In this document: positions 1 to 64,000 of the stretch, piece after piece
Numbering within the stretch: position 1 is the first letter of the stretch
How the letters are laid out: each line of letters opens with the position of its first letter
Assembly (NCBI GenBank): GCA_949317995.1
Contig: OX439038.1
Location: 32,944,613 to 33,008,612, forward strand
Reading direction: 5' to 3'
DNA from: Acholoe squamosa
Taxonomy: Eukaryota; Annelida; Polychaeta; Phyllodocida; Polynoidae
Length of the DNA: 64,000 bases
Made by a program: the position numbers and the translations under genes
The notes under the pieces: generated by a model
Told to the model about the DNA's origin: nothing
Database searches by the model: none
The model's input: only the letters and a program-made list of their open reading frames with translations

Positions 1-940
1 TAAAACATGTTACTAATCAAGGGACAAAGAGGCAGATAAAACTACAATTCCAAGGTGAATCAAAAGGTCATAACATGACTTATTTTCAGTTGCTTAAAAG
101 GCGAATAGCGTTGGATTCATTAGAAGAGGCGGTTTTGAAAACAAGTGTCTTGTGGTGTTGCACCTTTTTGGAGTGGAGTAGAACAGACAGGTTAACCAGC
201 ATTAAGACTCCTTCACATTAATTAAAGACTACTTTTCAAGTCATAAGGCACATTTCTCCTGGCAAATACCAGTGTCTATACTGTGAGAATCAGATGAAAT
301 GTCGGTCGTGACTATTATCAAAAGGTCAATAGCAAATTTGGCAAAAACAAAGATTTCTTTATATCCCTTATGAGAGAGGCATATTACAAATTGTGCTCCA
401 CCAGCATTCTCCTATAATAACCACTGTCATTAAACATAACGAGACACAATGTATGAATTCTGCCTTGGGTAAATCACCCCTGACCCGCGGTAAAGCATAC
501 ATTTAACGAGTAACGAAGGTGTGGGGAAGAGGAGGCAATCTACATACATTGGGTCCAGGGCCCCAGGGAGGAGGCACTATATCCTTCCGAAACTTTGATT
601 TAGGATAAGTAGACTCCTCCTTCCTTGATACCAATATCTATCTGCAGTAGCAACTGTCTTTAAAAAGACCAGTACTGCGTAGGAGTACAAGAGACATTGT
701 GCTTCAAACAGAAATATCATTTTATATTCCCCTTGCCATGTTCATTTCTCGAGCTAATTTGGCCCATATGATATAGGCAGAATGCAACTGCTGAGGTGCC
801 CTGCTGCCTTACACTGGGTGAAGCCAGTGAGCAGCTCAGTAATGACTGTGGGAGGCTGACACCACCAGGGGCTGCTCGTGTTCAAATAAAAACAGCATCA
901 GCAAATCCCCTGGTAGCACAACTCTATGAAAGAGACACTG
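1..940. other. Non-coding stretch, nothing recognised
   Basis: No frame with coding character, no clear repeat structure and no convincing splice-bounded exon was seen here. It is AT-rich single-copy-looking DNA leading into the 17-bp minisatellite. Confidence 0.5.
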
Positions 941-947
941 CCACTGT

Positions 948-1662
948 CACACCCTGCCACATGTAGCACCCTGCTACACAGACACTGCCACATGTAGTGC
1001 CCTGCCACATGTAGCGCCCTGCCACATGCAGCAACCTGCCACACGTAGCAACCTGCCACACGTAGCAACCTGCCACACGTAGCAACCTGCCACACATAGC
1101 AACCTGCCACACATAGCAACCTGCCACATGTAGCAACCTGCCACACGTAGCAACCTACCACATGTAGCACCCTGCCACACATAGCAACCTGCCACATGTA
1201 GCAACCTGCCACACGTAGCAACCTACCACATGTAGCACCCTGCCACACATAGCAACCTGCCACATGTAGCAACCTGCCACACGTAGCAACCTACCACATG
1301 TAGCACCCTGCCACACATAGCAACCTGCCACATGTAGCAACCTGCCACATGTAGCACCCTGCCACACGTAGCAACCTACCACATGTAGCACCCTGCCATA
1401 CATAGCAACCTGCCACATGTAGCAACCTGCCACATGTAGCAACCTGCCACACATAGCAACCTGCCACATGTAGCAACCTACCACATGTAGAAACCTGCCA
1501 CACGTAGCAACCTGCCACATGTAGCACCTGCCACACATAGCAACCTGCCACATGTAGCACCCTGCCACATGTAGCAACCTACCACATGTAGCAACCTGCC
1601 ACATGTAGCAACCTGCCACACAGACACTGCCACATGTAGCAACCTGCCACATGTAGCAACCT
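948..1662. repeat. 17-bp minisatellite, about 42 units
   Basis: Tandem units close to GCCACATGTAGCAACCT run without a break. The commonest variants are CACATG/CACGTA/CACATA and CAACCT/CACCCT. Two blocks carry a variant junction with CACAGACACTG. A 17-bp unit gives a 17-residue periodic peptide in every frame, so the long minus-strand open frames here come from the repeat and are not genes. Confidence 0.95.
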
Positions 1663-1865
1663 GCATTCCATACATATTGACATCAATTTGCCCCTTTACC
1701 CTGCTACATGTAATGCCCGGGCTAATGCATATCTATAATTATTCACCCAACACAAACCCCTGCCATCCAGAATATCTATTACCAGTGTTCTTACAGGCCC
1801 TGATAACAGGGACCATCTCACTCACCACCCCCTATTGAATAGGTCTATTGCGGCCTCTATACACT

Positions 1866-2110
1866 TGAGTGAGGGAGTAATGGTTGTTTAACGCTATTTC
1901 GACAGCTAATGCCATATCATGGCGAGAAAACTACATTAGACATCAATTGATGTGTGTGTGTGTGTGTGTGCGTGCGTGTGTGTGTGTGTGTGTGTGCATG
2001 TCCGTGTCTGTGCATATGTGCACCAGACACAAAGTGTGGAGAGAAAATATTAAATTTAGCCCCCCTTTAAGATGGGATAGGGAACCCGCCCTCCCCACCC
2101 ATATTTGTAC
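1866..2110 (+). repeat. Interspersed repeat, copy 1 (contains TG microsatellite)
   Basis: It shares blocks in the same order with 50995-51190: GTTTAACGC-ATTTCGACAGCTAA, CATGGCGAGA, GCATATGTGCACCA, and a final TAAG-rich segment with GGGA/AAGCCC. The middle of this copy is expanded by a (TG)n run at about 1951-2008. Similar GTTTAACGC sequences recur in marine invertebrate repeats, but I could not check a family name. Confidence 0.65.
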
Positions 2111-2219
2111 TTTGTATACTGCCATCTACCACAATATGCTGATGCCAGAATAGTCAGTTAGATATTTCATGCCTAATCACAACAAATGGTCGACATCATT
2201 GAATACCATGACTGTTTAA

Positions 2220-2449
2220 CCCTTTAAGCGCCGCTAATGCATTAATGCATCATGCCCATTGGTCATCATGATGCATTTATACAGCCCTGACAAGTTACTC
2301 GCCAAGGCAATATTCATGCATCATGCCAACCCTACAGGGTTGATACACACCCGAAGGGTCAGCTGGTGAGCAGACTCCCCAGCACTTCATTCGTGCATCA
2401 TGACCACTTTAAGGCATGATGCACTCCTGCACTAGCGACCCTTGAAGGG
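2220..2449. mobile_element. TTAA-flanked MITE (piggyBac-like ends)
   Basis: The unit begins CCCTTTAAGCG and ends with a sequence whose reverse complement begins CCCTTCAAGGG. TTAA lies immediately outside both ends (2216-2219 and 2450-2453). A TTAA target duplication with CCCT-type ends is typical of piggyBac-related elements. At 230 bp it has no transposase. The interior has several ATGCATCATG-like motifs. Confidence 0.65.
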
Positions 2450-2459
2450 TTAACATATG

Positions 2460-5400
2460 CACATTGTAATACTTGCATACATGATATCATTGAGTCTGAG
2501 TACATTCACATATATCTTTACTGGGTGTGAACGCACACCAAACGGTGTGAAGGCACACCAAACCACTACTCTACTCTGTTTCTTAAAAAAAATCACTAAC
2601 TAGAAAAAAAGATTGCCAACTGTTGATTAACACCCGAGGTCCCATGAGTACGCCCCTCATCTCCCTTTCAGTTGCCACCTCCTCCTATCTCTCAACTATA
2701 TCACCTCCCCCGTCCCTAGCGTGGAGGTCAATTTCATTTGTTTCTCCCATGCTTTGACTGACAAATTGAGGGTCTGGCTCCCCTCCGTGTCATTGACCTT
2801 GACGCGACCTTGAACTGCCCCCAATTTGACCTCAGGGTGTGGATCCCAATTGGCCTTGACAGGAGAGTCAGTGTGTGACCCTGCCGCTAAGGGGGCGCTG
2901 CCAACCCGTCGGTCGGTCGCTACTACCCCGCGGGCCAACAGAATGTCATCCTGGTCATTATTCGTCCGCTCGCCCGCTTCCCCCGTCCATCACTCATCCC
3001 TCCATCCAGCCATTCAAATCAATAGCAATAATGGCTTGGATAATATTTGCCATTGTGGGTGGGTGAAGGCTGGCTGGTGGACTGCCTGCGTCGTCTGTAG
3101 ACCCACTTTTTGCTTTGTGTACTTCTCCCTCTACCCTTGTCGGCACACCAGCTCCGGGAGGGTTTGGGTAAACACGCGGACTCGGCCCATCATTACGTGC
3201 ACCCTTTCACGCCAGCACGAATCGCACATGCTCAATTTCTCCTCCTCCTCCTGTACCATGCACCTACCACAGCAATGTCACGGGTTACTCATAGTGGGCT
3301 CCATCTTGCCCCCCTAAATCACCATCATATATACCTCTAGATGATGCAGGAGGTTTGTTTGTTTGTTTAGTTTTACGTTCGGGGGCCATCGAGGAACTCA
3401 GACATTCAAGATGCAGGAGGTAAAATGCAGGAGGTAAAAGCAGGCTACTTCCTTAGATCACTTAAAATAGAAGTGGTCACCACGAAACCAATTACATTCA
3501 TGATAAATGTATCGCTCCCTTCTCTGTCGCTCTTTCACCATAGCGCTGTAGTCAACTGTGTAGAACCCTATTGCCCACCTACCCTCTCCACTACCAATGT
3601 CCCCTTTTATGTGTCGGTTTTTTAGCGGGTGAGTGCCAGTACAAGGCTGGGATCCACCAACACGGTTTTTGTGTGGCAGGGTTGTATGTGACAGGCTGGT
3701 TAATGGCGGGGTGTGGAGGTAGGGTTGGTGAGGTTCACAGAGCTGCTGACGTCTGGCTGAGCATGCTCAGTTTGGACGACAAGTGCTGGATATTGGTAAG
3801 ATGTGAGGGGGGGGGGGGTATTACTGTAACCATAGGGTAGTGAGGGTACAGGAGCCCTGCCTTGACCCTCCCTACTACCAGTATAGTCATCAGTGTGGGC
3901 CAACAGACAGACGCACCCTGACACCAGGATCTATACTCCCACCCCACCCCTAGGTGGGTTCTGGTCCATACTCCCACCCCACCCCTGGGTGGGTACTGCT
4001 CCATACGCCTGGCTGAGTACTACTATCATGGCTTCCTGTCATCCACTGTCATGGACTCATGTGGTGTGTGTCCTCAGTCTGTACTTACTCCATCCCACCA
4101 ACTACCTCCAGTCTCAACAACGAGTGTTGAAGCAATTTATATCGCAGGTAACTCGGAAAGGTTCATACCAACGAGGGGTGAAGCGATTTGAATTGCACGT
4201 AACTCTGACAAGTGCTTAAATAATAACTGAGGCCTGAAAAGGAATCATAAAATTACCAAACCTTCACCAAGAGGTTAAATCCCCAACAACAGCACAATAT
4301 CGAAAATTCAGGTGGAAGTGTTGTGACAGTGTCAAACACTTCTCTGCCCCCTATAAAAAGGTTAACAATAAGAGTGATAATGTGCCCATTCATGAAAAAC
4401 ACCTCAGTCCTCCCTGCTAAATAATGAGCCACAGTGGGTGACAGGATGTAGCTGACATCAGCACTGTTCTATAGAGGTGGTGGCTCCTAGTGAGAAATGA
4501 GTGAACTAGGCAGACTGAAGGGTTGTAGCTGGCTCATATTTTATCAGGGTAGGACACAGGATGTACTTAACATAGGTGGACCAAGTATCAGAAAATCTCT
4601 CCCCTTTCAAAATATCTTATCTATCGCTATATATTCATGTAATATTATGTGTTAGAGTAATGCTATTATACACAGTTATATGCTGCTATATTCAAGTGGA
4701 ATAAACCAAGAAGAAAACACTATGGTATAGAATATTCATTTCCCATTACCCCCTAGCTGGAAACACCTCAGTTCCCCCTGCTAAATAATGAACAATGAGA
4801 CCATCACCCTGTTTAAAAACGGCGGGAAACCTGACACCCTAAGCTGACACCTCAATAGAAAAGCATTGAGAGCACAAAGGATGTTGCTCCCATTTTGAGA
4901 TGACCTACTTTTTTAAAACCTTAATATCAGAAAGATAAGAACCAGATAACAGGTAACAATTACACCTCTATGTTCCTGAATATGTACACTATTTTATTAC
5001 AGGTTTTATTTTGCTTCATATTTAAGCATTTTCATGTTATTTGAGGTTGAAGGGAACAGTCCCATCTCTGAAACAGGCAATTTAGTTCTTAAAGTGTCAC
5101 CCTGCCCCCACCTGTCTCTAAAAACTCGGAAAAGTAAACTTTCCGAGTTAACAAAACCCCAAAGTAGCCATCATATGGGAATATCTGGTTAAACATGGGA
5201 GGCTTATTTAGGTTAAGCTGCTATCATATACCCATGAAAAATGTTTTCGGGACGGGATAGTTTCCAATTTCCTGGTGGCTGGAATACATACACAAAAGTT
5301 GCAAGAGAATCTGGCATGGATAGTTCCTATTGCAGTAAAGAAATTGCTTCTTTTTGGACCGTCTTTATGAAAAAAGCATAATGCCATTACCCGGGGGTGG

Positions 5401-6360
5401 AGTATTTGGGTAGCACAGGAGTAGTTACTGCATGCCAATAATCAATTAGCCACTCCCTAGACTCAATTGGCAGGGTTGACTGGTAATGAGAAGGCTGATC
5501 ACCAGTGCTCAGATAATCCCCTTTCCATGTTGTGTTGGAATTGGTTATGTTGATGTGTAATATGCCTAATGACACACAAGGTGACAGGCAGTTAGTCATA
5601 ATGACTACAATAGTATCAAATCACTTTTTCTATTTTGGTTCTGTGAATATGGGTCCCTGGATTTATGGCATGAAAAGATTTGACGTGTGCTATATAGAGC
5701 ACTTATGGCCTAGGTTACCTAGTACTGTATGTGACTTGTCACTATAGTGACAGTATGTCCGAGTCGTCAATGGCTAAGGCTATGGGAAATGCACCTATTA
5801 TCATCGCTTGCATATTTCGTTGGCGAATAACTCCTCTCCTGGTGAGTTAAGCATTGCACAATACCAGCAGGTCTTGAATAAGGATCCATATTTTCCATAC
5901 AAAGGCATGAGAGATTGTAATTATCCTCCATTTTGTTATAATCAAGCATTTTCAATACCACCGTAAATAGATCATCTCGCTGTCCGTGCATTTTTGACTC
6001 TGCTTCTCTCTGCGCATGCGCGAACCCTTCCTGCCGGAAGTAGCATTTTTGACAGAGAATTCGATAGACCCTATTGAGGTTTCCCATGATACACTCTGTT
6101 CGGGGAGGGTTCCTGCTAATTACCATAAGTAGGTCAGTCATGTGACATGGTCTGGCCAATGGCATTGGACCGGAACTCTGCCAGTGCATGGACAATAATA
6201 CAGCACCACGTAACCTCAATCCGCCGTATAGATTCTATCGATTTAACTTGAAATTGATGGTTTTTGAATATAATCCATACATTTTGGGTAATATTAATTG
6301 ATTTGAATTGATAACATCCCCTCAATTCACCATTAAACGAAAAAAAAATCAATGTCCACT
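2460..6360. other. Largely featureless non-coding DNA
   Basis: No confident gene was found. A moderately GC-rich segment at 2820-3000, a duplicated 36-39 bp CCCACCCC-containing unit at 3926-4005, and a 38-bp direct repeat at 4398-4436 and 4757-4795 are visible. At 6010-6045 a TGCGCATGCGC palindrome (NRF1-like) lies next to CCGGAAGT (ETS-like). That pair is common in promoters, but no exon could be tied to it. Confidence 0.4.
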
Positions 6361-6365
6361 CTGAG

Positions 6366-8098
6366 CAGGGGCGGATCCAGGAATTTGTAAGGGGGGCCAA
6401 GATTTGGTGATGAGGTGTAATGTAGGGGGGAATGGTAGGCAGGCGGAGTGTCGCAAGCGCAGCGGAGCGACCCACCTATTTTAAAATCTAGACATCAAAT
6501 GGTGCATTCTGGTGCATTCTAGACTCTAATCCAGAGGCTAATTTAGTCTTGTAAATTCAGGTATTCCCTCAGAAATATTTATGAGAATGATTATCATGAA
6601 AAATGTATCTTTATCATTAAATGGGCCATCCTCTGACTAGAAGGTAGCTGGCCCCATTTGTCCACCCTCAATCTCATCCTACATCATTGCCAGTCCAACC
6701 ATTTCTCCTTCTTATCTGTACTTATCTTATCCTGCCCTCATCTTAGTCCAACCATTCCTCCTCTCTCAGTCTTACCTATCCTGCCCTCACCTTAGTCCAA
6801 CCATTCCTCCTCTCTCAGTCTTATCTATCCTGCCCTCACCTTAGTCCAACCATTCCTCCTCCCTCAGTCTTATCTATCCTGCCCTCACCTTAGTCCAACC
6901 ATTCCTCCTCCCCCGGTCTCATCTATCCTGGCTCCGTTCTCCCTGAGTCCTATCCTTTCTTCACCCTAGATGTAATTATATTCATCTGATCATAGATGCT
7001 GTCATTACGATAACAGGACCTTTACCACCTGGACATTTACCCCCAGACATCTACCCCCAAACCGTTTACCCCCATGGACATCTACCCCCAAGGTCATCAA
7101 CCCCCTTGGACATCCACCCCCATGGACATTTACCCCCACATCCCTCTACCCCCTCAGACATTTACCCCAACCCCCTGTATTATTAAAGTAGAGGGTTGGA
7201 AAATGCCCCCAGGGCATTCATGGTGAGGATGATGCCCCCAGGCCATACATAGATAATCTTACATGTATAATAATTTTGACAATACCCTTGGGGCATCCAT
7301 GTCCTGAACGATGCCCCTGGGGCATAGTCCAATACCCTATAGACCTACATGCCCTGGGAGCATCATCTTTACCTTGAATGCCCTTGGGGCATTTTCCCAT
7401 TCTCCTTCCCGGGACTACATCCTTAGTCCCTAGAACTAAAGGTGTAGTCCTCAGGTCAGAGCAATAATCCCTTGGACTAGAAAACAAGGCAGCCTATTTA
7501 GTACTTTCAGTATTGTTGGACCTGGGGATGTAGTCCCCAGGACTAGGGAATTAGTCCAAAGGGATAATTATAGTCCCTAGGATGATCATTCCAGGCCGAA
7601 GGACTACACCCTTAGTCCTAGGGACTAGACATGTAGTCTGCATTTAGGACTAGACAAGTACATTTTTAGTCCTCAGGACTAAACAGGTAGTCTGTGGGAC
7701 TAAGAATCTAGTCCCCAGTGCAATTTTATTGATAATATGACAGACTAGTCCTGAATTACACATAGTAGTAATCTAGTCCTCAGTCCTGAGGACTAGATCT
7801 CTAGTCCCCAGGACTACATTTCTAGTCCCAAAGGACTACATGAATATGGAGGGGGTCAATGTCCTAGGGGGTAGAATAGTTAGGGGGTACAAGTCCAACG
7901 GGTATGTGTCTGAAGGGGTAAATATCCAAGGGGGTGAATGTCATGGGGGTAAATGTCATGTGGGTAAAAGTCTGGGGGTAAATGTCCAGGGGGTAAAAGT
8001 CTTGGGGGTAGAAGTTCTAGTTAAGAGTCATACCCTGGCCTAATTTCAGGGGGTCTAGGGGGGCACATTCACCCTAGCCCCCCCTGGATCTGCCCCTG
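6366..8098. mobile_element. Foldback-like element with palindrome-array interior
   Basis: The left end is CAGGGGCGGATCCAGG and the right end is its near-exact inverted copy ending GGATCTGCCCCTG. Inside, the left arm (7018-7170) is an array of ACATTTACCCCCA-like units and the right arm (7850-8030) an array of the complementary GGGGGTAAATGTC units. The centre (7216-7840) is packed with small palindromes of the types GCCCCnGGGGC and TAGTCCnnGGACTA. A separate 49-bp tandem array lies at 6732-6929. There is no transposase, so it would be non-autonomous. No clean target duplication is visible. Confidence 0.6.
6732..6929. repeat. 49-bp tandem repeat, about 4 units
   Basis: Four near-identical units contain CCTTAGTCCAACCATTCC and CAGTCTTATCTATCC. 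The unit is pyrimidine-rich and non-coding. It sits inside the left half of the foldback-like element. Confidence 0.85.
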
Positions 8099-8154
8099 CA
8101 CTGCTTGTTCTCAATGAATAGATAGTATATAGAATTATACCCGCATGGCATTGA

Positions 8155-8705
8155 TAGTGCCATCAGAATCCCTTGGGAAGGTATCATTAACTGGGGATCC
8201 CCTCCCATGGGCCCCATCCACACTGTATAGTTCTAATGTTCCAATGCCATCAGAACCATCAGAAAGGTAACCTAAAATGGGCCCCTCCCCCCATGGCCCC
8301 CTCCACACTATTGATTCAATGCCATAAGATTCCCTCAATAAATTGAGCCTAAATGGGCCCCCCACCCCCCTTGGTCCCCTCCACACTATTGGTCCAATGC
8401 CATCAGAATCCCTCAATAAGTAAACCCTAAATGGTCCCCCCCCTTTGCACTGTTAATCCAATACCATCAGAATTCCTCAATAAGTTAACCCTTAATGCCC
8501 CCCCCCCTCCCCTGGGTCCCCTCAACACTATAAAGATCCTATACCGTTCAAATCACAGAGGAAGGTAACCCTAAATGGGCCCCCCTACCCTGGGTACCCT
8601 CCACACTATATAGATCCTATACCGTTCGAATCGCAGAGGAAGCTAACCCTAAATGGGCCTACCTCACACTGGGCCCATGGGCCCCCCACCCCTCTCCCTG
8701 GGTCC
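8155..8705. repeat. Degenerate tandem array, units of roughly 90-100 bp
   Basis: About six diverged units share CCATCAGAATCCCTCAATAA, TAACCCTAAATGGGCCCC and CTCCACACTAT blocks. Units differ by indels and C-run length. No coding frame survives across units. Confidence 0.8.
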
Positions 8706-10268
8706 CTATCAGTACCATCAGGAACCTGCAGGAATGGTACTCTATGCTACTTCTTTCCCCCCTTTCTTTTCCCCTTCTTTCTCCTCTACAAACATGGCGG
8801 GTCTATGATCAGTCTGACAGCATATATATAGAAAATGAACCTTCTTCTGCAGTATTTGTTGTCGTTCAATAAACGGTCTCTTACCCTCCACCAGCTGAAA
8901 AAAAAGCGTCTTAATTTGCCAATTCCCATAGGACTCCATGTGCTATGTTTATCGTCAAAACTCTATCGTCCCATAGAGTTCTATACTAGTCCAGTTTTCC
9001 TAATCTAAATCTAAGGTAATTTCAACTGCGTGTTCTTGTAAATAAATCAACATTTTTCCTGGGAATTGTACATGTGCAATGAAAGACTGGATCCAAAAGA
9101 ACATGTTTCCATGATTTTTGGTTCAATTATTCACCAATTTCCCATCTAAAGTCTCAATTCCCGATCGTGAGTTTTTGGCTGAAAAGGCGCCGCCGATGAC
9201 CCAGGAAGACCTGGGCCAATGACACAGGTTATTATAACAAGGGACTCTACATTTGTATCAAGTGTTGAGAGAAAACATCTAATTGGGATTGCTATCTGTT
9301 TTGTATTAGTTGGTAAATCTTAAGGATAAAGGTGATGTTAGCAATATCCTTTTAAGGTTTGAGCATATCGAATCCTAAATGTCAAAGGGTTAGGTCCTTC
9401 AGAAGCCTCCCTCTTGGCAAGGTCCCAAGATGGTGATGCATAGATAATGTCCCATACATAAAGGCTGGATATATCAAAGTGTATATTGCAATCTATCCTC
9501 TCTACATATTTAACCTGGTATAACAGTTCAATGGACGCCCTCATCTGATATACATCAGATAAAGTACAGGTTATTTATGAGTAATGAGCACTAGCAGCTG
9601 TAAATGTCTATGTATACATATCTAGAGTACATTCAGAGGATATATGTCATTGATACCACGATGTACAGGTACTTGTATACCCCCCCCCTTTTTTTTTCTG
9701 TATGTAATGAATACATATACCCTACTCACAAGCAGCCTGATCATGTAGCCAGTGTATGTATCACTATCTAAGCATTACCATTACCATCCCATATAAATCA
9801 CAGCCAGTATACATGTAAAGCAAAATGAATATTACATGTAGTATACTTTGTTCATTTATTATATCCCATGGTGTGGATATATGTGCCAGGTGCCTGACCG
9901 GATTGCAAATTGTTTGTAGGCCTACATTATTAACATACACTGCATCTGATGTGGGCATCGGATATATGACTATCAAAGGGCATTCATGAATTGCAAGGTT
10001 TCATGTATGGGTGCATGGGGGTGGGGGAAATCAGTAGTACTATAGCAGTAATTCATACCAATGATGCAACCGAATTCTAATTTCCCAGTCCCTTCCATTA
10101 TGATTCCACCTTATCATACATTGTACATGTACACAAAGGTACCTTTTGAACTTGACTATGCTGTATACTATTGTAAAACACTACCATCATTTAACGCTTT
10201 AACTGATAGTGTCCAATACCAGTCCCATGATAACAATACCCACATCACACTGAGAGAAGTCGTCTTAC
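8706..10268. other. Non-coding stretch before candidate exon
   Basis: AT-rich DNA with homopolymer C/T runs near 9680. No exon, RNA gene or element boundary was recognised. If the neighbouring minus-strand exon is real, this would be intron. Confidence 0.4.
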
Positions 10269-10397
10269 CTGCGAGTGAGTACAAGGACTGCATGGAGTAG
10301 GGCGGGAAGAGGTAACCGGGTCCCGCGCCCGAACCTGTCGGGTTGTAGAGGTTATTGAGCGACATGATCCACTCACACCCTTCACTTAGAGCAGCTC
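10269..10397 (-). CDS. Candidate coding exon of an unidentified gene
   Basis: Read on the minus strand, this exon ends CAG followed by GTAAGACG, an excellent donor site. From an ATG at 10365 it encodes 32 residues beginning MSLNNLYNPTGSG and containing FPPYSMQSLYSL, with GC-rich third positions unlike the flanking DNA. The frame stays open upstream to an AG at 10398-10399. Starting there, the exon would have phase 1 and the ATG would be internal. That phase matches the end of the candidate exon at 17877. The Ser/Tyr/Pro/Gly-rich composition is typical of disordered N-terminal parts of transcription regulators, but I do not recognise the protein. The ATG could equally be the true start of a first exon. 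No downstream exon was found between here and position 1. Confidence 0.45.
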
Positions 10398-13300
10398 CTG
10401 TGTTAACCCTGAGTACATCCAGAGAGTAATGCTATCTGTAAAGGTTCACTGCTATAAGATCCTGATGACCTCTAGGCTGCACAGCTGTAGGTATGCTCCA
10501 TGGCCCTAGGTGCACTTATACATTTTCAATGGGGTGGCGGACCCTGAGAAGTGGCACTGGAGTCCGCGGAGATCGATCTGGTGTTTTGTTTTGAGTGGGC
10601 AGGGGTGATTAATATTGGACCAGGGCGCTGGCCAACACCCAACCCAATACTCCTCCTTCAGATGGGAGGTGTAGTAATAGTGTCAGGGGTGGGACACGCT
10701 ATAGGGCGCTCTTTATGGTAGGCCCATCTAGAACACTATAAGCTTCATACAATAGTTACAAAGACATCTAAAAAATGGATCCCCCAGAATGTGGGAAGAT
10801 AAGTTATCTATATCCTTTACAATGAATAGTATCCAAGTGTAACACAGAGCAGAATGTGGCTTAGAGTGATTGATCCAATCTCATATATCCAAAAAGTCAT
10901 ACATCGAACATGATGTCCTGCTTGGTGTTATATTATTCACCACTTTTCTAACCTGTCTTAGATGCTGGGTGGAGAGAGGTCGGGTACAGAGGTGTTTTGA
11001 GAATACTCAATGACTACACCACACAGGAGGTGCACTTAGGCCTTGGCTTCACTTCAATGGTTGGGGAGACGCCCATCAAGGTAGCCTGTGATTGGACACG
11101 CTAACTAGTACATCCCCTGCAGGTGTGCAGGTGTGTGAGACGGGCGGACGACAGAGTTCCAACCACAGGTGAGTGGTGCTATCGATCCAACTGTTCCCTC
11201 TCCCCCCAACAGCAATGGGGCCACTATCATCCAACTATGTACTTGCATCCGTTACCTGACGGCTGTCCACAGAGGCTATGGATATGAAGAATCCTCTTTG
11301 ACCTTTTTTCCAATGTACAGTCGGATTTTTCAATGTACAGTTCGAGGCAGTAAAAGCACCACTATACTGCTTGAGGCTGCAGGGTTTGCAGCTCAGCTGT
11401 ACAGGCTCCGTGGGTAACCCTGCCACCTGGTGGAGAAGGCTGAGAGGAGGAGGTATTGGGTGGTGGTGGATGGTGGTGGGTAGTGGTGGCGGCGGTGGTG
11501 TCCGGTGAGGGAGTGGGAGATCACAGGAGGCACCGCTGAGACCGTGCAGTGCGGAGATCACGGGCAGGCCGCGGCCGCGCCCTGGCCTTTGATCCCTAGG
11601 CCCACACCTATAATTTGCCTCCACGCGCCGCCTGCAGGACGACGGTGGGCGGGGGTGGCCTTGTCACCAGGAGGCAGCGAAGCGAAAGGCTCCTTTTGTG
11701 TCTTGTCTCCTCCAGTACCTCAACGCCCAGCCTTACAACCTCAGTCTATGTGAGTCTGAGGCACACAAATGCCCACCCTATGCTTGCTGCTCCTTATTGC
11801 TCGTTTACCACCCCCTGTGCTGCCTCTCCTCCTGCCCCTCTTCCTCTACAAGCCACTGCTGCTCCTTCCGCCTGTGCCAATCACAAAACACGGGATCAAT
11901 ACCCATGGCAACCATATCCATGACAACGGGATCCATGCCAACAAAGCTAATCCTCCTACGAGCCGCGTGTGGGGGCTGCAGCAGGGGAGTGAGGTGGTTG
12001 GGAGGTGTGTGGTAGGTAGGTGGGGAGGGTGGGATGGAGGAGTGCGGCGCGGGTGGCGAGTTATAGTAGTAGTGTCGGGTGGGCATGTGTTGTTTCCACA
12101 CAAACTCCCATGAGTCTTACCTCCTCAATGGATATCCAAACCAGCCTATAACAATCCCTGCCCGCTGTATGCAAACTGCCTTCCTCCAGGGCTGAATGGC
12201 CACTAACTCCAGGGGCTAGTGACCCTAGTACAGCGGCCTGTGGGTGACTGTGGAGGTGAGCGGGTGACGGTCGGGTCTTGTGTTGTTACTCCTCCCGCCT
12301 CGACGACTCGACTGGCCCCCACTCTGCCGTAATAAGGACGTGTGGAGCAGAACACACCCACCGCCCACCCTCCCCTTCTGCTCCTGCTGCTGCTGCCGCT
12401 TCAGGAGCTGCTCTCCAACTGCTCCCTCCCCCACTCTAACTGCTCACCACTCAATGCCTCACTCACGGCCACCGAGGTGTCGCGGGTGGACGAAAGAGGG
12501 TGGGGGTTGACAAGGAAGTATAGGAAGAGAATATGAGGCTCGAAGGAAGCGAAAGAAGGCATGCGAGCACACAAGAGAGACATCTATGTAGAAAATGCTT
12601 CAGAGGAAAAGGCCCGGGAAAAGGACATGTAGGTGTGTGACACTGGACAACGTGAAGGGGCGGCAATAGACGTGGGGAGAAAGGGAAGAAGGTGGCAATG
12701 AGGATATGACAGGATGTGTGGGAGAGTGAGAAGGAAAAGAGGGGAAGGCACATGTGAAGGTGGTTAAGAGACTGTATAGTCGTAGTACAGACGGGTGGCA
12801 AGGTGGGAGGCACTGGAGGGTGGGTGGGGGTATGGTCTGTGGTTGGCTGTTGAGGACTGCGGGATGGTTTTCTGAGGGATGGGACGGGGTGAAGGTTTAA
12901 CTGGCGGGTCCTGATCCCACCTCCCCGACCCACGAGCTGATGTGATGATGGACTGATCCTCACTGAGCTGTTCCGAGATGCTCCTAGGCTCTGCTTGTTC
13001 CATCCCCCCCCCACCCCCAAGTACTCCCTCAATGTCCCTTCACTCTATAGAGCAGCCCATACCATCTATCCTACCGCTTCCAGACCCCTCCTGGGCGCTA
13101 CACCAGCAGTCTACGATCCTACCCTGACCTCCAGTGACCTATAGACGATCCAAATGACGTTGTTAGGGTCCCTGTGGTTCCGGAGGTGGGTTGAGAGGTG
13201 GGGGTAGGGGTGGCGGGTTGGTTAGGTGGTTGGTTGTAGAGTAGCGCTGAATGGCTGGCATGCTAGGAGGGCGTGTGACCGAGCAGTGATGCCTCCAGTG

Positions 13301-14768
13301 GCTGGCAACGTCAGAGGGATGCTCATCCCAAGGGTAGACGTGGAAGGAGAGAGGGGCGAGGGGTTTAGAGAAGGCAGTCGCCACCTTACACAGACACCCC
13401 ACACATGCCGCACACAGAGGAGGCGAGGTGGGCGGGAGGCTGGTGTAAAGAGGGTGGGTGGGATGAGACAGAAAGGCATGCTATTCAGGTGCTGGGAGGG
13501 TGGGGTGATGCTCCTTGCCTCTCACCCTACAGGAGACACACGGCGTCTGTCTGCAGACGCCTGCCTCCGGTATGACAATGAGGCCTACCCGGGGTGATCG
13601 TGATCTAATTCCTGATCCCACGACCTCCACAACAGCTGCTTCTCACCCCCCCCCTCCTCCAGCCCCTGTCTGTGCTTCCTACCACTACTACTACATGCTC
13701 GGTGCTAGAGGCTCTCTGCTCACTACATGAGAGGATCTGCTAGCCTATTGAAGTCATGTGTATCCCTTCGACGCCGTGACTGTTCAGACAGGTCTACTCT
13801 CACGGCCTCACACAGTAATATTATATATCAGGATGGTATGGCCCATTCGGGTGTCAAAGCCAAGGCTGAGTCGTCCTGCCAGTTACAACCATTGTAGACG
13901 TGACTGACGCAGGTTGCAGCACAGACTGCAATTGCCTCAGCTTGGGTCGCCACCAACGGGCAAGTGAGGTCGTCTATTATGTCCGATGGGATTTTGATGA
14001 GCGTGATTCACCCGGGTTAGTTGGTAGGCTGGAACCTGTTGGTCTCGGTGCATGCGGGGGGAGGACGAGTGACAAGGGACAGGGGACTGGCATAGGGACA
14101 AGAATAAGGATGGCGATTTGGAGGGTAGAGCGGGGGGGGGGGGAGATGGAGGGAATGATGACAAGAAGTAATTGGGAAGGGGAAGAATAGGGATAAGTGG
14201 GTTAAATATCTTTGAATGCGAGCTACGCAACTCCGAGAGCCATGAGGAAAGGGACTGACCAAGTGGTGAGAGGTAGGGCTATGGAGGCTACAGATATAGG
14301 GGTTTGATGGGGTGGTTTGCTTGTAGATGGGAAGCAGAGTGGTGGTGGTGTGGTGGTGGTGGTGTGGGGTGACTGGGACCATCACATCGCCCATGTAGGA
14401 CGACGTGGCCTTCAGGGCAAAAGCAGCGATTGTAGGATCGATGTGAGTGGGGTTGGGTAATGGTGGTTGGTGAGGAGGGGCTGGAGGAGCTGCGGGTGAG
14501 TGGGGGGGGGGGGGCGGGTACTGGAGGAGGCTGGTGGTAGGCGGCTCTATCAGCCACTGCCTTCAGATGTAGAGGCGACACGAGGGGCTTTAGATAGGTA
14601 GAGCTGATCTAGGCGAACGAGGAAAAACAGAACAGAAAAAAATATAGACTACAGAAGAGACACGAGGATGGAGGGAAACAGACTGGCTTGTAGGGACTAC
14701 GAACGTAGGGACAGTCAAACTTCATTCAGGGTGAAACCGGTAGTGAATTGGTGATGTAAAGACTGGTA
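10398..14768. other. GC-rich, low-complexity region without a confirmed gene
   Basis: GC content rises between about 11100 and 14600, with many GGT/CCA runs (14335-14375) and CpG dinucleotides. Open frames are numerous on both strands because stop codons are rare in such sequence. A minus-strand frame at about 11400-11630 encodes a Pro/His-rich stretch after a good acceptor (CCTGCAG at its 5' side) but ends in a poor donor. A short plus-strand segment 11123-11168 has AG/GT borders. Neither is strong enough to call. The region may hold exons or 5' untranslated sequence of the minus-strand gene suggested by 10269-10397 and 17877-17934. Confidence 0.35.
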
Positions 14769-15845
14769 CACTGCAATAAAGGTGTTTAGATCCTAAACAC
14801 AATTCTAAACATAATCTTGCAACGTTTTTGTAAACACAATATCCTCCTAAACACATGTTACGTGTTTAGAAAAATGACATGTTTAGCTATAATGTGTTTA
14901 CATTATAAAGTGTTTAGGTTCATTTTCTTTTACTATTTGAGGAATTCACTTCGATATTGGTATTTGTCTTTAAATTTAGAGTTTTGTGTTTAGGAATTGG
15001 CTTGTGAATGCATTTAGGTTGAGGACGCAATTTCTGTCATGCCCACATTCTGATAGGGATCAATACTTGTTAGTCTACAAGGCCAATTATCTGTCCTCGT
15101 ATTTCATCCACTTTGTATTGAATCAAAATCACATCAATGTCAGGCACTCACTGTCAAATACAACAGAGAGACAGGGAGTACAGTCATGTCTCTATAAACC
15201 GGCCACCTTCGTTTTAGATAAAATTTGGCTGGTTCCTGAATCGGCTGGTTCTCTGAATCATGAATTTAATATAATTCAATAGTTTTAATCAAATCTGTTT
15301 GGTGGTATAGGTGGCTGGTAAGTGAATCAACCGACCTATTGAAGACCGATATATCGAGACTTGACTGTATTTAGCTTCATGGATTCTTGTAATTCACAAA
15401 ACGGGTGTATACGCACTGGCTGCTTCCTCATGGTACACAGATAGCAATGATACACAGTTTAATTGCATTATCCTCTATTGGTAAAATTGTGTATATATTA
15501 AATTGTGTGAAACTGCAATTTAGGAGAATACTGCAACCTATTATGACCTAGCAATAGCAGATGATTGCATGTAGAAAGTCCATTATAGCATACAGCTGCC
15601 ATCTGATGGATATTTTATATCTAAACACCTAGAAATATAAATGTTTAAAAGCTAAACACCTACTTTTCCGTCCATTTAAATTCTAAACATAGAAACATGT
15701 TCTGCACAACTGTTTAGGTGTTTAGAATTTATATGTTTAAATCCTAAACACATGGTGACCTAAACAACTGATGAACCAAAATGTTTAGTTTTTAAACGTG
15801 TTTAGACCTAAACATGTTTAAAACCTAAACATCATTTTTGCAGTG
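14769..15845. mobile_element. Foldback-like element with TGTTTAG/CTAAACA palindrome arrays
   Basis: The ends are inverted copies: CACTGCAATAAAGGTGTTTAG on the left and its counterpart ending TTTTTGCAGTG on the right. TA lies immediately outside both ends (14767-14768, 15846-15847). Both arms (14780-14925 and 15610-15838) consist of many TGTTTAG and CTAAACA motifs, often paired as small palindromes. There is no transposase. A TA-flanked MITE is inserted at 15181-15367, so this element is the older of the two. Confidence 0.7.
15181..15367 (+). mobile_element. 187-bp TA-flanked MITE (Tc1/mariner/pogo-like), copy 1
   Basis: It begins CAGTCATGTCTCTATAAACC and ends GATATATCGAGACTTGACTG. The ends are inverted repeats of each other and TA duplicates flank both sides. 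A second copy is at 22060-22230. TA targets and CAGT-type ends with a CTCGATATA-like core fit non-autonomous Tc1/mariner/pogo derivatives. Confidence 0.75.
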
Positions 15846-15996
15846 TAGAAGAGGGAGTGCTAGAAGAAAATGGATAGGAAAAGGGAATGTGTTAAGAGAA
15901 TGTGTTGATATAGGCAATATATGAGTGAGGAATGTGTCCTCAAAAGGAGGCAATATTTTCTGTATGTGGTATGTGTCATGTGTAAAGCCATTGGTG

Positions 15997-17370
15997 AGGA
16001 GTGACTGACCGAACACCCTGTGTATGTGGTATAAGGGTGACTGACCGTGCACCATGTGCCTGTGGTATAAGGGTGAATGATCAAGCACCCTGTGTCTGTG
16101 GTATAAGGGTGAATGATCGAGCACCCTGTGTCTGTGGTATAAGGGTGACTGATCGAGCACCCTGTGTCTGTGGTATAAGGGTGACTGACCGATCACCCTG
16201 TGTATGTGGTATAAGGGTGACTGATCGAGCACCCTGTGTCTGTGGTATAAGGGTGACTGATCGAGCACCCTGTGTCTGTGGTATAAGGGTGAATGATCGA
16301 GCACCCTGTGTCTGTGGTATGAGGGTGACTGACCGCGCACCATGTGCCTGTGGTATAAGGGTGACTGATCGAGCACCCTGTGTCTGTGGTATAAGGGTGA
16401 ATGATCAAGCACCCTGTGCCTGTGGTATAAGGGTGACTGACCACGCACCATGTGCCTGTGGTATAAGGGTGACTGACCCAGCACCCTGTGTCTGTGGTAT
16501 AAAGGTGAATGATCAAGCACCCTGTGTATGTGGTATAAGGGTGACAGACCACGCACCATGTGTATGTGGTATAAGGGTGACTGACCACGCACCATGTGTA
16601 TGTGGTATAAGGGTGACAGACCACGCACCATGTGTATGTGGTATAAGGGTGACTGACCACGCACCATGTGCCTGTGGTATAAGGGTGACTGACCCAGCAC
16701 CCTGTGCCTGCGGTATAAGGGTGACTGATCGAGCACCCTGTGTCTGTGGTATAAGGGTGAATGATCGAGCACCCTGTGTCTGTGGTATAAGGGTGACTGA
16801 TGGAGCACCCTGTGCCTGTGGTATAAGGGTGACTGACGGAGCACCCTGTGCCTGTGGCATAAGGGTGACTGACGGAGCACCCTGTGCCTGTGGTATAAGG
16901 GTGACTGACCCAGCACCCTGTGCCTGTGGTATAAGGGTGACTGACCGATCACCCTGTGCCTGTGGTATAAGGGTGACTGACCCAGCACCCTGTGCCTGTG
17001 GTATAAGGGTGACTGATCGAGCACCCTGTGTCTGTGGTATAAGGGTGAATGATCGAGCACCATGTGTCTGTGGTATAAGGGTGACTGACCGATCACCCTG
17101 TGTCTGCGGTATAAGGGTGACTGATCGAGCACCCTGTGCCTGTGGTATCAGGGTGACTGATGGAGCACCCTGTGCCTGTGGTATAAGGGTGACTGACGGA
17201 GCACCATGTGCCTGTGGCATAAGGGTGACTGATCGAGCACCCTGTGTCTGTGGTATAAGGGTGACTGACGGAGCACCCTGTGCCTGTGGTATCAGGGTGA
17301 CTGATGGAGCACCCTGTGCCTGTGGTATCAGGGTGACTGACCGACCATGCTGTCTCTGTGGTATAAGGGT
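15997..17370. repeat. 36-bp minisatellite, about 38 units, open in several frames
   Basis: Units close to GTGACTGATCGAGCACCCTG plus TGTCTGTGGTATAAGG repeat without indels. Because 36 is divisible by three and the unit lacks stops in several frames, long open frames exist on both strands (466 codons on plus, over 400 on minus). The plus frame gives a 12-residue repeat with an invariant CxC (PCVCGIRVTD-like). It has no ATG at its 5' end: a TGA lies just upstream of a GTG, and the first in-frame ATG is near 16319. I treat it as non-coding. Confidence 0.85.
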
Positions 17371-17399
17371 GACCAAGCATGCTGTGGGATCAGACCGCT

Positions 17400-17876
17400 A
17401 ATGGTTAGATCGCCCAGGGTCTATAATGACTGTCATGTATTGGTACATCACCCCTAGGGAGGCCTCGTGTGAAGACCCCAGTCCTGGTATCGCGCTCACC
17501 ACCCAGCCCCTGCAGGTCATTCGTGAAGACGGGTTGACAAAACTGACAATGACCAGCAGCCATTATTTCAGATGTTTACATTTTGAGCTTGATTGCTTTG
17601 CTTTGGCCTTGTATGGTGATGTTTACAGTCCAACATAGACAGCTGGGTATTGGAACTAGACAACTGGTGAAACCTTAGAGGGTAATGGCTTCAAGATTTG
17701 TGAAGTAGAGCTAGTTGACAGATTGGTAAAGGCTAGGCGCTACAACTGTGTGGTCTGATTGATTGGTGAAGTCTGAAGGGTAAGTCTACATGGCCGAAGG
17801 AGTTTAGAGGTTAAAGGCCAGGAGAGCTGGGTAATAGTACTTGGTTGCCACTTGGTGAGACAGTGAGAGTACTTAC
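17400..17876. other. Non-coding stretch after the 36-bp array
   Basis: Contains several GGTGAA/TTGG-type short motifs but no coding frame or repeat boundary. It would be intron if the adjacent exon call is right. Confidence 0.35.
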
Positions 17877-17934
17877 CATATGCAGCAGGCGGCGGGGGCA
17901 GGGTGTGGTGACTGATGGTGTTTGTGACGGGCGG
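17877..17934 (-). CDS. Candidate coding exon with strong donor
   Basis: On the minus strand the sequence CATATG is followed by GTAAGTACT, a near-perfect 5' splice site. Using the acceptor after GAGCAGCTCAG, the 58-nt exon encodes PPVTNTISHHTLPPPPAAY and ends in phase 1. Joined to the phase-1 start of the exon at 10397, it would continue without a stop. An alternative acceptor after ATTACAG (exon 17877-17984) gives a different 36-residue open frame, rich in Ser, Thr and Pro, that begins and ends in phase 0. The pyrimidine tract is weak for both acceptors. The protein family is not recognised. Confidence 0.35.
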
Positions 17935-17984
17935 CTGAGCTGCTCAGTGGGCTGTGAGCTGCTCACTTTTCTGCCTGTCCCTCC

Positions 17985-20120
17985 CTGTAATACCCCATTG
18001 TACATCAAGACATCAGCTACTAACTTAACACTGACCATAGCCTTACATATATAAAGGGGCCTAATATCCATTCTGTTATTCTGCCTCACACAGTTCAGCG
18101 TCCATTCACGTGATGTGCCTAACACTTTTGCATCTATTCGGGGAGATACCAGAAATGTTAGTATTTCCCTAGCTGTTGGCAACAGTCTTACATGTCTAGT
18201 ACATCGTTGTGCTATATTATGCCATTCCAAATAGATACTCGCATGGATTACACTGATATTCTTACAGCACAAGTTCACGTTTTAGAGAGCCGTGAAGATA
18301 TACACTGTTAAGTACAGTGATACACTTTTAAACATAGTGAGTAGTACAGGGAATTGCAATTATCACAAAGTTATTGAAGTGACCTCATGTCGGCCTCATG
18401 TATGCCCCCAGTCCGCATATGACGTGTCCTGATGGGATGGAGTTGACCTTGTGATTAGACGTAACCTCCAGTTTCACCCTATATAACAGTGTCCATCCCC
18501 TGAAGGTCATCAGTCCATCTCTACTATGGCCCTTGACCTTTTCTCAGTGCCTATCCTGGCAGTGCCCTTATATATGTGTACTATATGTGAAAGGCCTGGT
18601 AATACAGGATGCGGTCCCCTGCAGTGTATAAATCAATAGGCGATAACACGTTGCAGCCCCAATCCCCTCGTTTCCCCATCTAACCATGCTTTTTATCTTA
18701 TCACTGCCTTCTTTAATTGTGCCAGAGGATCAGCCCCGGAGGCCTCAAAGAATGATCACCATGACAGTAGTTCCCGCGGCTGAGTGTAGGGGGTGCTGCA
18801 GGGGTCGGGGCATGCGATGCCCCCCTAGTGGGGACAGGATTAATTACGATAAGGAGGGCGTTGGGAAAGAGAGACGCTGCATATTTACACCTCAACCTTC
18901 TTTTGGCGGGAGTGGTGCTGCTTGGTGGTGCTCCTAGTGGTGCTGTAGGCATGTGGTGAAGGTGGTGGTCTTAACAGCAGTATATGGGTAAAAGGAAAGC
19001 TACAACTCCATGGCGACATTACTAGCTGAGAAAAAGAGAACTGCTATTTAAGTGGGTATTTTCCGGGGTATTTTCTGTGGTTCCCTAGACCAGCATGTCA
19101 GGATTAAGCTAGGAATAATGTAGCACTTGGCTTTACCGGGGTACAAGATGGCTGCTTATATGGGGTTACCCCTACTATAGAGCGGCGGCGGCGGTGCCAA
19201 CCGAGTCGGGCGTAAGCTGGTATCCGGCACAACGCGATAAGCCGCACCCAGTCGGCCCAGCTAATCAGTTATCATCGCCAGCAACCAGCGACTACTCCCA
19301 CCCCTTCCCACCATGCACTACGATCGATCCCCACTACCCGCACGGCGCACGTGGGTAGGCACATCCGTCACGCCAGCCCGTGGGAGGATGGTGAACTAGG
19401 ACCGTCGGCGTCTGGCCATAAAGAGGCCACGCGACCTTCACCTGGGGCAGGGGTCAGTGCAGGGGTCAGGGAGGGCAGTGTCGTGTAGTCCCAGCACGCC
19501 TGGAGCCAAACACCGCACCTCTAGGAGGGTAGTCAGGTCTGGTCTCCATATAAATATATGGGACGTGCAGATAGGAATACATGTACTGATGAAGTCAACG
19601 TAATTACATTACAGCAGGTTCTGTTAGCTTATTCCTTAGCTATAAAGGGCCTATAGGTTGAGAAACACTATTCATGTAGTTAAAATTGGATAAAAGCAAA
19701 GGAGCCTGCCATTAGATCAACTTACTTCTGGATGCTTAACGATGAGCTTTACACATACAAAGGGTCAATACAAAAGCAGGGTGTTTAATGACTTAAATTA
19801 CCCAACAGGTACCCTGGGAGACCCGCTCTCCCACAAATACCTGTCAACTTCTACCTGTGTGACCACTTTTAATCCTTCATTTTGTTGGCTTAATGTTGAA
19901 TTTCAATCTCATTGAGTCTGTTACATGAGCCTTAATTCCTGCCAATCACATTAACTAGGCGGCTGTGTCTCATGTGGACCTTGTTCAAAATGGGTTAGGT
20001 ATTCTCCAAAACTCTCGCAACCGAATCTGTGGAACGTTTAGAAATGTAACTCATCTGTGTCTCATCTGAGAGCTGTATCTTGGGTTAAATTACAGTGTTA
20101 CAACGTGCATGGGTAGCCAG
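17985..20120. other. Non-coding region with a CpG-rich block
   Basis: Nothing coding was identified. The block at about 19170-19440 is clearly richer in CpG than its surroundings (CGGCGGCGGCGG, several CGCG and CACGTG-like sites). It could be a promoter, a 5' untranslated exon or a conserved regulatory element. GATA-like and E-box-like words are present but unremarkable in number. Confidence 0.35.
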
Positions 20121-20124
20121 AGAG

Positions 20125-20850
20125 CCAATAATTTCATATGCTCTATACGAGGTGCCTGGTGAAAGCGTCACTTTCCTATGCTACTTACGATGGAGCCTGG
20201 TGATAGGGTCACATTCCCTTACTACTTACGATGAACCTTGGTGATAGGGTCACCTTCCTATACTATTTACAATGAACCTTGGTGATATCGTGACTTACTA
20301 TGCTACTTATAATGGAGCCTGGTGATAGGGTCAGTTTTTTTTATGCTACTTAAAAAGGAGCCTGGTGATAGGGTCACCTTCCTGTACTATTTACAATAAA
20401 CCTTGGTGATATCGTGACTTACTATGCTACTTACAATGGAGCCTGGTGATAGGGTCACCTTCCTGTACTACTTACAATGGAGCCTGATGATAGCGTCACA
20501 ATCTTAAGCTATTTACTATGGTGCCTGGTGATAAGGTCACTTTCCTATGCTTACTTACAATGACGTATAATGGAGCCTGGTGATAGGGTCACCTTTCTAT
20601 ACTACTTACAAATGAACCTTGGTGATGTTGTCATTTTCTCATGCTACTTACAAAGGAGCCTGGGGATAGGGTCATTTTTCCATGCTACATACGATGGTGC
20701 CTGGTGATGGGGTCACCTTCCCATACTACTTACAAATAAGCAATTGAAGTCACTTACTATGGTACTTACGGTTTGCCTGGTGATAGGGTCAATTTCCTAT
20801 GCTACTTACAAGAGTCTGGTGATAGCGTCACTTTCCAGTGATAGCTACTC
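20125..20850. repeat. Degenerate ~43-bp minisatellite, main block
   Basis: About 16 units of the type CTACTTACAATGGAGCC plus TGGTGATAGGGTCAC plus TTTCCTATG are recognisable, with substitutions and small indels. Remnants of the same array reappear at 21485-21665 and 21958-22058. They are separated by inserted elements, which shows that the array was once continuous and longer. Confidence 0.85.
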
Positions 20851-21062
20851 TTCCTTATAATATAACTTCAACAATAACCATATATGTGATTGATTTTGGG
20901 TGACGGGGGGTGGGGGTCCTGTGACTACGATTAGGTTAAAGTAGAGGCCTACTCGATTGCATTGTAATTGACCAGGAAGCACCAATTCTAAATGGGTTGA
21001 CAACTATCAGCCAAGGTCTTAAACCATACCCACTAAGTGTGGAAAATAATTTTAAGGCTTAA

Positions 21063-21459
21063 TGCCCGGGGGGGGGGCACTGACTCTTTGATTGGTGGTA
21101 CCAACTGCGAAACTACAGCCCCCCTTTTTTGCAATTTCACAGCCCCTTAAAAGAAGCTTTAATTTTCACAGCCCCTCTTTTTTGAAGAAGTTTGATAACA
21201 GCCCCCCTTTTTCGGGCGTTCCTCCATGGAATTAAGGTTCTATGTCAATAATACTCAGGAATTTCACAGCCCTACATGAAATATTCAATTTATTTCCTTT
21301 CCATGCAAGGTATAACAGTTATTAATAGCCCCCTTATATCAAATGCAATTCAATCAACAGCCCCCCTTTTTTCTCCTCGCCGCGTGTCAACAGCCACCGC
21401 TCCGTGGGGTCGGGACCACAGTTGGTACCCAAACCGAGGCCCAGTGCCCCCCTCGGGGC
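21063..21459 (+). mobile_element. TTAA-flanked MITE with CCCCCTTTTT repeats, copy 1
   Basis: The ends are inverted: a G-run followed by GCACTG and GGTACCAACTG on the left, and the mirror sequence on the right, with TTAA at 21059-21062 and 21460-21463. The interior has several CAGCCCCCCTTTTT blocks. A second, inverted-orientation copy is at 50535-50925. It lies within the broken ~43-bp array. Confidence 0.7.
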
Positions 21460-21484
21460 TTAATGTCAGCTTTCATGCCTGATA

Positions 21485-21665
21485 ACGAGGTTAGTTTTCT
21501 ATACTACTTACAGCAATGTCTGGTAAAAATGTTTATTTGCTACACGACTAAGAGCAATACCTGGTAAAAACGTTTATTTGCTACACTACTGGTGCCAGTG
21601 ATGAAAAGGTTAATTTGCTATACTACTTACAGTAATGCCTGGTGAAAAGGTTGATTATCAATACT
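21485..21665. repeat. Second block of the ~43-bp minisatellite
   Basis: Four diverged units with TACTTACAGCAATGCCTGG and GGTAAAAATGTTTATTTGCTA resemble the main array. They are cut off from it by the preceding MITE. Confidence 0.6.
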
Positions 21666-21666
21666 A

Positions 21667-21957
21667 CCATAATCTCCCGCGTATAAGACGCAGTGCGCGT
21701 ATAAGACGCACCTAGAGTTTTGGAAAATTCTCAAAAAAATGAAAAATTCATAACTTTGGTTCTACTGAGTGAATTTTCAAAATTTAAAAACCTGTGTGTA
21801 GCTTGGGCCCCCTGGACCCCCCCTGGGCCCCCTTATGCCCTATTATGACAATTATGGCATGTAACATATCAAAAGAAAGGTCTTGGTGTCCCCCTTGTGG
21901 ATCCAAGGAGAACTAAAAACCCTCGTATAAGACGCGTCTTATACGCGGAGATTACGG
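21667..21957. mobile_element. TA-flanked MITE with GCGTATAAG ends, copy 1
   Basis: It starts CCATAATCTCCCGCGTATAA and ends TTATACGCGGAGATTACGG, an inverted pair, with TA at 21665-21666 and 21958-21959. The word CGTATAAGACGC is repeated inside each end. A related copy is at 47107-47348, and degenerate relatives are suggested near 27908-28210 and 39115-39225. Confidence 0.75.
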
Positions 21958-22059
21958 TACTTACAGAAATTGCTAGTGACAAGGCTACCGATAGTCTCCT
22001 ATACATTTGTACTACATGTACTTAGAGCAATGCCCATTTACAGGATTAGTTTCCTACTA

Positions 22060-22230
22060 CAGTGGCCACCCTAGTTTTAGGTAAATTTTGGCTGGTTCCT
22101 GAATCGGCCAGTTTTCTGAATCATGATTCCAATAGCACTCAATGGCTCTAATCAAATCTATAAGGACTGATTGGTGGCTGATAAGTGAATCCAACGGCTT
22201 ATTGAAGACCGATATATCGAGACTTGACTG
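22060..22230 (+). mobile_element. TA-flanked MITE (Tc1/mariner/pogo-like), copy 2
   Basis: It matches 15181-15367 over most of its length (TTTTGGCTGGTTCCTGAATC and the CGAGACTTGACTG end) but has lost about 16 bp just inside the left end. TA flanks both sides (22058-22059, 22231-22232). It is the third element inserted in the ~43-bp array zone. Confidence 0.75.
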
Positions 22231-22239
22231 TATATGATT

Positions 22240-24770
22240 GCATTTTTGAAAATCTTCTACAAGAAAAGTAGCTGGAGAAATGGCCAAACTGAGCAATACC
22301 GCAACACTACTGACCTACTGTGACAATTTTCACATCAAGTTTAAACACATGCCAACAATATTTCTGACATCCACTGCCCCCCCCCCCCTACACCCTCCCC
22401 CTGGGCATTCAGTCCTATGGAATTCAATATTCACGCCAGGCGCCAGGAATGGTTTCTGATCTGGGAATGATATAAATTGTGACAGATAATGGAGATTAGG
22501 TGTGAGGTGTATCAGGGTTGGGTAGAAGGGGAGGGGCGGTAGAGGTTGCTGTGTACAAAATCCTCTACCCATGTTAAGGCCGTGTGTCATTTATCTCTCA
22601 TGTGGCGCCATGCTGGCAGTAGTACTAGCAGCAGGGTACAGGCGATGTCACCGGGCCCTTTGCAAGTTCCCAGACGAGCAGCTTCCGCCTGATACTGATA
22701 AAACCAAAGGACTGGAAGTGCAAGCCACACTGTGGTAGCATGGTCTACATAGGGGGACAAAATGGCATCTTACACAGTGTGACTAGCTATATAAAGCAAT
22801 ATACCGGTAGTCCTCTCCCCCATAGGTACCCAACCTCACCCACCCCCTACCCAGGGGGCATGCGCATTGATCCACGCGTGCCGCCTGCATTAGCACATCA
22901 CACGATAGGTGGCGCGCCGCACAATCACAGGGTCAAGGTCACATGGTCCTGGGGTCACAGGTTCAGGAGGGTCAATGCCGCAGGGTTCACCACATCAAAG
23001 GGGTAGTGGGGCACACGGGGGGCACTTTGTCGTGGGGAAAGGCGCGAAAAGGGAGTATGAAGGGATGGGAGTAGGGCGAATAAAAGGGTACGGTGTTTTG
23101 TAGGAGAGTAGGGGATAAGAGGAGGGGTGATTGGGGTTGGGAAAGAACAATAGGGGATCGCGGGTTGAACCCCTCTGATTGCAGTATTACTCCATCTAAC
23201 CTATTGCTATCATTCACAGGGTTCTTCCCGAATTGAATTTGATTAAGACCTCCACCCACGTAATGACAAACCCAGCACTGTCTATTTAGCACGGAACTAC
23301 TCCCTTATCCCGGCTCGGCTGACGGGTATAGAGACAATCTAAATGACTAGGGAGTGGTTGGGTAAAACACGAGGGGAGTTCTTATAATGTCCCTAGGCAA
23401 AAAGTGCTCAGCACTCCCTGAGCGTGGCCGCTATAAAAGGCCAGGCGCCACTGAGCCGACTAATGACTGAGAGCAGCTCCCAGAGCAGCTCAGCACCCCC
23501 TCTGGTAGTAGACAGCCACACTACACCCCACCGCCCCTTGTCGTCTATTATCATGTTAACCAGCCCATGGACCAGGGGAGGAGTGTGTGTGTGTGTGTGT
23601 GGGGGGGGGGGGTCTTGAATTTGCCAATGCCTTGGCACGTACAACCAGAATGTTATACCTTGTTGAAATCCAATGCAGTGAGTGCCAGTTTTCCCGTCTA
23701 GCGTCTTGGAATCATCAAGTATGCCATCATTTCCAGCTGAACGTGCTTAGTGTGCGAATGCATTGTATTACAAAAGAAATGCTTGAAAATGATGGTTTTT
23801 TTTTTTGTTTTTTCCCCCCTTTTTTAATATGTGTCATGGATTACGAGTCTTACAAGAAAATCAGTCTGTTGTCATCAAATCAAATTCAAAGTGGCGAAGA
23901 GAAGACCTATTCAATACAGAGTATCCTCTCCAAAATGTGGCACCTTAAACCGTGGATAAAACATAGCAGCACCGTCCCCAACATATTCAGTCTCTCCCTC
24001 ACCGACAGATAATCAACATCTCCCACACACCAGCCTCCATCGGCGTCTCTAATTTGGGAAAACAAAAGGGAGGCCATGACAACCCGTAACCATGGTGATG
24101 GCAGTCTCCGTGCTGATGTGAGGAGGTGCTTCCTGCCCCCTGCAGTCACACTCTCTGCTCTAGGGGCTGCTTCTTTTTGTCTGGTGGTCAGGTCCATCCA
24201 TGCAAGGTTTTCATATCCTTTTGTGGTGATATTTTCGTACTTGGCTGAACAAAGCCATAAAAATGCCATTGGAACTGATAGCTTAATATGGGTTTCTGAT
24301 CCTGAAACCTGGGAAATATTTCCAACAAATTCGAACCACGGGCACTTTTTCCTTTGCAGAGCTCGGTTTTGTAATAGGCATTGAAGCACAATATTCATGT
24401 GAAATTGTGAATACTGCAATTCTATTGCTAAAAACCAAAGACATTAGTTGTTTGTTATGTGGGAATAGGCTAAGATGAAAAAGCTGACATGATTCGATCT
24501 ACATCCAGCCTCACTACACCCATCCTCTATAACATGTTTCAGTCGCTACCTAGTGGAAATGGGTGTAGCTCACAGCCTCAAGCCACTCACCTATAGTAAG
24601 CCCCTACTTATAGGAAGAACTTGGCTACAAGTACGCTTTACACCCTACTCACACTACAACACACAGCCACCCCTCCATACTCTACAATATTGCTCTATAT
24701 ATGTCTGTCTGTACGAAAGACGTGCATACGGAACCATACCCCACCCATATACACACACCTTGACTGGATT
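22240..24770. other. Non-coding region with promoter-like segments
   Basis: No confirmed exon. GC-rich, conserved-looking stretches occur at 22590-22760 and 22850-23050. At 23432-23438 a TATAAAA box sits in a GC-rich context (GCTATAAAAGGCCAGGCGCC) and would fit a plus-strand core promoter. A short frame at 24010-24087 after a pyrimidine-rich AG looks exon-like, but no donor or second exon was found. Confidence 0.3.
23432..23438 (+). promoter_or_regulatory. TATA box of a possible core promoter
   Basis: TATAAAA flanked by GC-rich sequence (GGCCGC before, GGCCAGGCGCC after) is the classical arrangement for a focused promoter. The sequence about 30 bp downstream (GACTAATGACTGAG) could hold a start site. 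No downstream coding exon supports it, so this is only a candidate. Confidence 0.25.
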
Positions 24771-24775
24771 CTTAA

Positions 24776-25366
24776 GGTGGCTGGCGAGGATAGACTGAAA
24801 GTAATAAGATTTTCACCATAATATCAACAGAGTTCCAAAATGACATGTACTTTTCATATATGCAAAAAGAATAGGGGGTCCCATGCATATTTCTGAGATA
24901 CATGACCCTAAACTCTATATAGGATTATATAGCAATTTGCCAAATAAATCCCCAGTTTCATGTCTAAAAGTAATTACATCCTTTTATAAATTCATCAGCA
25001 CCTAGATTTTATGTATATCTTTCCAGTAATTGCAATACTGACATATGGTCCCAGGCATAATTATAATGTTTTTGGGAATCAAAACACTAGAAAATTAGCT
25101 ATCAACATATGCAGAGAGGGTTGCTAAGTTATGACTTGGAAGGATTCCACAAGCACAGACTCCATGATGCAGTGGTTGCATGTTTACCTGGCATGCAAGA
25201 GGTCCCAGTTTCGAATCCCACCCATACCACCCAATTGCAGTTTACTATAGCATTGTCATTTACATGCATTCTGTACATTGGTAGCCTTAACACCCCCTGG
25301 TGTTTAATGGAAAATCTACATTCAATATCTGCGCACTAAGCCAGTATATGAAACCCGCCAGCCACC
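24776..25366 (+). mobile_element. TTAA-flanked element with embedded tRNA-like module, copy 1
   Basis: Inverted ends GGTGGCTGGCG and CGCCAGCCACC lie exactly between TTAA duplicates (24772-24775, 25367-25370). The 591-bp interior matches 42245-42817 in order and orientation. Near its right end a tRNA-like stretch has an A-box-like TGATGCAGTGG (25165-25175) and a B-box-like GTTTCGAATCC (25208-25218). That is the layout of a polymerase III internal promoter. No protein is encoded. Confidence 0.75.
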
Positions 25367-25370
25367 TTAA

Positions 25371-27995
25371 CTGTCTTGACATCTCTTGCACAGTGCTGCA
25401 CAGGGCAGTAAAGGTAGGGCGTGGGGACAAAGCTGGGGAATGCATCCATTCTCTCTCACGCATATATTCGCTGACACGCACACTCACTCACGGCTAGCGT
25501 GCCACACCTACTATACTACTATGGGCGTTCGGCCCAGGCGACATCCATCAAAACATATTAGGTTGTCATTATCTAGGAGCAGGCTCAATGGTGACATGAG
25601 TTGTGGCGCTAACAAGCCTACCCCACGCCTATGCCTCTAGTACTGCTCCTCCTCTGCTCTCCTATTTCTCTCTATCCTCACTACAGTCCCTTGTCCCCTT
25701 CATGCCGTTCCTCAGGCTCACTTATTACTTGCTTGGGTATAAAAAAAGTGTTTTTTTTTTAGATAACCCGACTCTAGAAAGCAAGACAGGGCCGACCCTA
25801 GTTTTTTTCTCCAATTTTCAGGAATATACTTGTTTGTGAGTGGGGTTTCTTTTTTTTTAAAGTTAATTTAGTGGTTGACGAGTCACTTCGGCAAGTCACG
25901 AGTTATTCTGGTAATCAAAAGAATTTTACAAAATAAAAAGGATATCTGACCTACCCTATATAACTTCCTTTTTCAGCATAGTTTCTCATTATTTTACTTC
26001 GAGTCCCCCCCCCCCGCTTCTATGTTTTTATACCCCCTTCCTCCTCGACCTTTCCCTTCCATCCCTTCCTCTGCGTTTCGGTTCCGCGGCAGATCCACAC
26101 TTTTCCACCGTATTTTACACCTTGCTATGATGCAATATTCACCTCCTTACTGCCTTTACATACCCTTACCCCCCCCCCCCACACACACACACATACACAT
26201 ACACCGACCACCATAGCCCATCATTGTCATGGGGTGACAGTGACTACTTGCTGGTGTCCCCATCACGCCGCCAGTCGCCACCTTTATCCCTCCGCACAGT
26301 AAACAGTGTCATGGCCGCTGCCTGCCCTGTGCCGGTTAAGTGGAGGTCGGCCTACCAGGGGGCAGGGCGGGAGCAATAAGTGAGCGTCTAATGGGGCCGG
26401 GTCGAGGTATGGAGCAGCTCACGGCCGCCATGTTGGCCACAATAAACAATTACCACCGCTACTGTCACCCCCCCCCCCGCCACCCCCTAACCGCTCTTGT
26501 TATAGTCTGTTTCTGCACCCGCGTACCACGTGTACCTGACAGGGCGATACGGAATGATCTGATGAAGAGACCTCATCCAGAGGTGTTACTTGTGGACTCG
26601 ATATATCTCTTATATCTGTGTACTTTGGAGTGACCGTTTTAAATTGGTCACCCACCTCCTCCCTAGTATTATCTGGGAATGAAAATGTGGCCAGGCTAGC
26701 TATATGGTCTTTATGAAGGTGCCGCCTGTTGCCAAAATCACTTTAGCATTGTGAAAGACACGCCAAATCTTTAAAGACAAACTATTGATCCCCGACCACC
26801 CTTATTGGTCTGCGCTGCACTCGCTGGGTGGCGCCACTGTTGCTGTCGGTTGCTGCCCCACGTGACAAGGCGGGGTTCCATAGTGAGCCACTTCCGGTGA
26901 CCTTTCTGCTTCTTGCTTTCTGTTCTTAATATACTTTCTGTCCAATTTTCTGTCAGATTGAATGCCCTTGTCCCTTTTCATCTCAAGTGTAACAAAAATC
27001 CTTCATACAAAGGTGGATTCGGTGAGGTTTTACACATCAATAGGCGAAAGGCACCCGTTATTGCAATTTCAAACGCATGAGATTTGCTGTCTGTAAATGA
27101 CAGAAATGTGAGACGACACTGACCTAACCAGTCCATGCAGCCTTTGTGCATCAATAACACTACCACACTACGTGATTAAAGAGCTTATCCTACGTCCGCT
27201 TATTGCTCATCTTTAAACCCCATAGTGTGCACTTTGTGTTTGAAAGTTTGAGTGCAAGGAGAAAGAGAGACGTAAATAGGCAATTGCTCCTCCAGGTCTA
27301 CTGGGCCTACCACTAAAGGTCAGTCAGATCTTTCCACTTGTGATCTCATTGTTGCACATGATTATTCCAAAGTAGTGACTCCTCCCAAGTGGTGAGTACA
27401 AGAAAAGGAAAATGACTTTATTTGTCACAAAATGTTCAGAGATTAAAGCTACTTTAATTCCAGAGTGTCATTCTGACTATATTGCCCTCCTTACACATCT
27501 CATAGATTCGGACACAATGACTGCCCTTGATATGACCTTGCCTGTGGTGTACACTAATTTAAGCACCCTGGGAGCACCCAATGCCCCCTGTAGCCCATGT
27601 TTTCATATGACAGGTTGGCACGAGCTGGGTTACATGTCAATGAGTATGGGGGGGGGTATACACATAGCAGACTGCTGTCATGATGTGTCGATGGTGAGGG
27701 GGTGAGGGGGGGAATGTGACCGTACCGGGGACGTGATGGCCGGTGTAATCATGTTGTATCGGGACGCGAGATCACAGCATGTAGACAGGTCATCATCTAG
27801 CTATGTATCCCCTATCCCCCAACCCCTCGTGCCATTAATCTATCCACCACACAGTGACAGCCATGTACTCGTCTCTCTGACACTAGTCTACAGTTATTAA
27901 TATTGTAATACCCTGCGTATAAGGCGCACCCAAAACATGAGGGAATCCAATAGGGAGCAGCACTTGAGGCTTGATTAAGACCAGTTTACTACTGA
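25371..27995. other. Non-coding region with conserved-looking blocks
   Basis: No exon called. GC-rich segments at 26260-26450 and 26700-26900 have a mixed composition unlike the AT-rich surroundings and could be regulatory or conserved non-coding DNA. CA/C-run simple repeats lie near 26170-26210. Confidence 0.3.
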
Positions 27996-27997
27996 TC

Positions 27998-28137
27998 TAA
28001 CCTCGTCTATTAAATTATTGACCACTGAGATAATTCCCTTCATTCACTGTAGAATGTTTAGGGTGCATTATGTAACACTTGGTATATCCATCATGCTTGC
28101 TATTATCAGTGCTTATCTCTCCGGGTACCAGATAGCG
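27998..28137 (+). repeat. CCAAT/GATA-like interspersed repeat, copy 1
   Basis: Shares the ordered words ATTATTGACCA-TGAGA, CATTCACTG, TTTAGGGTGCATTA-TAACACNTGGTA and ATTATCAGTGCTTATCTC with copies at 42105-42240, 42905-43070, 45360-45515 and 50360-50505. GCGTATAAGGCGCACCC sequence on both sides suggests a degenerate MITE was involved. Confidence 0.55.
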
Positions 28138-28402
28138 GGCCCACTGGATGACCTGAAACATAACTTTTGCTGATACTATAAGGCGCACTTAGTAGGAATC
28201 TATCCTCAAGTCGCACATTATACACGAGGTATTACAGGACATAAGGTACGGCTATAGTGTGTTACAGTCCATGTGATACAGTGGAGGCTAAGGAAAAATA
28301 TTGCAACATAGCCGGGGTCTCGGTTGGGGAGGGAAGGGGGAAGTGGGGCACCCAACAGCCCTTCCTCCGCAAGTGATACATGCGAGTTGGCCACCACAAA
28401 AC

Positions 28403-31132
28403 ATATAGGCCAGTGGCTGATAGGGCCCACCATGCACCCCCTACATCCCAACGCAACAGGTATTTTTTCGATCCCTAGGGTCCCCTGAAGAAGATTCAAG
28501 ATGTTAACATTGTTTATCTTGGAATGCACTACCGGTTTTTGCTCATTATCCATGTGCGGGTCCAGACTACTTTTGGGTCGATTTTGCTACCATGTTATTC
28601 AAGGGGTATGCTCAACCCTTAAACTCTAAGTCTATCTTACCTTGTCTGGATCCTAAAGCTATTGGTCTTGTTGGAAAGAAGACATAACAAGCTTTTCATT
28701 AAGCCCCAATTCATGTTTTTAAGTTCAGGTTCGAGTGTACCAGACAGTCTGGAAGACAGAAGATTGAAATCACATACACTTATATGTAACTATCTGCATA
28801 GATTTGTACACGGGGTTCTATGTAAACCTGAAGTTGCTAGGCAACCACATGACATAGCAACCATTTACTACCTATGTTCATATTATGTGATTTGCACAAG
28901 GGAGCTATATGCAATTTGAAATCAGTGAACTATGTCCTTGAGGGGAGACTATGCACAAGACATAGTATATTAAAGGCATAAATAACAAATAGAGGTTCAC
29001 GAGTTGATTCTAGGGGGAGATAAGAAGCACGAGGCCGTAGGCCGAGTGTCTTCTTATCTAGCCCCCTAGAATCAACGAGTGAACCTCTATTTGTTATGTA
29101 TGGCGTTTATACCAGGGTTTCCTCCATTTTCATAAGTAATTACCTTATAAAATGAAGAAATTTACAACCAAGTGATACATCTTGTCCAACCTCCTCCGCC
29201 ATCTTGGTTTCTCGGCGAGACGACAAAGCCGGTTGGATGCAAAGTGTTACCTCGGCGTGTGTCCTACAGGCATTTTCATAGTAGAACCGCTGGTAAGGAC
29301 TGCGCGCGACAGCCAGAATACCCATAGAGCATGTGCCAACGTGACAACTTGTGTCTGGCCGCGGTAAATAATCCGTGCGCTACGCAGTCAACATGACGGA
29401 GAAATTTCGCTCAATTCGATTTTTATATCTTCAATCCTGTATCATATACAGTTCAAATCATGCCAAATTAAAGGTAGGTGATAGATTATAATATCTAGAT
29501 TCATCCTCTATATGCATTAAGGTCTTATTGCTATAGTTTTTTTAATATCGAATTAAAATGGTCACTGTCAATTTGCTGTCTTCTCGTTTCAATCCAAGTG
29601 TCAACATCCGTTTACTTAGCGCATACTATTCGAACATCATTATCCGCTCCCGGCACCGTCAAATCGTTCAAGAATGTGATAACCATGGTATAAACCTGTA
29701 TGAATCTAGGCATTGTTGCTATGCAAAACTGCTATTGTTAGGCCACCACACAACCTAGCAACCTTTTATCACCTATATTCCCAGTGTATGATGGAAGTCA
29801 CAGAAGAGTTATATGCACTGTTGCTAGGCAATCACACCACCTAGCAACAAAAAGGAAAAGCACCACTTTATTCTACTAAGCTGATTTATAGGGGGTAGGA
29901 CCCACCAGATAGTTTCTAGACTGCACATATATGTAATTCAAAGTGACATTTAAATCTATTGTCGGCCATTTTGAATTTCAGTCATATACAGCCACGCCAT
30001 TAAATTTTTTGAAGTAGAAACATGTATATTCTTAATCATCACCCTTTTTTACATAAGAGGGAAATTGATAAAGACTTAGCATTAAAAATTCACATTTAGA
30101 TAAAACGGTTAAGTCCAGGCCTTCGGCCTATGTGTGATTGAGTCCTATGTTCTATGTTCAATGCCCTTGTAGGGTTAATAATTTTACTGCTATTTTGCAC
30201 TGAGGGGGTTAATGACCACTGGTGCATGCAGGCTTGAAGAAATACCTTAATCTCCTATTGTTCTTTGCTGCTGACCTGTGACCACCCCAGAAAGGAGGCT
30301 ATTCTCTGTCTCTAAGGTGTAAATGCTAGTTGTACCATATACATGGCCTATGGGCTACCTTCAACTATATTATATACCAAAAACATATACACCAATACCA
30401 ATGTGTACAGAGACAGAGTATGGGCCAAATTTCCCTCTTTGTTCCTATGTCTGTCAGAATCTCTCTTTGTTTCAATGTGATTTTGTGCAGCGGTCTTTGT
30501 ATATATAAGTATGTGATTGACGTCTAGTCAATCACATAATAAAGAGGGAGATTATTGAAATGGAACAACATCTTATTGGCACAAGGTAGTGTCTCTGCTT
30601 CCAAGGCAATAAAGTTGGTCATAGTCAACAAGGAGTGCTACAAAATGTCTCATATTACTTAGAAAGGTTTGGCCTATATATATCATATTTGATATTGTGG
30701 TTAGATGTGGATAAGAGCAAGAAGTTTTATACATGTATCTGGAGGGCATTTAAAAAGATTTCAGTTAAAAAAGGAACTTTTTCAATCTTCCGTCTTCCCG
30801 ACTGTCTGGTACACTCAAATCTGAACTTAAAAACATGTATTAGGGCTTAATGAAAAGCTTATTATGTCTTCGTTCCAACAAGACCAATAGCTTTAGGATC
30901 CAGACATGGTAAGATAGTCTTAGAGCTTAGGGGTTGGGCAAAACATGGTAGCAAAATTGACCCAAATGTGGTCTGGATCCGCACAGGGATAATGAGGAAA
31001 AACCGGTAGTGCATCCCAAGATAATCAATGTTAACATCTTGAATCTTGTTCAGGGGACCCTAAGGATTGAAAAAAATACCTGTTGCGCTGGGATGTGGGG
31101 GTGCATGGTGGGCCCTATCAGCCCCCGGCCTA
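28403..31132. mobile_element. 2.7 kb unit bounded by ~350-bp inverted repeats
   Basis: The left arm (28403-28770) and right arm (30783-31132) are inverted copies. Shared landmarks include GGTGGGCCCTATCAGCC, AACATTGATTATCTTGG-like sequence, CCAGACAGTC and GGATCCTAAAGCTATTGG (seen as complements). The ~2 kb between them is non-coding. It contains a 116-bp hairpin (28982-29097), a CpG-rich block with CCGCCATCTTGG (YY1-like, about 29198-29212), and repeated GTTGCTAGG...CCTAGCAAC motifs. No transposase or reverse transcriptase is visible. It may be a long-terminal-inverted-repeat non-autonomous transposon or a segmental inverted duplication. Confidence 0.55.
28982..29097. repeat. 116-bp near-perfect hairpin
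   Basis: Arms of about 47 bp (beginning ATAACAAATAGAGGTTCAC) are complementary, with only small mismatches, around a ~22-nt centre CACGAGGCCGTAGGCCGAGT. Small hairpin MITEs with a GAGGCC-GGCCGAG centre recur in many invertebrate genomes. Confidence 0.8.
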
Positions 31133-33335
31133 ATAGTAGTAGCTGGAGTAGTAGATCAGGAACGATATGAAATACTGATGTGTGCATGCTTCAAGTCGGT
31201 GTCAAAATACCATGTTCGTGATATACATTTTGATTTAGCTGACCCACACGAAATATTTAGAAATACTCCCACTTTGAAGTTTTAGCAAATAGCCTACAGA
31301 GACCCATGTCCACTATAGTGTCACCCTATCTCTATCACTAACTGCTGCTAGGCAACAGTGTCAGTTGGATGTATGTACTACACTACAGCCCCACTATAGC
31401 TCATGAAAACACTTGCTGAGTAAAGGTGGATGACACTCAGACACGGCCATTTTGTTTCATTGGCTGACATTTTAGCTACTTTGTGTTACTATACAGAAAA
31501 AAGGTACAGGTGTACATTTTAGTGTAGAAACAGGCAGTGGGTACTATGCCCTGCATTTGTGAAAGGAACCCTTTCCCCATGACACTACATGTAGCCATTC
31601 TTTTTAATGTGCATTATATGCAGTACAATGAAAAGTTGGCATATATGCCTCTTCTTTTTTAGTGGAGAAATGAACAAAACAGTCTGTGTCAAATCAAAAT
31701 GGATTTCCACAATGATATTTCCATGTCCACCAACTGTAACAATCTATGTTATATGCTAAACATATTTCAGCCCTCATCTAAATAAAACGAATAATGGCTG
31801 CTATCAAAAGTATTTATATGCAGATATTGAGTACCCGGATTGAGTATCCTGCTTTTATCCATCCAACCTTATTCTTCATTCAACCTTTCTACAGTTTTTA
31901 CACACGTGATCAGGGGGCACTACTATACAGACGCTGTAAGTCTGGCCTTTGATAGGCACTTTGATAAAGCCACTGTGGAGGGTGAGAAAAGCTGGCACAC
32001 TGGGTTGACACTTTCTGCCAGGTGGGAGTGTGGCTGATAATCGCAACCTTGCCGATATCGCCGATTTAGGGTTCTATTAGGGTCTTTTTCTTGTATTTTA
32101 ATAGTTATCCTTAAAGTATAGATATCAAGCTACCCACCAGCGAAATCTGGGAGAAAAAATTCCAATTATTAAGCATTTTACAATGACTTTAGTTTGAAGG
32201 TAATATTGAAGCTTTGAAAAACATATCAACCACTGGAGACACCAAACTACTAATATCAGACACAGTTAAAATGCATAATAAACTAGCAGCATGTATAATT
32301 TCATGCATTTATGATTTTGCCCAATGATACTTTTGAGAGGACCAAACTATGAAACAATAGGAAAGAAATGGCTGTCTGTAGAGCAGCCATGTTATGATTT
32401 TTTATTAGCATTTTACTACTACTTAGAATCAATTTGTAAATGGATTGAAGATATCAACTGAAAGCTATGATTCTAAATATCATAGAAAACTAAATCCTAT
32501 TTAGATCTGATCACTAGAACATTACTTTCCATTCCCTTAGATATCAAGTGAAAACACAGAAAATTGCCACCAGTACATGCTGCCACACACTGGGCCCACT
32601 GTGCAGCTGAACTCACATCACAGATATTGTAACACCTTTTCTAGCATTACTATAGTGGTATAATATTTTTGGTACTATTTGCCCTGTATCTCTGTTTCTA
32701 TACAAGATATAAACAAAATTCCAAAAGATTTAAAAACATCTCAATAGCCTCAATAAAATGAGGTCACAGGGATCTTTCTGTATTCAGTTTAATTTTTTTG
32801 TTGAAGTGCCTACCTTTGACCTCCACATAACCTTTACCGGTGGAGCCTCCATATTGCTAGAAAAGATGCCCCGGAAGTCGATAGAATGACCTTGACCCCT
32901 GGGCTAGGGGGCTGCCACTACCGGATGTGACGTCCCTAACTTTAGGTCGCCCTCCACCAGAAGGTGGCAGGACCAGCTCTTTTAAAGGAGCCAATGGAAT
33001 CAAAGTCACTGGATGGGCTCAAGGTCATCCTGTGCCTCTACATGGTGCCTGGGTACTTTATAGAGTGTGTAGGAGATGAATCACAAATATATAATCTCAA
33101 AAAGCATATTGTATGTATTTTGTTGATCCGAATTTATCCATGTTTTAATCATGGAAGGTAAGAACAGCATGTGTGTAACACCCCAATGATTGATTGAATG
33201 ATTGATTAATAAATTGATCGATTGATTGAACATATATGCATCGTCTGGATGATAAGTAGAGATTTGTTTACAGGGGGTGCCACCATGCCCCTAGGGCAGA
33301 CAAACCAGTACCCACCATTGGCAGTCACTGTGGCA
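31133..33335. other. Non-coding AT-rich stretch
   Basis: No gene seen. At 32845-32945 a cluster of GCCTCCATATTG (YY1-like), CCGGAAGT and CCGGATGTGACGTCC (ETS and CRE-like) resembles a TATA-less promoter, but no exon next to it could be supported on either strand. Confidence 0.3.
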
Positions 33336-33985
33336 AAATATAGGATAGCAATGTGCATTGCAAGTAACTCGAAAAGCCGATTTCTTTCTTTCTTGTTTTC
33401 TCATGCCTTAGCTTGTATAAAAACATGAGTTTTGTAGTTAGGAAATACGAAGGATATGTGAGACTAGTCTTTAGCTATTATTCAGTTCATTATATGTATC
33501 TCATGTACCTCAATGTACCTCACTACAATGATATGTACTTTGTATGTTTGTACAACAGGGAACTATTCGCACCACCAGCCTCCCTTTGAACCTCATTTAC
33601 ATATATCTGCACCCCCAATAGCCTTTCTCACCACCTCAGTGTAAAAAGGCAGGAATGTTGATCCATGGATCAACATCCCATAGGCTCAGCACTGGGTCCC
33701 AAAAGTGTCTTAAATGGACTGGACACAAACTGTGAATGACTTGTATGCACTCAAGACAGGATATTTAAGAAAGTAAAAAAGAAAACAACTTCACTCTTTC
33801 CATATCATAAAATAGACATTCTAAGCTTCAATTCCATGTACAAATTGTGAAGTTTATTGCATCATTTAACAGTGTATTTGCAAATTTGAAATCCTTCCCC
33901 TCCCTTTTTTCCCCACCTTTACTGAGGCACTGAAAACCTAGTTTTTTTACCCAGCTCTTATAACTTGCTTTTCGAGTTAATTATG
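33336..33985. repeat. Interspersed repeat with AACTCGAAAAGC / GCTTTTCGAGTT, copy 1
   Basis: TATAGGATAGCAATGTGCAT followed by TAACTCGAAAAGC at 33365-33377 is matched by the inverted GCTTTTCGAGTTA at 33967-33979. The same outer words bound a shorter copy at 41515-41860. The interiors differ in length, so one copy has gained or lost sequence. Confidence 0.55.
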
Positions 33986-34284
33986 GGGGTGAAAGAGATA
34001 TTACTTTTCTCTGTAACTACTTTATCAAATGATTTGAAACTTTCAGTGGGTTACCTACAGATATGAAATAATTATTTTGTATAAATATCAAGTAATTTCC
34101 CTCAGTAGATTTTGATAGAATCAGTTTTGAATTTATTACTCCCTTGCACTTTTCACCTCACAATCCTGCACAACCAACAGCCTGACTTTCCTTAAATTTT
34201 AATGGCAGTTCTACTCTAATACCTTCACTAAACTTTCAGCGAGTCATCATCGATTAGTTAAATGATTGTATGTGAAGTTTGAAA

Positions 34285-34545
34285 GCAGTCTGATTAGGTG
34301 AAGTATGGAAAATAATAATTTAAGCCTATGGTTATTGTCAGCATTGCAGACTCCCTATGGAAGGCATGTGCAAGGATTCTTTAGCTATTATTCAGTTCAT
34401 TATATGGAGCTATGTATCTCATCTATGTATCTCATGTATCTCAATGTACCTCAGTCTGATTAGGGGAAGTATGGAAATAATAATTTAAGCCAACGGTTAG
34501 TGTCAGCATTGCAGACTCCCTATGGAAGGCCTGCGCAAGGATTCA
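34285..34545 (+). repeat. Tandem duplication, two ~95-bp units
   Basis: AGTCTGATTAGG-GAAGTATGG through CTCCCTATGGAAGGC and CAAGGATTC occurs at 34285-34383 and again at 34453-34545. A linking TTAGCTATTATTCAGTTCAT word is itself repeated from about 33470. Confidence 0.75.
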
Positions 34546-34559
34546 CCTCCATTAAATGG

Positions 34560-36170
34560 AGGTGCTACCAGTTGCAACGCTGGGCAGACAAATTTTCCTT
34601 CATTTAGCTTGGCTTTTGTCTGTATGAATAGTGATGCTGGATATCATGGGATGTGAACGACATTAAACTTTAATGAATCTCTTTACTCTGTTGATGAACG
34701 GACATGTACTTATAGTAATACAAGTTAATCAATATAAATGCCCTCGCTCAGAAATCATAATGTTCTCAAGATATTCCTTGTAGGGATGATACCGACAAGA
34801 CTGATATGATAAGAAGTTAGAGGTCCATGAATTACATATACGTTATAACCGATTTATGTCTTGGAACACAGTGGATTTCCATCCCTGGCGCGTGCTGCCA
34901 CCATAGCATTATTCGAATGTCCAGTAAGGAAATTGTCATTTCCTAATACATGTCTCATTGAAAACGATAACATATTCATCCTATTCACAATAACGGGATG
35001 GGAGAAGGAGTAAGGAAAAGCATTATAGATTCAGCCAGAGCTATACGAGCATCTGTATAGTAAACTGCCTGCCTGCCGAGGAAGGTGTTCCACCTGGTGT
35101 GATTCTGTGGAACTAAACAGTTCTGGGCAGGAACAAACATGCCATCTAGAGACACAGACAAATGAACATTGCCTGGTGTCAGATACGTACATAGTCTCAT
35201 AGACATTTATATCAAGTTCATCCATAAACATAGCTTATATACCTCAATGGTTTATCTTGATGAGAAGCTGCAAAACTTAACGCAATGTTTGTTAGCTTCA
35301 GATACTCAGATGAACCTGTAAAGTCGTTCACTGAATGTAAAACTCTGGCATTTGTTCTTAAGTCGGCGACTCAATCTTCACCTGGTCGCTTAGCGATTGC
35401 AAAATTACGCCTATAACTGTTTGGACTTGATCAGTCCATAGATAGGTTACACGCTTTAGGTGGGAAATCTGGTCCTATAAAAAATCTGCATATCCACGTG
35501 CATTTCGTAACTCGATACCTGCTTGTTTTAGTCGTTCTATAAAAAGATAAATGCCAGATTTGACGGCAGACATGATGGCTAGTGCCACATGTTTTTGATT
35601 TGGAAAATCATGAGCAGATCTTACGGATGTGTTATTCAGAGAAAAACGAAGAAATTATGGCAAGTTCACCGTAAGGAGTGAGGAGGAACAGCTGTCAGGT
35701 CATCCAAGAATGTCTACAGGCACTGGCTGTTGGTGTCGAGGTAAAGAAACCAATTCCCCACATATGTGCAACTAGAATTGAAATTTATTTGAAAAACTAA
35801 ATCATAATTTCACCACTTCTCTACTCCTTGACTAATACAGTGATGTGGAATAAACGAATTTTATCCACCTAACACATCTTATACATAGAAATGAAATCCT
35901 ATGTTGTTCGGTTAACCTGCTTTTCTTATAAAGAAAACCTGTGTTCGAACATAGCAAACAAATGGTTCATTTTCATCAGAGATTATTCTCCAAATCCATC
36001 TAAATATTCAAAATAATATACATTGATATAGCAACGCTTATAATATTGAACGTTAATACAGAAAAAGAAATTATCGATGCTGCTGACACTGACCAGCCTG
36101 GGTTTATACGGTGTGACCTTTGAGTATTTGCAGAACTCTGACTGAAAGAAAATTTGATATTTGGTCTTAC
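34560..36170. other. Non-coding stretch upstream of the next exon
   Basis: Mostly AT-rich. A minus-strand open frame at 34985-35206 looks protein-like over about 60 codons and follows a good pyrimidine-AG. It has no convincing donor, so it is not called. This interval would be intron of the minus-strand gene with an exon at 36171. Confidence 0.3.
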
Positions 36171-36279
36171 CTTCATTTGATGACGGCTCATCAGAAGAGG
36201 CATCCTGTGTTTCTGAAGACTGTCTAGACACGGGTTGTGAAGAGGGCACCTTGTCTCCATCCTCCTTCTCCTCCTTTTC
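36171..36279 (-). CDS. Coding exon of an unidentified gene, acidic Ser-rich segment
   Basis: Read on the minus strand, the segment has a canonical acceptor (TATTTTTCAG) and a canonical donor (GAAG followed by GTAAGACC). The 109-nt exon starts in phase 0 and ends in phase 1. It encodes a highly charged, Ser-rich stretch beginning EKEEKEDGDKVPSSQPV and ending SSDEPSSNE, typical of an intrinsically disordered linker. A second frame is open but gives an Arg/Met-rich product that looks unnatural. The sequence is too low in complexity to name the family. No partner exon could be tied to it with matching phase inside the window. A 98-bp tandem duplication lies just upstream at 36306-36498. Confidence 0.6.
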
Positions 36280-36305
36280 CTGAAAAATAGCAAGTTTCAG
36301 ATAGC

Positions 36306-36498
36306 ATTATTCACAGTTGTGACAAAAAAAAATATTGAGAAATGTCTACATGTATTGTATTTCAACATTGCTAGGCAGAGCAGATACCAACATGCTATAG
36401 ATTATTTACAGTTATGACAATAAATATTAAGAAATGTCTACATGTATCATGTCATATTTCACCATTGCTAGGCAGAGAAGATACCAACATGCTATATG
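36306..36498. repeat. Tandem duplication, two ~98-bp units
   Basis: The unit TATTCACAGTTGTGACAA ... GAAATGTCTACATGTAT ... ATTGCTAGGCAGAG ... GATACCAACATGCTAT occurs twice in direct order. It ends immediately upstream of the minus-strand exon acceptor. Confidence 0.8.
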
Positions 36499-36499
36499 T

Positions 36500-38449
36500 T
36501 GCATTAATATAGAGATACAGCTCCCTTTTATATGAGCACTATAACGTTCATTTGTCGAATCTAGGGATATTGGTTTGTTGTTTCCACACCAGATGGCGAA
36601 TCTATGAATACAAAGCCCTGCTACCGCGATCCGGACCCCGACTGAAATATCTCCTCTTCTAGGTCACGGGGAACTAAATCCATTTCCTCTATGTTTCTAT
36701 ATAGCGTAACACACAAAAACAGGTGCCTAAAATGTTCGTTGGTAAAAATTTCAACCATAGCATGGTTAACTCATCACTCATACACAATGTGACAGAATGT
36801 TGGATAGGCTTAACCCTGAAAATCTTGAATAAGGGAATGATATGTGCAGTGAGTGCCATTCTACCCCTTTTTGGGCCTAAAAATCTCCATTGGCCAGATT
36901 AACTTTTGCATGCCCCATAAAATCCCCACGGCCTGGCATGATATAAAAACACACCTACTATTCCATTTATTAACTATTTGGGAAAACCTGTGATTTTTTT
37001 TTCATAATTTTACCAATATTTCTTCTGTCTAATTCTAAAACAATCAGCAGTCAGAACACCCTTCAGTACACGCCTGAATACCATATGACTCACGAGAGGG
37101 CAGCATTTACGTCCACGGAACCTCTATTTGTGAAGACCTATCATTTCCAGTACTCGTGCAACAAAGATGTTGTCAGATAAATAAGGCTTCCCATTTAATA
37201 AAATCACAAATTACTGTTCATCATGGCAACAATTTTTACCCCTCTACTATTATGCCTGTACCTGAGTTATCAGCTCCGTAAATATAAGGCCTCCCTGTTG
37301 ACATACTGTCATTTATAAAGATAAGGGGAGCCTGGTATTGGTGGGAACCTTATCAGTAGACATGAATTAAACCTGCTCCGTATCTACACATCAGTCTGCA
37401 GCTTGTGTGGATACTCACCCTGCTATATTAAATACATATGCCCCACCTTTCCTTGTAGGAAAATAACTACTTCCCGCCTCTGGTGTCTGGTCCTTTTTTT
37501 CAAGCCAGCTTCCATCTCCCGTCCCCTCTATCCTGCTCTTCATTTTGATACCGTTTCTTTAACGATTTACTTATGTCAGAGACGCTAAAAAATAACTGCT
37601 GATTCTGCACATTTGTAAAAACACCACATCCAACCCATTTCCCTTCTACTTCTTTCGTTTTTGTTTTTTTCTGGAGTTGTTTCTCCATTTTTTCATTTGT
37701 TAATTTTATCATAGGTTGAGTCAGTTGGTTGCAGTTGGTGGTGTTGTGGGATGTATGTGTGTGTGTGTGGGGGGGGGGGGGGGGTACCATGAGAGCTCGC
37801 CCCTGCCGGCAGTAGAAGCAGCTCTGAGGGACCCCGGATGTTCCAACATTCCAGACCTCCCAGCGCCACCTGCTTATCCGGGTAGCTGGGATGACTGCCA
37901 GCTGCGTCCCTTCATGTATCCTGAGTTGTAACCCTCTTATCAACATCATTGCATTTACATATTCATAACGGGCTTCTCTAGCCCACTTAAAAGGGTCTAT
38001 TTCTCCTCTTTCCTATCCCCTCGGGATGTGTGTGGTGCACATATGCACAGGCACTGACACATTCCCCTGTGAAATTGTGTAATGTCGTTCTCGCCATGAA
38101 TATGACCTTAGTTGTCAAAATGGCGTTAAACATCTATTACTCACTCACTCACTCTATGTCCACCTGGCCACCCCACACACTCTCCGGGCACGCATTAGAT
38201 TTTACATGGGAAAACACTACTGAAATGGTTCTACTGGGGATCTGCTCAGTGAGTGTCCTTCCACCATTCCCACCTCCATTTCCCCGATGAGTGTTTCAAG
38301 TTTCTTCTTTGCCCTAGAATCAGCTAGATAATGGACATGGGACTGGGTTTTGAAGAAATGTCCCACAATAAAAGCTTCCATCTCCCTGCCCTCCCCTCCT
38401 GTACAACACAAATCCAAACACTAAGTTTGGTTGCTTGGAATATGTCTAA
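36500..38449. other. Non-coding stretch
   Basis: No confident gene. A G-run preceded by (TG)n lies at 37758-37785. A possible 33-nt minus-strand micro-exon ending at a GTGAGT near 37417 was considered too short to support. Confidence 0.35.
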
Positions 38450-38595
38450 GAAATTGAGCCTGGTGTGGAGGGCATTATCCCACAATCATGCCCAGCCCGA
38501 GGGCATGGCCAGGTCAGGCTGCGCAGCAGCCCCTGGCCATGCCCAAGGGCTGGGCATGATTGTGGGATAATGCCTGACATACCAGGCTCAATTTC
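38450..38595. repeat. 146-bp hairpin (MITE-like palindrome)
   Basis: GAAATTGAGCCTGGT and GGGCATTATCCCACAATCAT are mirrored as complements on the right side. The stem is about 60 bp with small internal loops around a centre near 38522. A partial copy of the arm word (GGGCATTATCC) recurs twice at 38662-38690. Confidence 0.85.
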
Positions 38596-38699
38596 GGTTC
38601 TACCATAGGTTATTTTGAGTATATTAACTTGAATTATCGTTAGTATAACATCATTGGTCTGAGAGGGCATTATCCTCAGGGCATTATCCCAGGATTAAG

Positions 38700-40866
38700 C
38701 CCTGCTAGCCTCGTTTTGGTTAACATTGAACTCTATGGGATCAAGATGCCCTCTGTTCCTGCCTATGGTAGAACAATTGATACTGTCATGAGAAGTAAAT
38801 GTTGATATCCACATATCAAAACAATACTACATAGTGACAACATCATATTACAATGATTGTATTTCATATCCACTTTGGCACAAAAAGATACCACTTTTTA
38901 AGAAAAATAGAACAGATGCAGTACAAAGTCCCTGCTGCCCCCTGCCTACACTAACAGGAACTACTTTGATCCCCATTGGAATGACAAGTACATGTACCTC
39001 CGTATGGTCTCCCACCTAGTGTATGTCTAGTGAACTATTTCACTCCAACAAATTTCCTTTATCCATTTCACACTCAATGGAGAACCAAGAATAATGATGA
39101 ATGCTTGTTACCGTAAATTCTCGCGTACACTGGGCAGCTTGTGTGCGGGAAGAGTTGGGGATGTGGGAGGCAGGTGAGTGAAGCACCCCCCCCCCCCCAC
39201 AAAGGCGTACACTGTGGTAAAGGAGTTTGGTGTGCCCCTTGCTACCGAAAGCTTTTTTTTCCTTTTGTCATTTTTTAAGAACCATTGATTTAAGATTATG
39301 GGAAAAATAATTATGTGATTCTAGTCACTGGGCACGACTCAGTTAAGGACTGAGTCGCTGGGACTGGCATACCTAAAACTTTCTGGTGCTCTAGAAACAG
39401 CACGTTTCTAATAATAACATTTGACAGAAATAAATCCCCAACAATCAGCTTATGGTATTGACAAGAGTACCACCTTAGTTTTGATGTCTGTGAGTGGGAA
39501 GAGTGTCTTTTGTTGGAAACTTTTAGATCGCACCCTTTTCCTAGATTTGGCACATGCCATGTGGGTTGCACAGGTAGCTATCAGCAGGTGCATTTTCTGC
39601 CAGACAGGAAGTCAATCTCCAATCTCCAAGCAGATTCTCATGAATAACATTATTTCATGAATAACACCTCTGTTGTGAGACCTGAAACCACATCCAACAT
39701 GGCCGACCGTGGCAGATAAACTTGATATGAAGGCTAACAGATTTGCAAGAACCAAATAATCTGGGCCCCCGTATTAAAGGTTTCTCACAAAATGGCAACA
39801 AACACGTCTTAGGAAGCCATCTTTAAGAGGAAATCGACATAAAAAAATGATGTCCTACAATTCCAGCCACCTGACAAATGAGCCCTATGCAGGAAGCCTG
39901 ACTCTGCCGTCAGGTAAGAGTCAGCGCCCGCCGGACAATGTGATTCTAAAATTTCTTTGGCAAGTCCACAAACTCATATACGAGTGGCCCAGTTGTGCGT
40001 CTTATAATGCAAGAAAATAATTGTCTATGTCGTCTAACTGAACTACAAATGAAGTATAGATTGCAGAATTGCTGAAAAAAAAATATGAATACATTATCTA
40101 AAATGTCTAAGTCTTATATGTAAGTGCCCCTTACAGGGTTAATAGTTACTGGTGCAGACAGGCTAAAAGACTGATCTGTTTGTTTGTTTCAAGGTGAGAA
40201 GTCACTAACCCTTTAAGGAACACAAAGTAAATTAATGCATCATACCAGATGTATGGTAATAAGGCCTATGTATAGTTGTACATATGTAGGTGGACTGTTA
40301 AATGGTTAAGGATTACTGGGAGGTGTGACAACATCAATACTCTATGCCCTTCGCTAAATAACCTGCTGTTAGTCCCCTTAATACGGCCTGTCTTCACTAT
40401 AGATTTATACAGGCTCCACTGTCTTGTGATGTAACAGCTTTGCAATGTTCATGGAGACACAGTATCGGCAAAACCATGCTAGGTTTTGGATGAAGTAAAT
40501 ATCTGATTGATGTCTAGTCAATCAGATATTAATCAAATCGAAAAGCGGCGATACTTTAAGACCTATCGCCAGACAAATCAAACTGAATTTGAGGCCAGCA
40601 TTTTCATGGGTAAATATATTAAAGACTATTTATTGATCGGCATGTTGAAATCTCATAATTTGAAAGATGGCCGCTGTTTCAACTGCCCATGCAATTGTTC
40701 GTGAATAGGGGGACAGAAACGACGAGATAGGCAGTATCCTTTAAAGATGACCTTTAATGAGAGAGCGTGAACATACCCAGACAGAAGACATGAAGAGATT
40801 AGGTCACTGAGGGCTAGCCCATGTATCTGATACATTTACAGCCACGCCTATCTCCTCAGTTCTCAG
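38700..40866. other. Non-coding stretch
   Basis: No gene recognised. A degenerate relative of the GCGTATAAG MITE may lie at 39115-39225 (TTACCGTAAATTCTCGCGTA). A short hairpin is present at 39308-39355 and a perfect 33-bp palindrome at 40498-40530. Confidence 0.35.
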
Positions 40867-40966
40867 GGCAGATCACCTGCGGACCGCTGGGGTCGCTATC
40901 AGCGTCCCGGTGCAGTTGGCACGGTGCCAGACGGCGGGCCTGGTTCCTTACTCTACAATAACCCAG
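40867..40966 (+). CDS. Candidate coding exon, unidentified
   Basis: A strong acceptor (CTATCTCCTCAGTTCTCAG) and a good donor (CCCAG followed by GTAATT) bound 100 nt of GC-rich DNA that stands out from AT-rich flanks. Two plus-strand frames are open throughout. One reads LRTAGVAISVPVQLARCQTA and the other is Gly/Arg/Pro-rich. The minus strand also has an open frame across it. No neighbouring exon fixes the phase, and a conserved non-coding element cannot be excluded. Confidence 0.35.
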
Positions 40967-41101
40967 GTAATTGGCAGTGAGTAGGCGGCAGGGGAGGGTC
41001 AGGGTTACCATGTCAACTCTGCCACCTGCAGGATCCAACCACTCTCACGCCACCTGGCAGCAGCAAGTGGCCTCATCCTGTATGCTGATAAAGGGCCTGG
41101 A

Positions 41102-41490
41102 TTAGGAATACACTGGTCAGCTGTGGGTGTTCCGTCCCTCCACTATACCCACTGGTAGCATGTATACTCTGTATGTTGGTCAGTCTACCGACGGAACGAC
41201 GGGAGACTAGGGTCACACTGGTTGTGTATTCCAACTGATAATTTTATTACTTTAATGGCCCCCTTTGATCTAGATAAGAATCTGGTTGATCTAAGATGTG
41301 TATTACAGCCACTTAGCACATCCCCCCTACCCTACCCTCCCCCTACAGATAAGGATCTGATTGAAGATTAATGTGTATTGGGACCTCCCTGACCCTAGTC
41401 TCCCGGTAGACTGACCCACATACAGAGTATGTTACCAGTGGGTATAGTGGAGGGGCAGAACACCCACAGCTGGCCAGTGTAGGATTAGGA
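41102..41490. repeat. Inverted repeat unit, ~125-bp arms
   Basis: The left arm (41102-41232), with CAGCTGTGGGTGTTC, CCACTATACCCACTGGTA and GACTAGGGTCA, is mirrored by the right arm (41375-41490). The ~140-bp spacer contains repeated TCTGATTGA/TCTGGTTGATCTA words. It is probably a palindromic MITE. Confidence 0.75.
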
Positions 41491-41514
41491 ACAACTACCG
41501 CCCTGCAAAGATTG

Positions 41515-41860
41515 AAATATAGGATAGCAATGTGCATTGCAGGTAACTCGAAAGGCTGACGTTTTTTGTTAGTCTCTCCATGCTAAGTAATATTTTCTGC
41601 CATACATTTGTACGGTATGTCAGTACATTGTTTTGATTTGCTATCTGAACACCCAAGAGTTACTCTCCCAGCACAGATTATATGATTCATATAGACATTC
41701 CAATGTCAAATACCATGAAGAATTTGATAACTTGATGTTCTTTTTTGGTACTTTATTTCCGGACTTAAATCCACCCACTCTCCTCCCTCACTGAGCGTCT
41801 TAAAATCTGGTTTTCTACTTGGCTCTTATAACTCTTTTCGAGTTAATTAGCCTCAGGGCC
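41515..41860. repeat. Interspersed repeat with AACTCGAAAGGC / CTTTTCGAGTT, copy 2
   Basis: Matches the ends of 33336-33985 (TATAGGATAGCAATGTGCAT on the left, CTTATAACT and TTTTCGAGTTAATTA on the right) with a shorter interior. It immediately follows the inverted-repeat unit. Confidence 0.55.
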
Positions 41861-41893
41861 CAAGGCTAATCTACAGTTAAGATGGATGTACGT

Positions 41894-41942
41894 AACTAGA
41901 GATGGTGGTATGCATTGTCAATATTCACCACCATCTCTAGTT
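41894..41942. repeat. Perfect 16-bp stem palindrome
   Basis: AACTAGAGATGGTGGT and its exact complement ACCACCATCTCTAGTT are separated by 17 nt. It could be a very small hairpin element or a footprint. Confidence 0.85.
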
Positions 41943-42104
41943 GGGTAGATTCACCTTGGAGTTGCTCTATATTTATATCTGAAATTTATTCGTATATTCA
42001 TTCACGTATTCCTTTGTTTGGTTGTTAGTTCATTTGTTCATTTTCAATCTTATCGTTTCCCCACTCCCATATACAAAACACAGATTCAATTCATTGTGGT
42101 GTAT

Positions 42105-42240
42105 TCCGAACTAGCGGGGATACATTATTGACCAATGAGAAGATTTCTTTTATTCAGTGCTGAGTTTTTAGGGTGCATTACATAACACCTGGTACCCCTA
42201 ATGCTGGCTGTTATCAGTCCTTATCTCGCAAGGTACAAGG
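42105..42240 (+). repeat. CCAAT/GATA-like interspersed repeat, copy 2
   Basis: Contains ATTGACCAATGAGA, ATTCAGTGC, TTTTAGGGTGCATTACATAA, ACCTGGTACC and TGTTATCAGTCCTTATCTC in the family order. Its right edge abuts the TTAA of the next element. Confidence 0.6.
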
Positions 42241-42244
42241 TTAA

Positions 42245-42817
42245 GGTGGCTGGTGGGGATAGACTGAAAGTAATTAAATGTTCGCCATATTCTCATCAGA
42301 GGTTCAAAATTATATGTATTTTTCATATATACAAAAATAGTGTGTGTGTGTGTGTGGGGGGGGGGGTCCCAAGCATATTTTTGAGATACAGAAGCTTTGA
42401 TATTACGTAGGATTACATAGAGGCTTGTCACATAAATCCTCAGATTCATATCCAAAAGTAATTAGATTTGTTTATAACTTCCTCAGAACTTAGATTATAA
42501 GGATATATTTGCAGTGGTTGTAATATGAATGTATGGTCCCAGGCATATTTCTAAAGATTTGAATGATTGAAATAAAAAATGTAAGGACATGGGTAGAATA
42601 TTGATAGGTGGATTATATAGTTTATTGTAAGCGCTGAACCCAACAGCCACTGTGGCCCATGTTTAATGTCTCTGCCTTCCACTCAGAGGGTCCAGGGTTC
42701 AATTCACTTCCATGCCAACCATTCCAGTTTTTTGCACATTTCGTTTATGCATGATATTAATGTACCACAGAGACCCCTGGTGTCCAAATGCTGAACTAAC
42801 AATCCCCGCCAGCCACC
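42245..42817 (+). mobile_element. TTAA-flanked element with embedded tRNA-like module, copy 2
   Basis: Same inverted ends (GGTGGCTGG, CCAGCCACC) and TTAA duplicates (42241-42244, 42818-42821) as the copy at 24776. The tRNA-like part here has a B-box-like GGGTTCAATTC (42695-42705) but differs in the anticodon-loop region from copy 1. A (TG)n-G run interrupts it near 42340-42366. Confidence 0.75.
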
Positions 42818-42904
42818 TTAAGCAGGGGTCGGCCCACTAGGGAATCCGCTAACCGGGAATACATACAATGTACACACATCAATCTACATATAATATGTGG
42901 TGGA

Positions 42905-43070
42905 TCTTATCACATCCTATACGGACTTAGCAGGTTTAATTATTAGCCAATGAGATGACCCCGACTATTCACTGCGGCCCTGTCGGGGCCAACTGGTACC
43001 CATCTGATAGCTCTTATCAGTAGAACTCCCTGGTACCAAGCTCCAGCAATGGCGGCGCCCATGCAACAAC
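42905..43070 (+). repeat. CCAAT/GATA-like interspersed repeat, copy 3
   Basis: Family words are in order: ACGGACTTAGCAGG, TTAGCCAATGAGATGACC, TATTCACTGCGG, GGTACCCATCTGATAG and CTTATCAGTAGA. It is closest to the copy at 45360. Confidence 0.6.
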
Positions 43071-43094
43071 CTGCTAACTCGGGATATAGCACCA

Positions 43095-44140
43095 ATGCTC
43101 TTATCATGTCATACATACTAGTAGCACCATGTAATGTGCTATATAGTGTGTGGTGGATGCTCTTATCATGTCCCATATGACACCATGTAGGGTGTGGTGA
43201 ATGTTCTTATCATGTCCGATATATAGCACCATGTAGGGTGTGGTGAATGTTCTTATCATGTCCCATATAGCACCATGTAGTGTGTGGTGAATGCTCTTAT
43301 CATGTCCCATATAGCATAATGTAGTGTGTGGTGAATGCTCTTATCATGTCCCATATAGCATAATGTAGTGTGTGGTGAATGCTCTTATCATGTCCCATAT
43401 AGCACCATGTAGTGTGTGGTGAATGCTCTCATCATGTCCCATATAGCACCATGTAGTGTGTGGTGAATGTTCTTATCATGTCCCATATAGCACCATGTAG
43501 TGTGTGGTGAATGCTCTTATCATGTCCCATATAGCATAATGTAGTGTGTGGTGAATGTTCTTATCATGTCCCATATAGCATAATGTAGTGTGTGGTGAAT
43601 GCTCTTATCATGTCCCATATAGCATAATGTAGTGTGTCGTGAATGCTCTTATCATGTCCTATGATATAGCACCATGTACTGTGTGGTGAATGCTCTTATC
43701 ATGTCCCATATAGCACCATGTACTGTGTGGTGAATGCTCTTATCATGTCCCATATAGCACCATGTACTGTGTGGTGAATGCTCTTATCATGTCCTATAAT
43801 AGCACCATGTAGTGTGTGGTGAATGCTCTTATCATGTCCTATAATATAGCACCATGTAGTGTGTGGTGAATGCTCTCATCATGTCCTATAATAGCACCAT
43901 GTGGTGTGTGGTGAATGCTCTTATCATGTCCTATAATAGCACCATGTAGTGTGTGGTGAATGCTCTCATCATGTCCTATAATAGCACCATGTAGGGTGTG
44001 GTGAATGCTCTCATCATGTCCTATAATAGCACCATGTAGGGTGTGGTGAATGCTCTCATCATGTCCTATAATAGCACCATGAAGTGTGTGGTGAATGCTC
44101 TCATCATGTCCCATATAGCACCATGTAGTGTGTGGTGGAT
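43095..44140. repeat. 44/45-bp minisatellite, about 23 units
   Basis: Units read TATAGCACCATGTAGTGTGT plus GGTGAATGCTCTTATCATGTCCCA. Two sub-types exist: 44 bp (CCCATATAGCA) in the left half and 45 bp (CCTATAATAGCA) mainly in the right half. The 45-bp form keeps a frame open on the minus strand, which explains the open frame there. Its edge runs directly into the candidate exon donor at 44147. Confidence 0.95.
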
Positions 44141-44146
44141 GCTCAC

Positions 44147-44261
44147 CTGTTGATGCAGGGTAAAGGTGCGTTATAAACATGATGCTGTACACCTGGCACA
44201 CGGCCCAGGCCGTCACGCTACCACCCCACCACTTAGACATGTTGTCATACCTCATGTACCA
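44147..44261 (-). CDS. Candidate coding exon, Trp-rich, unidentified
   Basis: On the minus strand an acceptor-like GTGTTTACCAG and a donor ACAG followed by GTGAGC enclose 115 nt. The only open frame encodes WYMRYDNMSKWWGGSVTAWA followed by a hydrophobic segment with VYSIMFITHLYPAST, ending in phase 1. The composition (five Trp, few low-complexity runs) is protein-like and unlike the flanking array. The frame stays open upstream past the acceptor, so the true 5' border is uncertain. The polypyrimidine tract is weak. The donor lies inside the last unit of the minisatellite, so the donor could be accidental. The family is not recognised. Confidence 0.35.
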
Positions 44262-44299
44262 CTGGTAAACACCTCTAATGCTAGGGCATGTAGCAAGGA

Positions 44300-45355
44300 A
44301 TTTATTTCCTCTTTTTTATTTTCACCGGGTTCTCTTCTTTTACCCACTTTGTTTTTCATGGTACACTCTCACTGACAGTTACCCAATAATCAGTCAGTAC
44401 GTGTATTCGCAAATGGACCACTGCCGAACTAGCTTTCATTTCAACCCTTCCCCCCCCCCACCATCTGAATCCAGACGCCCCAAAAATGTGATTATACAAG
44501 TAAACACAAAAATAAAATATATTGTATTCTGTAGTAATTTAACACTTTTCTAATCACATAATATCATAAATTAAACCTGCACCTTTAATTACTACCTGTA
44601 CTTTCAATATAGATAGCATATGAAGACACTATGTGAAAGATCTAAGAGTGTATGTACATAGCACAAGTGACTTAGATCTATGGAAGGGTTGCGTCACCAG
44701 CGGCAATCCACACCTCTAGCTCTTGTACAATACATAATGCACGGTCACATTCCTGGCCCCCCAGACCCACTGGAGCACACTTCCTGCCCCCAGCCCGCCC
44801 CAAGCCTTCAGTTTGTGCAGATCCTTTCCCGCCTTTCGCTGCCTGCGGACACGGGTTGTCACACAAGTTGGTCACTAAATCTGCCACTGATAAAAAAAAA
44901 AAGACAAAAAAAACACAAACAAAACACGAGAAAAGTGAAATATGCGAGGAAAGGTTGGGTATAGCGAGCGTAAGTGGGTGGTAGATGGGATGGGGAAAGT
45001 GATGGATTACAGGGGCTGCATAAGGAAATAGGATCAACAAACAGAGAAAATATGAATGACAAGTTTAGTACATGTCAATGATTGGTGTCAGAACAGATGC
45101 GAGAGGATGTAAGGGGACATTTTACATGTGTATCGTCTCCAATAGCACCATACGGGACATAAATGAAATGATTTGTCGTCCACTACTTGCATTAAATGGA
45201 TGCTGTCCCTAGAAATGCCTTGACCATATAGGTATCATATCTGGCATGGATCCAAGTGCTCAGTGGCAGAATGAGAAGCGAAGTACTGCGCACTAGATCA
45301 CATAGTTTAGGACCAGACACCCACCTGTGTGCCATAGTACAAAACAGGTCATATA
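44300..45355. other. Non-coding stretch with GC-rich block
   Basis: The block 44690-44880 is GC-rich, with open frames on both strands but no splice sites of quality. The remainder is AT-rich. Confidence 0.35.
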
Positions 45356-45359
45356 CTCC

Positions 45360-45515
45360 ATGTATATGGACTTAGCGGGATTACTTATAAGCCAATGAAA
45401 TGATCCCATACTATTCAGTGCGGTCCTCTCGGGGGCAGTGGTACCCATCAGATAACTGTTATCAGTGAGAAAAGCTTGGGACTAGCTTCAGCCATGGCCG
45501 CGCCCACTGGACAAT
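45360..45515 (+). repeat. CCAAT/GATA-like interspersed repeat, copy 4
   Basis: ATGGACTTAGCGGGATTA, AGCCAATGAAATGATCCC, TATTCAGTGCGG, GGTACCCATCAGATAACTG and TTATCAGTGAGAA appear in the family order. Confidence 0.6.
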
Positions 45516-46114
45516 CGGCTACCTGGGATCTGATTGGATGCCTAGTGGATCGCTTGATCTGGGACCTGGCGATACGAGGACGCCCATGACGTGGTTTTCA
45601 GGTTTACGGGACTGTAGTTATCATCAGGACTTAAGGTAGCAGTGTACCCTGATTCAGATACACATATTTTCTTGCACTATTTGATATAGATGTGTCGAAA
45701 CTGCACATATTATATATCATTCTGACAGCATTTGATGGCTTTTTGAGTACATTTTATCAGATTTTAAAAGGTTTGGAATGTTTTTGGAACAAAAACGTTC
45801 TTTTTTAGCTTCTTTTCCTAAGAATTGCACTATGGGATGGAAATGGAAGGTTATTGTCATCTTTATTGATTGGAGAGTAAAATTGATATAATTTCCTAAG
45901 GGCGTTTTTTTTTTCTTTTTGTCTGTATTCCAATCATTAAGGCCTAAATAGCTTTCCAAAGTTGCCTTGTTGCTCAGAAAATGTAATTTTTGAGGAAAAC
46001 TGAGCGATAATAGAGGTAAAGTGCAGTTTCTCTCTATTTTATAGCAACTAGGCAACTTTGAACAGCTCTGGAGATCAAATTTAAGTCTTGAAATGTGATT
46101 ATACCCATGGTCTA

Positions 46115-47470
46115 ATTGCTGACACATATGGCATTATTACTGACATCTATTTTGATAAATTGCTGACAAAGAGTGAGTACTTACTGACATATATTGACTA
46201 ATTGCTGAGTGAGTAATTACTGACATATATTGACTAATTTCTGACAAATTGTGAGCAATTACTAATATATAGTGACTAATTTCTGATATATAGTGACTAA
46301 GTACTGACATATCCTGACTAATTGCTGACAAACAGTGAGTAATTACTAACATATATTGACTAATTGCTGACAAATAGTGAATTGTTACTACATATTTTGA
46401 CTAATTACTGACAAAAAGAGAGTAGTTCCTTTAATATATTGACTAATTGCTGACAAACAGTGAGCAATTACTAACATATATTGACCAATTGCTGATATAT
46501 AGTAATTACTGACATACATTGACTAATTGCTGAAAAAGAGTGAGTAATTACTGATATAAAGTGACTAAGTACTGATATATAGTGACTAAGTAATGGCAAA
46601 TATAAATTACTGACAAATATTGACTAATTTCTTACAAATAGTCAATATTTAATTGCTTACAAATAGTCAGTAGCTACTACCATGTATTGATAATTGCTGA
46701 TATAGAGTGACTAAGTACTGACATATATTGACTAATTGCTGACAAATAGTGAGCAATTACTAATATATATTGAATATTTGCTGACAAATGGTGAGCAATT
46801 ACTAACATATAGACTAATTGCTGACAAAAAGTGAGCAATTACTAACATAAATTGACTAAATGCTTATAAAATGTAAGTAACTACTACCATGTTTTGACTA
46901 ATTGCTGACAAATAGTGAATAATTACTAACATATATTAACTAATTGCTGACGAATAGTCCATAGATACTGACATATTTTTACAAATACCAGTGAAGGCAG
47001 GATGCACAATTGAATCAATGACTATTTCTCTGTTATATTGACTTATTGCTGACAGATTGTAAGTAAATACTGACATGTATTGATAGTTGCTGATATATAG
47101 TGACTACCGTAATCTCCCGCGTATAAGGCGCAGCTCGCGTATAAGGCGCACCCACAACTCAGAGAATGCAAGTCCACATATAAGGCACACCTCTAAGGGC
47201 AGATTTTTGCTAATTTAGTACTGTTCTATAGTAAAAATACCCCCCCTATAAGGCGCACCCCAAACTCAAGGCAATGTCCCTCCCACGTATAAGACTCAGC
47301 AGCATTTTGTTTGGCGTATAAGGCGCGCCTTATACGCGGGAGATTACAGCAAGTACTGACAATTATTGACTAATTGCTGACAAATTGTGAGTAAATACTG
47401 ACATATTTCGACTAATTGCTAACAAAGAGTGAGGAATTACTAACATATATTGATTAACCACTGACAAATA
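46115..47470. repeat. ~42-bp AT-rich minisatellite, about 27 units, interrupted
   Basis: Units resemble TTGACTAATTGCTGACAAAT plus AGTGAGTAATTACTAACATA. Many have small indels. A MITE at 47107-47348 splits the array, and units continue on the other side. Confidence 0.9.
47107..47348. mobile_element. TA-flanked MITE with GCGTATAAG ends, copy 2
   Basis: It begins CCGTAATCTCCCGCGTATAA and ends TTATACGCGGGAGATTACAG, inverted copies of each other. Repeated GTATAAGGCGC words lie inside. TA flanks the left end; the right TA is mutated. It is inserted within the ~42-bp minisatellite. Confidence 0.8.
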
Positions 47471-47479
47471 GTGAGTTAT

Positions 47480-49255
47480 TACTATCATACCATAGCGCTA
47501 ACACTAACCTGTTATAGCCCTAAACTCAATATATGTACCATAAAAACACAAATTAAAACACAGAATGATGTCAACGTTTTCAATCAAACACCAGAGAATG
47601 GAGAAATGGAAAGACATCCATTCAGTGCAAACAGGGCTTGTGCCCCTGGTGGCTGCAGGTATTGATGTGTAAAGCTTATCAACAGTGATAATGCACTGGT
47701 AACTAGCATTTGGATCTAAAAATGTCTAAGCAACAGATCAAGCAATGTCTGCCTCCTTTGAACAACTTGATTGATGCCATACTAGGGTAGGGGAGGAGTA
47801 CTCCATTTCTACTGTTCAATTTCCACTAGTCACTGGGTGTCAGTAGTTTATACTTGCAAGGATATGAATTCTATAAGGGAGCAATGGAACATATCTATGT
47901 TATATTGAACAGTACCAAGATACTGCATAATTATGCAAATAATAAGTGCAGATATGGAGTGTTCGGTACAAATCTAGGGTGTTTCGTCCCCCTAAAGAAC
48001 ATGCCCCCAAAAAAAATTTGCGAAAGAATAAGCGAAATAATTTTGACTAGGTGCCTTTTTGGCCCTAGCCGGTCCACCTGTGCCCTTACCATGGTGTGGA
48101 CGCGCACTACCTTCTGCCAAAAGATACCTATTTTGCACTCAACTGGCAAAAAAAGGGCTATGTTTAAGGCAGGAAGAGGTCAAAAAAGGGTTTTTTGAGG
48201 GGGTTACATGACAGTGCAGGACTGGCAAAAGGGGGTGCGGGGGGTAGTCAAAAACCTCATATAGGAGTTTTCCCATAGTGGTAACATTTTATTTTCATCA
48301 TGAGACAAATATGTCCAAAGTTATCGATAATTTTAGTCTATTACATCAACTTAGCAATCTTTTAAGGACAAATAAATGCATTGGAGCATCACACTGACCT
48401 TTAATATGGAATAAAATGACAGGTGATCCAAGGATCTCTAGGCTATTAAAGATGTTTAGGGTCTATTATACTAACTTAGCGATACTGTAGGCATATTTAG
48501 CGATGTTTTAAGGGCAAATAATTTATTTCATGGCCAAATACAATGTTGTAGGGGTGTATCAAACATATGTTTAGTGTTCTTTGCTCTTTCGTCATTATGA
48601 TGCATGAATGCAGCCCTGGTGAGTAATCAGAGATTATTATACAGTCTGAGTTCCTAGCATCAATGACGATGTATAGTGTGTATATAGTTGCAGGGGGGGT
48701 CTGACAGCTATACTATTACGATGTGATTAGGAGGAGGTGGGGGCTGCATACAGGTGGATGTACCAATGAGTGTACTCTCAGCTAAGAAGGACTACAGCGC
48801 CTACAGCTTATTTATATGAGCTATAGGTGGGTATAGAGGCATTGTGAGGGTACTTTGGGCACTGGCCATTGAAGGTGTGAAAAACACAATTAAAACACAC
48901 CCTAGAGGGGGAGGGATATTGGAGCCGTCAGGAAAGCTATCAGGTGGCCCAAGATGACCAGGTGGCCCAGAAGGACCTGGGGACATAAACAATTCACTAC
49001 TACTATATACTGGTATGTAGGCTTTCTCTTAGAAAGTCCGGCGTCCGTCTAATGCGGGCATGTTGATTTCATGAAGCTGTGAACCAGGCCCGCATTGACT
49101 TGCATAGGTCTTATATAGACCAGATTTGTTATTGACTATTTACTTATGACGACTTAGTATCATTGCTATACAACCAGTATACAACCTATGAAAAACAAAA
49201 TAGAAAACTGACCGAGCTAAGTCTATTCTGTACGATTTCTGTAGCTATTCTATAG
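47480..49255. other. Non-coding stretch
   Basis: No exon recognised. A segment at 47990-48250 is unusually rich in CCCC/AAAA runs and may be an uncharacterised repeat. Confidence 0.35.
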
Positions 49256-49257
49256 TA

Positions 49258-50068
49258 CAGGGATATTGCCAGGGCTGCGCCCTGCGCCATAGGTGCATTA
49301 ATATCTAAAATGGTGCATTAAGTGCACCATATTATGCGCCATTTGGCACATCCCTCTTCCTCTGATATAGGGCTTTCAAAAATTGAAAGAATTTTTTAAA
49401 AATTCCTATTAGAACCAGAGTTATTGACCAAAGTGTCCGCTGATTAAACTAAATTTTTTGGGTCCAAAATCATAATGAAATTTCTTCAAATTCATAGCTA
49501 AAAGCGCAATTATGCATAGTTTACATATACACAACATTTACTGGAGTAAGTATGACCATTTCACTCCCCACACTAGTGGGGCCACACCTAATTTTTTTTC
49601 TTTTGTGTTATTGACCCATTAAGATAACATTGGTGGTTTAATTTGACTAGGATCAGACTCATCTGTACAGTTTATTAATAGCATTTTGTATTGTAAAACC
49701 TCAACTATAAGTCGACCCTCCCCCCAACTCAGGAGAAAAATTTGACTGATATGAAATCATAATGTAAAAAAGCAAAAGCACACCTATAAGTCGACCCCTC
49801 AACTTGAAGATTTTTTTGAGTCCCAGATCCTTACCCAAAACCCATTTTCCAACCTTTACGATGAATTTGGACCTCTTTTTGTGTTGGGACCTTCATGTGA
49901 GGGCATGGAGGTGCAAAATAATTTCATTGGGAGTCCATGAGGAGAAATCTCCTTCGATACTAACAGTTGTCATCCTTACTTCATGGCCCATTATGTCTCT
50001 AAATGGCGCATCAATCTCTCCAGAAGTGCGCCATTGGCTCATTGGCAAAAATCCTGGCAATATCCCTG
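49258..50068. mobile_element. 811-bp TA-flanked MITE with CAGGGATATTGCCAGG ends
   Basis: The 16-bp left end CAGGGATATTGCCAGG is mirrored exactly by CCTGGCAATATCCCTG at 50053-50068. TA lies outside both ends (49256-49257, 50069-50070). Sub-terminal CTGCGCCATAGGTGCATTA-like sequence is also repeated in inverted form. The interior holds paired TATAAGTCGACCC words (about 49707 and 49787), probably an older nested element. No transposase. Confidence 0.8.
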
Positions 50069-50359
50069 TAGTACACAGCATTTTGGCAGTTTTTGGATGG
50101 AGACCTCCTGTCCTGCACAACGTAAAATGGGCTGAAGAGACCAGGGTCTCTCAGCCCAATAAACACTGATAACAACCAGCATGATGTGTACCAGGTGTTA
50201 CATTTAGTACCTAAAACAGGTCAGAGCCAAAAGGACAGATGCGTCGTTACACCTTTATATTTGATATTTCTCTTGTTCCGTATCTGTCCTACCTACATGC
50301 ATCAAATCTTCTTTGTTTATCACTTAACCTGACACGTCCCATTTTGTAACCTACGTGGA

Positions 50360-50505
50360 ACCAGACCGTTAATGCATAGATGGGTCAGCTGGGATAGATT
50401 TTAGACCAATGAAAGCATTCTATTTATTCACTGCAGATTTTTTACAGTGAAAATGCTTTCCCTCTTGACAGCTTATCTCACCAGTACCAGGTCAAGCAAT
50501 GTCAA
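50360..50505 (+). repeat. CCAAT/GATA-like interspersed repeat, copy 5
   Basis: GACCAATGAAAGCATTC, TATTCACTGCAG and CAGCTTATCTCACCAGTACC place it in the family. An inverted fragment (TGATAACAACCAGCATGATG, ACCAGGTGTTACAT) lies just to the left at 50165-50215. Confidence 0.5.
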
Positions 50506-50534
50506 GCCGCAAAGAGGGACCCTCTAGTCGCCGG

Positions 50535-50925
50535 GGGGGGGGGGGGGGGGCACTGGGCCTTGGTTTGGGTACCAACTGTGGTCCCGACCCAGCAGAGTGG
50601 TGGCTGTTGAAGCGCAGCGACGGGAAAAAAGGGGGGCTGTTCATTGAATTGCATTTGATATTAGGGGGCTGTTAATAACTGTTATAACTTGCATGGTAAC
50701 TTGAATATTCCTTGTATTCACAGGGCTGTTTATTTCCCGAGTATTATTGTCAAAGGACTTTAATTTACATGGAAAAGGTCCTCAAAAAGGGGGGGGGCTG
50801 TTATCAGACTTCTTTTAAAAGGGGGGCTGTAAAAAGTGAGCTGTACTTTAAGTGGCTGTAAAATGGCCAAAAAAGGGGGCTGTAGTTTCGCAGTTGGTAC
50901 TACTAATCAAAGACTCTAGTCAGGG
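50535..50925 (-). mobile_element. MITE with AAAAAGGGGGG repeats, copy 2
   Basis: Inverted-orientation copy of 21063-21459: GGGTACCAACTGTGGTCCCG on the left and TTTCGCAGTTGGTAC with AATCAAAGA on the right. Internal AAAAAGGGGGGCTGT blocks are repeated. The left G-run is expanded to 20. Confidence 0.75.
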
Positions 50926-50994
50926 ATACTAGTAGCGAGGTTCATGTTGGGTGGCATGTGTGTACAGGGGGGGGGGGGGTCTCTTATGATAGGA

Positions 50995-51190
50995 GAGGGA
51001 GTGAGTAATAGATGTTTAACGCCATTTCGACAGCTAAGGTCATATTCATGGCGAGAACGACATTACACAATATCACAGAGGAATGTGTCAGTGCCTGCGC
51101 ATATGTGCACCACACACATCCTGAGGGGATAGGAAAGATGAGAAGTAGACCCTTTTAAGTGGGCTAGGGAAGCCCACTCTTATGATAGGA
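50995..51190 (+). repeat. Interspersed repeat, copy 2 of the 1866-2110 family
   Basis: Has GTTTAACGCCATTTCGACAG, CATGGCGAGA, GCATATGTGCACCA and the AAGTGGGCTAGGGAAGCCC tail in the same order as copy 1, but no TG expansion. Confidence 0.65.
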
Positions 51191-51199
51191 AATTTTCAG

Positions 51200-52990
51200 G
51201 AATGTCACAGCAGATTCTAGCAGATTCTCTACTTGGTAATATCCATGCATCTAAAGTTCATTCTCAAAACCATGAGTTTCCCGGGGGAATATTGCTTTTA
51301 GAGATAAGAAGAACAATGGTTTCTGTTGATAGTGACACATTTTCAGTTAGTGTAACAGGTGTGTGGTGGAGGTTGGGCTGGGTGCCGGTGGGTTGACAGC
51401 TCTTTTTGTGGCTGGATCCCTAGTATAATTACTAGGAGTTATTTGTTTGTGTGGTGAGCGGCACTCTTGCGTTTAGGAGACTGTGGGAGGGGGTTGAAAC
51501 CAATGAAGCCACTATGTACAGCTTTATTATAGGACTGTAACGTGTTCACTGCAGCGCCATGACAGTGGTAGGAGATGTGGAAAACACACAGCAACTTGGC
51601 AATAAGCTGTATCATGTATGAAATGCTTTACATCTGACCTAAATATTTATCAAATTGTATAAACCTGAAAATCGCAGAATGTTATCAACACAAGTTGTTA
51701 GATTGGAATTGTTGAATGTATTTTTCCTGGTCAAATTTGTATTCATGTGAATGTAGTTCAAATCAATTTCCTTCTAGTATCTATATCATAGAGTATGAGT
51801 ACAATGTTTCCTGACATTATATCTATAATGTTTTTGCTGTATGAGCCTTCTGAAAATGCTCCAGTGGCTATGAGCAAAAGGTGTCAATTTTAGGGCAAAC
51901 CTTCACCTATGAAAACTGTCATCCTGTAACAAGTTTCCAATGGATCTTAACGGGACTTATACTGATGGATTTCAAACTTGTCAGGCTTTCTAATGAATAG
52001 TGTTTTAACTACCTGTGTTAGGTTTTGAAACATAGCTGGGGTACCTACTTATAGGATGTTCCTAACATCATCAGTTTTTTTTGTTTTTTTTTAAATGGGG
52101 CCGGAGAGTGGGGGAAAAACGATAATGAAGGGAGTCGGGATTTTTATCTAGCAAGATCCACGAATGGAAAAAAGCAAGTTGGTTTATGATTTGGGGGGGG
52201 GGGGGCTAAATGGCTGCCTACACAATTCATAGGCAACAGCTATGGCTGTACTTTCCAGGAGAAGATAATTTTCAGGAAACCATGATACAGTATGTTAACA
52301 CTCGATGAGCTTCGCATTGAAATGTGATCCACACCCACCTTGCAACATCACCTGTATGTATGTGTAGGTATCATTACACGGAATTCCTGACATGGGGAAT
52401 ATCACAAATGCCATGCAAAAAAAAAATGTGTTGTACATCCACGTGCTTAAATGTTTGCAATAAGCCCCTACAACTGCGATAAAATCTATGTCTGTAAGGT
52501 ATGATACAGTTACAGTGTGCTGATATTGGGTGAGTTGGGGGATGGGGGAGGGACGTGCGGGCAGGTGCAAAGAAGGAGCAGTGAGAGCTAGAGGCAGCAT
52601 ACATAAATATCAGTGGGCGGTGGTGACAGCAGGCTACTTTATTACAGGTACACACAGGCAATCATATGTAATACCAGACACCTGTGGGAACCTACACCAC
52701 CAATATCTAGTTCTATACCTGTGATGCTCAACTGTTGAGGCCAATGGCAAAGTAATTTAAGCATTGTAGGGCAATTACCCGGTAGCACTATTATTAGACT
52801 AACGGTGCTACCTTGAAATGCGCCTGCTGTTGCGCTTTCATTAACTTTCTTTTTAATTGTCATCATCCTTTATCACTCTTTATTCACATTCTTTTGTAAT
52901 ATGTTTTAAACTGCTCTCATGAATAATAGCATAGGGGCAATTTGCAAGTCATTTACTTTGACTGAGGAATGAATATATATATATATATGC
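51200..52990. other. Non-coding stretch before the retrotransposon pair
   Basis: No exon or repeat boundary was recognised except a G-run at 52190-52204. It ends in a (TA)n tract at about 52974-52988, which is the insertion context of the next element. Confidence 0.4.
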
Positions 52991-52995
52991 AACTG

Positions 52996-53011
52996 TATAC
53001 ACTCGTGTATA
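52996..53011. promoter_or_regulatory. Putative recombinase core site in A1
   Basis: TATACAC and GTGTATA form perfect 7-bp arms around a 2-bp centre (TC). The same arms recur in A2 (57377-57392) and, with a CC/GG centre, in both A repeats of the other subfamily (58309-58324, 62570-62585). Conservation across diverged elements next to the junction suggests recombinase binding. Confidence 0.5.
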
Positions 53012-53106
53012 TTTATATAATTATTCGCGAACGGTTAGGGACTACTTGCAGCGCGCATTGGTATCTATGATGTCATAGCATGACGTCATGGTCAACACTC
53101 CTCCAG

Positions 53107-53113
53107 TATATAA
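53107..53113 (+). promoter_or_regulatory. TATA box in A1
   Basis: TATATAA lies 119 bp upstream of the gag ATG, and an identical copy is in A2 (57488-57494). The other element has TATATAA at the matching place in its A repeats. It probably drives the genomic transcript. Confidence 0.55.
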
Positions 53114-53162
53114 GGAGAAGTTTCAAGGTAACGGTCAATTGGATTGATTCACCTGTACAGGT

Positions 53163-53180
53163 AACACCACGCTGGGTGTT
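53163..53180 (+). promoter_or_regulatory. 5' leader hairpin with conserved CACCACGCTGGGTG
   Basis: AACACC pairs with GGTGTT around loop ACGCTG. Element B has the same 14-nt core with a longer, different outer stem (GGCAC/GTGCC). Its position between the TATA box and gag suggests a leader RNA structure, for example for packaging or translation. Confidence 0.4.
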
Positions 53181-53231
53181 TCCTTGATTTTTAACGGTTT
53201 TTCTTGGTTGATACTTGATTTTTGGATCAAG

Positions 53232-54257
53232 ATGGGGAGGAAATCAACTAGAAGTGCTACTTCTTCTAAAAAATCGGCCAAATCGGCGAAGAAAACGGTG
53301 GAATCGGCCAATTTAGGACTTTCGAGTGAGTTGGATTCGTCTTGTGTGGATCGGAGATCTACATCGCCCCACCATGCTAAGGGGTTGGAAGACAATCGGT
53401 TCACTGACCAGACGGAGAGGCTGGAGTCGTTAGAGGATGAACTATGCAATATCAAAGGCTTGCTACAGGATTTGGTTGCTGGAAGGGACGGAAAAGACAA
53501 GACGAAACCTACGGAGGGGGCGTGGCATGATACACGTGCGAATGTTTGTAAACGACCTGTGACGTCATCGCATCAAGTGCGCAGCCGCGTATCCAGGCAG
53601 CGGTCTCCCAGCGTCCTTAGTGACGGTTCGAAATGGGACGAAGTCGTGCATCGTGGTCGTCGTCGGAGATCAAAATCATCTTTCTCTACTCGTCACAGAC
53701 CTCGGTCGTCTTCAGGAGGGTCGTCAATAGATTCCTCTACATCCAGGCTTCACACCAATACCAAATGTGGTGAGTTTGATCATGAAATGTATGTAAAAAA
53801 ACGGGAAAAGATCGATACCGTTGAGAAGTTGATGTTGGTCAACTTGAATTTTGTCTTAGACTATTACAAGGACAGCAGAGATGTAGAAGGCATGTTAAAA
53901 CATCTCCAAGTTCTGGTTGAAAAGGCTGGTACTAGAATGTATACGGTAGCAGCTCTAGTGGCATATGATAAATCAGTTAGGACCAGGGCAAATAATGATG
54001 GGATAGAAGCTTTTGGTGTTATAGACAATTCGGATATTCTCCGTCACTTGTCCTATGATGGGACAGTTCAGGCCCAAAGGGCTTATTCAACCAAACCAAA
54101 AAATTCTGTTAAACCTAGGGTCTCTACGAACTCATGCTATGCATTTAACAGGGCAGAGGGTTGCTCTAGGGACCCATGTAAATATAGGCATGTGTGCAGC
54201 TCGTGCACTAAAGCAGGCCATAATAAGTTAGATTGTCATGTTAGCAAGTCTGATTAG
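53232..54257 (+). CDS. gag: Element A Gag-like protein
   Basis: This 341-residue protein starts MGRKSTRSA, the same start as in element B (MGRKGTTSG). Open sequence extends 16 codons upstream but without an ATG. The N-terminal half is Ser/Arg/Lys-rich and probably disordered. The middle has a conserved helical segment with KREKIDTVEKLMLVN and a conserved ILRHLSYDGTVQAQ motif. The C terminus has two zinc motifs: Cx8Cx4Cx3H (residues 302-320) followed at once by a Cx2Cx4Hx4C knuckle (322-335). These identify a nucleic-acid-binding structural protein expected to package element RNA in a particle. It ends in UAG (54255-54257), and the same frame stays open into pol. It is intact, while the two downstream genes are broken. 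Confidence 0.85.
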   Translation: MGRKSTRSATSSKKSAKSAKKTVESANLGLSSELDSSCVDRRSTSPHHAKGLEDNRFTDQTERLESLEDELCNIKGLLQDLVAGRDGKDKTKPTEGAWHDTRANVCKRPVTSSHQVRSRVSRQRSPSVLSDGSKWDEVVHRGRRRRSKSSFSTRHRPRSSSGGSSIDSSTSRLHTNTKCGEFDHEMYVKKREKIDTVEKLMLVNLNFVLDYYKDSRDVEGMLKHLQVLVEKAGTRMYTVAALVAYDKSVRTRANNDGIEAFGVIDNSDILRHLSYDGTVQAQRAYSTKPKNSVKPRVSTNSCYAFNRAEGCSRDPCKYRHVCSSCTKAGHNKLDCHVSKSD

Positions 54258-54334
54258 GATTTTGCAGGTGAGCTGGGTCCTATATGTGACAGTGTATCGA
54301 TGTCAAAGTCACGTATAGTAGGTTTGGTAGACCC
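54255..54334 (+). promoter_or_regulatory. Putative UAG readthrough signal (element A)
   Basis: The gag stop UAG is followed by 14 sense codons in the same frame up to the first pol ATG (54300). A predicted stem follows. GGGTC (54275-54279) pairs with GACCC (54330-54334). Directly adjoining, CTATATGTGAC (54280-54290) pairs with GTCACGTATAG (54308-54318) over 11 positions, one of them U-G. An 11-nt bulge lies between the two helices on the 3' side, and the loop is 17 nt. Element B has the same geometry with compensatory pair changes. Reinitiation at 54300 is the alternative. Confidence 0.55.
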
Positions 54335-56341
54335 TAGTTCGCCCCCACCCGCTGCTCCAGCTCGGGGTGTTGGTGTTTTTGAGGCTGGAGAAGTAGATTT
54401 GGTCTCTCTGGATTATATCAGAGAAAGCTCAGGTGCCTATAGTCCTTATGTGGAATGTGTAGCAAATCTACAATTAAATGTTGAAGATGATATTAATATA
54501 TCGTATGGTGGCCCAGTACAGGGCATGGTTAGACCATTTTTTACTGTCGCTATTGAAAATTTACCTAGCATCGAAGTGTATGATAGCTGTATAAATGGTG
54601 TATGCGATTGTGTTCATTATATCAATGGGAAAAATTCCCAAATTTTATCTTGCAGAGTTGCCTCCTTCTTAACTCAGAAAGGTATTATTAATGTAAATGA
54701 CAAGGAGGCGCTATTCTTATGGCAAGGTTTTGTTGAGGGGTTCAGAATAGTGGATCCTGACTGCAATACTTCTTATGATTGCAGAAATTATAAGTCAATC
54801 CTCGAGGGAAAATTCTATAATGAGTACTGTGGTATATTGTTAGATGAACTAGAAGCTGGTCTAGTCTCTAAGAGTGTAGATAAACCCCGTTGTATCCATG
54901 CCCTAGGTGGTGTAGAAAAATCAAATGGCAAGTTAAGACCCATAACTGACTGTAGTATGCCTGATAAAATATCTATCAATAATTTTATGGATACTACTAG
55001 CTCGACATTCTCTTATAATAATATTAGCACGGTGACTGCTCAATTGAATAAGAACGATTTCATGAGTGTGGTAGATTTAAAGTCAGCGTATAGGTCTATA
55101 AATGTGTATGCACCTCACACGACCATGCAAGGTTTCAGATGGAATTTTGGGCATGGAGAGGGTTATTATGTGAGCAACAGGTTAACTTTTGGCCTGAAAT
55201 GTGCCCCGTATATTTTTAATAAAATCTCTGATTTTATTGTGGAGGTGGCAAAATTCTACGGTGTAGAAAAAATTGTAAATTATCTGGACGACTTTATCAT
55301 AATTGCTGATACTTATGATGAGTGTCTTAGACAAAGGATTTTTTAATGGAGTGTATGGCGTACATGGGTTTTGTAGTATCCAAAGAAAAGGTGACCGACC
55401 CATCTCAAGTTTGTAAATTCTTAGGCATTAACATAGATTCAGTTAAGTTGGAACTGTCTTTGCCTATTGAAAAGGTTGAAAAAATGGAAAATCTCTTATT
55501 GGATAATGTTAATAAGAAATTTATTTCTAAAAAGAACTTAGAGAGGATAGGTGGTTACATGTCGTTCTGCTCACAGGTGGTTAAGGGTGGTAGAACGTTC
55601 AGCAGGAGAGTCTTCTATTTGTGTGCTCGAGCTAAGCCTAGGGGCTATATAAGGGTTTCTGAATGTACCAGACGTGACCTTCAGTGGTGGTTGGATTTTT
55701 GTAGAGTTTTTAACTGTAGGAGGTTAATTCTAAATGATGGTATTGATACACCTATGTACTCAGACTCTTCCATGAAAGGCTTCGGGGCTTGGATGGATAA
55801 AGATTATTTATATGGTGACTGGACATCTTACGATAAATTCAGTCTAGGTAGTGGTCATTTTACACAACCTCCAATACTAGACAATTTGAGAAATCACCAT
55901 AGAAATATAAATGTATACGAGTTGTATCCCCTTCTTATGGGACTTAGACGTTGGATATCTAGCTGTAAAGATAAAAGAATACACTGTATTACTGATAATA
56001 TGCAAGTTCTAGCTATGATTAATACCGATAGGTCAAAAAATAAGCTTTGTATGGAATGGCTTAGAGAAATTTTTTGGCTTTGTTTCATCAATAATGTGGA
56101 GGTGTATGCAACCTATATTAAGTCAGAAGACAATGTCCTGGCCGACCATCTTTCTAGACTTGCTTACAAGGGTGTTCTAGACAAATGTATAACTTCTCTC
56201 CATGAAAATGAAATGTGCTGCTTTAATTCCAGAATGGAAAAGGTTACAAAAAAGAAAAAAGTGTCTTTTAGCGAAGGGTGTGTCAGAGAACACGAGGAGA
56301 GCAAGGAAACAACAACTCAACAGGTACAAAAAATTTTGTAA
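54300..56341 (+). pseudogene. pol: Element A Pol: reverse transcriptase-RNase H, frameshifted
   Basis: The first part (54300-55346) carries the reverse transcriptase fingers and palm: KLRPITDCSMP, motif A VVDLKSAYRSI (catalytic Asp near residue 259) and the YLDD box at residues 328-331. A run of six T at 55339-55344 then shifts the frame into a TAA. The rest (about 55346-56341, -1 frame) continues exactly where element B continues. It holds the connection and an RNase H domain with YSDSSMKGFGAW, VYELYP, CITDN and NVLADHLSRL acidic/His motifs. The most likely cause is loss of one T in the run. A slip of the ribosome on the T run is possible but would be odd inside this domain. The gene ends 140 nt inside the recombinase gene, which is in another frame. 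There is no protease or integrase domain. Confidence 0.85.
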
Positions 56342-57155
56342 TAAATTTAATTTACCTAAATTTCCTTGTTCTCCCTCACAGGCTGCTACATATGCAGTAT
56401 ATTTATCTAGTTATATGAAACCTTCTTCTGTAAGAAATTATTTATCATCCATTTGGTATCATTAAAAAATTAATGGTGGCTTAGACCATAGCGGTAATTT
56501 CATGCTAAAAAAGGTGTTGGTTGGTATTGAGAGAAATTATTCTGTTCCTTCTAGGGTTACTCACCCATTGAGTCCGAAGGAAATGTTATGTATTAGATCT
56601 TATTTGGATCTCTCCAACAGGGCTGACTTGAAATTTTGGTTAGCTATTCTCTTATGTTACAGAGGTGTCCTCAGGGTAGGACATGTGGTATCTTCTCCAC
56701 ATACACTAAGGGTAGGTGATGTTAAAGTATGTAAAAGTTATGCTAGTCTTCGCATTAGAACTTCTAAAACGGACCAGCTTGGTTGCCATTCTTTTAATGT
56801 GTATTTATGTAGGGATGATACCTCACTGTTATGTCCTTGTAAGGACCTAGGAAAATTGTGCACAGGTAGGGGTGGAAGTGAGTTATTATTCAAAATTAAT
56901 GGTGTTCCTCTACAGTACCAATATATTAATTCGAGGTTGAAATCTCTATCTATACGTGCTGGTATCAAAGGTTCAGTCTCCACTCATTCACTTAGGCATG
57001 GTGGTGCTACTATGTTAAAGGATGCAGGACTTAGTGTAGATTCTATTAAAAAGAAGGTAAATTGGAAATCTAATTCTGTTTTTACATATTTACATAATCA
57101 TAAAAATGAACTTTTGGAATTAGATAGACTTTGCCAATCTCAATTGCATTGTTGA
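56202..57155 (+). pseudogene. Element A tyrosine recombinase, nonsense codon
   Basis: The 954-nt frame would encode 317 residues but is broken by TAA at 56463-56465, after residue 87, where element B has Gln. Before the break it holds the N-terminal SAM-like DNA-binding part (YKKFCNKF, PCSPSQAATYAVYLS). After the break come the catalytic parts: box I Arg in CYRGVLRVGHV, the HSLRHGG motif (H262 and R265), the WKSN segment and the nucleophile Tyr near residue 296 in TYLHN. The R-HxxR-W-Y set is that of phage-integrase-type recombinases that insert circular element DNA. The start ATG at 56202 lies inside pol, in the +1 frame relative to it, exactly as in element B. Confidence 0.85.
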
Positions 57156-57200
57156 TTGGTATGTGTTTTCACATGTGTTTGGCATGTTTTTATGTGTTTT

Positions 57201-57366
57201 GGCATGTATGGTGCTGATAGCCCCAAGGTCAGTAACCCACCAAACTCATGTGTCTGTGATATGATCATTTATTATACTACTTCTCGTATATTATTACTAC
57301 TGTATATATCAACATTATTAGTATCGTTATTACCGGTATTTATTATTCCCTGGCAGCGAAAGAACT
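57201..57366 (+). repeat. Element A repeat B1
   Basis: A 166-bp copy of B2, beginning GGCATGTATGGTGCTGATAG and ending GCGAAAGAACT. It follows the recombinase stop by 45 bp and joins A2 through TATGG. Confidence 0.9.
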
Positions 57367-57371
57367 TATGG

Positions 57372-57575
57372 AACTATATACACTCGTGTATATTTATATA
57401 ATTATTCGCGAACGGTTAGGGACTACTTGCAGCGCGCATTGGTATCTATGATGTCATAGCATGACGTCATGGTCAACACTCCTCCAGTATATAAGGAGAA
57501 GTTTCAAGGTAACAGTCAATTGGATTGATTCACCTGTACAGGTAACACCACGCTGGGTGTTTCCTTGATTTTTAA
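57372..57575 (+). repeat. Element A repeat A2
   Basis: Differs from A1 by two substitutions. It includes a second TATA box (57488-57494), the palindrome (57377-57392) and the leader hairpin. It is followed by an AT-rich 118-bp spacer with TTATTACTA repeats and AATAAA. Confidence 0.9.
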
Positions 57576-57687
57576 ATTTTTACTACTGTTATTACTATTG
57601 TTATTACTATTGTTATTACTATACTACTGTTATTATATTATGCATTTTACTGACTATGCTTTGTCAACTAATTGTTATAGTTGTTTT

Positions 57688-57693
57688 AATAAA
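57688..57693 (+). terminator. Poly(A) signal AATAAA of element A
   Basis: AATAAA directly precedes B2 (GGCATGTA). Element B has AATAAA at the same place directly before its B2, so B2 or its start would be the transcript 3' end. Confidence 0.5.
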
Positions 57694-57859
57694 GGCATGT
57701 ATGGTGCTGATAGCCCCAAGGTCAGTAACCCACCAAACTCATGTGTCTGTGATATGATCATTTATTATACTACTTCTCGTATATTATTACTACTGTATAT
57801 ATCAACATTATTATTATCGTTATTACCGGTATTTATTATTCCCTGGCAGCGAAAGAACT
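57694..57859 (+). repeat. Element A repeat B2 (3' end)
   Basis: Matches B1 apart from a single substitution noted near its right end. It ends GCGAAAGAACT at the (TA)n junction (57860-57876) shared with element B. Confidence 0.9.
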
Positions 57860-57873
57860 ATATATATATATAT

Positions 57874-58010
57874 ATAAGTTAATCATGTTCGTTGGGAATA
57901 ATAATAACAAATATTATAATAAATATTATATCAATATTACAAATGGAATAAGGAAGGAGACAGTGGGTTTGGTGAGAATTGACTTGGTCAATATCAATTC
58001 TGTACATGCC
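57874..58010 (-). repeat. Element B repeat B2 (3' end)
   Basis: A 137-bp copy of B1. On the minus strand it starts GGCATGTACAGAATTG and ends GATTAACTTAT within the (TA)n junction. It shares the initial GGCATGTA with the B repeats of element A. Confidence 0.9.
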
Positions 58011-58016
58011 TTTATT
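58011..58016 (-). terminator. Poly(A) signal AATAAA of element B
   Basis: Minus-strand AATAAA immediately before B2, the same position as in element A. The preceding spacer is AT-rich, with TATAACAATA-type repeats. Confidence 0.5.
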
Positions 58017-58127
58017 AAGACAATAATTTGAATAAATACATAAATACAATATAACAATATAAATACAATATAACAGTAAAATACAATATAACAATGTAAT
58101 ACAATATATACAAGATAAGATTTAAAA

Positions 58128-58334
58128 GTTAAAATTTCCGGCACCACCCAGCGTGGTGTGTGCCGCTATGAGAAAACTCGCCAACTGACGGTTAATTTGG
58201 ATCCCGCAGTTTATATAGGTGCTGGATGTTTACGGTGACGTCACACATACCAATGCGCGCCCCTGGAGGAAAAGTAGGTCCAGCCACTGCACATATTAAT
58301 TATAAATATATACACGGGTGTATATAGTCCCATA
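58128..58334 (-). repeat. Element B repeat A2
   Basis: A 207-bp copy of A1, with the palindrome TATACAC-GG-GTGTATA (58309-58324) and a TATA box (58211-58217, minus strand). It overlaps B1 by 3 bp at the junction. Confidence 0.9.
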
Positions 58335-58468
58335 AGTTAATCATGTTCGTTGGGAATAATAATAACAAATATTATAATAAATATTATATCAATATTACAA
58401 ATGGAATAAGGAAGGAGACAGTGGGTTTGGTGAGAATTGACTTGGTCAATATCAATTCTGTACATGCC
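58332..58468 (-). repeat. Element B repeat B1
   Basis: A 137-bp copy of B2 located 36 bp past the recombinase stop. It joins A2 through TTATGGGACT, almost the same junction as in element A (TTATGGAACT). Confidence 0.9.
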
Positions 58469-58504
58469 AAAAACCGCCAAACACAATGGATACACCATTC
58501 CTCA

Positions 58505-59413
58505 CTACAACATCACATCCAGAGCTAGTAGGTCTTGCTTAGAATCATGTAAATAATTATATACCACATTAGATTTCCAATTTGCTCTCTTTTTAATATC
58601 ATCGACATTTAACCCAGAGTTCTTTAGAAGTGTTGCTCCACCATGTCGGAGTGAATGAGTTGAAACTCTGTAGGGAATATCACATTTTATAGCAATAGCT
58701 TTCAACCTGGTATTAACATAGTTATAAGTTAAAGGTTTGTTTCCTATAGTGAACAATAGTCTACTATTAGATGTCTTACAAATTTCCAAGTATCTAGCTG
58801 GACAAAGACCAGAATAATCATTTCTTTTCAAATATACCACGTAAGGTTTCCTACCATATTGGTCAGTTTTAGAGGATCTAACATCAATGCGAATGCAGTC
58901 AATAGATAAGGAAACACTTTTAGATTTAAAGTTATGAGGGGAATCGACTACATGACCCACCCTGAACACACCTCGGTAACACAATAAGATAGCTGACCAG
59001 AAGACCACATCCTCATATACAGACAAATTCAATTTCGATTTGATCTTCAACATATCACTGGGAGTTAATGGATTTGTTTTAATAGAAGAACCTCTATAAT
59101 TACGTTCAATACCATCCAGTGTCTTTTTAACAATGAAACTACTACTATAATCAGAATAACCTTTTAATTTCTGATAATACCATACTGCGGATAAATAATT
59201 TCTAACCGATATAGGTTTCATTTTATCTGATAAATATACACTATACAACGAGGCTTGAGAAGGAGAACAAGGTAGGGGAATAAAGTTAAATTTTTTACAA
59301 AATTTTTTGTACCTGCCGAACTGATGTTTGCGAACCTTACGTGTGGACTCAGCCACGCCCCTGTACAAAACCCTTCTCCTTCTCCGCTCTAGCTCCCTCA
59401 GATCTGGAAGCAT
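58505..59413 (-). CDS. Element B tyrosine recombinase
   Basis: An intact 302-residue protein, the usual size for recombinases of this group. The N-terminal part has basic residues (ERRRRRVLYRG) and a SAM-like domain (YKKFCKKF, PCSPSQASLYSVYLSDKM). The catalytic domain shows box I Arg151 (CYRGVFRVGHV), a probable hairpin Lys182 (RSSKTDQ), His253 and Arg256 (THSLRHGGAT), Trp279 in the second-histidine position, and the nucleophile Tyr287 (NYLHD). It would cut and rejoin circular element DNA and genomic target through a 3'-phosphotyrosine link. The ATG at 59413 lies 65 nt inside the end of pol, in the +1 frame, so translation probably uses termination-reinitiation, leaky scanning or a separate mRNA. 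Confidence 0.92.
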   Translation of the reverse strand: MLPDLRELERRRRRVLYRGVAESTRKVRKHQFGRYKKFCKKFNFIPLPCSPSQASLYSVYLSDKMKPISVRNYLSAVWYYQKLKGYSDYSSSFIVKKTLDGIERNYRGSSIKTNPLTPSDMLKIKSKLNLSVYEDVVFWSAILLCYRGVFRVGHVVDSPHNFKSKSVSLSIDCIRIDVRSSKTDQYGRKPYVVYLKRNDYSGLCPARYLEICKTSNSRLLFTIGNKPLTYNYVNTRLKAIAIKCDIPYRVSTHSLRHGGATLLKNSGLNVDDIKKRANWKSNVVYNYLHDSKQDLLALDVML

Positions 59414-61268
59414 AGCAACACATGTTATAACTAGTTAAAACATTTTTACATTTCAGAGGAACACCTTTGTAATTTAGTCTAGACAAATGGTCTGCTAAAA
59501 CATTTTCCTCAGATTTAATATATGTTGAATATATTTCAATATTATGTATAAAACATAACCAAAAAATTTCTCTCAACCAGGACATACACAATTTATTCCT
59601 GGATCTACCAGTGTTCAACATGGCCAAGACTTGCATGTTGTCCGTTATACAATGAACTCTAGTGTTGGAAAACTTCTTCACCCAGCGTTTAAGACCTACC
59701 ATTACTGGGTAAAGCTCGTACACATTAATATTTCTGTGGTGAATTTTCAGATTATCAAGTTTTGGGGCATGAACAAAATGACCCACACAGTCCAACATAG
59801 GGTTAGAATCGTCCCAAGTACCATACAAATAATCCTTATCAAACCAGGCTCCAAAGCCCTGTATAGAGGAATCGGAATACATAGGAGTACATTCATTATC
59901 ATTTAGGATGATATTTCTACAATTGAAAATTCTACAAAAATCCCTCCACCACAGTAGGTCATTTTGAGTTTCCTCATTAAGTTTAATAACACCCCTACTC
60001 CTGGCTCTAGCGCAGAGATCGAACAATCTCCTGCTGAAAGTTCTTCCACCCCGTACTACTTGGGAGCAGAATGACATCAAACCACCAATTTTCTGCAACG
60101 TCTTCTTAGATACGAATTTTTTACCCAAACACTCGTCTATAGCCGAGCTCATTTTATCTAGCTTCTTCTGTGGAAGCGACAACTCCATGGCCGTAGAGTC
60201 AATGGTTATACCCAAAAAAGTACACACCTGGTTGGGCTCAGTCACCTTCTCTTTCGACACAACAAAACCTAGATATTCCATACACTCGATTAGGGTGTTC
60301 CTCTTACGTAAACAATCCTCCTCAGTTTTAGCTATGATAATAAAATCATCTAGGTAGTTTACTATCCTATCTACACCATAAAATTTTGCAATAATAGTCA
60401 AAAAATCAGATATTCTACTAAATATATATGGAGCACACTTTAGACCAAATGTCAACCGATTACTCTCAAAAAACTCATCTCCATTGCCAAAATTCCACCT
60501 GAAGCCTTGATAGCCTACATGTGGGCCATAAACGTTAATACTTCTATATGCAGACTTCAAGTCCACCACACACATAAAATCATTTCTATCAAGTTGGCAA
60601 GTAACAGTGTTAATAGAGTTATACGAGAAGCTCCTGGACGTTGTGTTCATAAAGTTATTAATAGAGATATCCGCTGGCATACTGCAATCAGTGATGGGAC
60701 GAAGCTTACCATTAGATTTTTCCACACCCCCTAGGGAGTGAATACATTTAGGTTTACACTCAGTTTTAGTAACCAGGCCTTGGTTCAACTCCTCCACAAT
60801 AATGCTACACATCTCGTCATAAAATCTATCCTCTAAAATAGACTTATAATTTTTACAATCATATGTTGTATCACACCCCGGGTCAATAATTTTGAAACCC
60901 TCGGTAAAACCACACCATAGAAAATCAGATTCAATCTGATTGATATTAATAAGGTCGGACTGTCTAAGAAAACTAGCAAGTCGACATGGGAGTATTTGAG
61001 CCTTTCTACCATAAATGAAATGCTCACACCTACATACACCGTTAACACAACTATCATAGACCTTGATGCTGGGTCTATTTAAACATTCCACCGTGAACAG
61101 TGGTTCAACCTCACCCTGTACTGGGCAACTATAAGAATTAAATAAATTCTTTGACAATTCACAGGAGTCATACATATTTACACTATCATTATTGACATTT
61201 TCACCCGGAATGATAAAAACGGGAGGCTCAGGAAGGTCTACCGTACATACTACACTAGAATCAGGCAT
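59349..61268 (-). CDS. pol: Element B Pol: reverse transcriptase-RNase H
   Basis: 639 residues from the first ATG (61268), but the frame is open back to the gag stop, 45 nt earlier. The N-terminal third has a conserved Cys-rich stretch (YDSCVNGVCRCEHF) of unknown role. The reverse transcriptase has KLRPITDCSMP, motif A VVDLKSAYRSI (Asp236), the GLKCAPYIFSR motif and YLDD (305-308). The thumb/connection includes GGLMSFCSQV. The RNase H acidic residues are Asp466 (YSDSS), Glu518 (VYELYP), Asp543 (CITDN) and Asp593 (LADHLSRL). The protein would copy the element RNA into DNA and remove the template. No protease, integrase or methyltransferase is present, as in the Ngaro group. It is intact, unlike its homologue in element A. 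Confidence 0.93.
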   Translation of the reverse strand: MPDSSVVCTVDLPEPPVFIIPGENVNNDSVNMYDSCELSKNLFNSYSCPVQGEVEPLFTVECLNRPSIKVYDSCVNGVCRCEHFIYGRKAQILPCRLASFLRQSDLININQIESDFLWCGFTEGFKIIDPGCDTTYDCKNYKSILEDRFYDEMCSIIVEELNQGLVTKTECKPKCIHSLGGVEKSNGKLRPITDCSMPADISINNFMNTTSRSFSYNSINTVTCQLDRNDFMCVVDLKSAYRSINVYGPHVGYQGFRWNFGNGDEFFESNRLTFGLKCAPYIFSRISDFLTIIAKFYGVDRIVNYLDDFIIIAKTEEDCLRKRNTLIECMEYLGFVVSKEKVTEPNQVCTFLGITIDSTAMELSLPQKKLDKMSSAIDECLGKKFVSKKTLQKIGGLMSFCSQVVRGGRTFSRRLFDLCARARSRGVIKLNEETQNDLLWWRDFCRIFNCRNIILNDNECTPMYSDSSIQGFGAWFDKDYLYGTWDDSNPMLDCVGHFVHAPKLDNLKIHHRNINVYELYPVMVGLKRWVKKFSNTRVHCITDNMQVLAMLNTGRSRNKLCMSWLREIFWLCFIHNIEIYSTYIKSEENVLADHLSRLNYKGVPLKCKNVLTSYNMCCYASRSEGARAEKEKGFVQGRG

Positions 61269-61316
61269 CAAACTATCAGAACCCAATGTAGGACCTTGCC
61301 CAAGTGAATTTTCCTA
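61233..61316 (-). promoter_or_regulatory. Putative UAG readthrough signal (element B)
   Basis: The minus-strand UAG (61316-61314) is followed by 15 sense codons in frame before ATG 61268. Counting from the base after UAG, AAGGTC (17-22) pairs with GACCTT (76-81), and the adjoining CTACATTGGG (23-32) pairs with TCTAGTGTAG (55-64), three pairs being G-U. An 11-nt bulge (65-75) separates the two 3' strands, as in element A (TA-GT--GGTA shared). The helix junction falls at the same distance from the stop in both elements. Confidence 0.55.
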
Positions 61317-62342
61317 GTCTTTCTTGTTCCTTTGACATTTGTCTTTACCATGGTTTGACATACCACAAATCTCACAAATATGACGATACCTGCACGGGTC
61401 CTCCCTGCAACCCTCGGCCCTGTTGAAAGCATAACAGGTTCGGTTGGATTGTTTTGATTTGAAAGACTTAGGCTTAGACCCACCCGCCTTCTGCGCTTGC
61501 ACCGTTCCGTCATATGACAGGTGCCTCAGAATATCCTCACTTTTAACATCGCCAAACGATCCAACACCCTCAAAATTAGCCCTATTCTTGACCGCTGAGT
61601 CGTATGCTACGAGAGCCTTTAACGTGTATATTTTAGTAGAGGATTTTTCTACCAGAACTTCAATATGCTTAACCACATCGAACACATCTTCACCCTCCTC
61701 TAGCAACTGCTTAACCATTCTAACGTTAACGATCAGAAGTTTCTCGATACTGTCCATTTTTTCACCTTTCTTCAAGAAATTTTTCTGTTCAAACGTACCT
61801 CTAGACTTTGTAGCATGTCGACGGTTACTCCTTGAGGCATTAGATCCAATAGAACCCGATGAATCCGTGGAAACACTACGGTACGAAGACGATCTACTCG
61901 AAGATCCAAGATGGCGACGACCTGCCCTGTCGCCGTGGAGACCCCGGTAGTCAGGCGAGCGCTGCCGGCCACGCCCTCGTTGCTTGGTTACCATGTTGAC
62001 TGTGGAATGTTTATAAACACCACCACGTGCACGACCCGTCTCAGCCTCGCCAGTCGCTGTTGAAGTACTTGCTCGATTAACCGCCTGGTTCTCCAATAAG
62101 GACCGGATATCTTCGAGCTGCTGCTCCATACGAGTAGTACGTTCCTCCAGCTCCCCGATATACGTCTGGTCAACAGGCAAATCCAATGAAACCCCAGTAG
62201 CAGTTGGGGAAGATGATCCATGACCACCCCCATTGGAATCTACACTGCTCGAAATCCTAGAGTTGGCATGTTTCCTCAGTTTTTTAGGCGATTTCTTGGT
62301 CTTAGGCCTTTGTGTGCCGCTAGTTGTTCCTTTCCTACCCAT
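61314..62342 (-). CDS. gag: Element B Gag-like protein
   Basis: A 342-residue intact protein starting MGRKGTTSG, 47 nt after the end of the A1 repeat. Residues 1-60 are basic and Ser/Lys-rich. A coiled-coil-like stretch with ELEERTTRMEQQLEDIRSLL follows, a likely oligomerisation helix. A Ser/Arg-rich region leads to the conserved KGEKMDSIEKLLIVN and ILRHLSYDGTVQAQ segments shared with element A. The C terminus has Cx8Cx4Cx3H (303-321) and a Cx2Cx4Hx4C knuckle (323-336). The role is RNA binding and particle assembly. It ends in UAG with pol in the same frame directly beyond. Confidence 0.88.
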   Translation of the reverse strand: MGRKGTTSGTQRPKTKKSPKKLRKHANSRISSSVDSNGGGHGSSSPTATGVSLDLPVDQTYIGELEERTTRMEQQLEDIRSLLENQAVNRASTSTATGEAETGRARGGVYKHSTVNMVTKQRGRGRQRSPDYRGLHGDRAGRRHLGSSSRSSSYRSVSTDSSGSIGSNASRSNRRHATKSRGTFEQKNFLKKGEKMDSIEKLLIVNVRMVKQLLEEGEDVFDVVKHIEVLVEKSSTKIYTLKALVAYDSAVKNRANFEGVGSFGDVKSEDILRHLSYDGTVQAQKAGGSKPKSFKSKQSNRTCYAFNRAEGCREDPCRYRHICEICGMSNHGKDKCQRNKKD

Positions 62343-62388
62343 AATGATAGGTTAAACACCGTATTAACTTGGAAAAACGGACAAAACC

Positions 62389-62595
62389 GTTAAAATTTCC
62401 GGCACCACCCAGCGTGGTGTGTGCCGCTATGAGAAAACTCGCCAACTGACGGTTAATTTGGATCCCGCAGTTTATATAGGTGCTGGATGTTTACGGTGAC
62501 GTCACACATACCAATGCGCGCCCCTGGAGGAAAAGTAGGTCCAGCCACTGCACATATTAATTATAAATATATACACGGGTGTATATAGTCCCATA
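62389..62595 (-). repeat. Element B terminal repeat A1 (5' end)
   Basis: A 207-bp copy of A2. It holds the palindrome (62570-62585), a minus-strand TATA box (62472-62478) and the leader hairpin core CACCACGCTGGGTG with outer stem GGCAC/GTGCC and one bulged A. Outside it lies (TA)n at 62593-62609. Confidence 0.9.
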
Positions 62596-62609
62596 TATAT
62601 ATATATATA

Positions 62610-63540
62610 GTCATTACCGAATGTTCTCTATTCTGTAAACAGGAAATCATCGCCAGGTAAAAACTAAGAACCCTGGTCTGGATTTTTTTTATTAAATCCC
62701 CTTTCTTTTGAATCGGCTTTAAGAGCATGTCTTTGTCCTATCCTAATGACATTATCTGTTGTATTCTAACACCCAGACGTATCATTGTAAAGTTGGTATT
62801 TCCTATTTCTCTTTTTCTGTTTTCTGGGTACATAAAAAGAGATGTCCTGTGGTGCAGCCGTCTCTCTGTCCATTCAACATTCCCTACCCAAGTCAGAACC
62901 AGACACTTGGACTTGGGCTTTCAGTGAAAAAAAAAGTGATGTCCTTTTTTTGTTAGTGAAATAGATGGTTTTAAATGACAGACAAAAAAGTATGCTCCCC
63001 ACATTCCATTCAATATAAAACATCCAAGACGGATGCAGGAATCATCTGTGAAATGAAAACAATTATTATGTTTGTGAAAATGGCTAAATTGTACTTGTGT
63101 AGGTACATTGGGATATAGTCACTCGTAGATATAGTTATACCAAGACAAAAATCAGTTAGATGATAGGCATTTGTATTTGACATGCAGATGACAAGACTCC
63201 CCTCGACGCCCCAGTCTTAAAGAAGGGGTGGAGGAATGTCTCTTCTCCCTCCCAAAACTTGAAAATCAAATAAATACAAAGACCTTATCACAAAACCCGG
63301 GCACAAAATGCACACGTTAAAAAATCGTGGGATATGTGTCTCAAAACAGATGGGAAATGTCAGCAAATACTACCTCTCTATGAATACCTTATACTGGCAT
63401 TTGTCTATGCATCAGTGTGCTCTGGCCTAGCCCCCCTACCCCCTCTCTCTACCTGATCATCAGTGATAGTGCTTCATGTGTAGGAGCGGCCTCAATGAGC
63501 TACACATGGTGAGCTGCTCGTCTCCACCACAGCTCCAGCA
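62610..63540. other. Non-coding stretch, nothing recognised
   Basis: AT-rich DNA with no coding frame of interest, no repeat boundary and no splice-bounded exon. Confidence 0.4.
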
Positions 63541-63554
63541 CCAGCACAGTAGGT

Positions 63555-63680
63555 TGGTCCTTACCGAGTCCGCTGGACTAATTAGTGGTCATAGCTTCAT
63601 TTTCCCTTTAATTATTTTTACCTGGGGCTACTCTAATTAGCATTAGACAATTAATTAATGTTCCGTCAGTGCCAACAAAC
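63555..63680. promoter_or_regulatory. Possible enhancer: homeodomain-type site cluster
   Basis: Within 90 bp there are CTAATTAG twice (63578-63585 and 63633-63640), TTTAATTATT near 63607 and ATTAATTAAT near 63651. The surrounding sequence is mixed in composition and looks constrained rather than repetitive. TAATTA is the standard core of many homeodomain proteins. AT-rich chance occurrence remains possible. Confidence 0.3.
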
Positions 63681-63689
63681 AATAACAAC

Positions 63690-64000
63690 TCAGCTTCCCT
63701 CCCCCGAAGCTCACAAGACCAAGCTTCGATCACCAGCAGGGCTTCATGACTTAGCAGTCCATCCCAGGAAAGAGAAATTAGGAAAAAAAATGTGAGCAAA
63801 GGAAGAGAGAAAACAGTGTGCAGGGATTAAATGGGTTTGATCGATTGAAGAACAAGGAGGCGTGTATTTGATGGATTAAGGAAATGATTGTTTTGAGTAA
63901 AGCACGGCATAGCCGTGGTGATTTATTTTGTCATGGTTAATGGTTATATGTTTCTTCATGCATAAGTGCTGGCTGTGTATGACATTATTTTGGTTGTCAT
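63690..64000. other. Non-coding end of window
   Basis: No feature could be supported here. Confidence 0.4.

Follow-up and report, generated by a model that had tools for sequence, protein, structure and literature searches.

Two Ngaro-type retrotransposons in the window

The window, which comprises all 64,000 nucleotides analyzed here from contig OX439038.1 of Acholoe squamosa, contains two Ngaro-type retrotransposons placed tail to tail, element A at positions 52986-57859 on the forward strand and element B at positions 62595-57863 on the reverse strand. Both are built as A1-[gag, pol, tyrosine recombinase]-B1-A2-B2, with the internal repeats following the recombinase gene. In element A, repeat A1 (52986-53194; family D15) is 99% identical to repeat A2 (57367-57575; also family D15), and repeats B1 (57201-57366) and B2 (57694-57859) both belong to family D18. 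The gag gene runs from its first ATG at 53232 to 54257 within an open reading frame at 53148-54257, and its C-terminal end displays a zinc-knuckle-like motif (identified by eye) followed by UAG. The part of pol bearing the reverse transcriptase occupies 54258-55346, where the open frame stops, and the next part continues in another frame from 55331. The open part of the tyrosine recombinase gene lies at 56466-57155 with a stop codon just upstream. Copy A is thus partly decayed, with a break in the pol frame near 55340 and a stop near 56465.

In element B, by contrast with this partly decayed copy, gag, pol and the recombinase gene are all open. Read along the reverse strand, it consists of repeat A1 (62389-62595; family D16, 100% identity), gag from its first ATG (61314-62342), pol with 654 codons (59349-61313), the tyrosine recombinase gene (58505-59434), repeat B1 (58321-58468; family D20, 97%), repeat A2 (58128-58334; family D16) and repeat B2 (57863-58010; family D20). 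The recombinase gene and the end of pol overlap in different frames.

The domain content was analyzed by comparison with Pfam. The reverse transcriptase domain PF00078 scored 50.9 bits in element A and 62.4 bits in element B (cut-off 29.6), and the tyrosine recombinase domain PF00589 scored 44 and 42.4 bits in the two elements (cut-off 27.1). RNase H (PF13456) fell just under the cut-off in element A, at 20.5 versus 21.6 bits, and was not listed for element B. No methyltransferase domain was detected by Pfam in the seven open reading frame pieces of the two elements. Ngaro elements are described with the same A1-[ORFs]-B1-A2-B2 layout in the sections consulted of two reports (PMC8547959, PMC4157794), and the elements studied here resemble them in the repeat layout, in the order gag, reverse transcriptase, tyrosine recombinase and in having no methyltransferase. 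The label Ngaro-like, under which both elements were initially annotated, therefore holds by anatomy, that is, by the split direct repeats and the domain content.

The ends of elements A and B lie a few bases apart, tail to tail, in TA-rich sequence at 57859-57863, and presumably they inserted independently of each other at almost the same site. Elsewhere in the window, a tandem array with a 36-bp period was observed at 15857-17401 (38 overlapping 300-nt register copies); the long open frames in this array are likely to be a by-product of a period divisible by three.

Copies sampled from the genome

Additional copies were collected by their reverse transcriptase from a single genome of 1.48 billion bases in 63 contigs, from which all of the DNA compared here is derived. 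Two reverse transcriptase queries gave 13,149 and 12,919 candidates at first look; 150 were scored for each query, and 100 copies (L001-L100) were taken, including the two copies in the window, L001 and L034. The junction between gag and pol was placed in 86 of these copies; in the other 14 the pol frame was broken or no reverse transcriptase motif was found. A further 8 loci had no anchor, and the 78 anchored junctions comprised 46 distinct sequences, which constitute alignment A1. The junction of element B (L034) is identical to that of L032. Representatives for the individual analyses were picked by hand: 19 and 14 copies for the checks of AUG codons and folds, 12 for the protein-preserving null and 11 for the window scan.

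The copies fall into diverged groups, with an identity of only 51-61% when the junctions of groups A, B, C and D are compared with each other. Two observations suggest recombination between element families: L030 is a possible mosaic, with its 5' strand from one subgroup and its 3' end from another, and the pol tree splits copies L057 and L067 of group B3.

Protein relatives of pol were found elsewhere (274 matches, 120 of them listed). Searches with pol in the viral contig, genome contig and phage sequence sets yielded no relatives. The Gag protein of element B gave 3991 candidates in a search of 5.8 billion proteins, none at E<=0.001. A search of positions 52900-62700 against Rfam gave only two hits with E<=1, and each scored far less than the gathering threshold of its family.

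A UAG codon separates gag and pol

The gag and pol genes are separated by a UAG codon at 54255-54257 on the forward strand in element A and at 61316-61314 on the reverse strand in element B. The initial annotation had claimed that the two genes share one frame in both elements, interrupted by this UAG and by no other stop ahead of the first pol ATG, and the sequences and reading frames bear this out.

The observation is confirmed beyond the two copies from which it came. Among the 86 placed junctions, the stop was UAG in 78, UAA in 6 and UGA in 2. All loci in which gag stays open over 100 codons or more contained UAG (74/74), and gag was open for fewer than 100 codons in all eight loci with UAA or UGA. 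Viewed from the stem described below, UAG was located directly 5' in 96 of the 98 loci that matched the stem model; the two exceptions were L078, which has UAA and a broken gag, and L082, in which UAG is present and the match to the model starts inside it. Even the unusually long open frames of L081 (965 codons) and L108 (935 codons) still hold the UAG. Eight further short stretches, five of which represent a new group E, all contained UAG.

In the 78 anchored copies, UAG was followed by G in 70 and by U in 8, and preceded by GAC, GAA or GAT in 77. In group B3 (L057-L060, L063, L065, L067, L078, L106 and L108) the base after the stop is U rather than G, and the stem is kept.

The frame after UAG was open beyond the first methionine codon in all of 19 representative copies. 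Most copies of groups A, B and C contain an AUG at codons 15-17 after the stop, within the hairpin loop of the stem. The first in-frame ATG of group D was found at codon 116 (L084) or 235 (L086), and there was none before codon 22 in L085 or codon 34 in group E.

Anatomy of the stem downstream of UAG

In element A, a long stem is predicted from nucleotide 10 to nucleotide 86 after UAG, a span of approximately 77 nt. Its outer helix pairs nucleotides 10-17 (54267-54274) with nucleotides 79-86 (54336-54343). Helix 1 is formed by nucleotides 18-22 (54275-54279) and 73-77 (54330-54334), and helix 2 by nucleotides 23-33 (54280-54290) and 51-61 (54308-54318). An 11-nt bulge ending in GGUA separates the 3' strands of helices 2 and 1 (54319-54329). 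The stem of element B, on the reverse strand, follows the same plan with a hairpin loop that is one codon longer: the outer helix consists of nucleotides 10-15 (61299-61304) and 82-87 (61227-61232), helix 1 of nucleotides 17-22 (61292-61297) and 76-81 (61233-61238), and helix 2 of nucleotides 23-32 (61282-61291) and 55-64 (61250-61259), with the 11-nt 3' bulge, also ending in GGUA, at 61239-61249.

The two-part stem with a helix junction at nucleotides 22/23 and a 3' bulge of 11 nt in both elements had been proposed in the initial annotation and was recovered here, but its extent had been set too short since the outer helix was missed. The differences between A and B reported at positions 18, 26, 29, 30 and 32 and the unchanged pair at position 28 were correct at all six positions. 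Pair 33 of element A is lost in element B.

The stem starts at nucleotide 10 after UAG in groups A and B, at nucleotides 12-13 in groups C and D and at about nucleotide 8 in group E. The spacer between UAG and the stem is approximately 9 nt, with 7 nt in group E and 11-12 nt in group C. The register of the outer helix differs between groups; its paired cells amounted to 92/96 in A, 16/16 in D, 105/105 in B, 48/49 in B3 and 53/60 in C, a descriptive count in that the registers were chosen on the same sequences that were counted.

Little or no variation is seen in seven of the 11 columns of the bulge. Its terminal GGUA is complementary to UGCC, UGUC or UAUC of the hairpin loop and could pair with it, a pairing allowed in 98.9% of cells, with no pair changed on both sides and with codons that may be constrained by the protein. 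Judging from these complementary motifs, the loop and the bulge may possibly form a short pseudoknot, which the initial annotation had overlooked. In the search for a distal partner of the bulge, complementary stretches were found in A and in B, none of them common to both elements.

Evidence for selection on the stem

The 46 distinct junctions of alignment A1 were used to analyze the conservation of the pairing. Of the cells representing the 16 core pairs, 92.8% are paired, as compared to 74.2% after shuffling and 25-43% with the partner strand slid. Changes on both sides were seen in 12 of the 16 core pairs across the 46 junctions from five diverged groups. The covariation score was 0.604, as compared to 0.249 for shuffled alignments, in which the relatedness of the copies is not preserved, and at most 0.134 for slid alignments. 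RNAalifold, run unprompted, returned identical core helices, and 13 of its 18 pairs carry changes in both strands.

A scan for conserved folds in 11 representatives, covering about 1.1 kb of gag and pol, identified the junction window as the strongest of 54 overlapping windows (z -9.82; 7 windows gave no score). Windows overlapping the junction scored -6.38 and -4.73, and the best non-overlapping window, located in gag, scored -4.55. A second, weaker signal of a conserved fold was observed in gag about 359-219 nt before UAG, in three windows with z values from -3.5 to -4.6.

We also compared the pairing with a protein-preserving null, for which the pairs were fixed on element A and synonymous codons were re-drawn in the other groups. 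The representatives of groups C, D, B and B3 jointly keep 58 of 64 pairs, whereas the mean of the null was 46.3 and only 1 of 5000 draws reached the observed number. Relative to A, 9 pairs differ in group C (L012), 7 of them on both sides, with 8 remaining paired; in group D (L084) 8 pairs differ, 7 on both sides, and 6 still pair; and in group B (L032) 6 pairs differ, 5 on both sides, and 5 still pair.

The signal was less uniform for single copies. Compared to dinucleotide shuffles, element A alone gave a z value of -4.25 and element B alone a value of only -1.12. Against codon re-draws, the z values of 14 copies ranged from -3.46 to +0.52, and L010 and L084 were no more stable than their re-draws. 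The protein-preserving test on single copies gave P above 0.05 in 6 of 12. A pairwise test that ignores base pairing, and in which substitutions are re-dealt along a tree to give the null, identified no significant core pair with either of two trees and so did not support the stem, in an alignment of some five deep groups only, for which its power is low; the sole pair at E<=0.05 on both trees was 3-83, which is not a helix pair. Thus, the covariation expected in a larger alignment was found relative to the shuffled, slid and protein-preserving controls, but not by the structure-blind tree-based test.

The stem model R1 matched 98 of 100 loci; it was built from 46 of them and a further 32 share those sequences, which makes 20 loci independent of the model. 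Among the stretches collected later, R1 matched 3 of 8 and none of the five copies of group E. When refolded, 4 of the 5 group E copies form a UGCCU/AGGCA stem with an 8-nt bulge whose energy differs by 0-1.7 kcal/mol from that of the best fold, with alternative folds of nearly equal energy. Group E therefore supports the combination of UAG with a stem, but not this exact stem. Taken together, the stem model matches 98/100 loci and no in-frame stop precedes the first methionine codon in 19/19 copies, as the initial annotation would have it, with group E (0/5) departing from the modeled form of the stem.

Proposed interpretation as a readthrough signal

We propose that the UAG and the stem constitute a programmed stop-codon readthrough signal for the synthesis of Gag-Pol, and we assign this reading a probability of about 0.82. 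The UAG is fixed, gag and pol share one frame, the stem is conserved and carries compensated changes, and it is located directly behind the stop. Readthrough is the most likely explanation since the UAG has been kept amid change, pol is in frame and the stem sits where stimulators sit, so that the reading offered in the initial annotation gains support from the larger set of sequences. According to this model, most ribosomes would terminate at UAG and release Gag, and a minority, meeting the extended bulged stem after the spacer, would decode UAG as an amino acid and continue into Gag-Pol. The fusion protein would supply reverse transcriptase, and probably RNase H too, in a set ratio to Gag. 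We infer a stimulatory role for the stem, the synthesis of the Gag-Pol product and a functional importance of its ratio to Gag.

An unlikely alternative is that the stem is a selected RNA element for packaging, dimerisation, reverse transcription or RNA stability, while UAG serves as an ordinary stop of gag and Pol is made otherwise. The data support a selected structure without fixing its role, and a bulge with so many (nearly) invariant columns is what might be expected of a binding site. However, the stem directly follows the stop in the sampled groups, the shared frame of gag and pol runs through it and every open copy has UAG, features that a packaging signal would not need.

Less probable by a clear step is termination followed by reinitiation, or internal entry, with Pol starting from an AUG past the UAG and the stem acting as a guide. 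The AUG within the hairpin loop of most A, B and C copies would suit such a mechanism, but the first AUG is far downstream in groups D and E, and L085 has none among its first 21 codons after the stop, although all three have kept the UAG, and D and L085 have kept the stem as well. The positions in D (codons 116 and 235) and E (codon 34) imply that a start of Pol at a nearby AUG is not the general way, and reinitiation close to the stop was rejected on these grounds.

Bypass of the UAG at the RNA level, either by splicing that skips it or by A-to-I editing to a tryptophan codon, is marginally more improbable still. A donor-like stretch was seen by eye shortly 3' of UAG in element A and is absent, again by eye, from B and C. 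The stop itself is not part of the stem, which lies 3' of it. Decay or an assembly artefact, with UAG as a chance stop in a dead frame and coincidental pairing, has a negligible probability despite the partial decay of copy A, because UAG and stem recur in numerous copies from four groups (A, B, C and D) with strongly diverged junctions; a decay stop was rejected from the counts of UAG in open-gag copies and stem-matching loci given above. Frameshifting was rejected since gag and pol share one frame.

Comparison with known readthrough systems

In the sections covered of a review of viral readthrough (PMC3542737), type III signals consist of UAG followed by G or a purine-rich stretch and some 3' structure: UAG-G, an 8-nt spacer and a compact pseudoknot in gammaretroviruses, UAG-R and an extended stem-loop in epsilonretroviruses, and UAG-GGR in Tombusviridae. 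The elements studied here resemble the retroviral type III systems as described there in being reverse-transcribing, in having UAG mostly followed by G, in the in-frame arrangement of gag and pol and in the logic of Gag to Gag-Pol, and they resemble type III signals in general in that the structure starts approximately 8-13 nt 3' of the stop. They differ from the type III base context in group B3, where U follows UAG (8/78), and from the gammaretroviruses in having an extended bulged stem of approximately 77 nt instead of a compact pseudoknot. Unlike the retroviral systems, the element is a tyrosine-recombinase retrotransposon, a class that lacks the retroviral protease and the DDE integrase in the account given in part of another paper (PMC3783388), and its signal is predicted from sequence.

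Another related system is the SL-PRTE of Tombusviridae, an extended stem whose bulge, in the lower 3' half, forms base pairs with a distal 3' element, according to the passages available (PMC3234231, PMC3542737). The present elements share with it the long stem just 3' of UAG and the lower 3' bulge, which is conserved here, but elements A and B have no distal bulge partner in common, and a local pairing of loop UGCC with GGUA is possible instead. As far as these sources describe it, the anatomy matches type III readthrough signals in viruses.

The fission-yeast Ty3/Gypsy retrotransposons Tj1, Tcry1 and Tosmo1-3 likewise have gag and pol separated by a stop in frame, interpreted as programmed readthrough, but differ in using UGA with a short linear context; an extended covarying stem is not described in the covered part of that report (PMC10085805). 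All open reading frames were reported to overlap in two Xenopus Ngaro-like families, in the portion of the paper at hand (PMC9210276), and the UAG arrangement is therefore not general to the Ngaro group.

The terms "readthrough" and "read-through" are absent from the main texts of five papers on Ngaro and its relatives from Cafeteria, Xenopus, kinetoplastids, fungi and nematodes. No gag-pol readthrough signal, and no paper linking readthrough with these elements, was found in the literature covered, which is mostly of the non-subscription kind and, to our knowledge, does not include the first descriptions of Ngaro, nor did that literature yield an account of how Ngaro or DIRS elements set the ratio of Gag to Pol.

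Implications for tyrosine-recombinase retrotransposons

The readthrough trick is known from viruses; within the literature covered, no published report of it for Ngaro-type elements was found. On balance, we slightly favor a broader view in which tyrosine-recombinase retrotransposons carry a structured UAG readthrough signal similar to the viral type III, in the form of an extended stem with a conserved 3' bulge that docks on its own hairpin loop. In this view the signal arose independently of retroviruses or goes back to an ancient common trait, and it was kept while the junctions diverged to 51-61% identity. If the readthrough reading is true, structured readthrough, so far a viral mechanism, would be found in one more class of retroelements. 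The signal would be concrete and testable, with many natural variants in a single genome, and these variants would serve as a ready-made collection in which the important parts of a readthrough stem could be identified.
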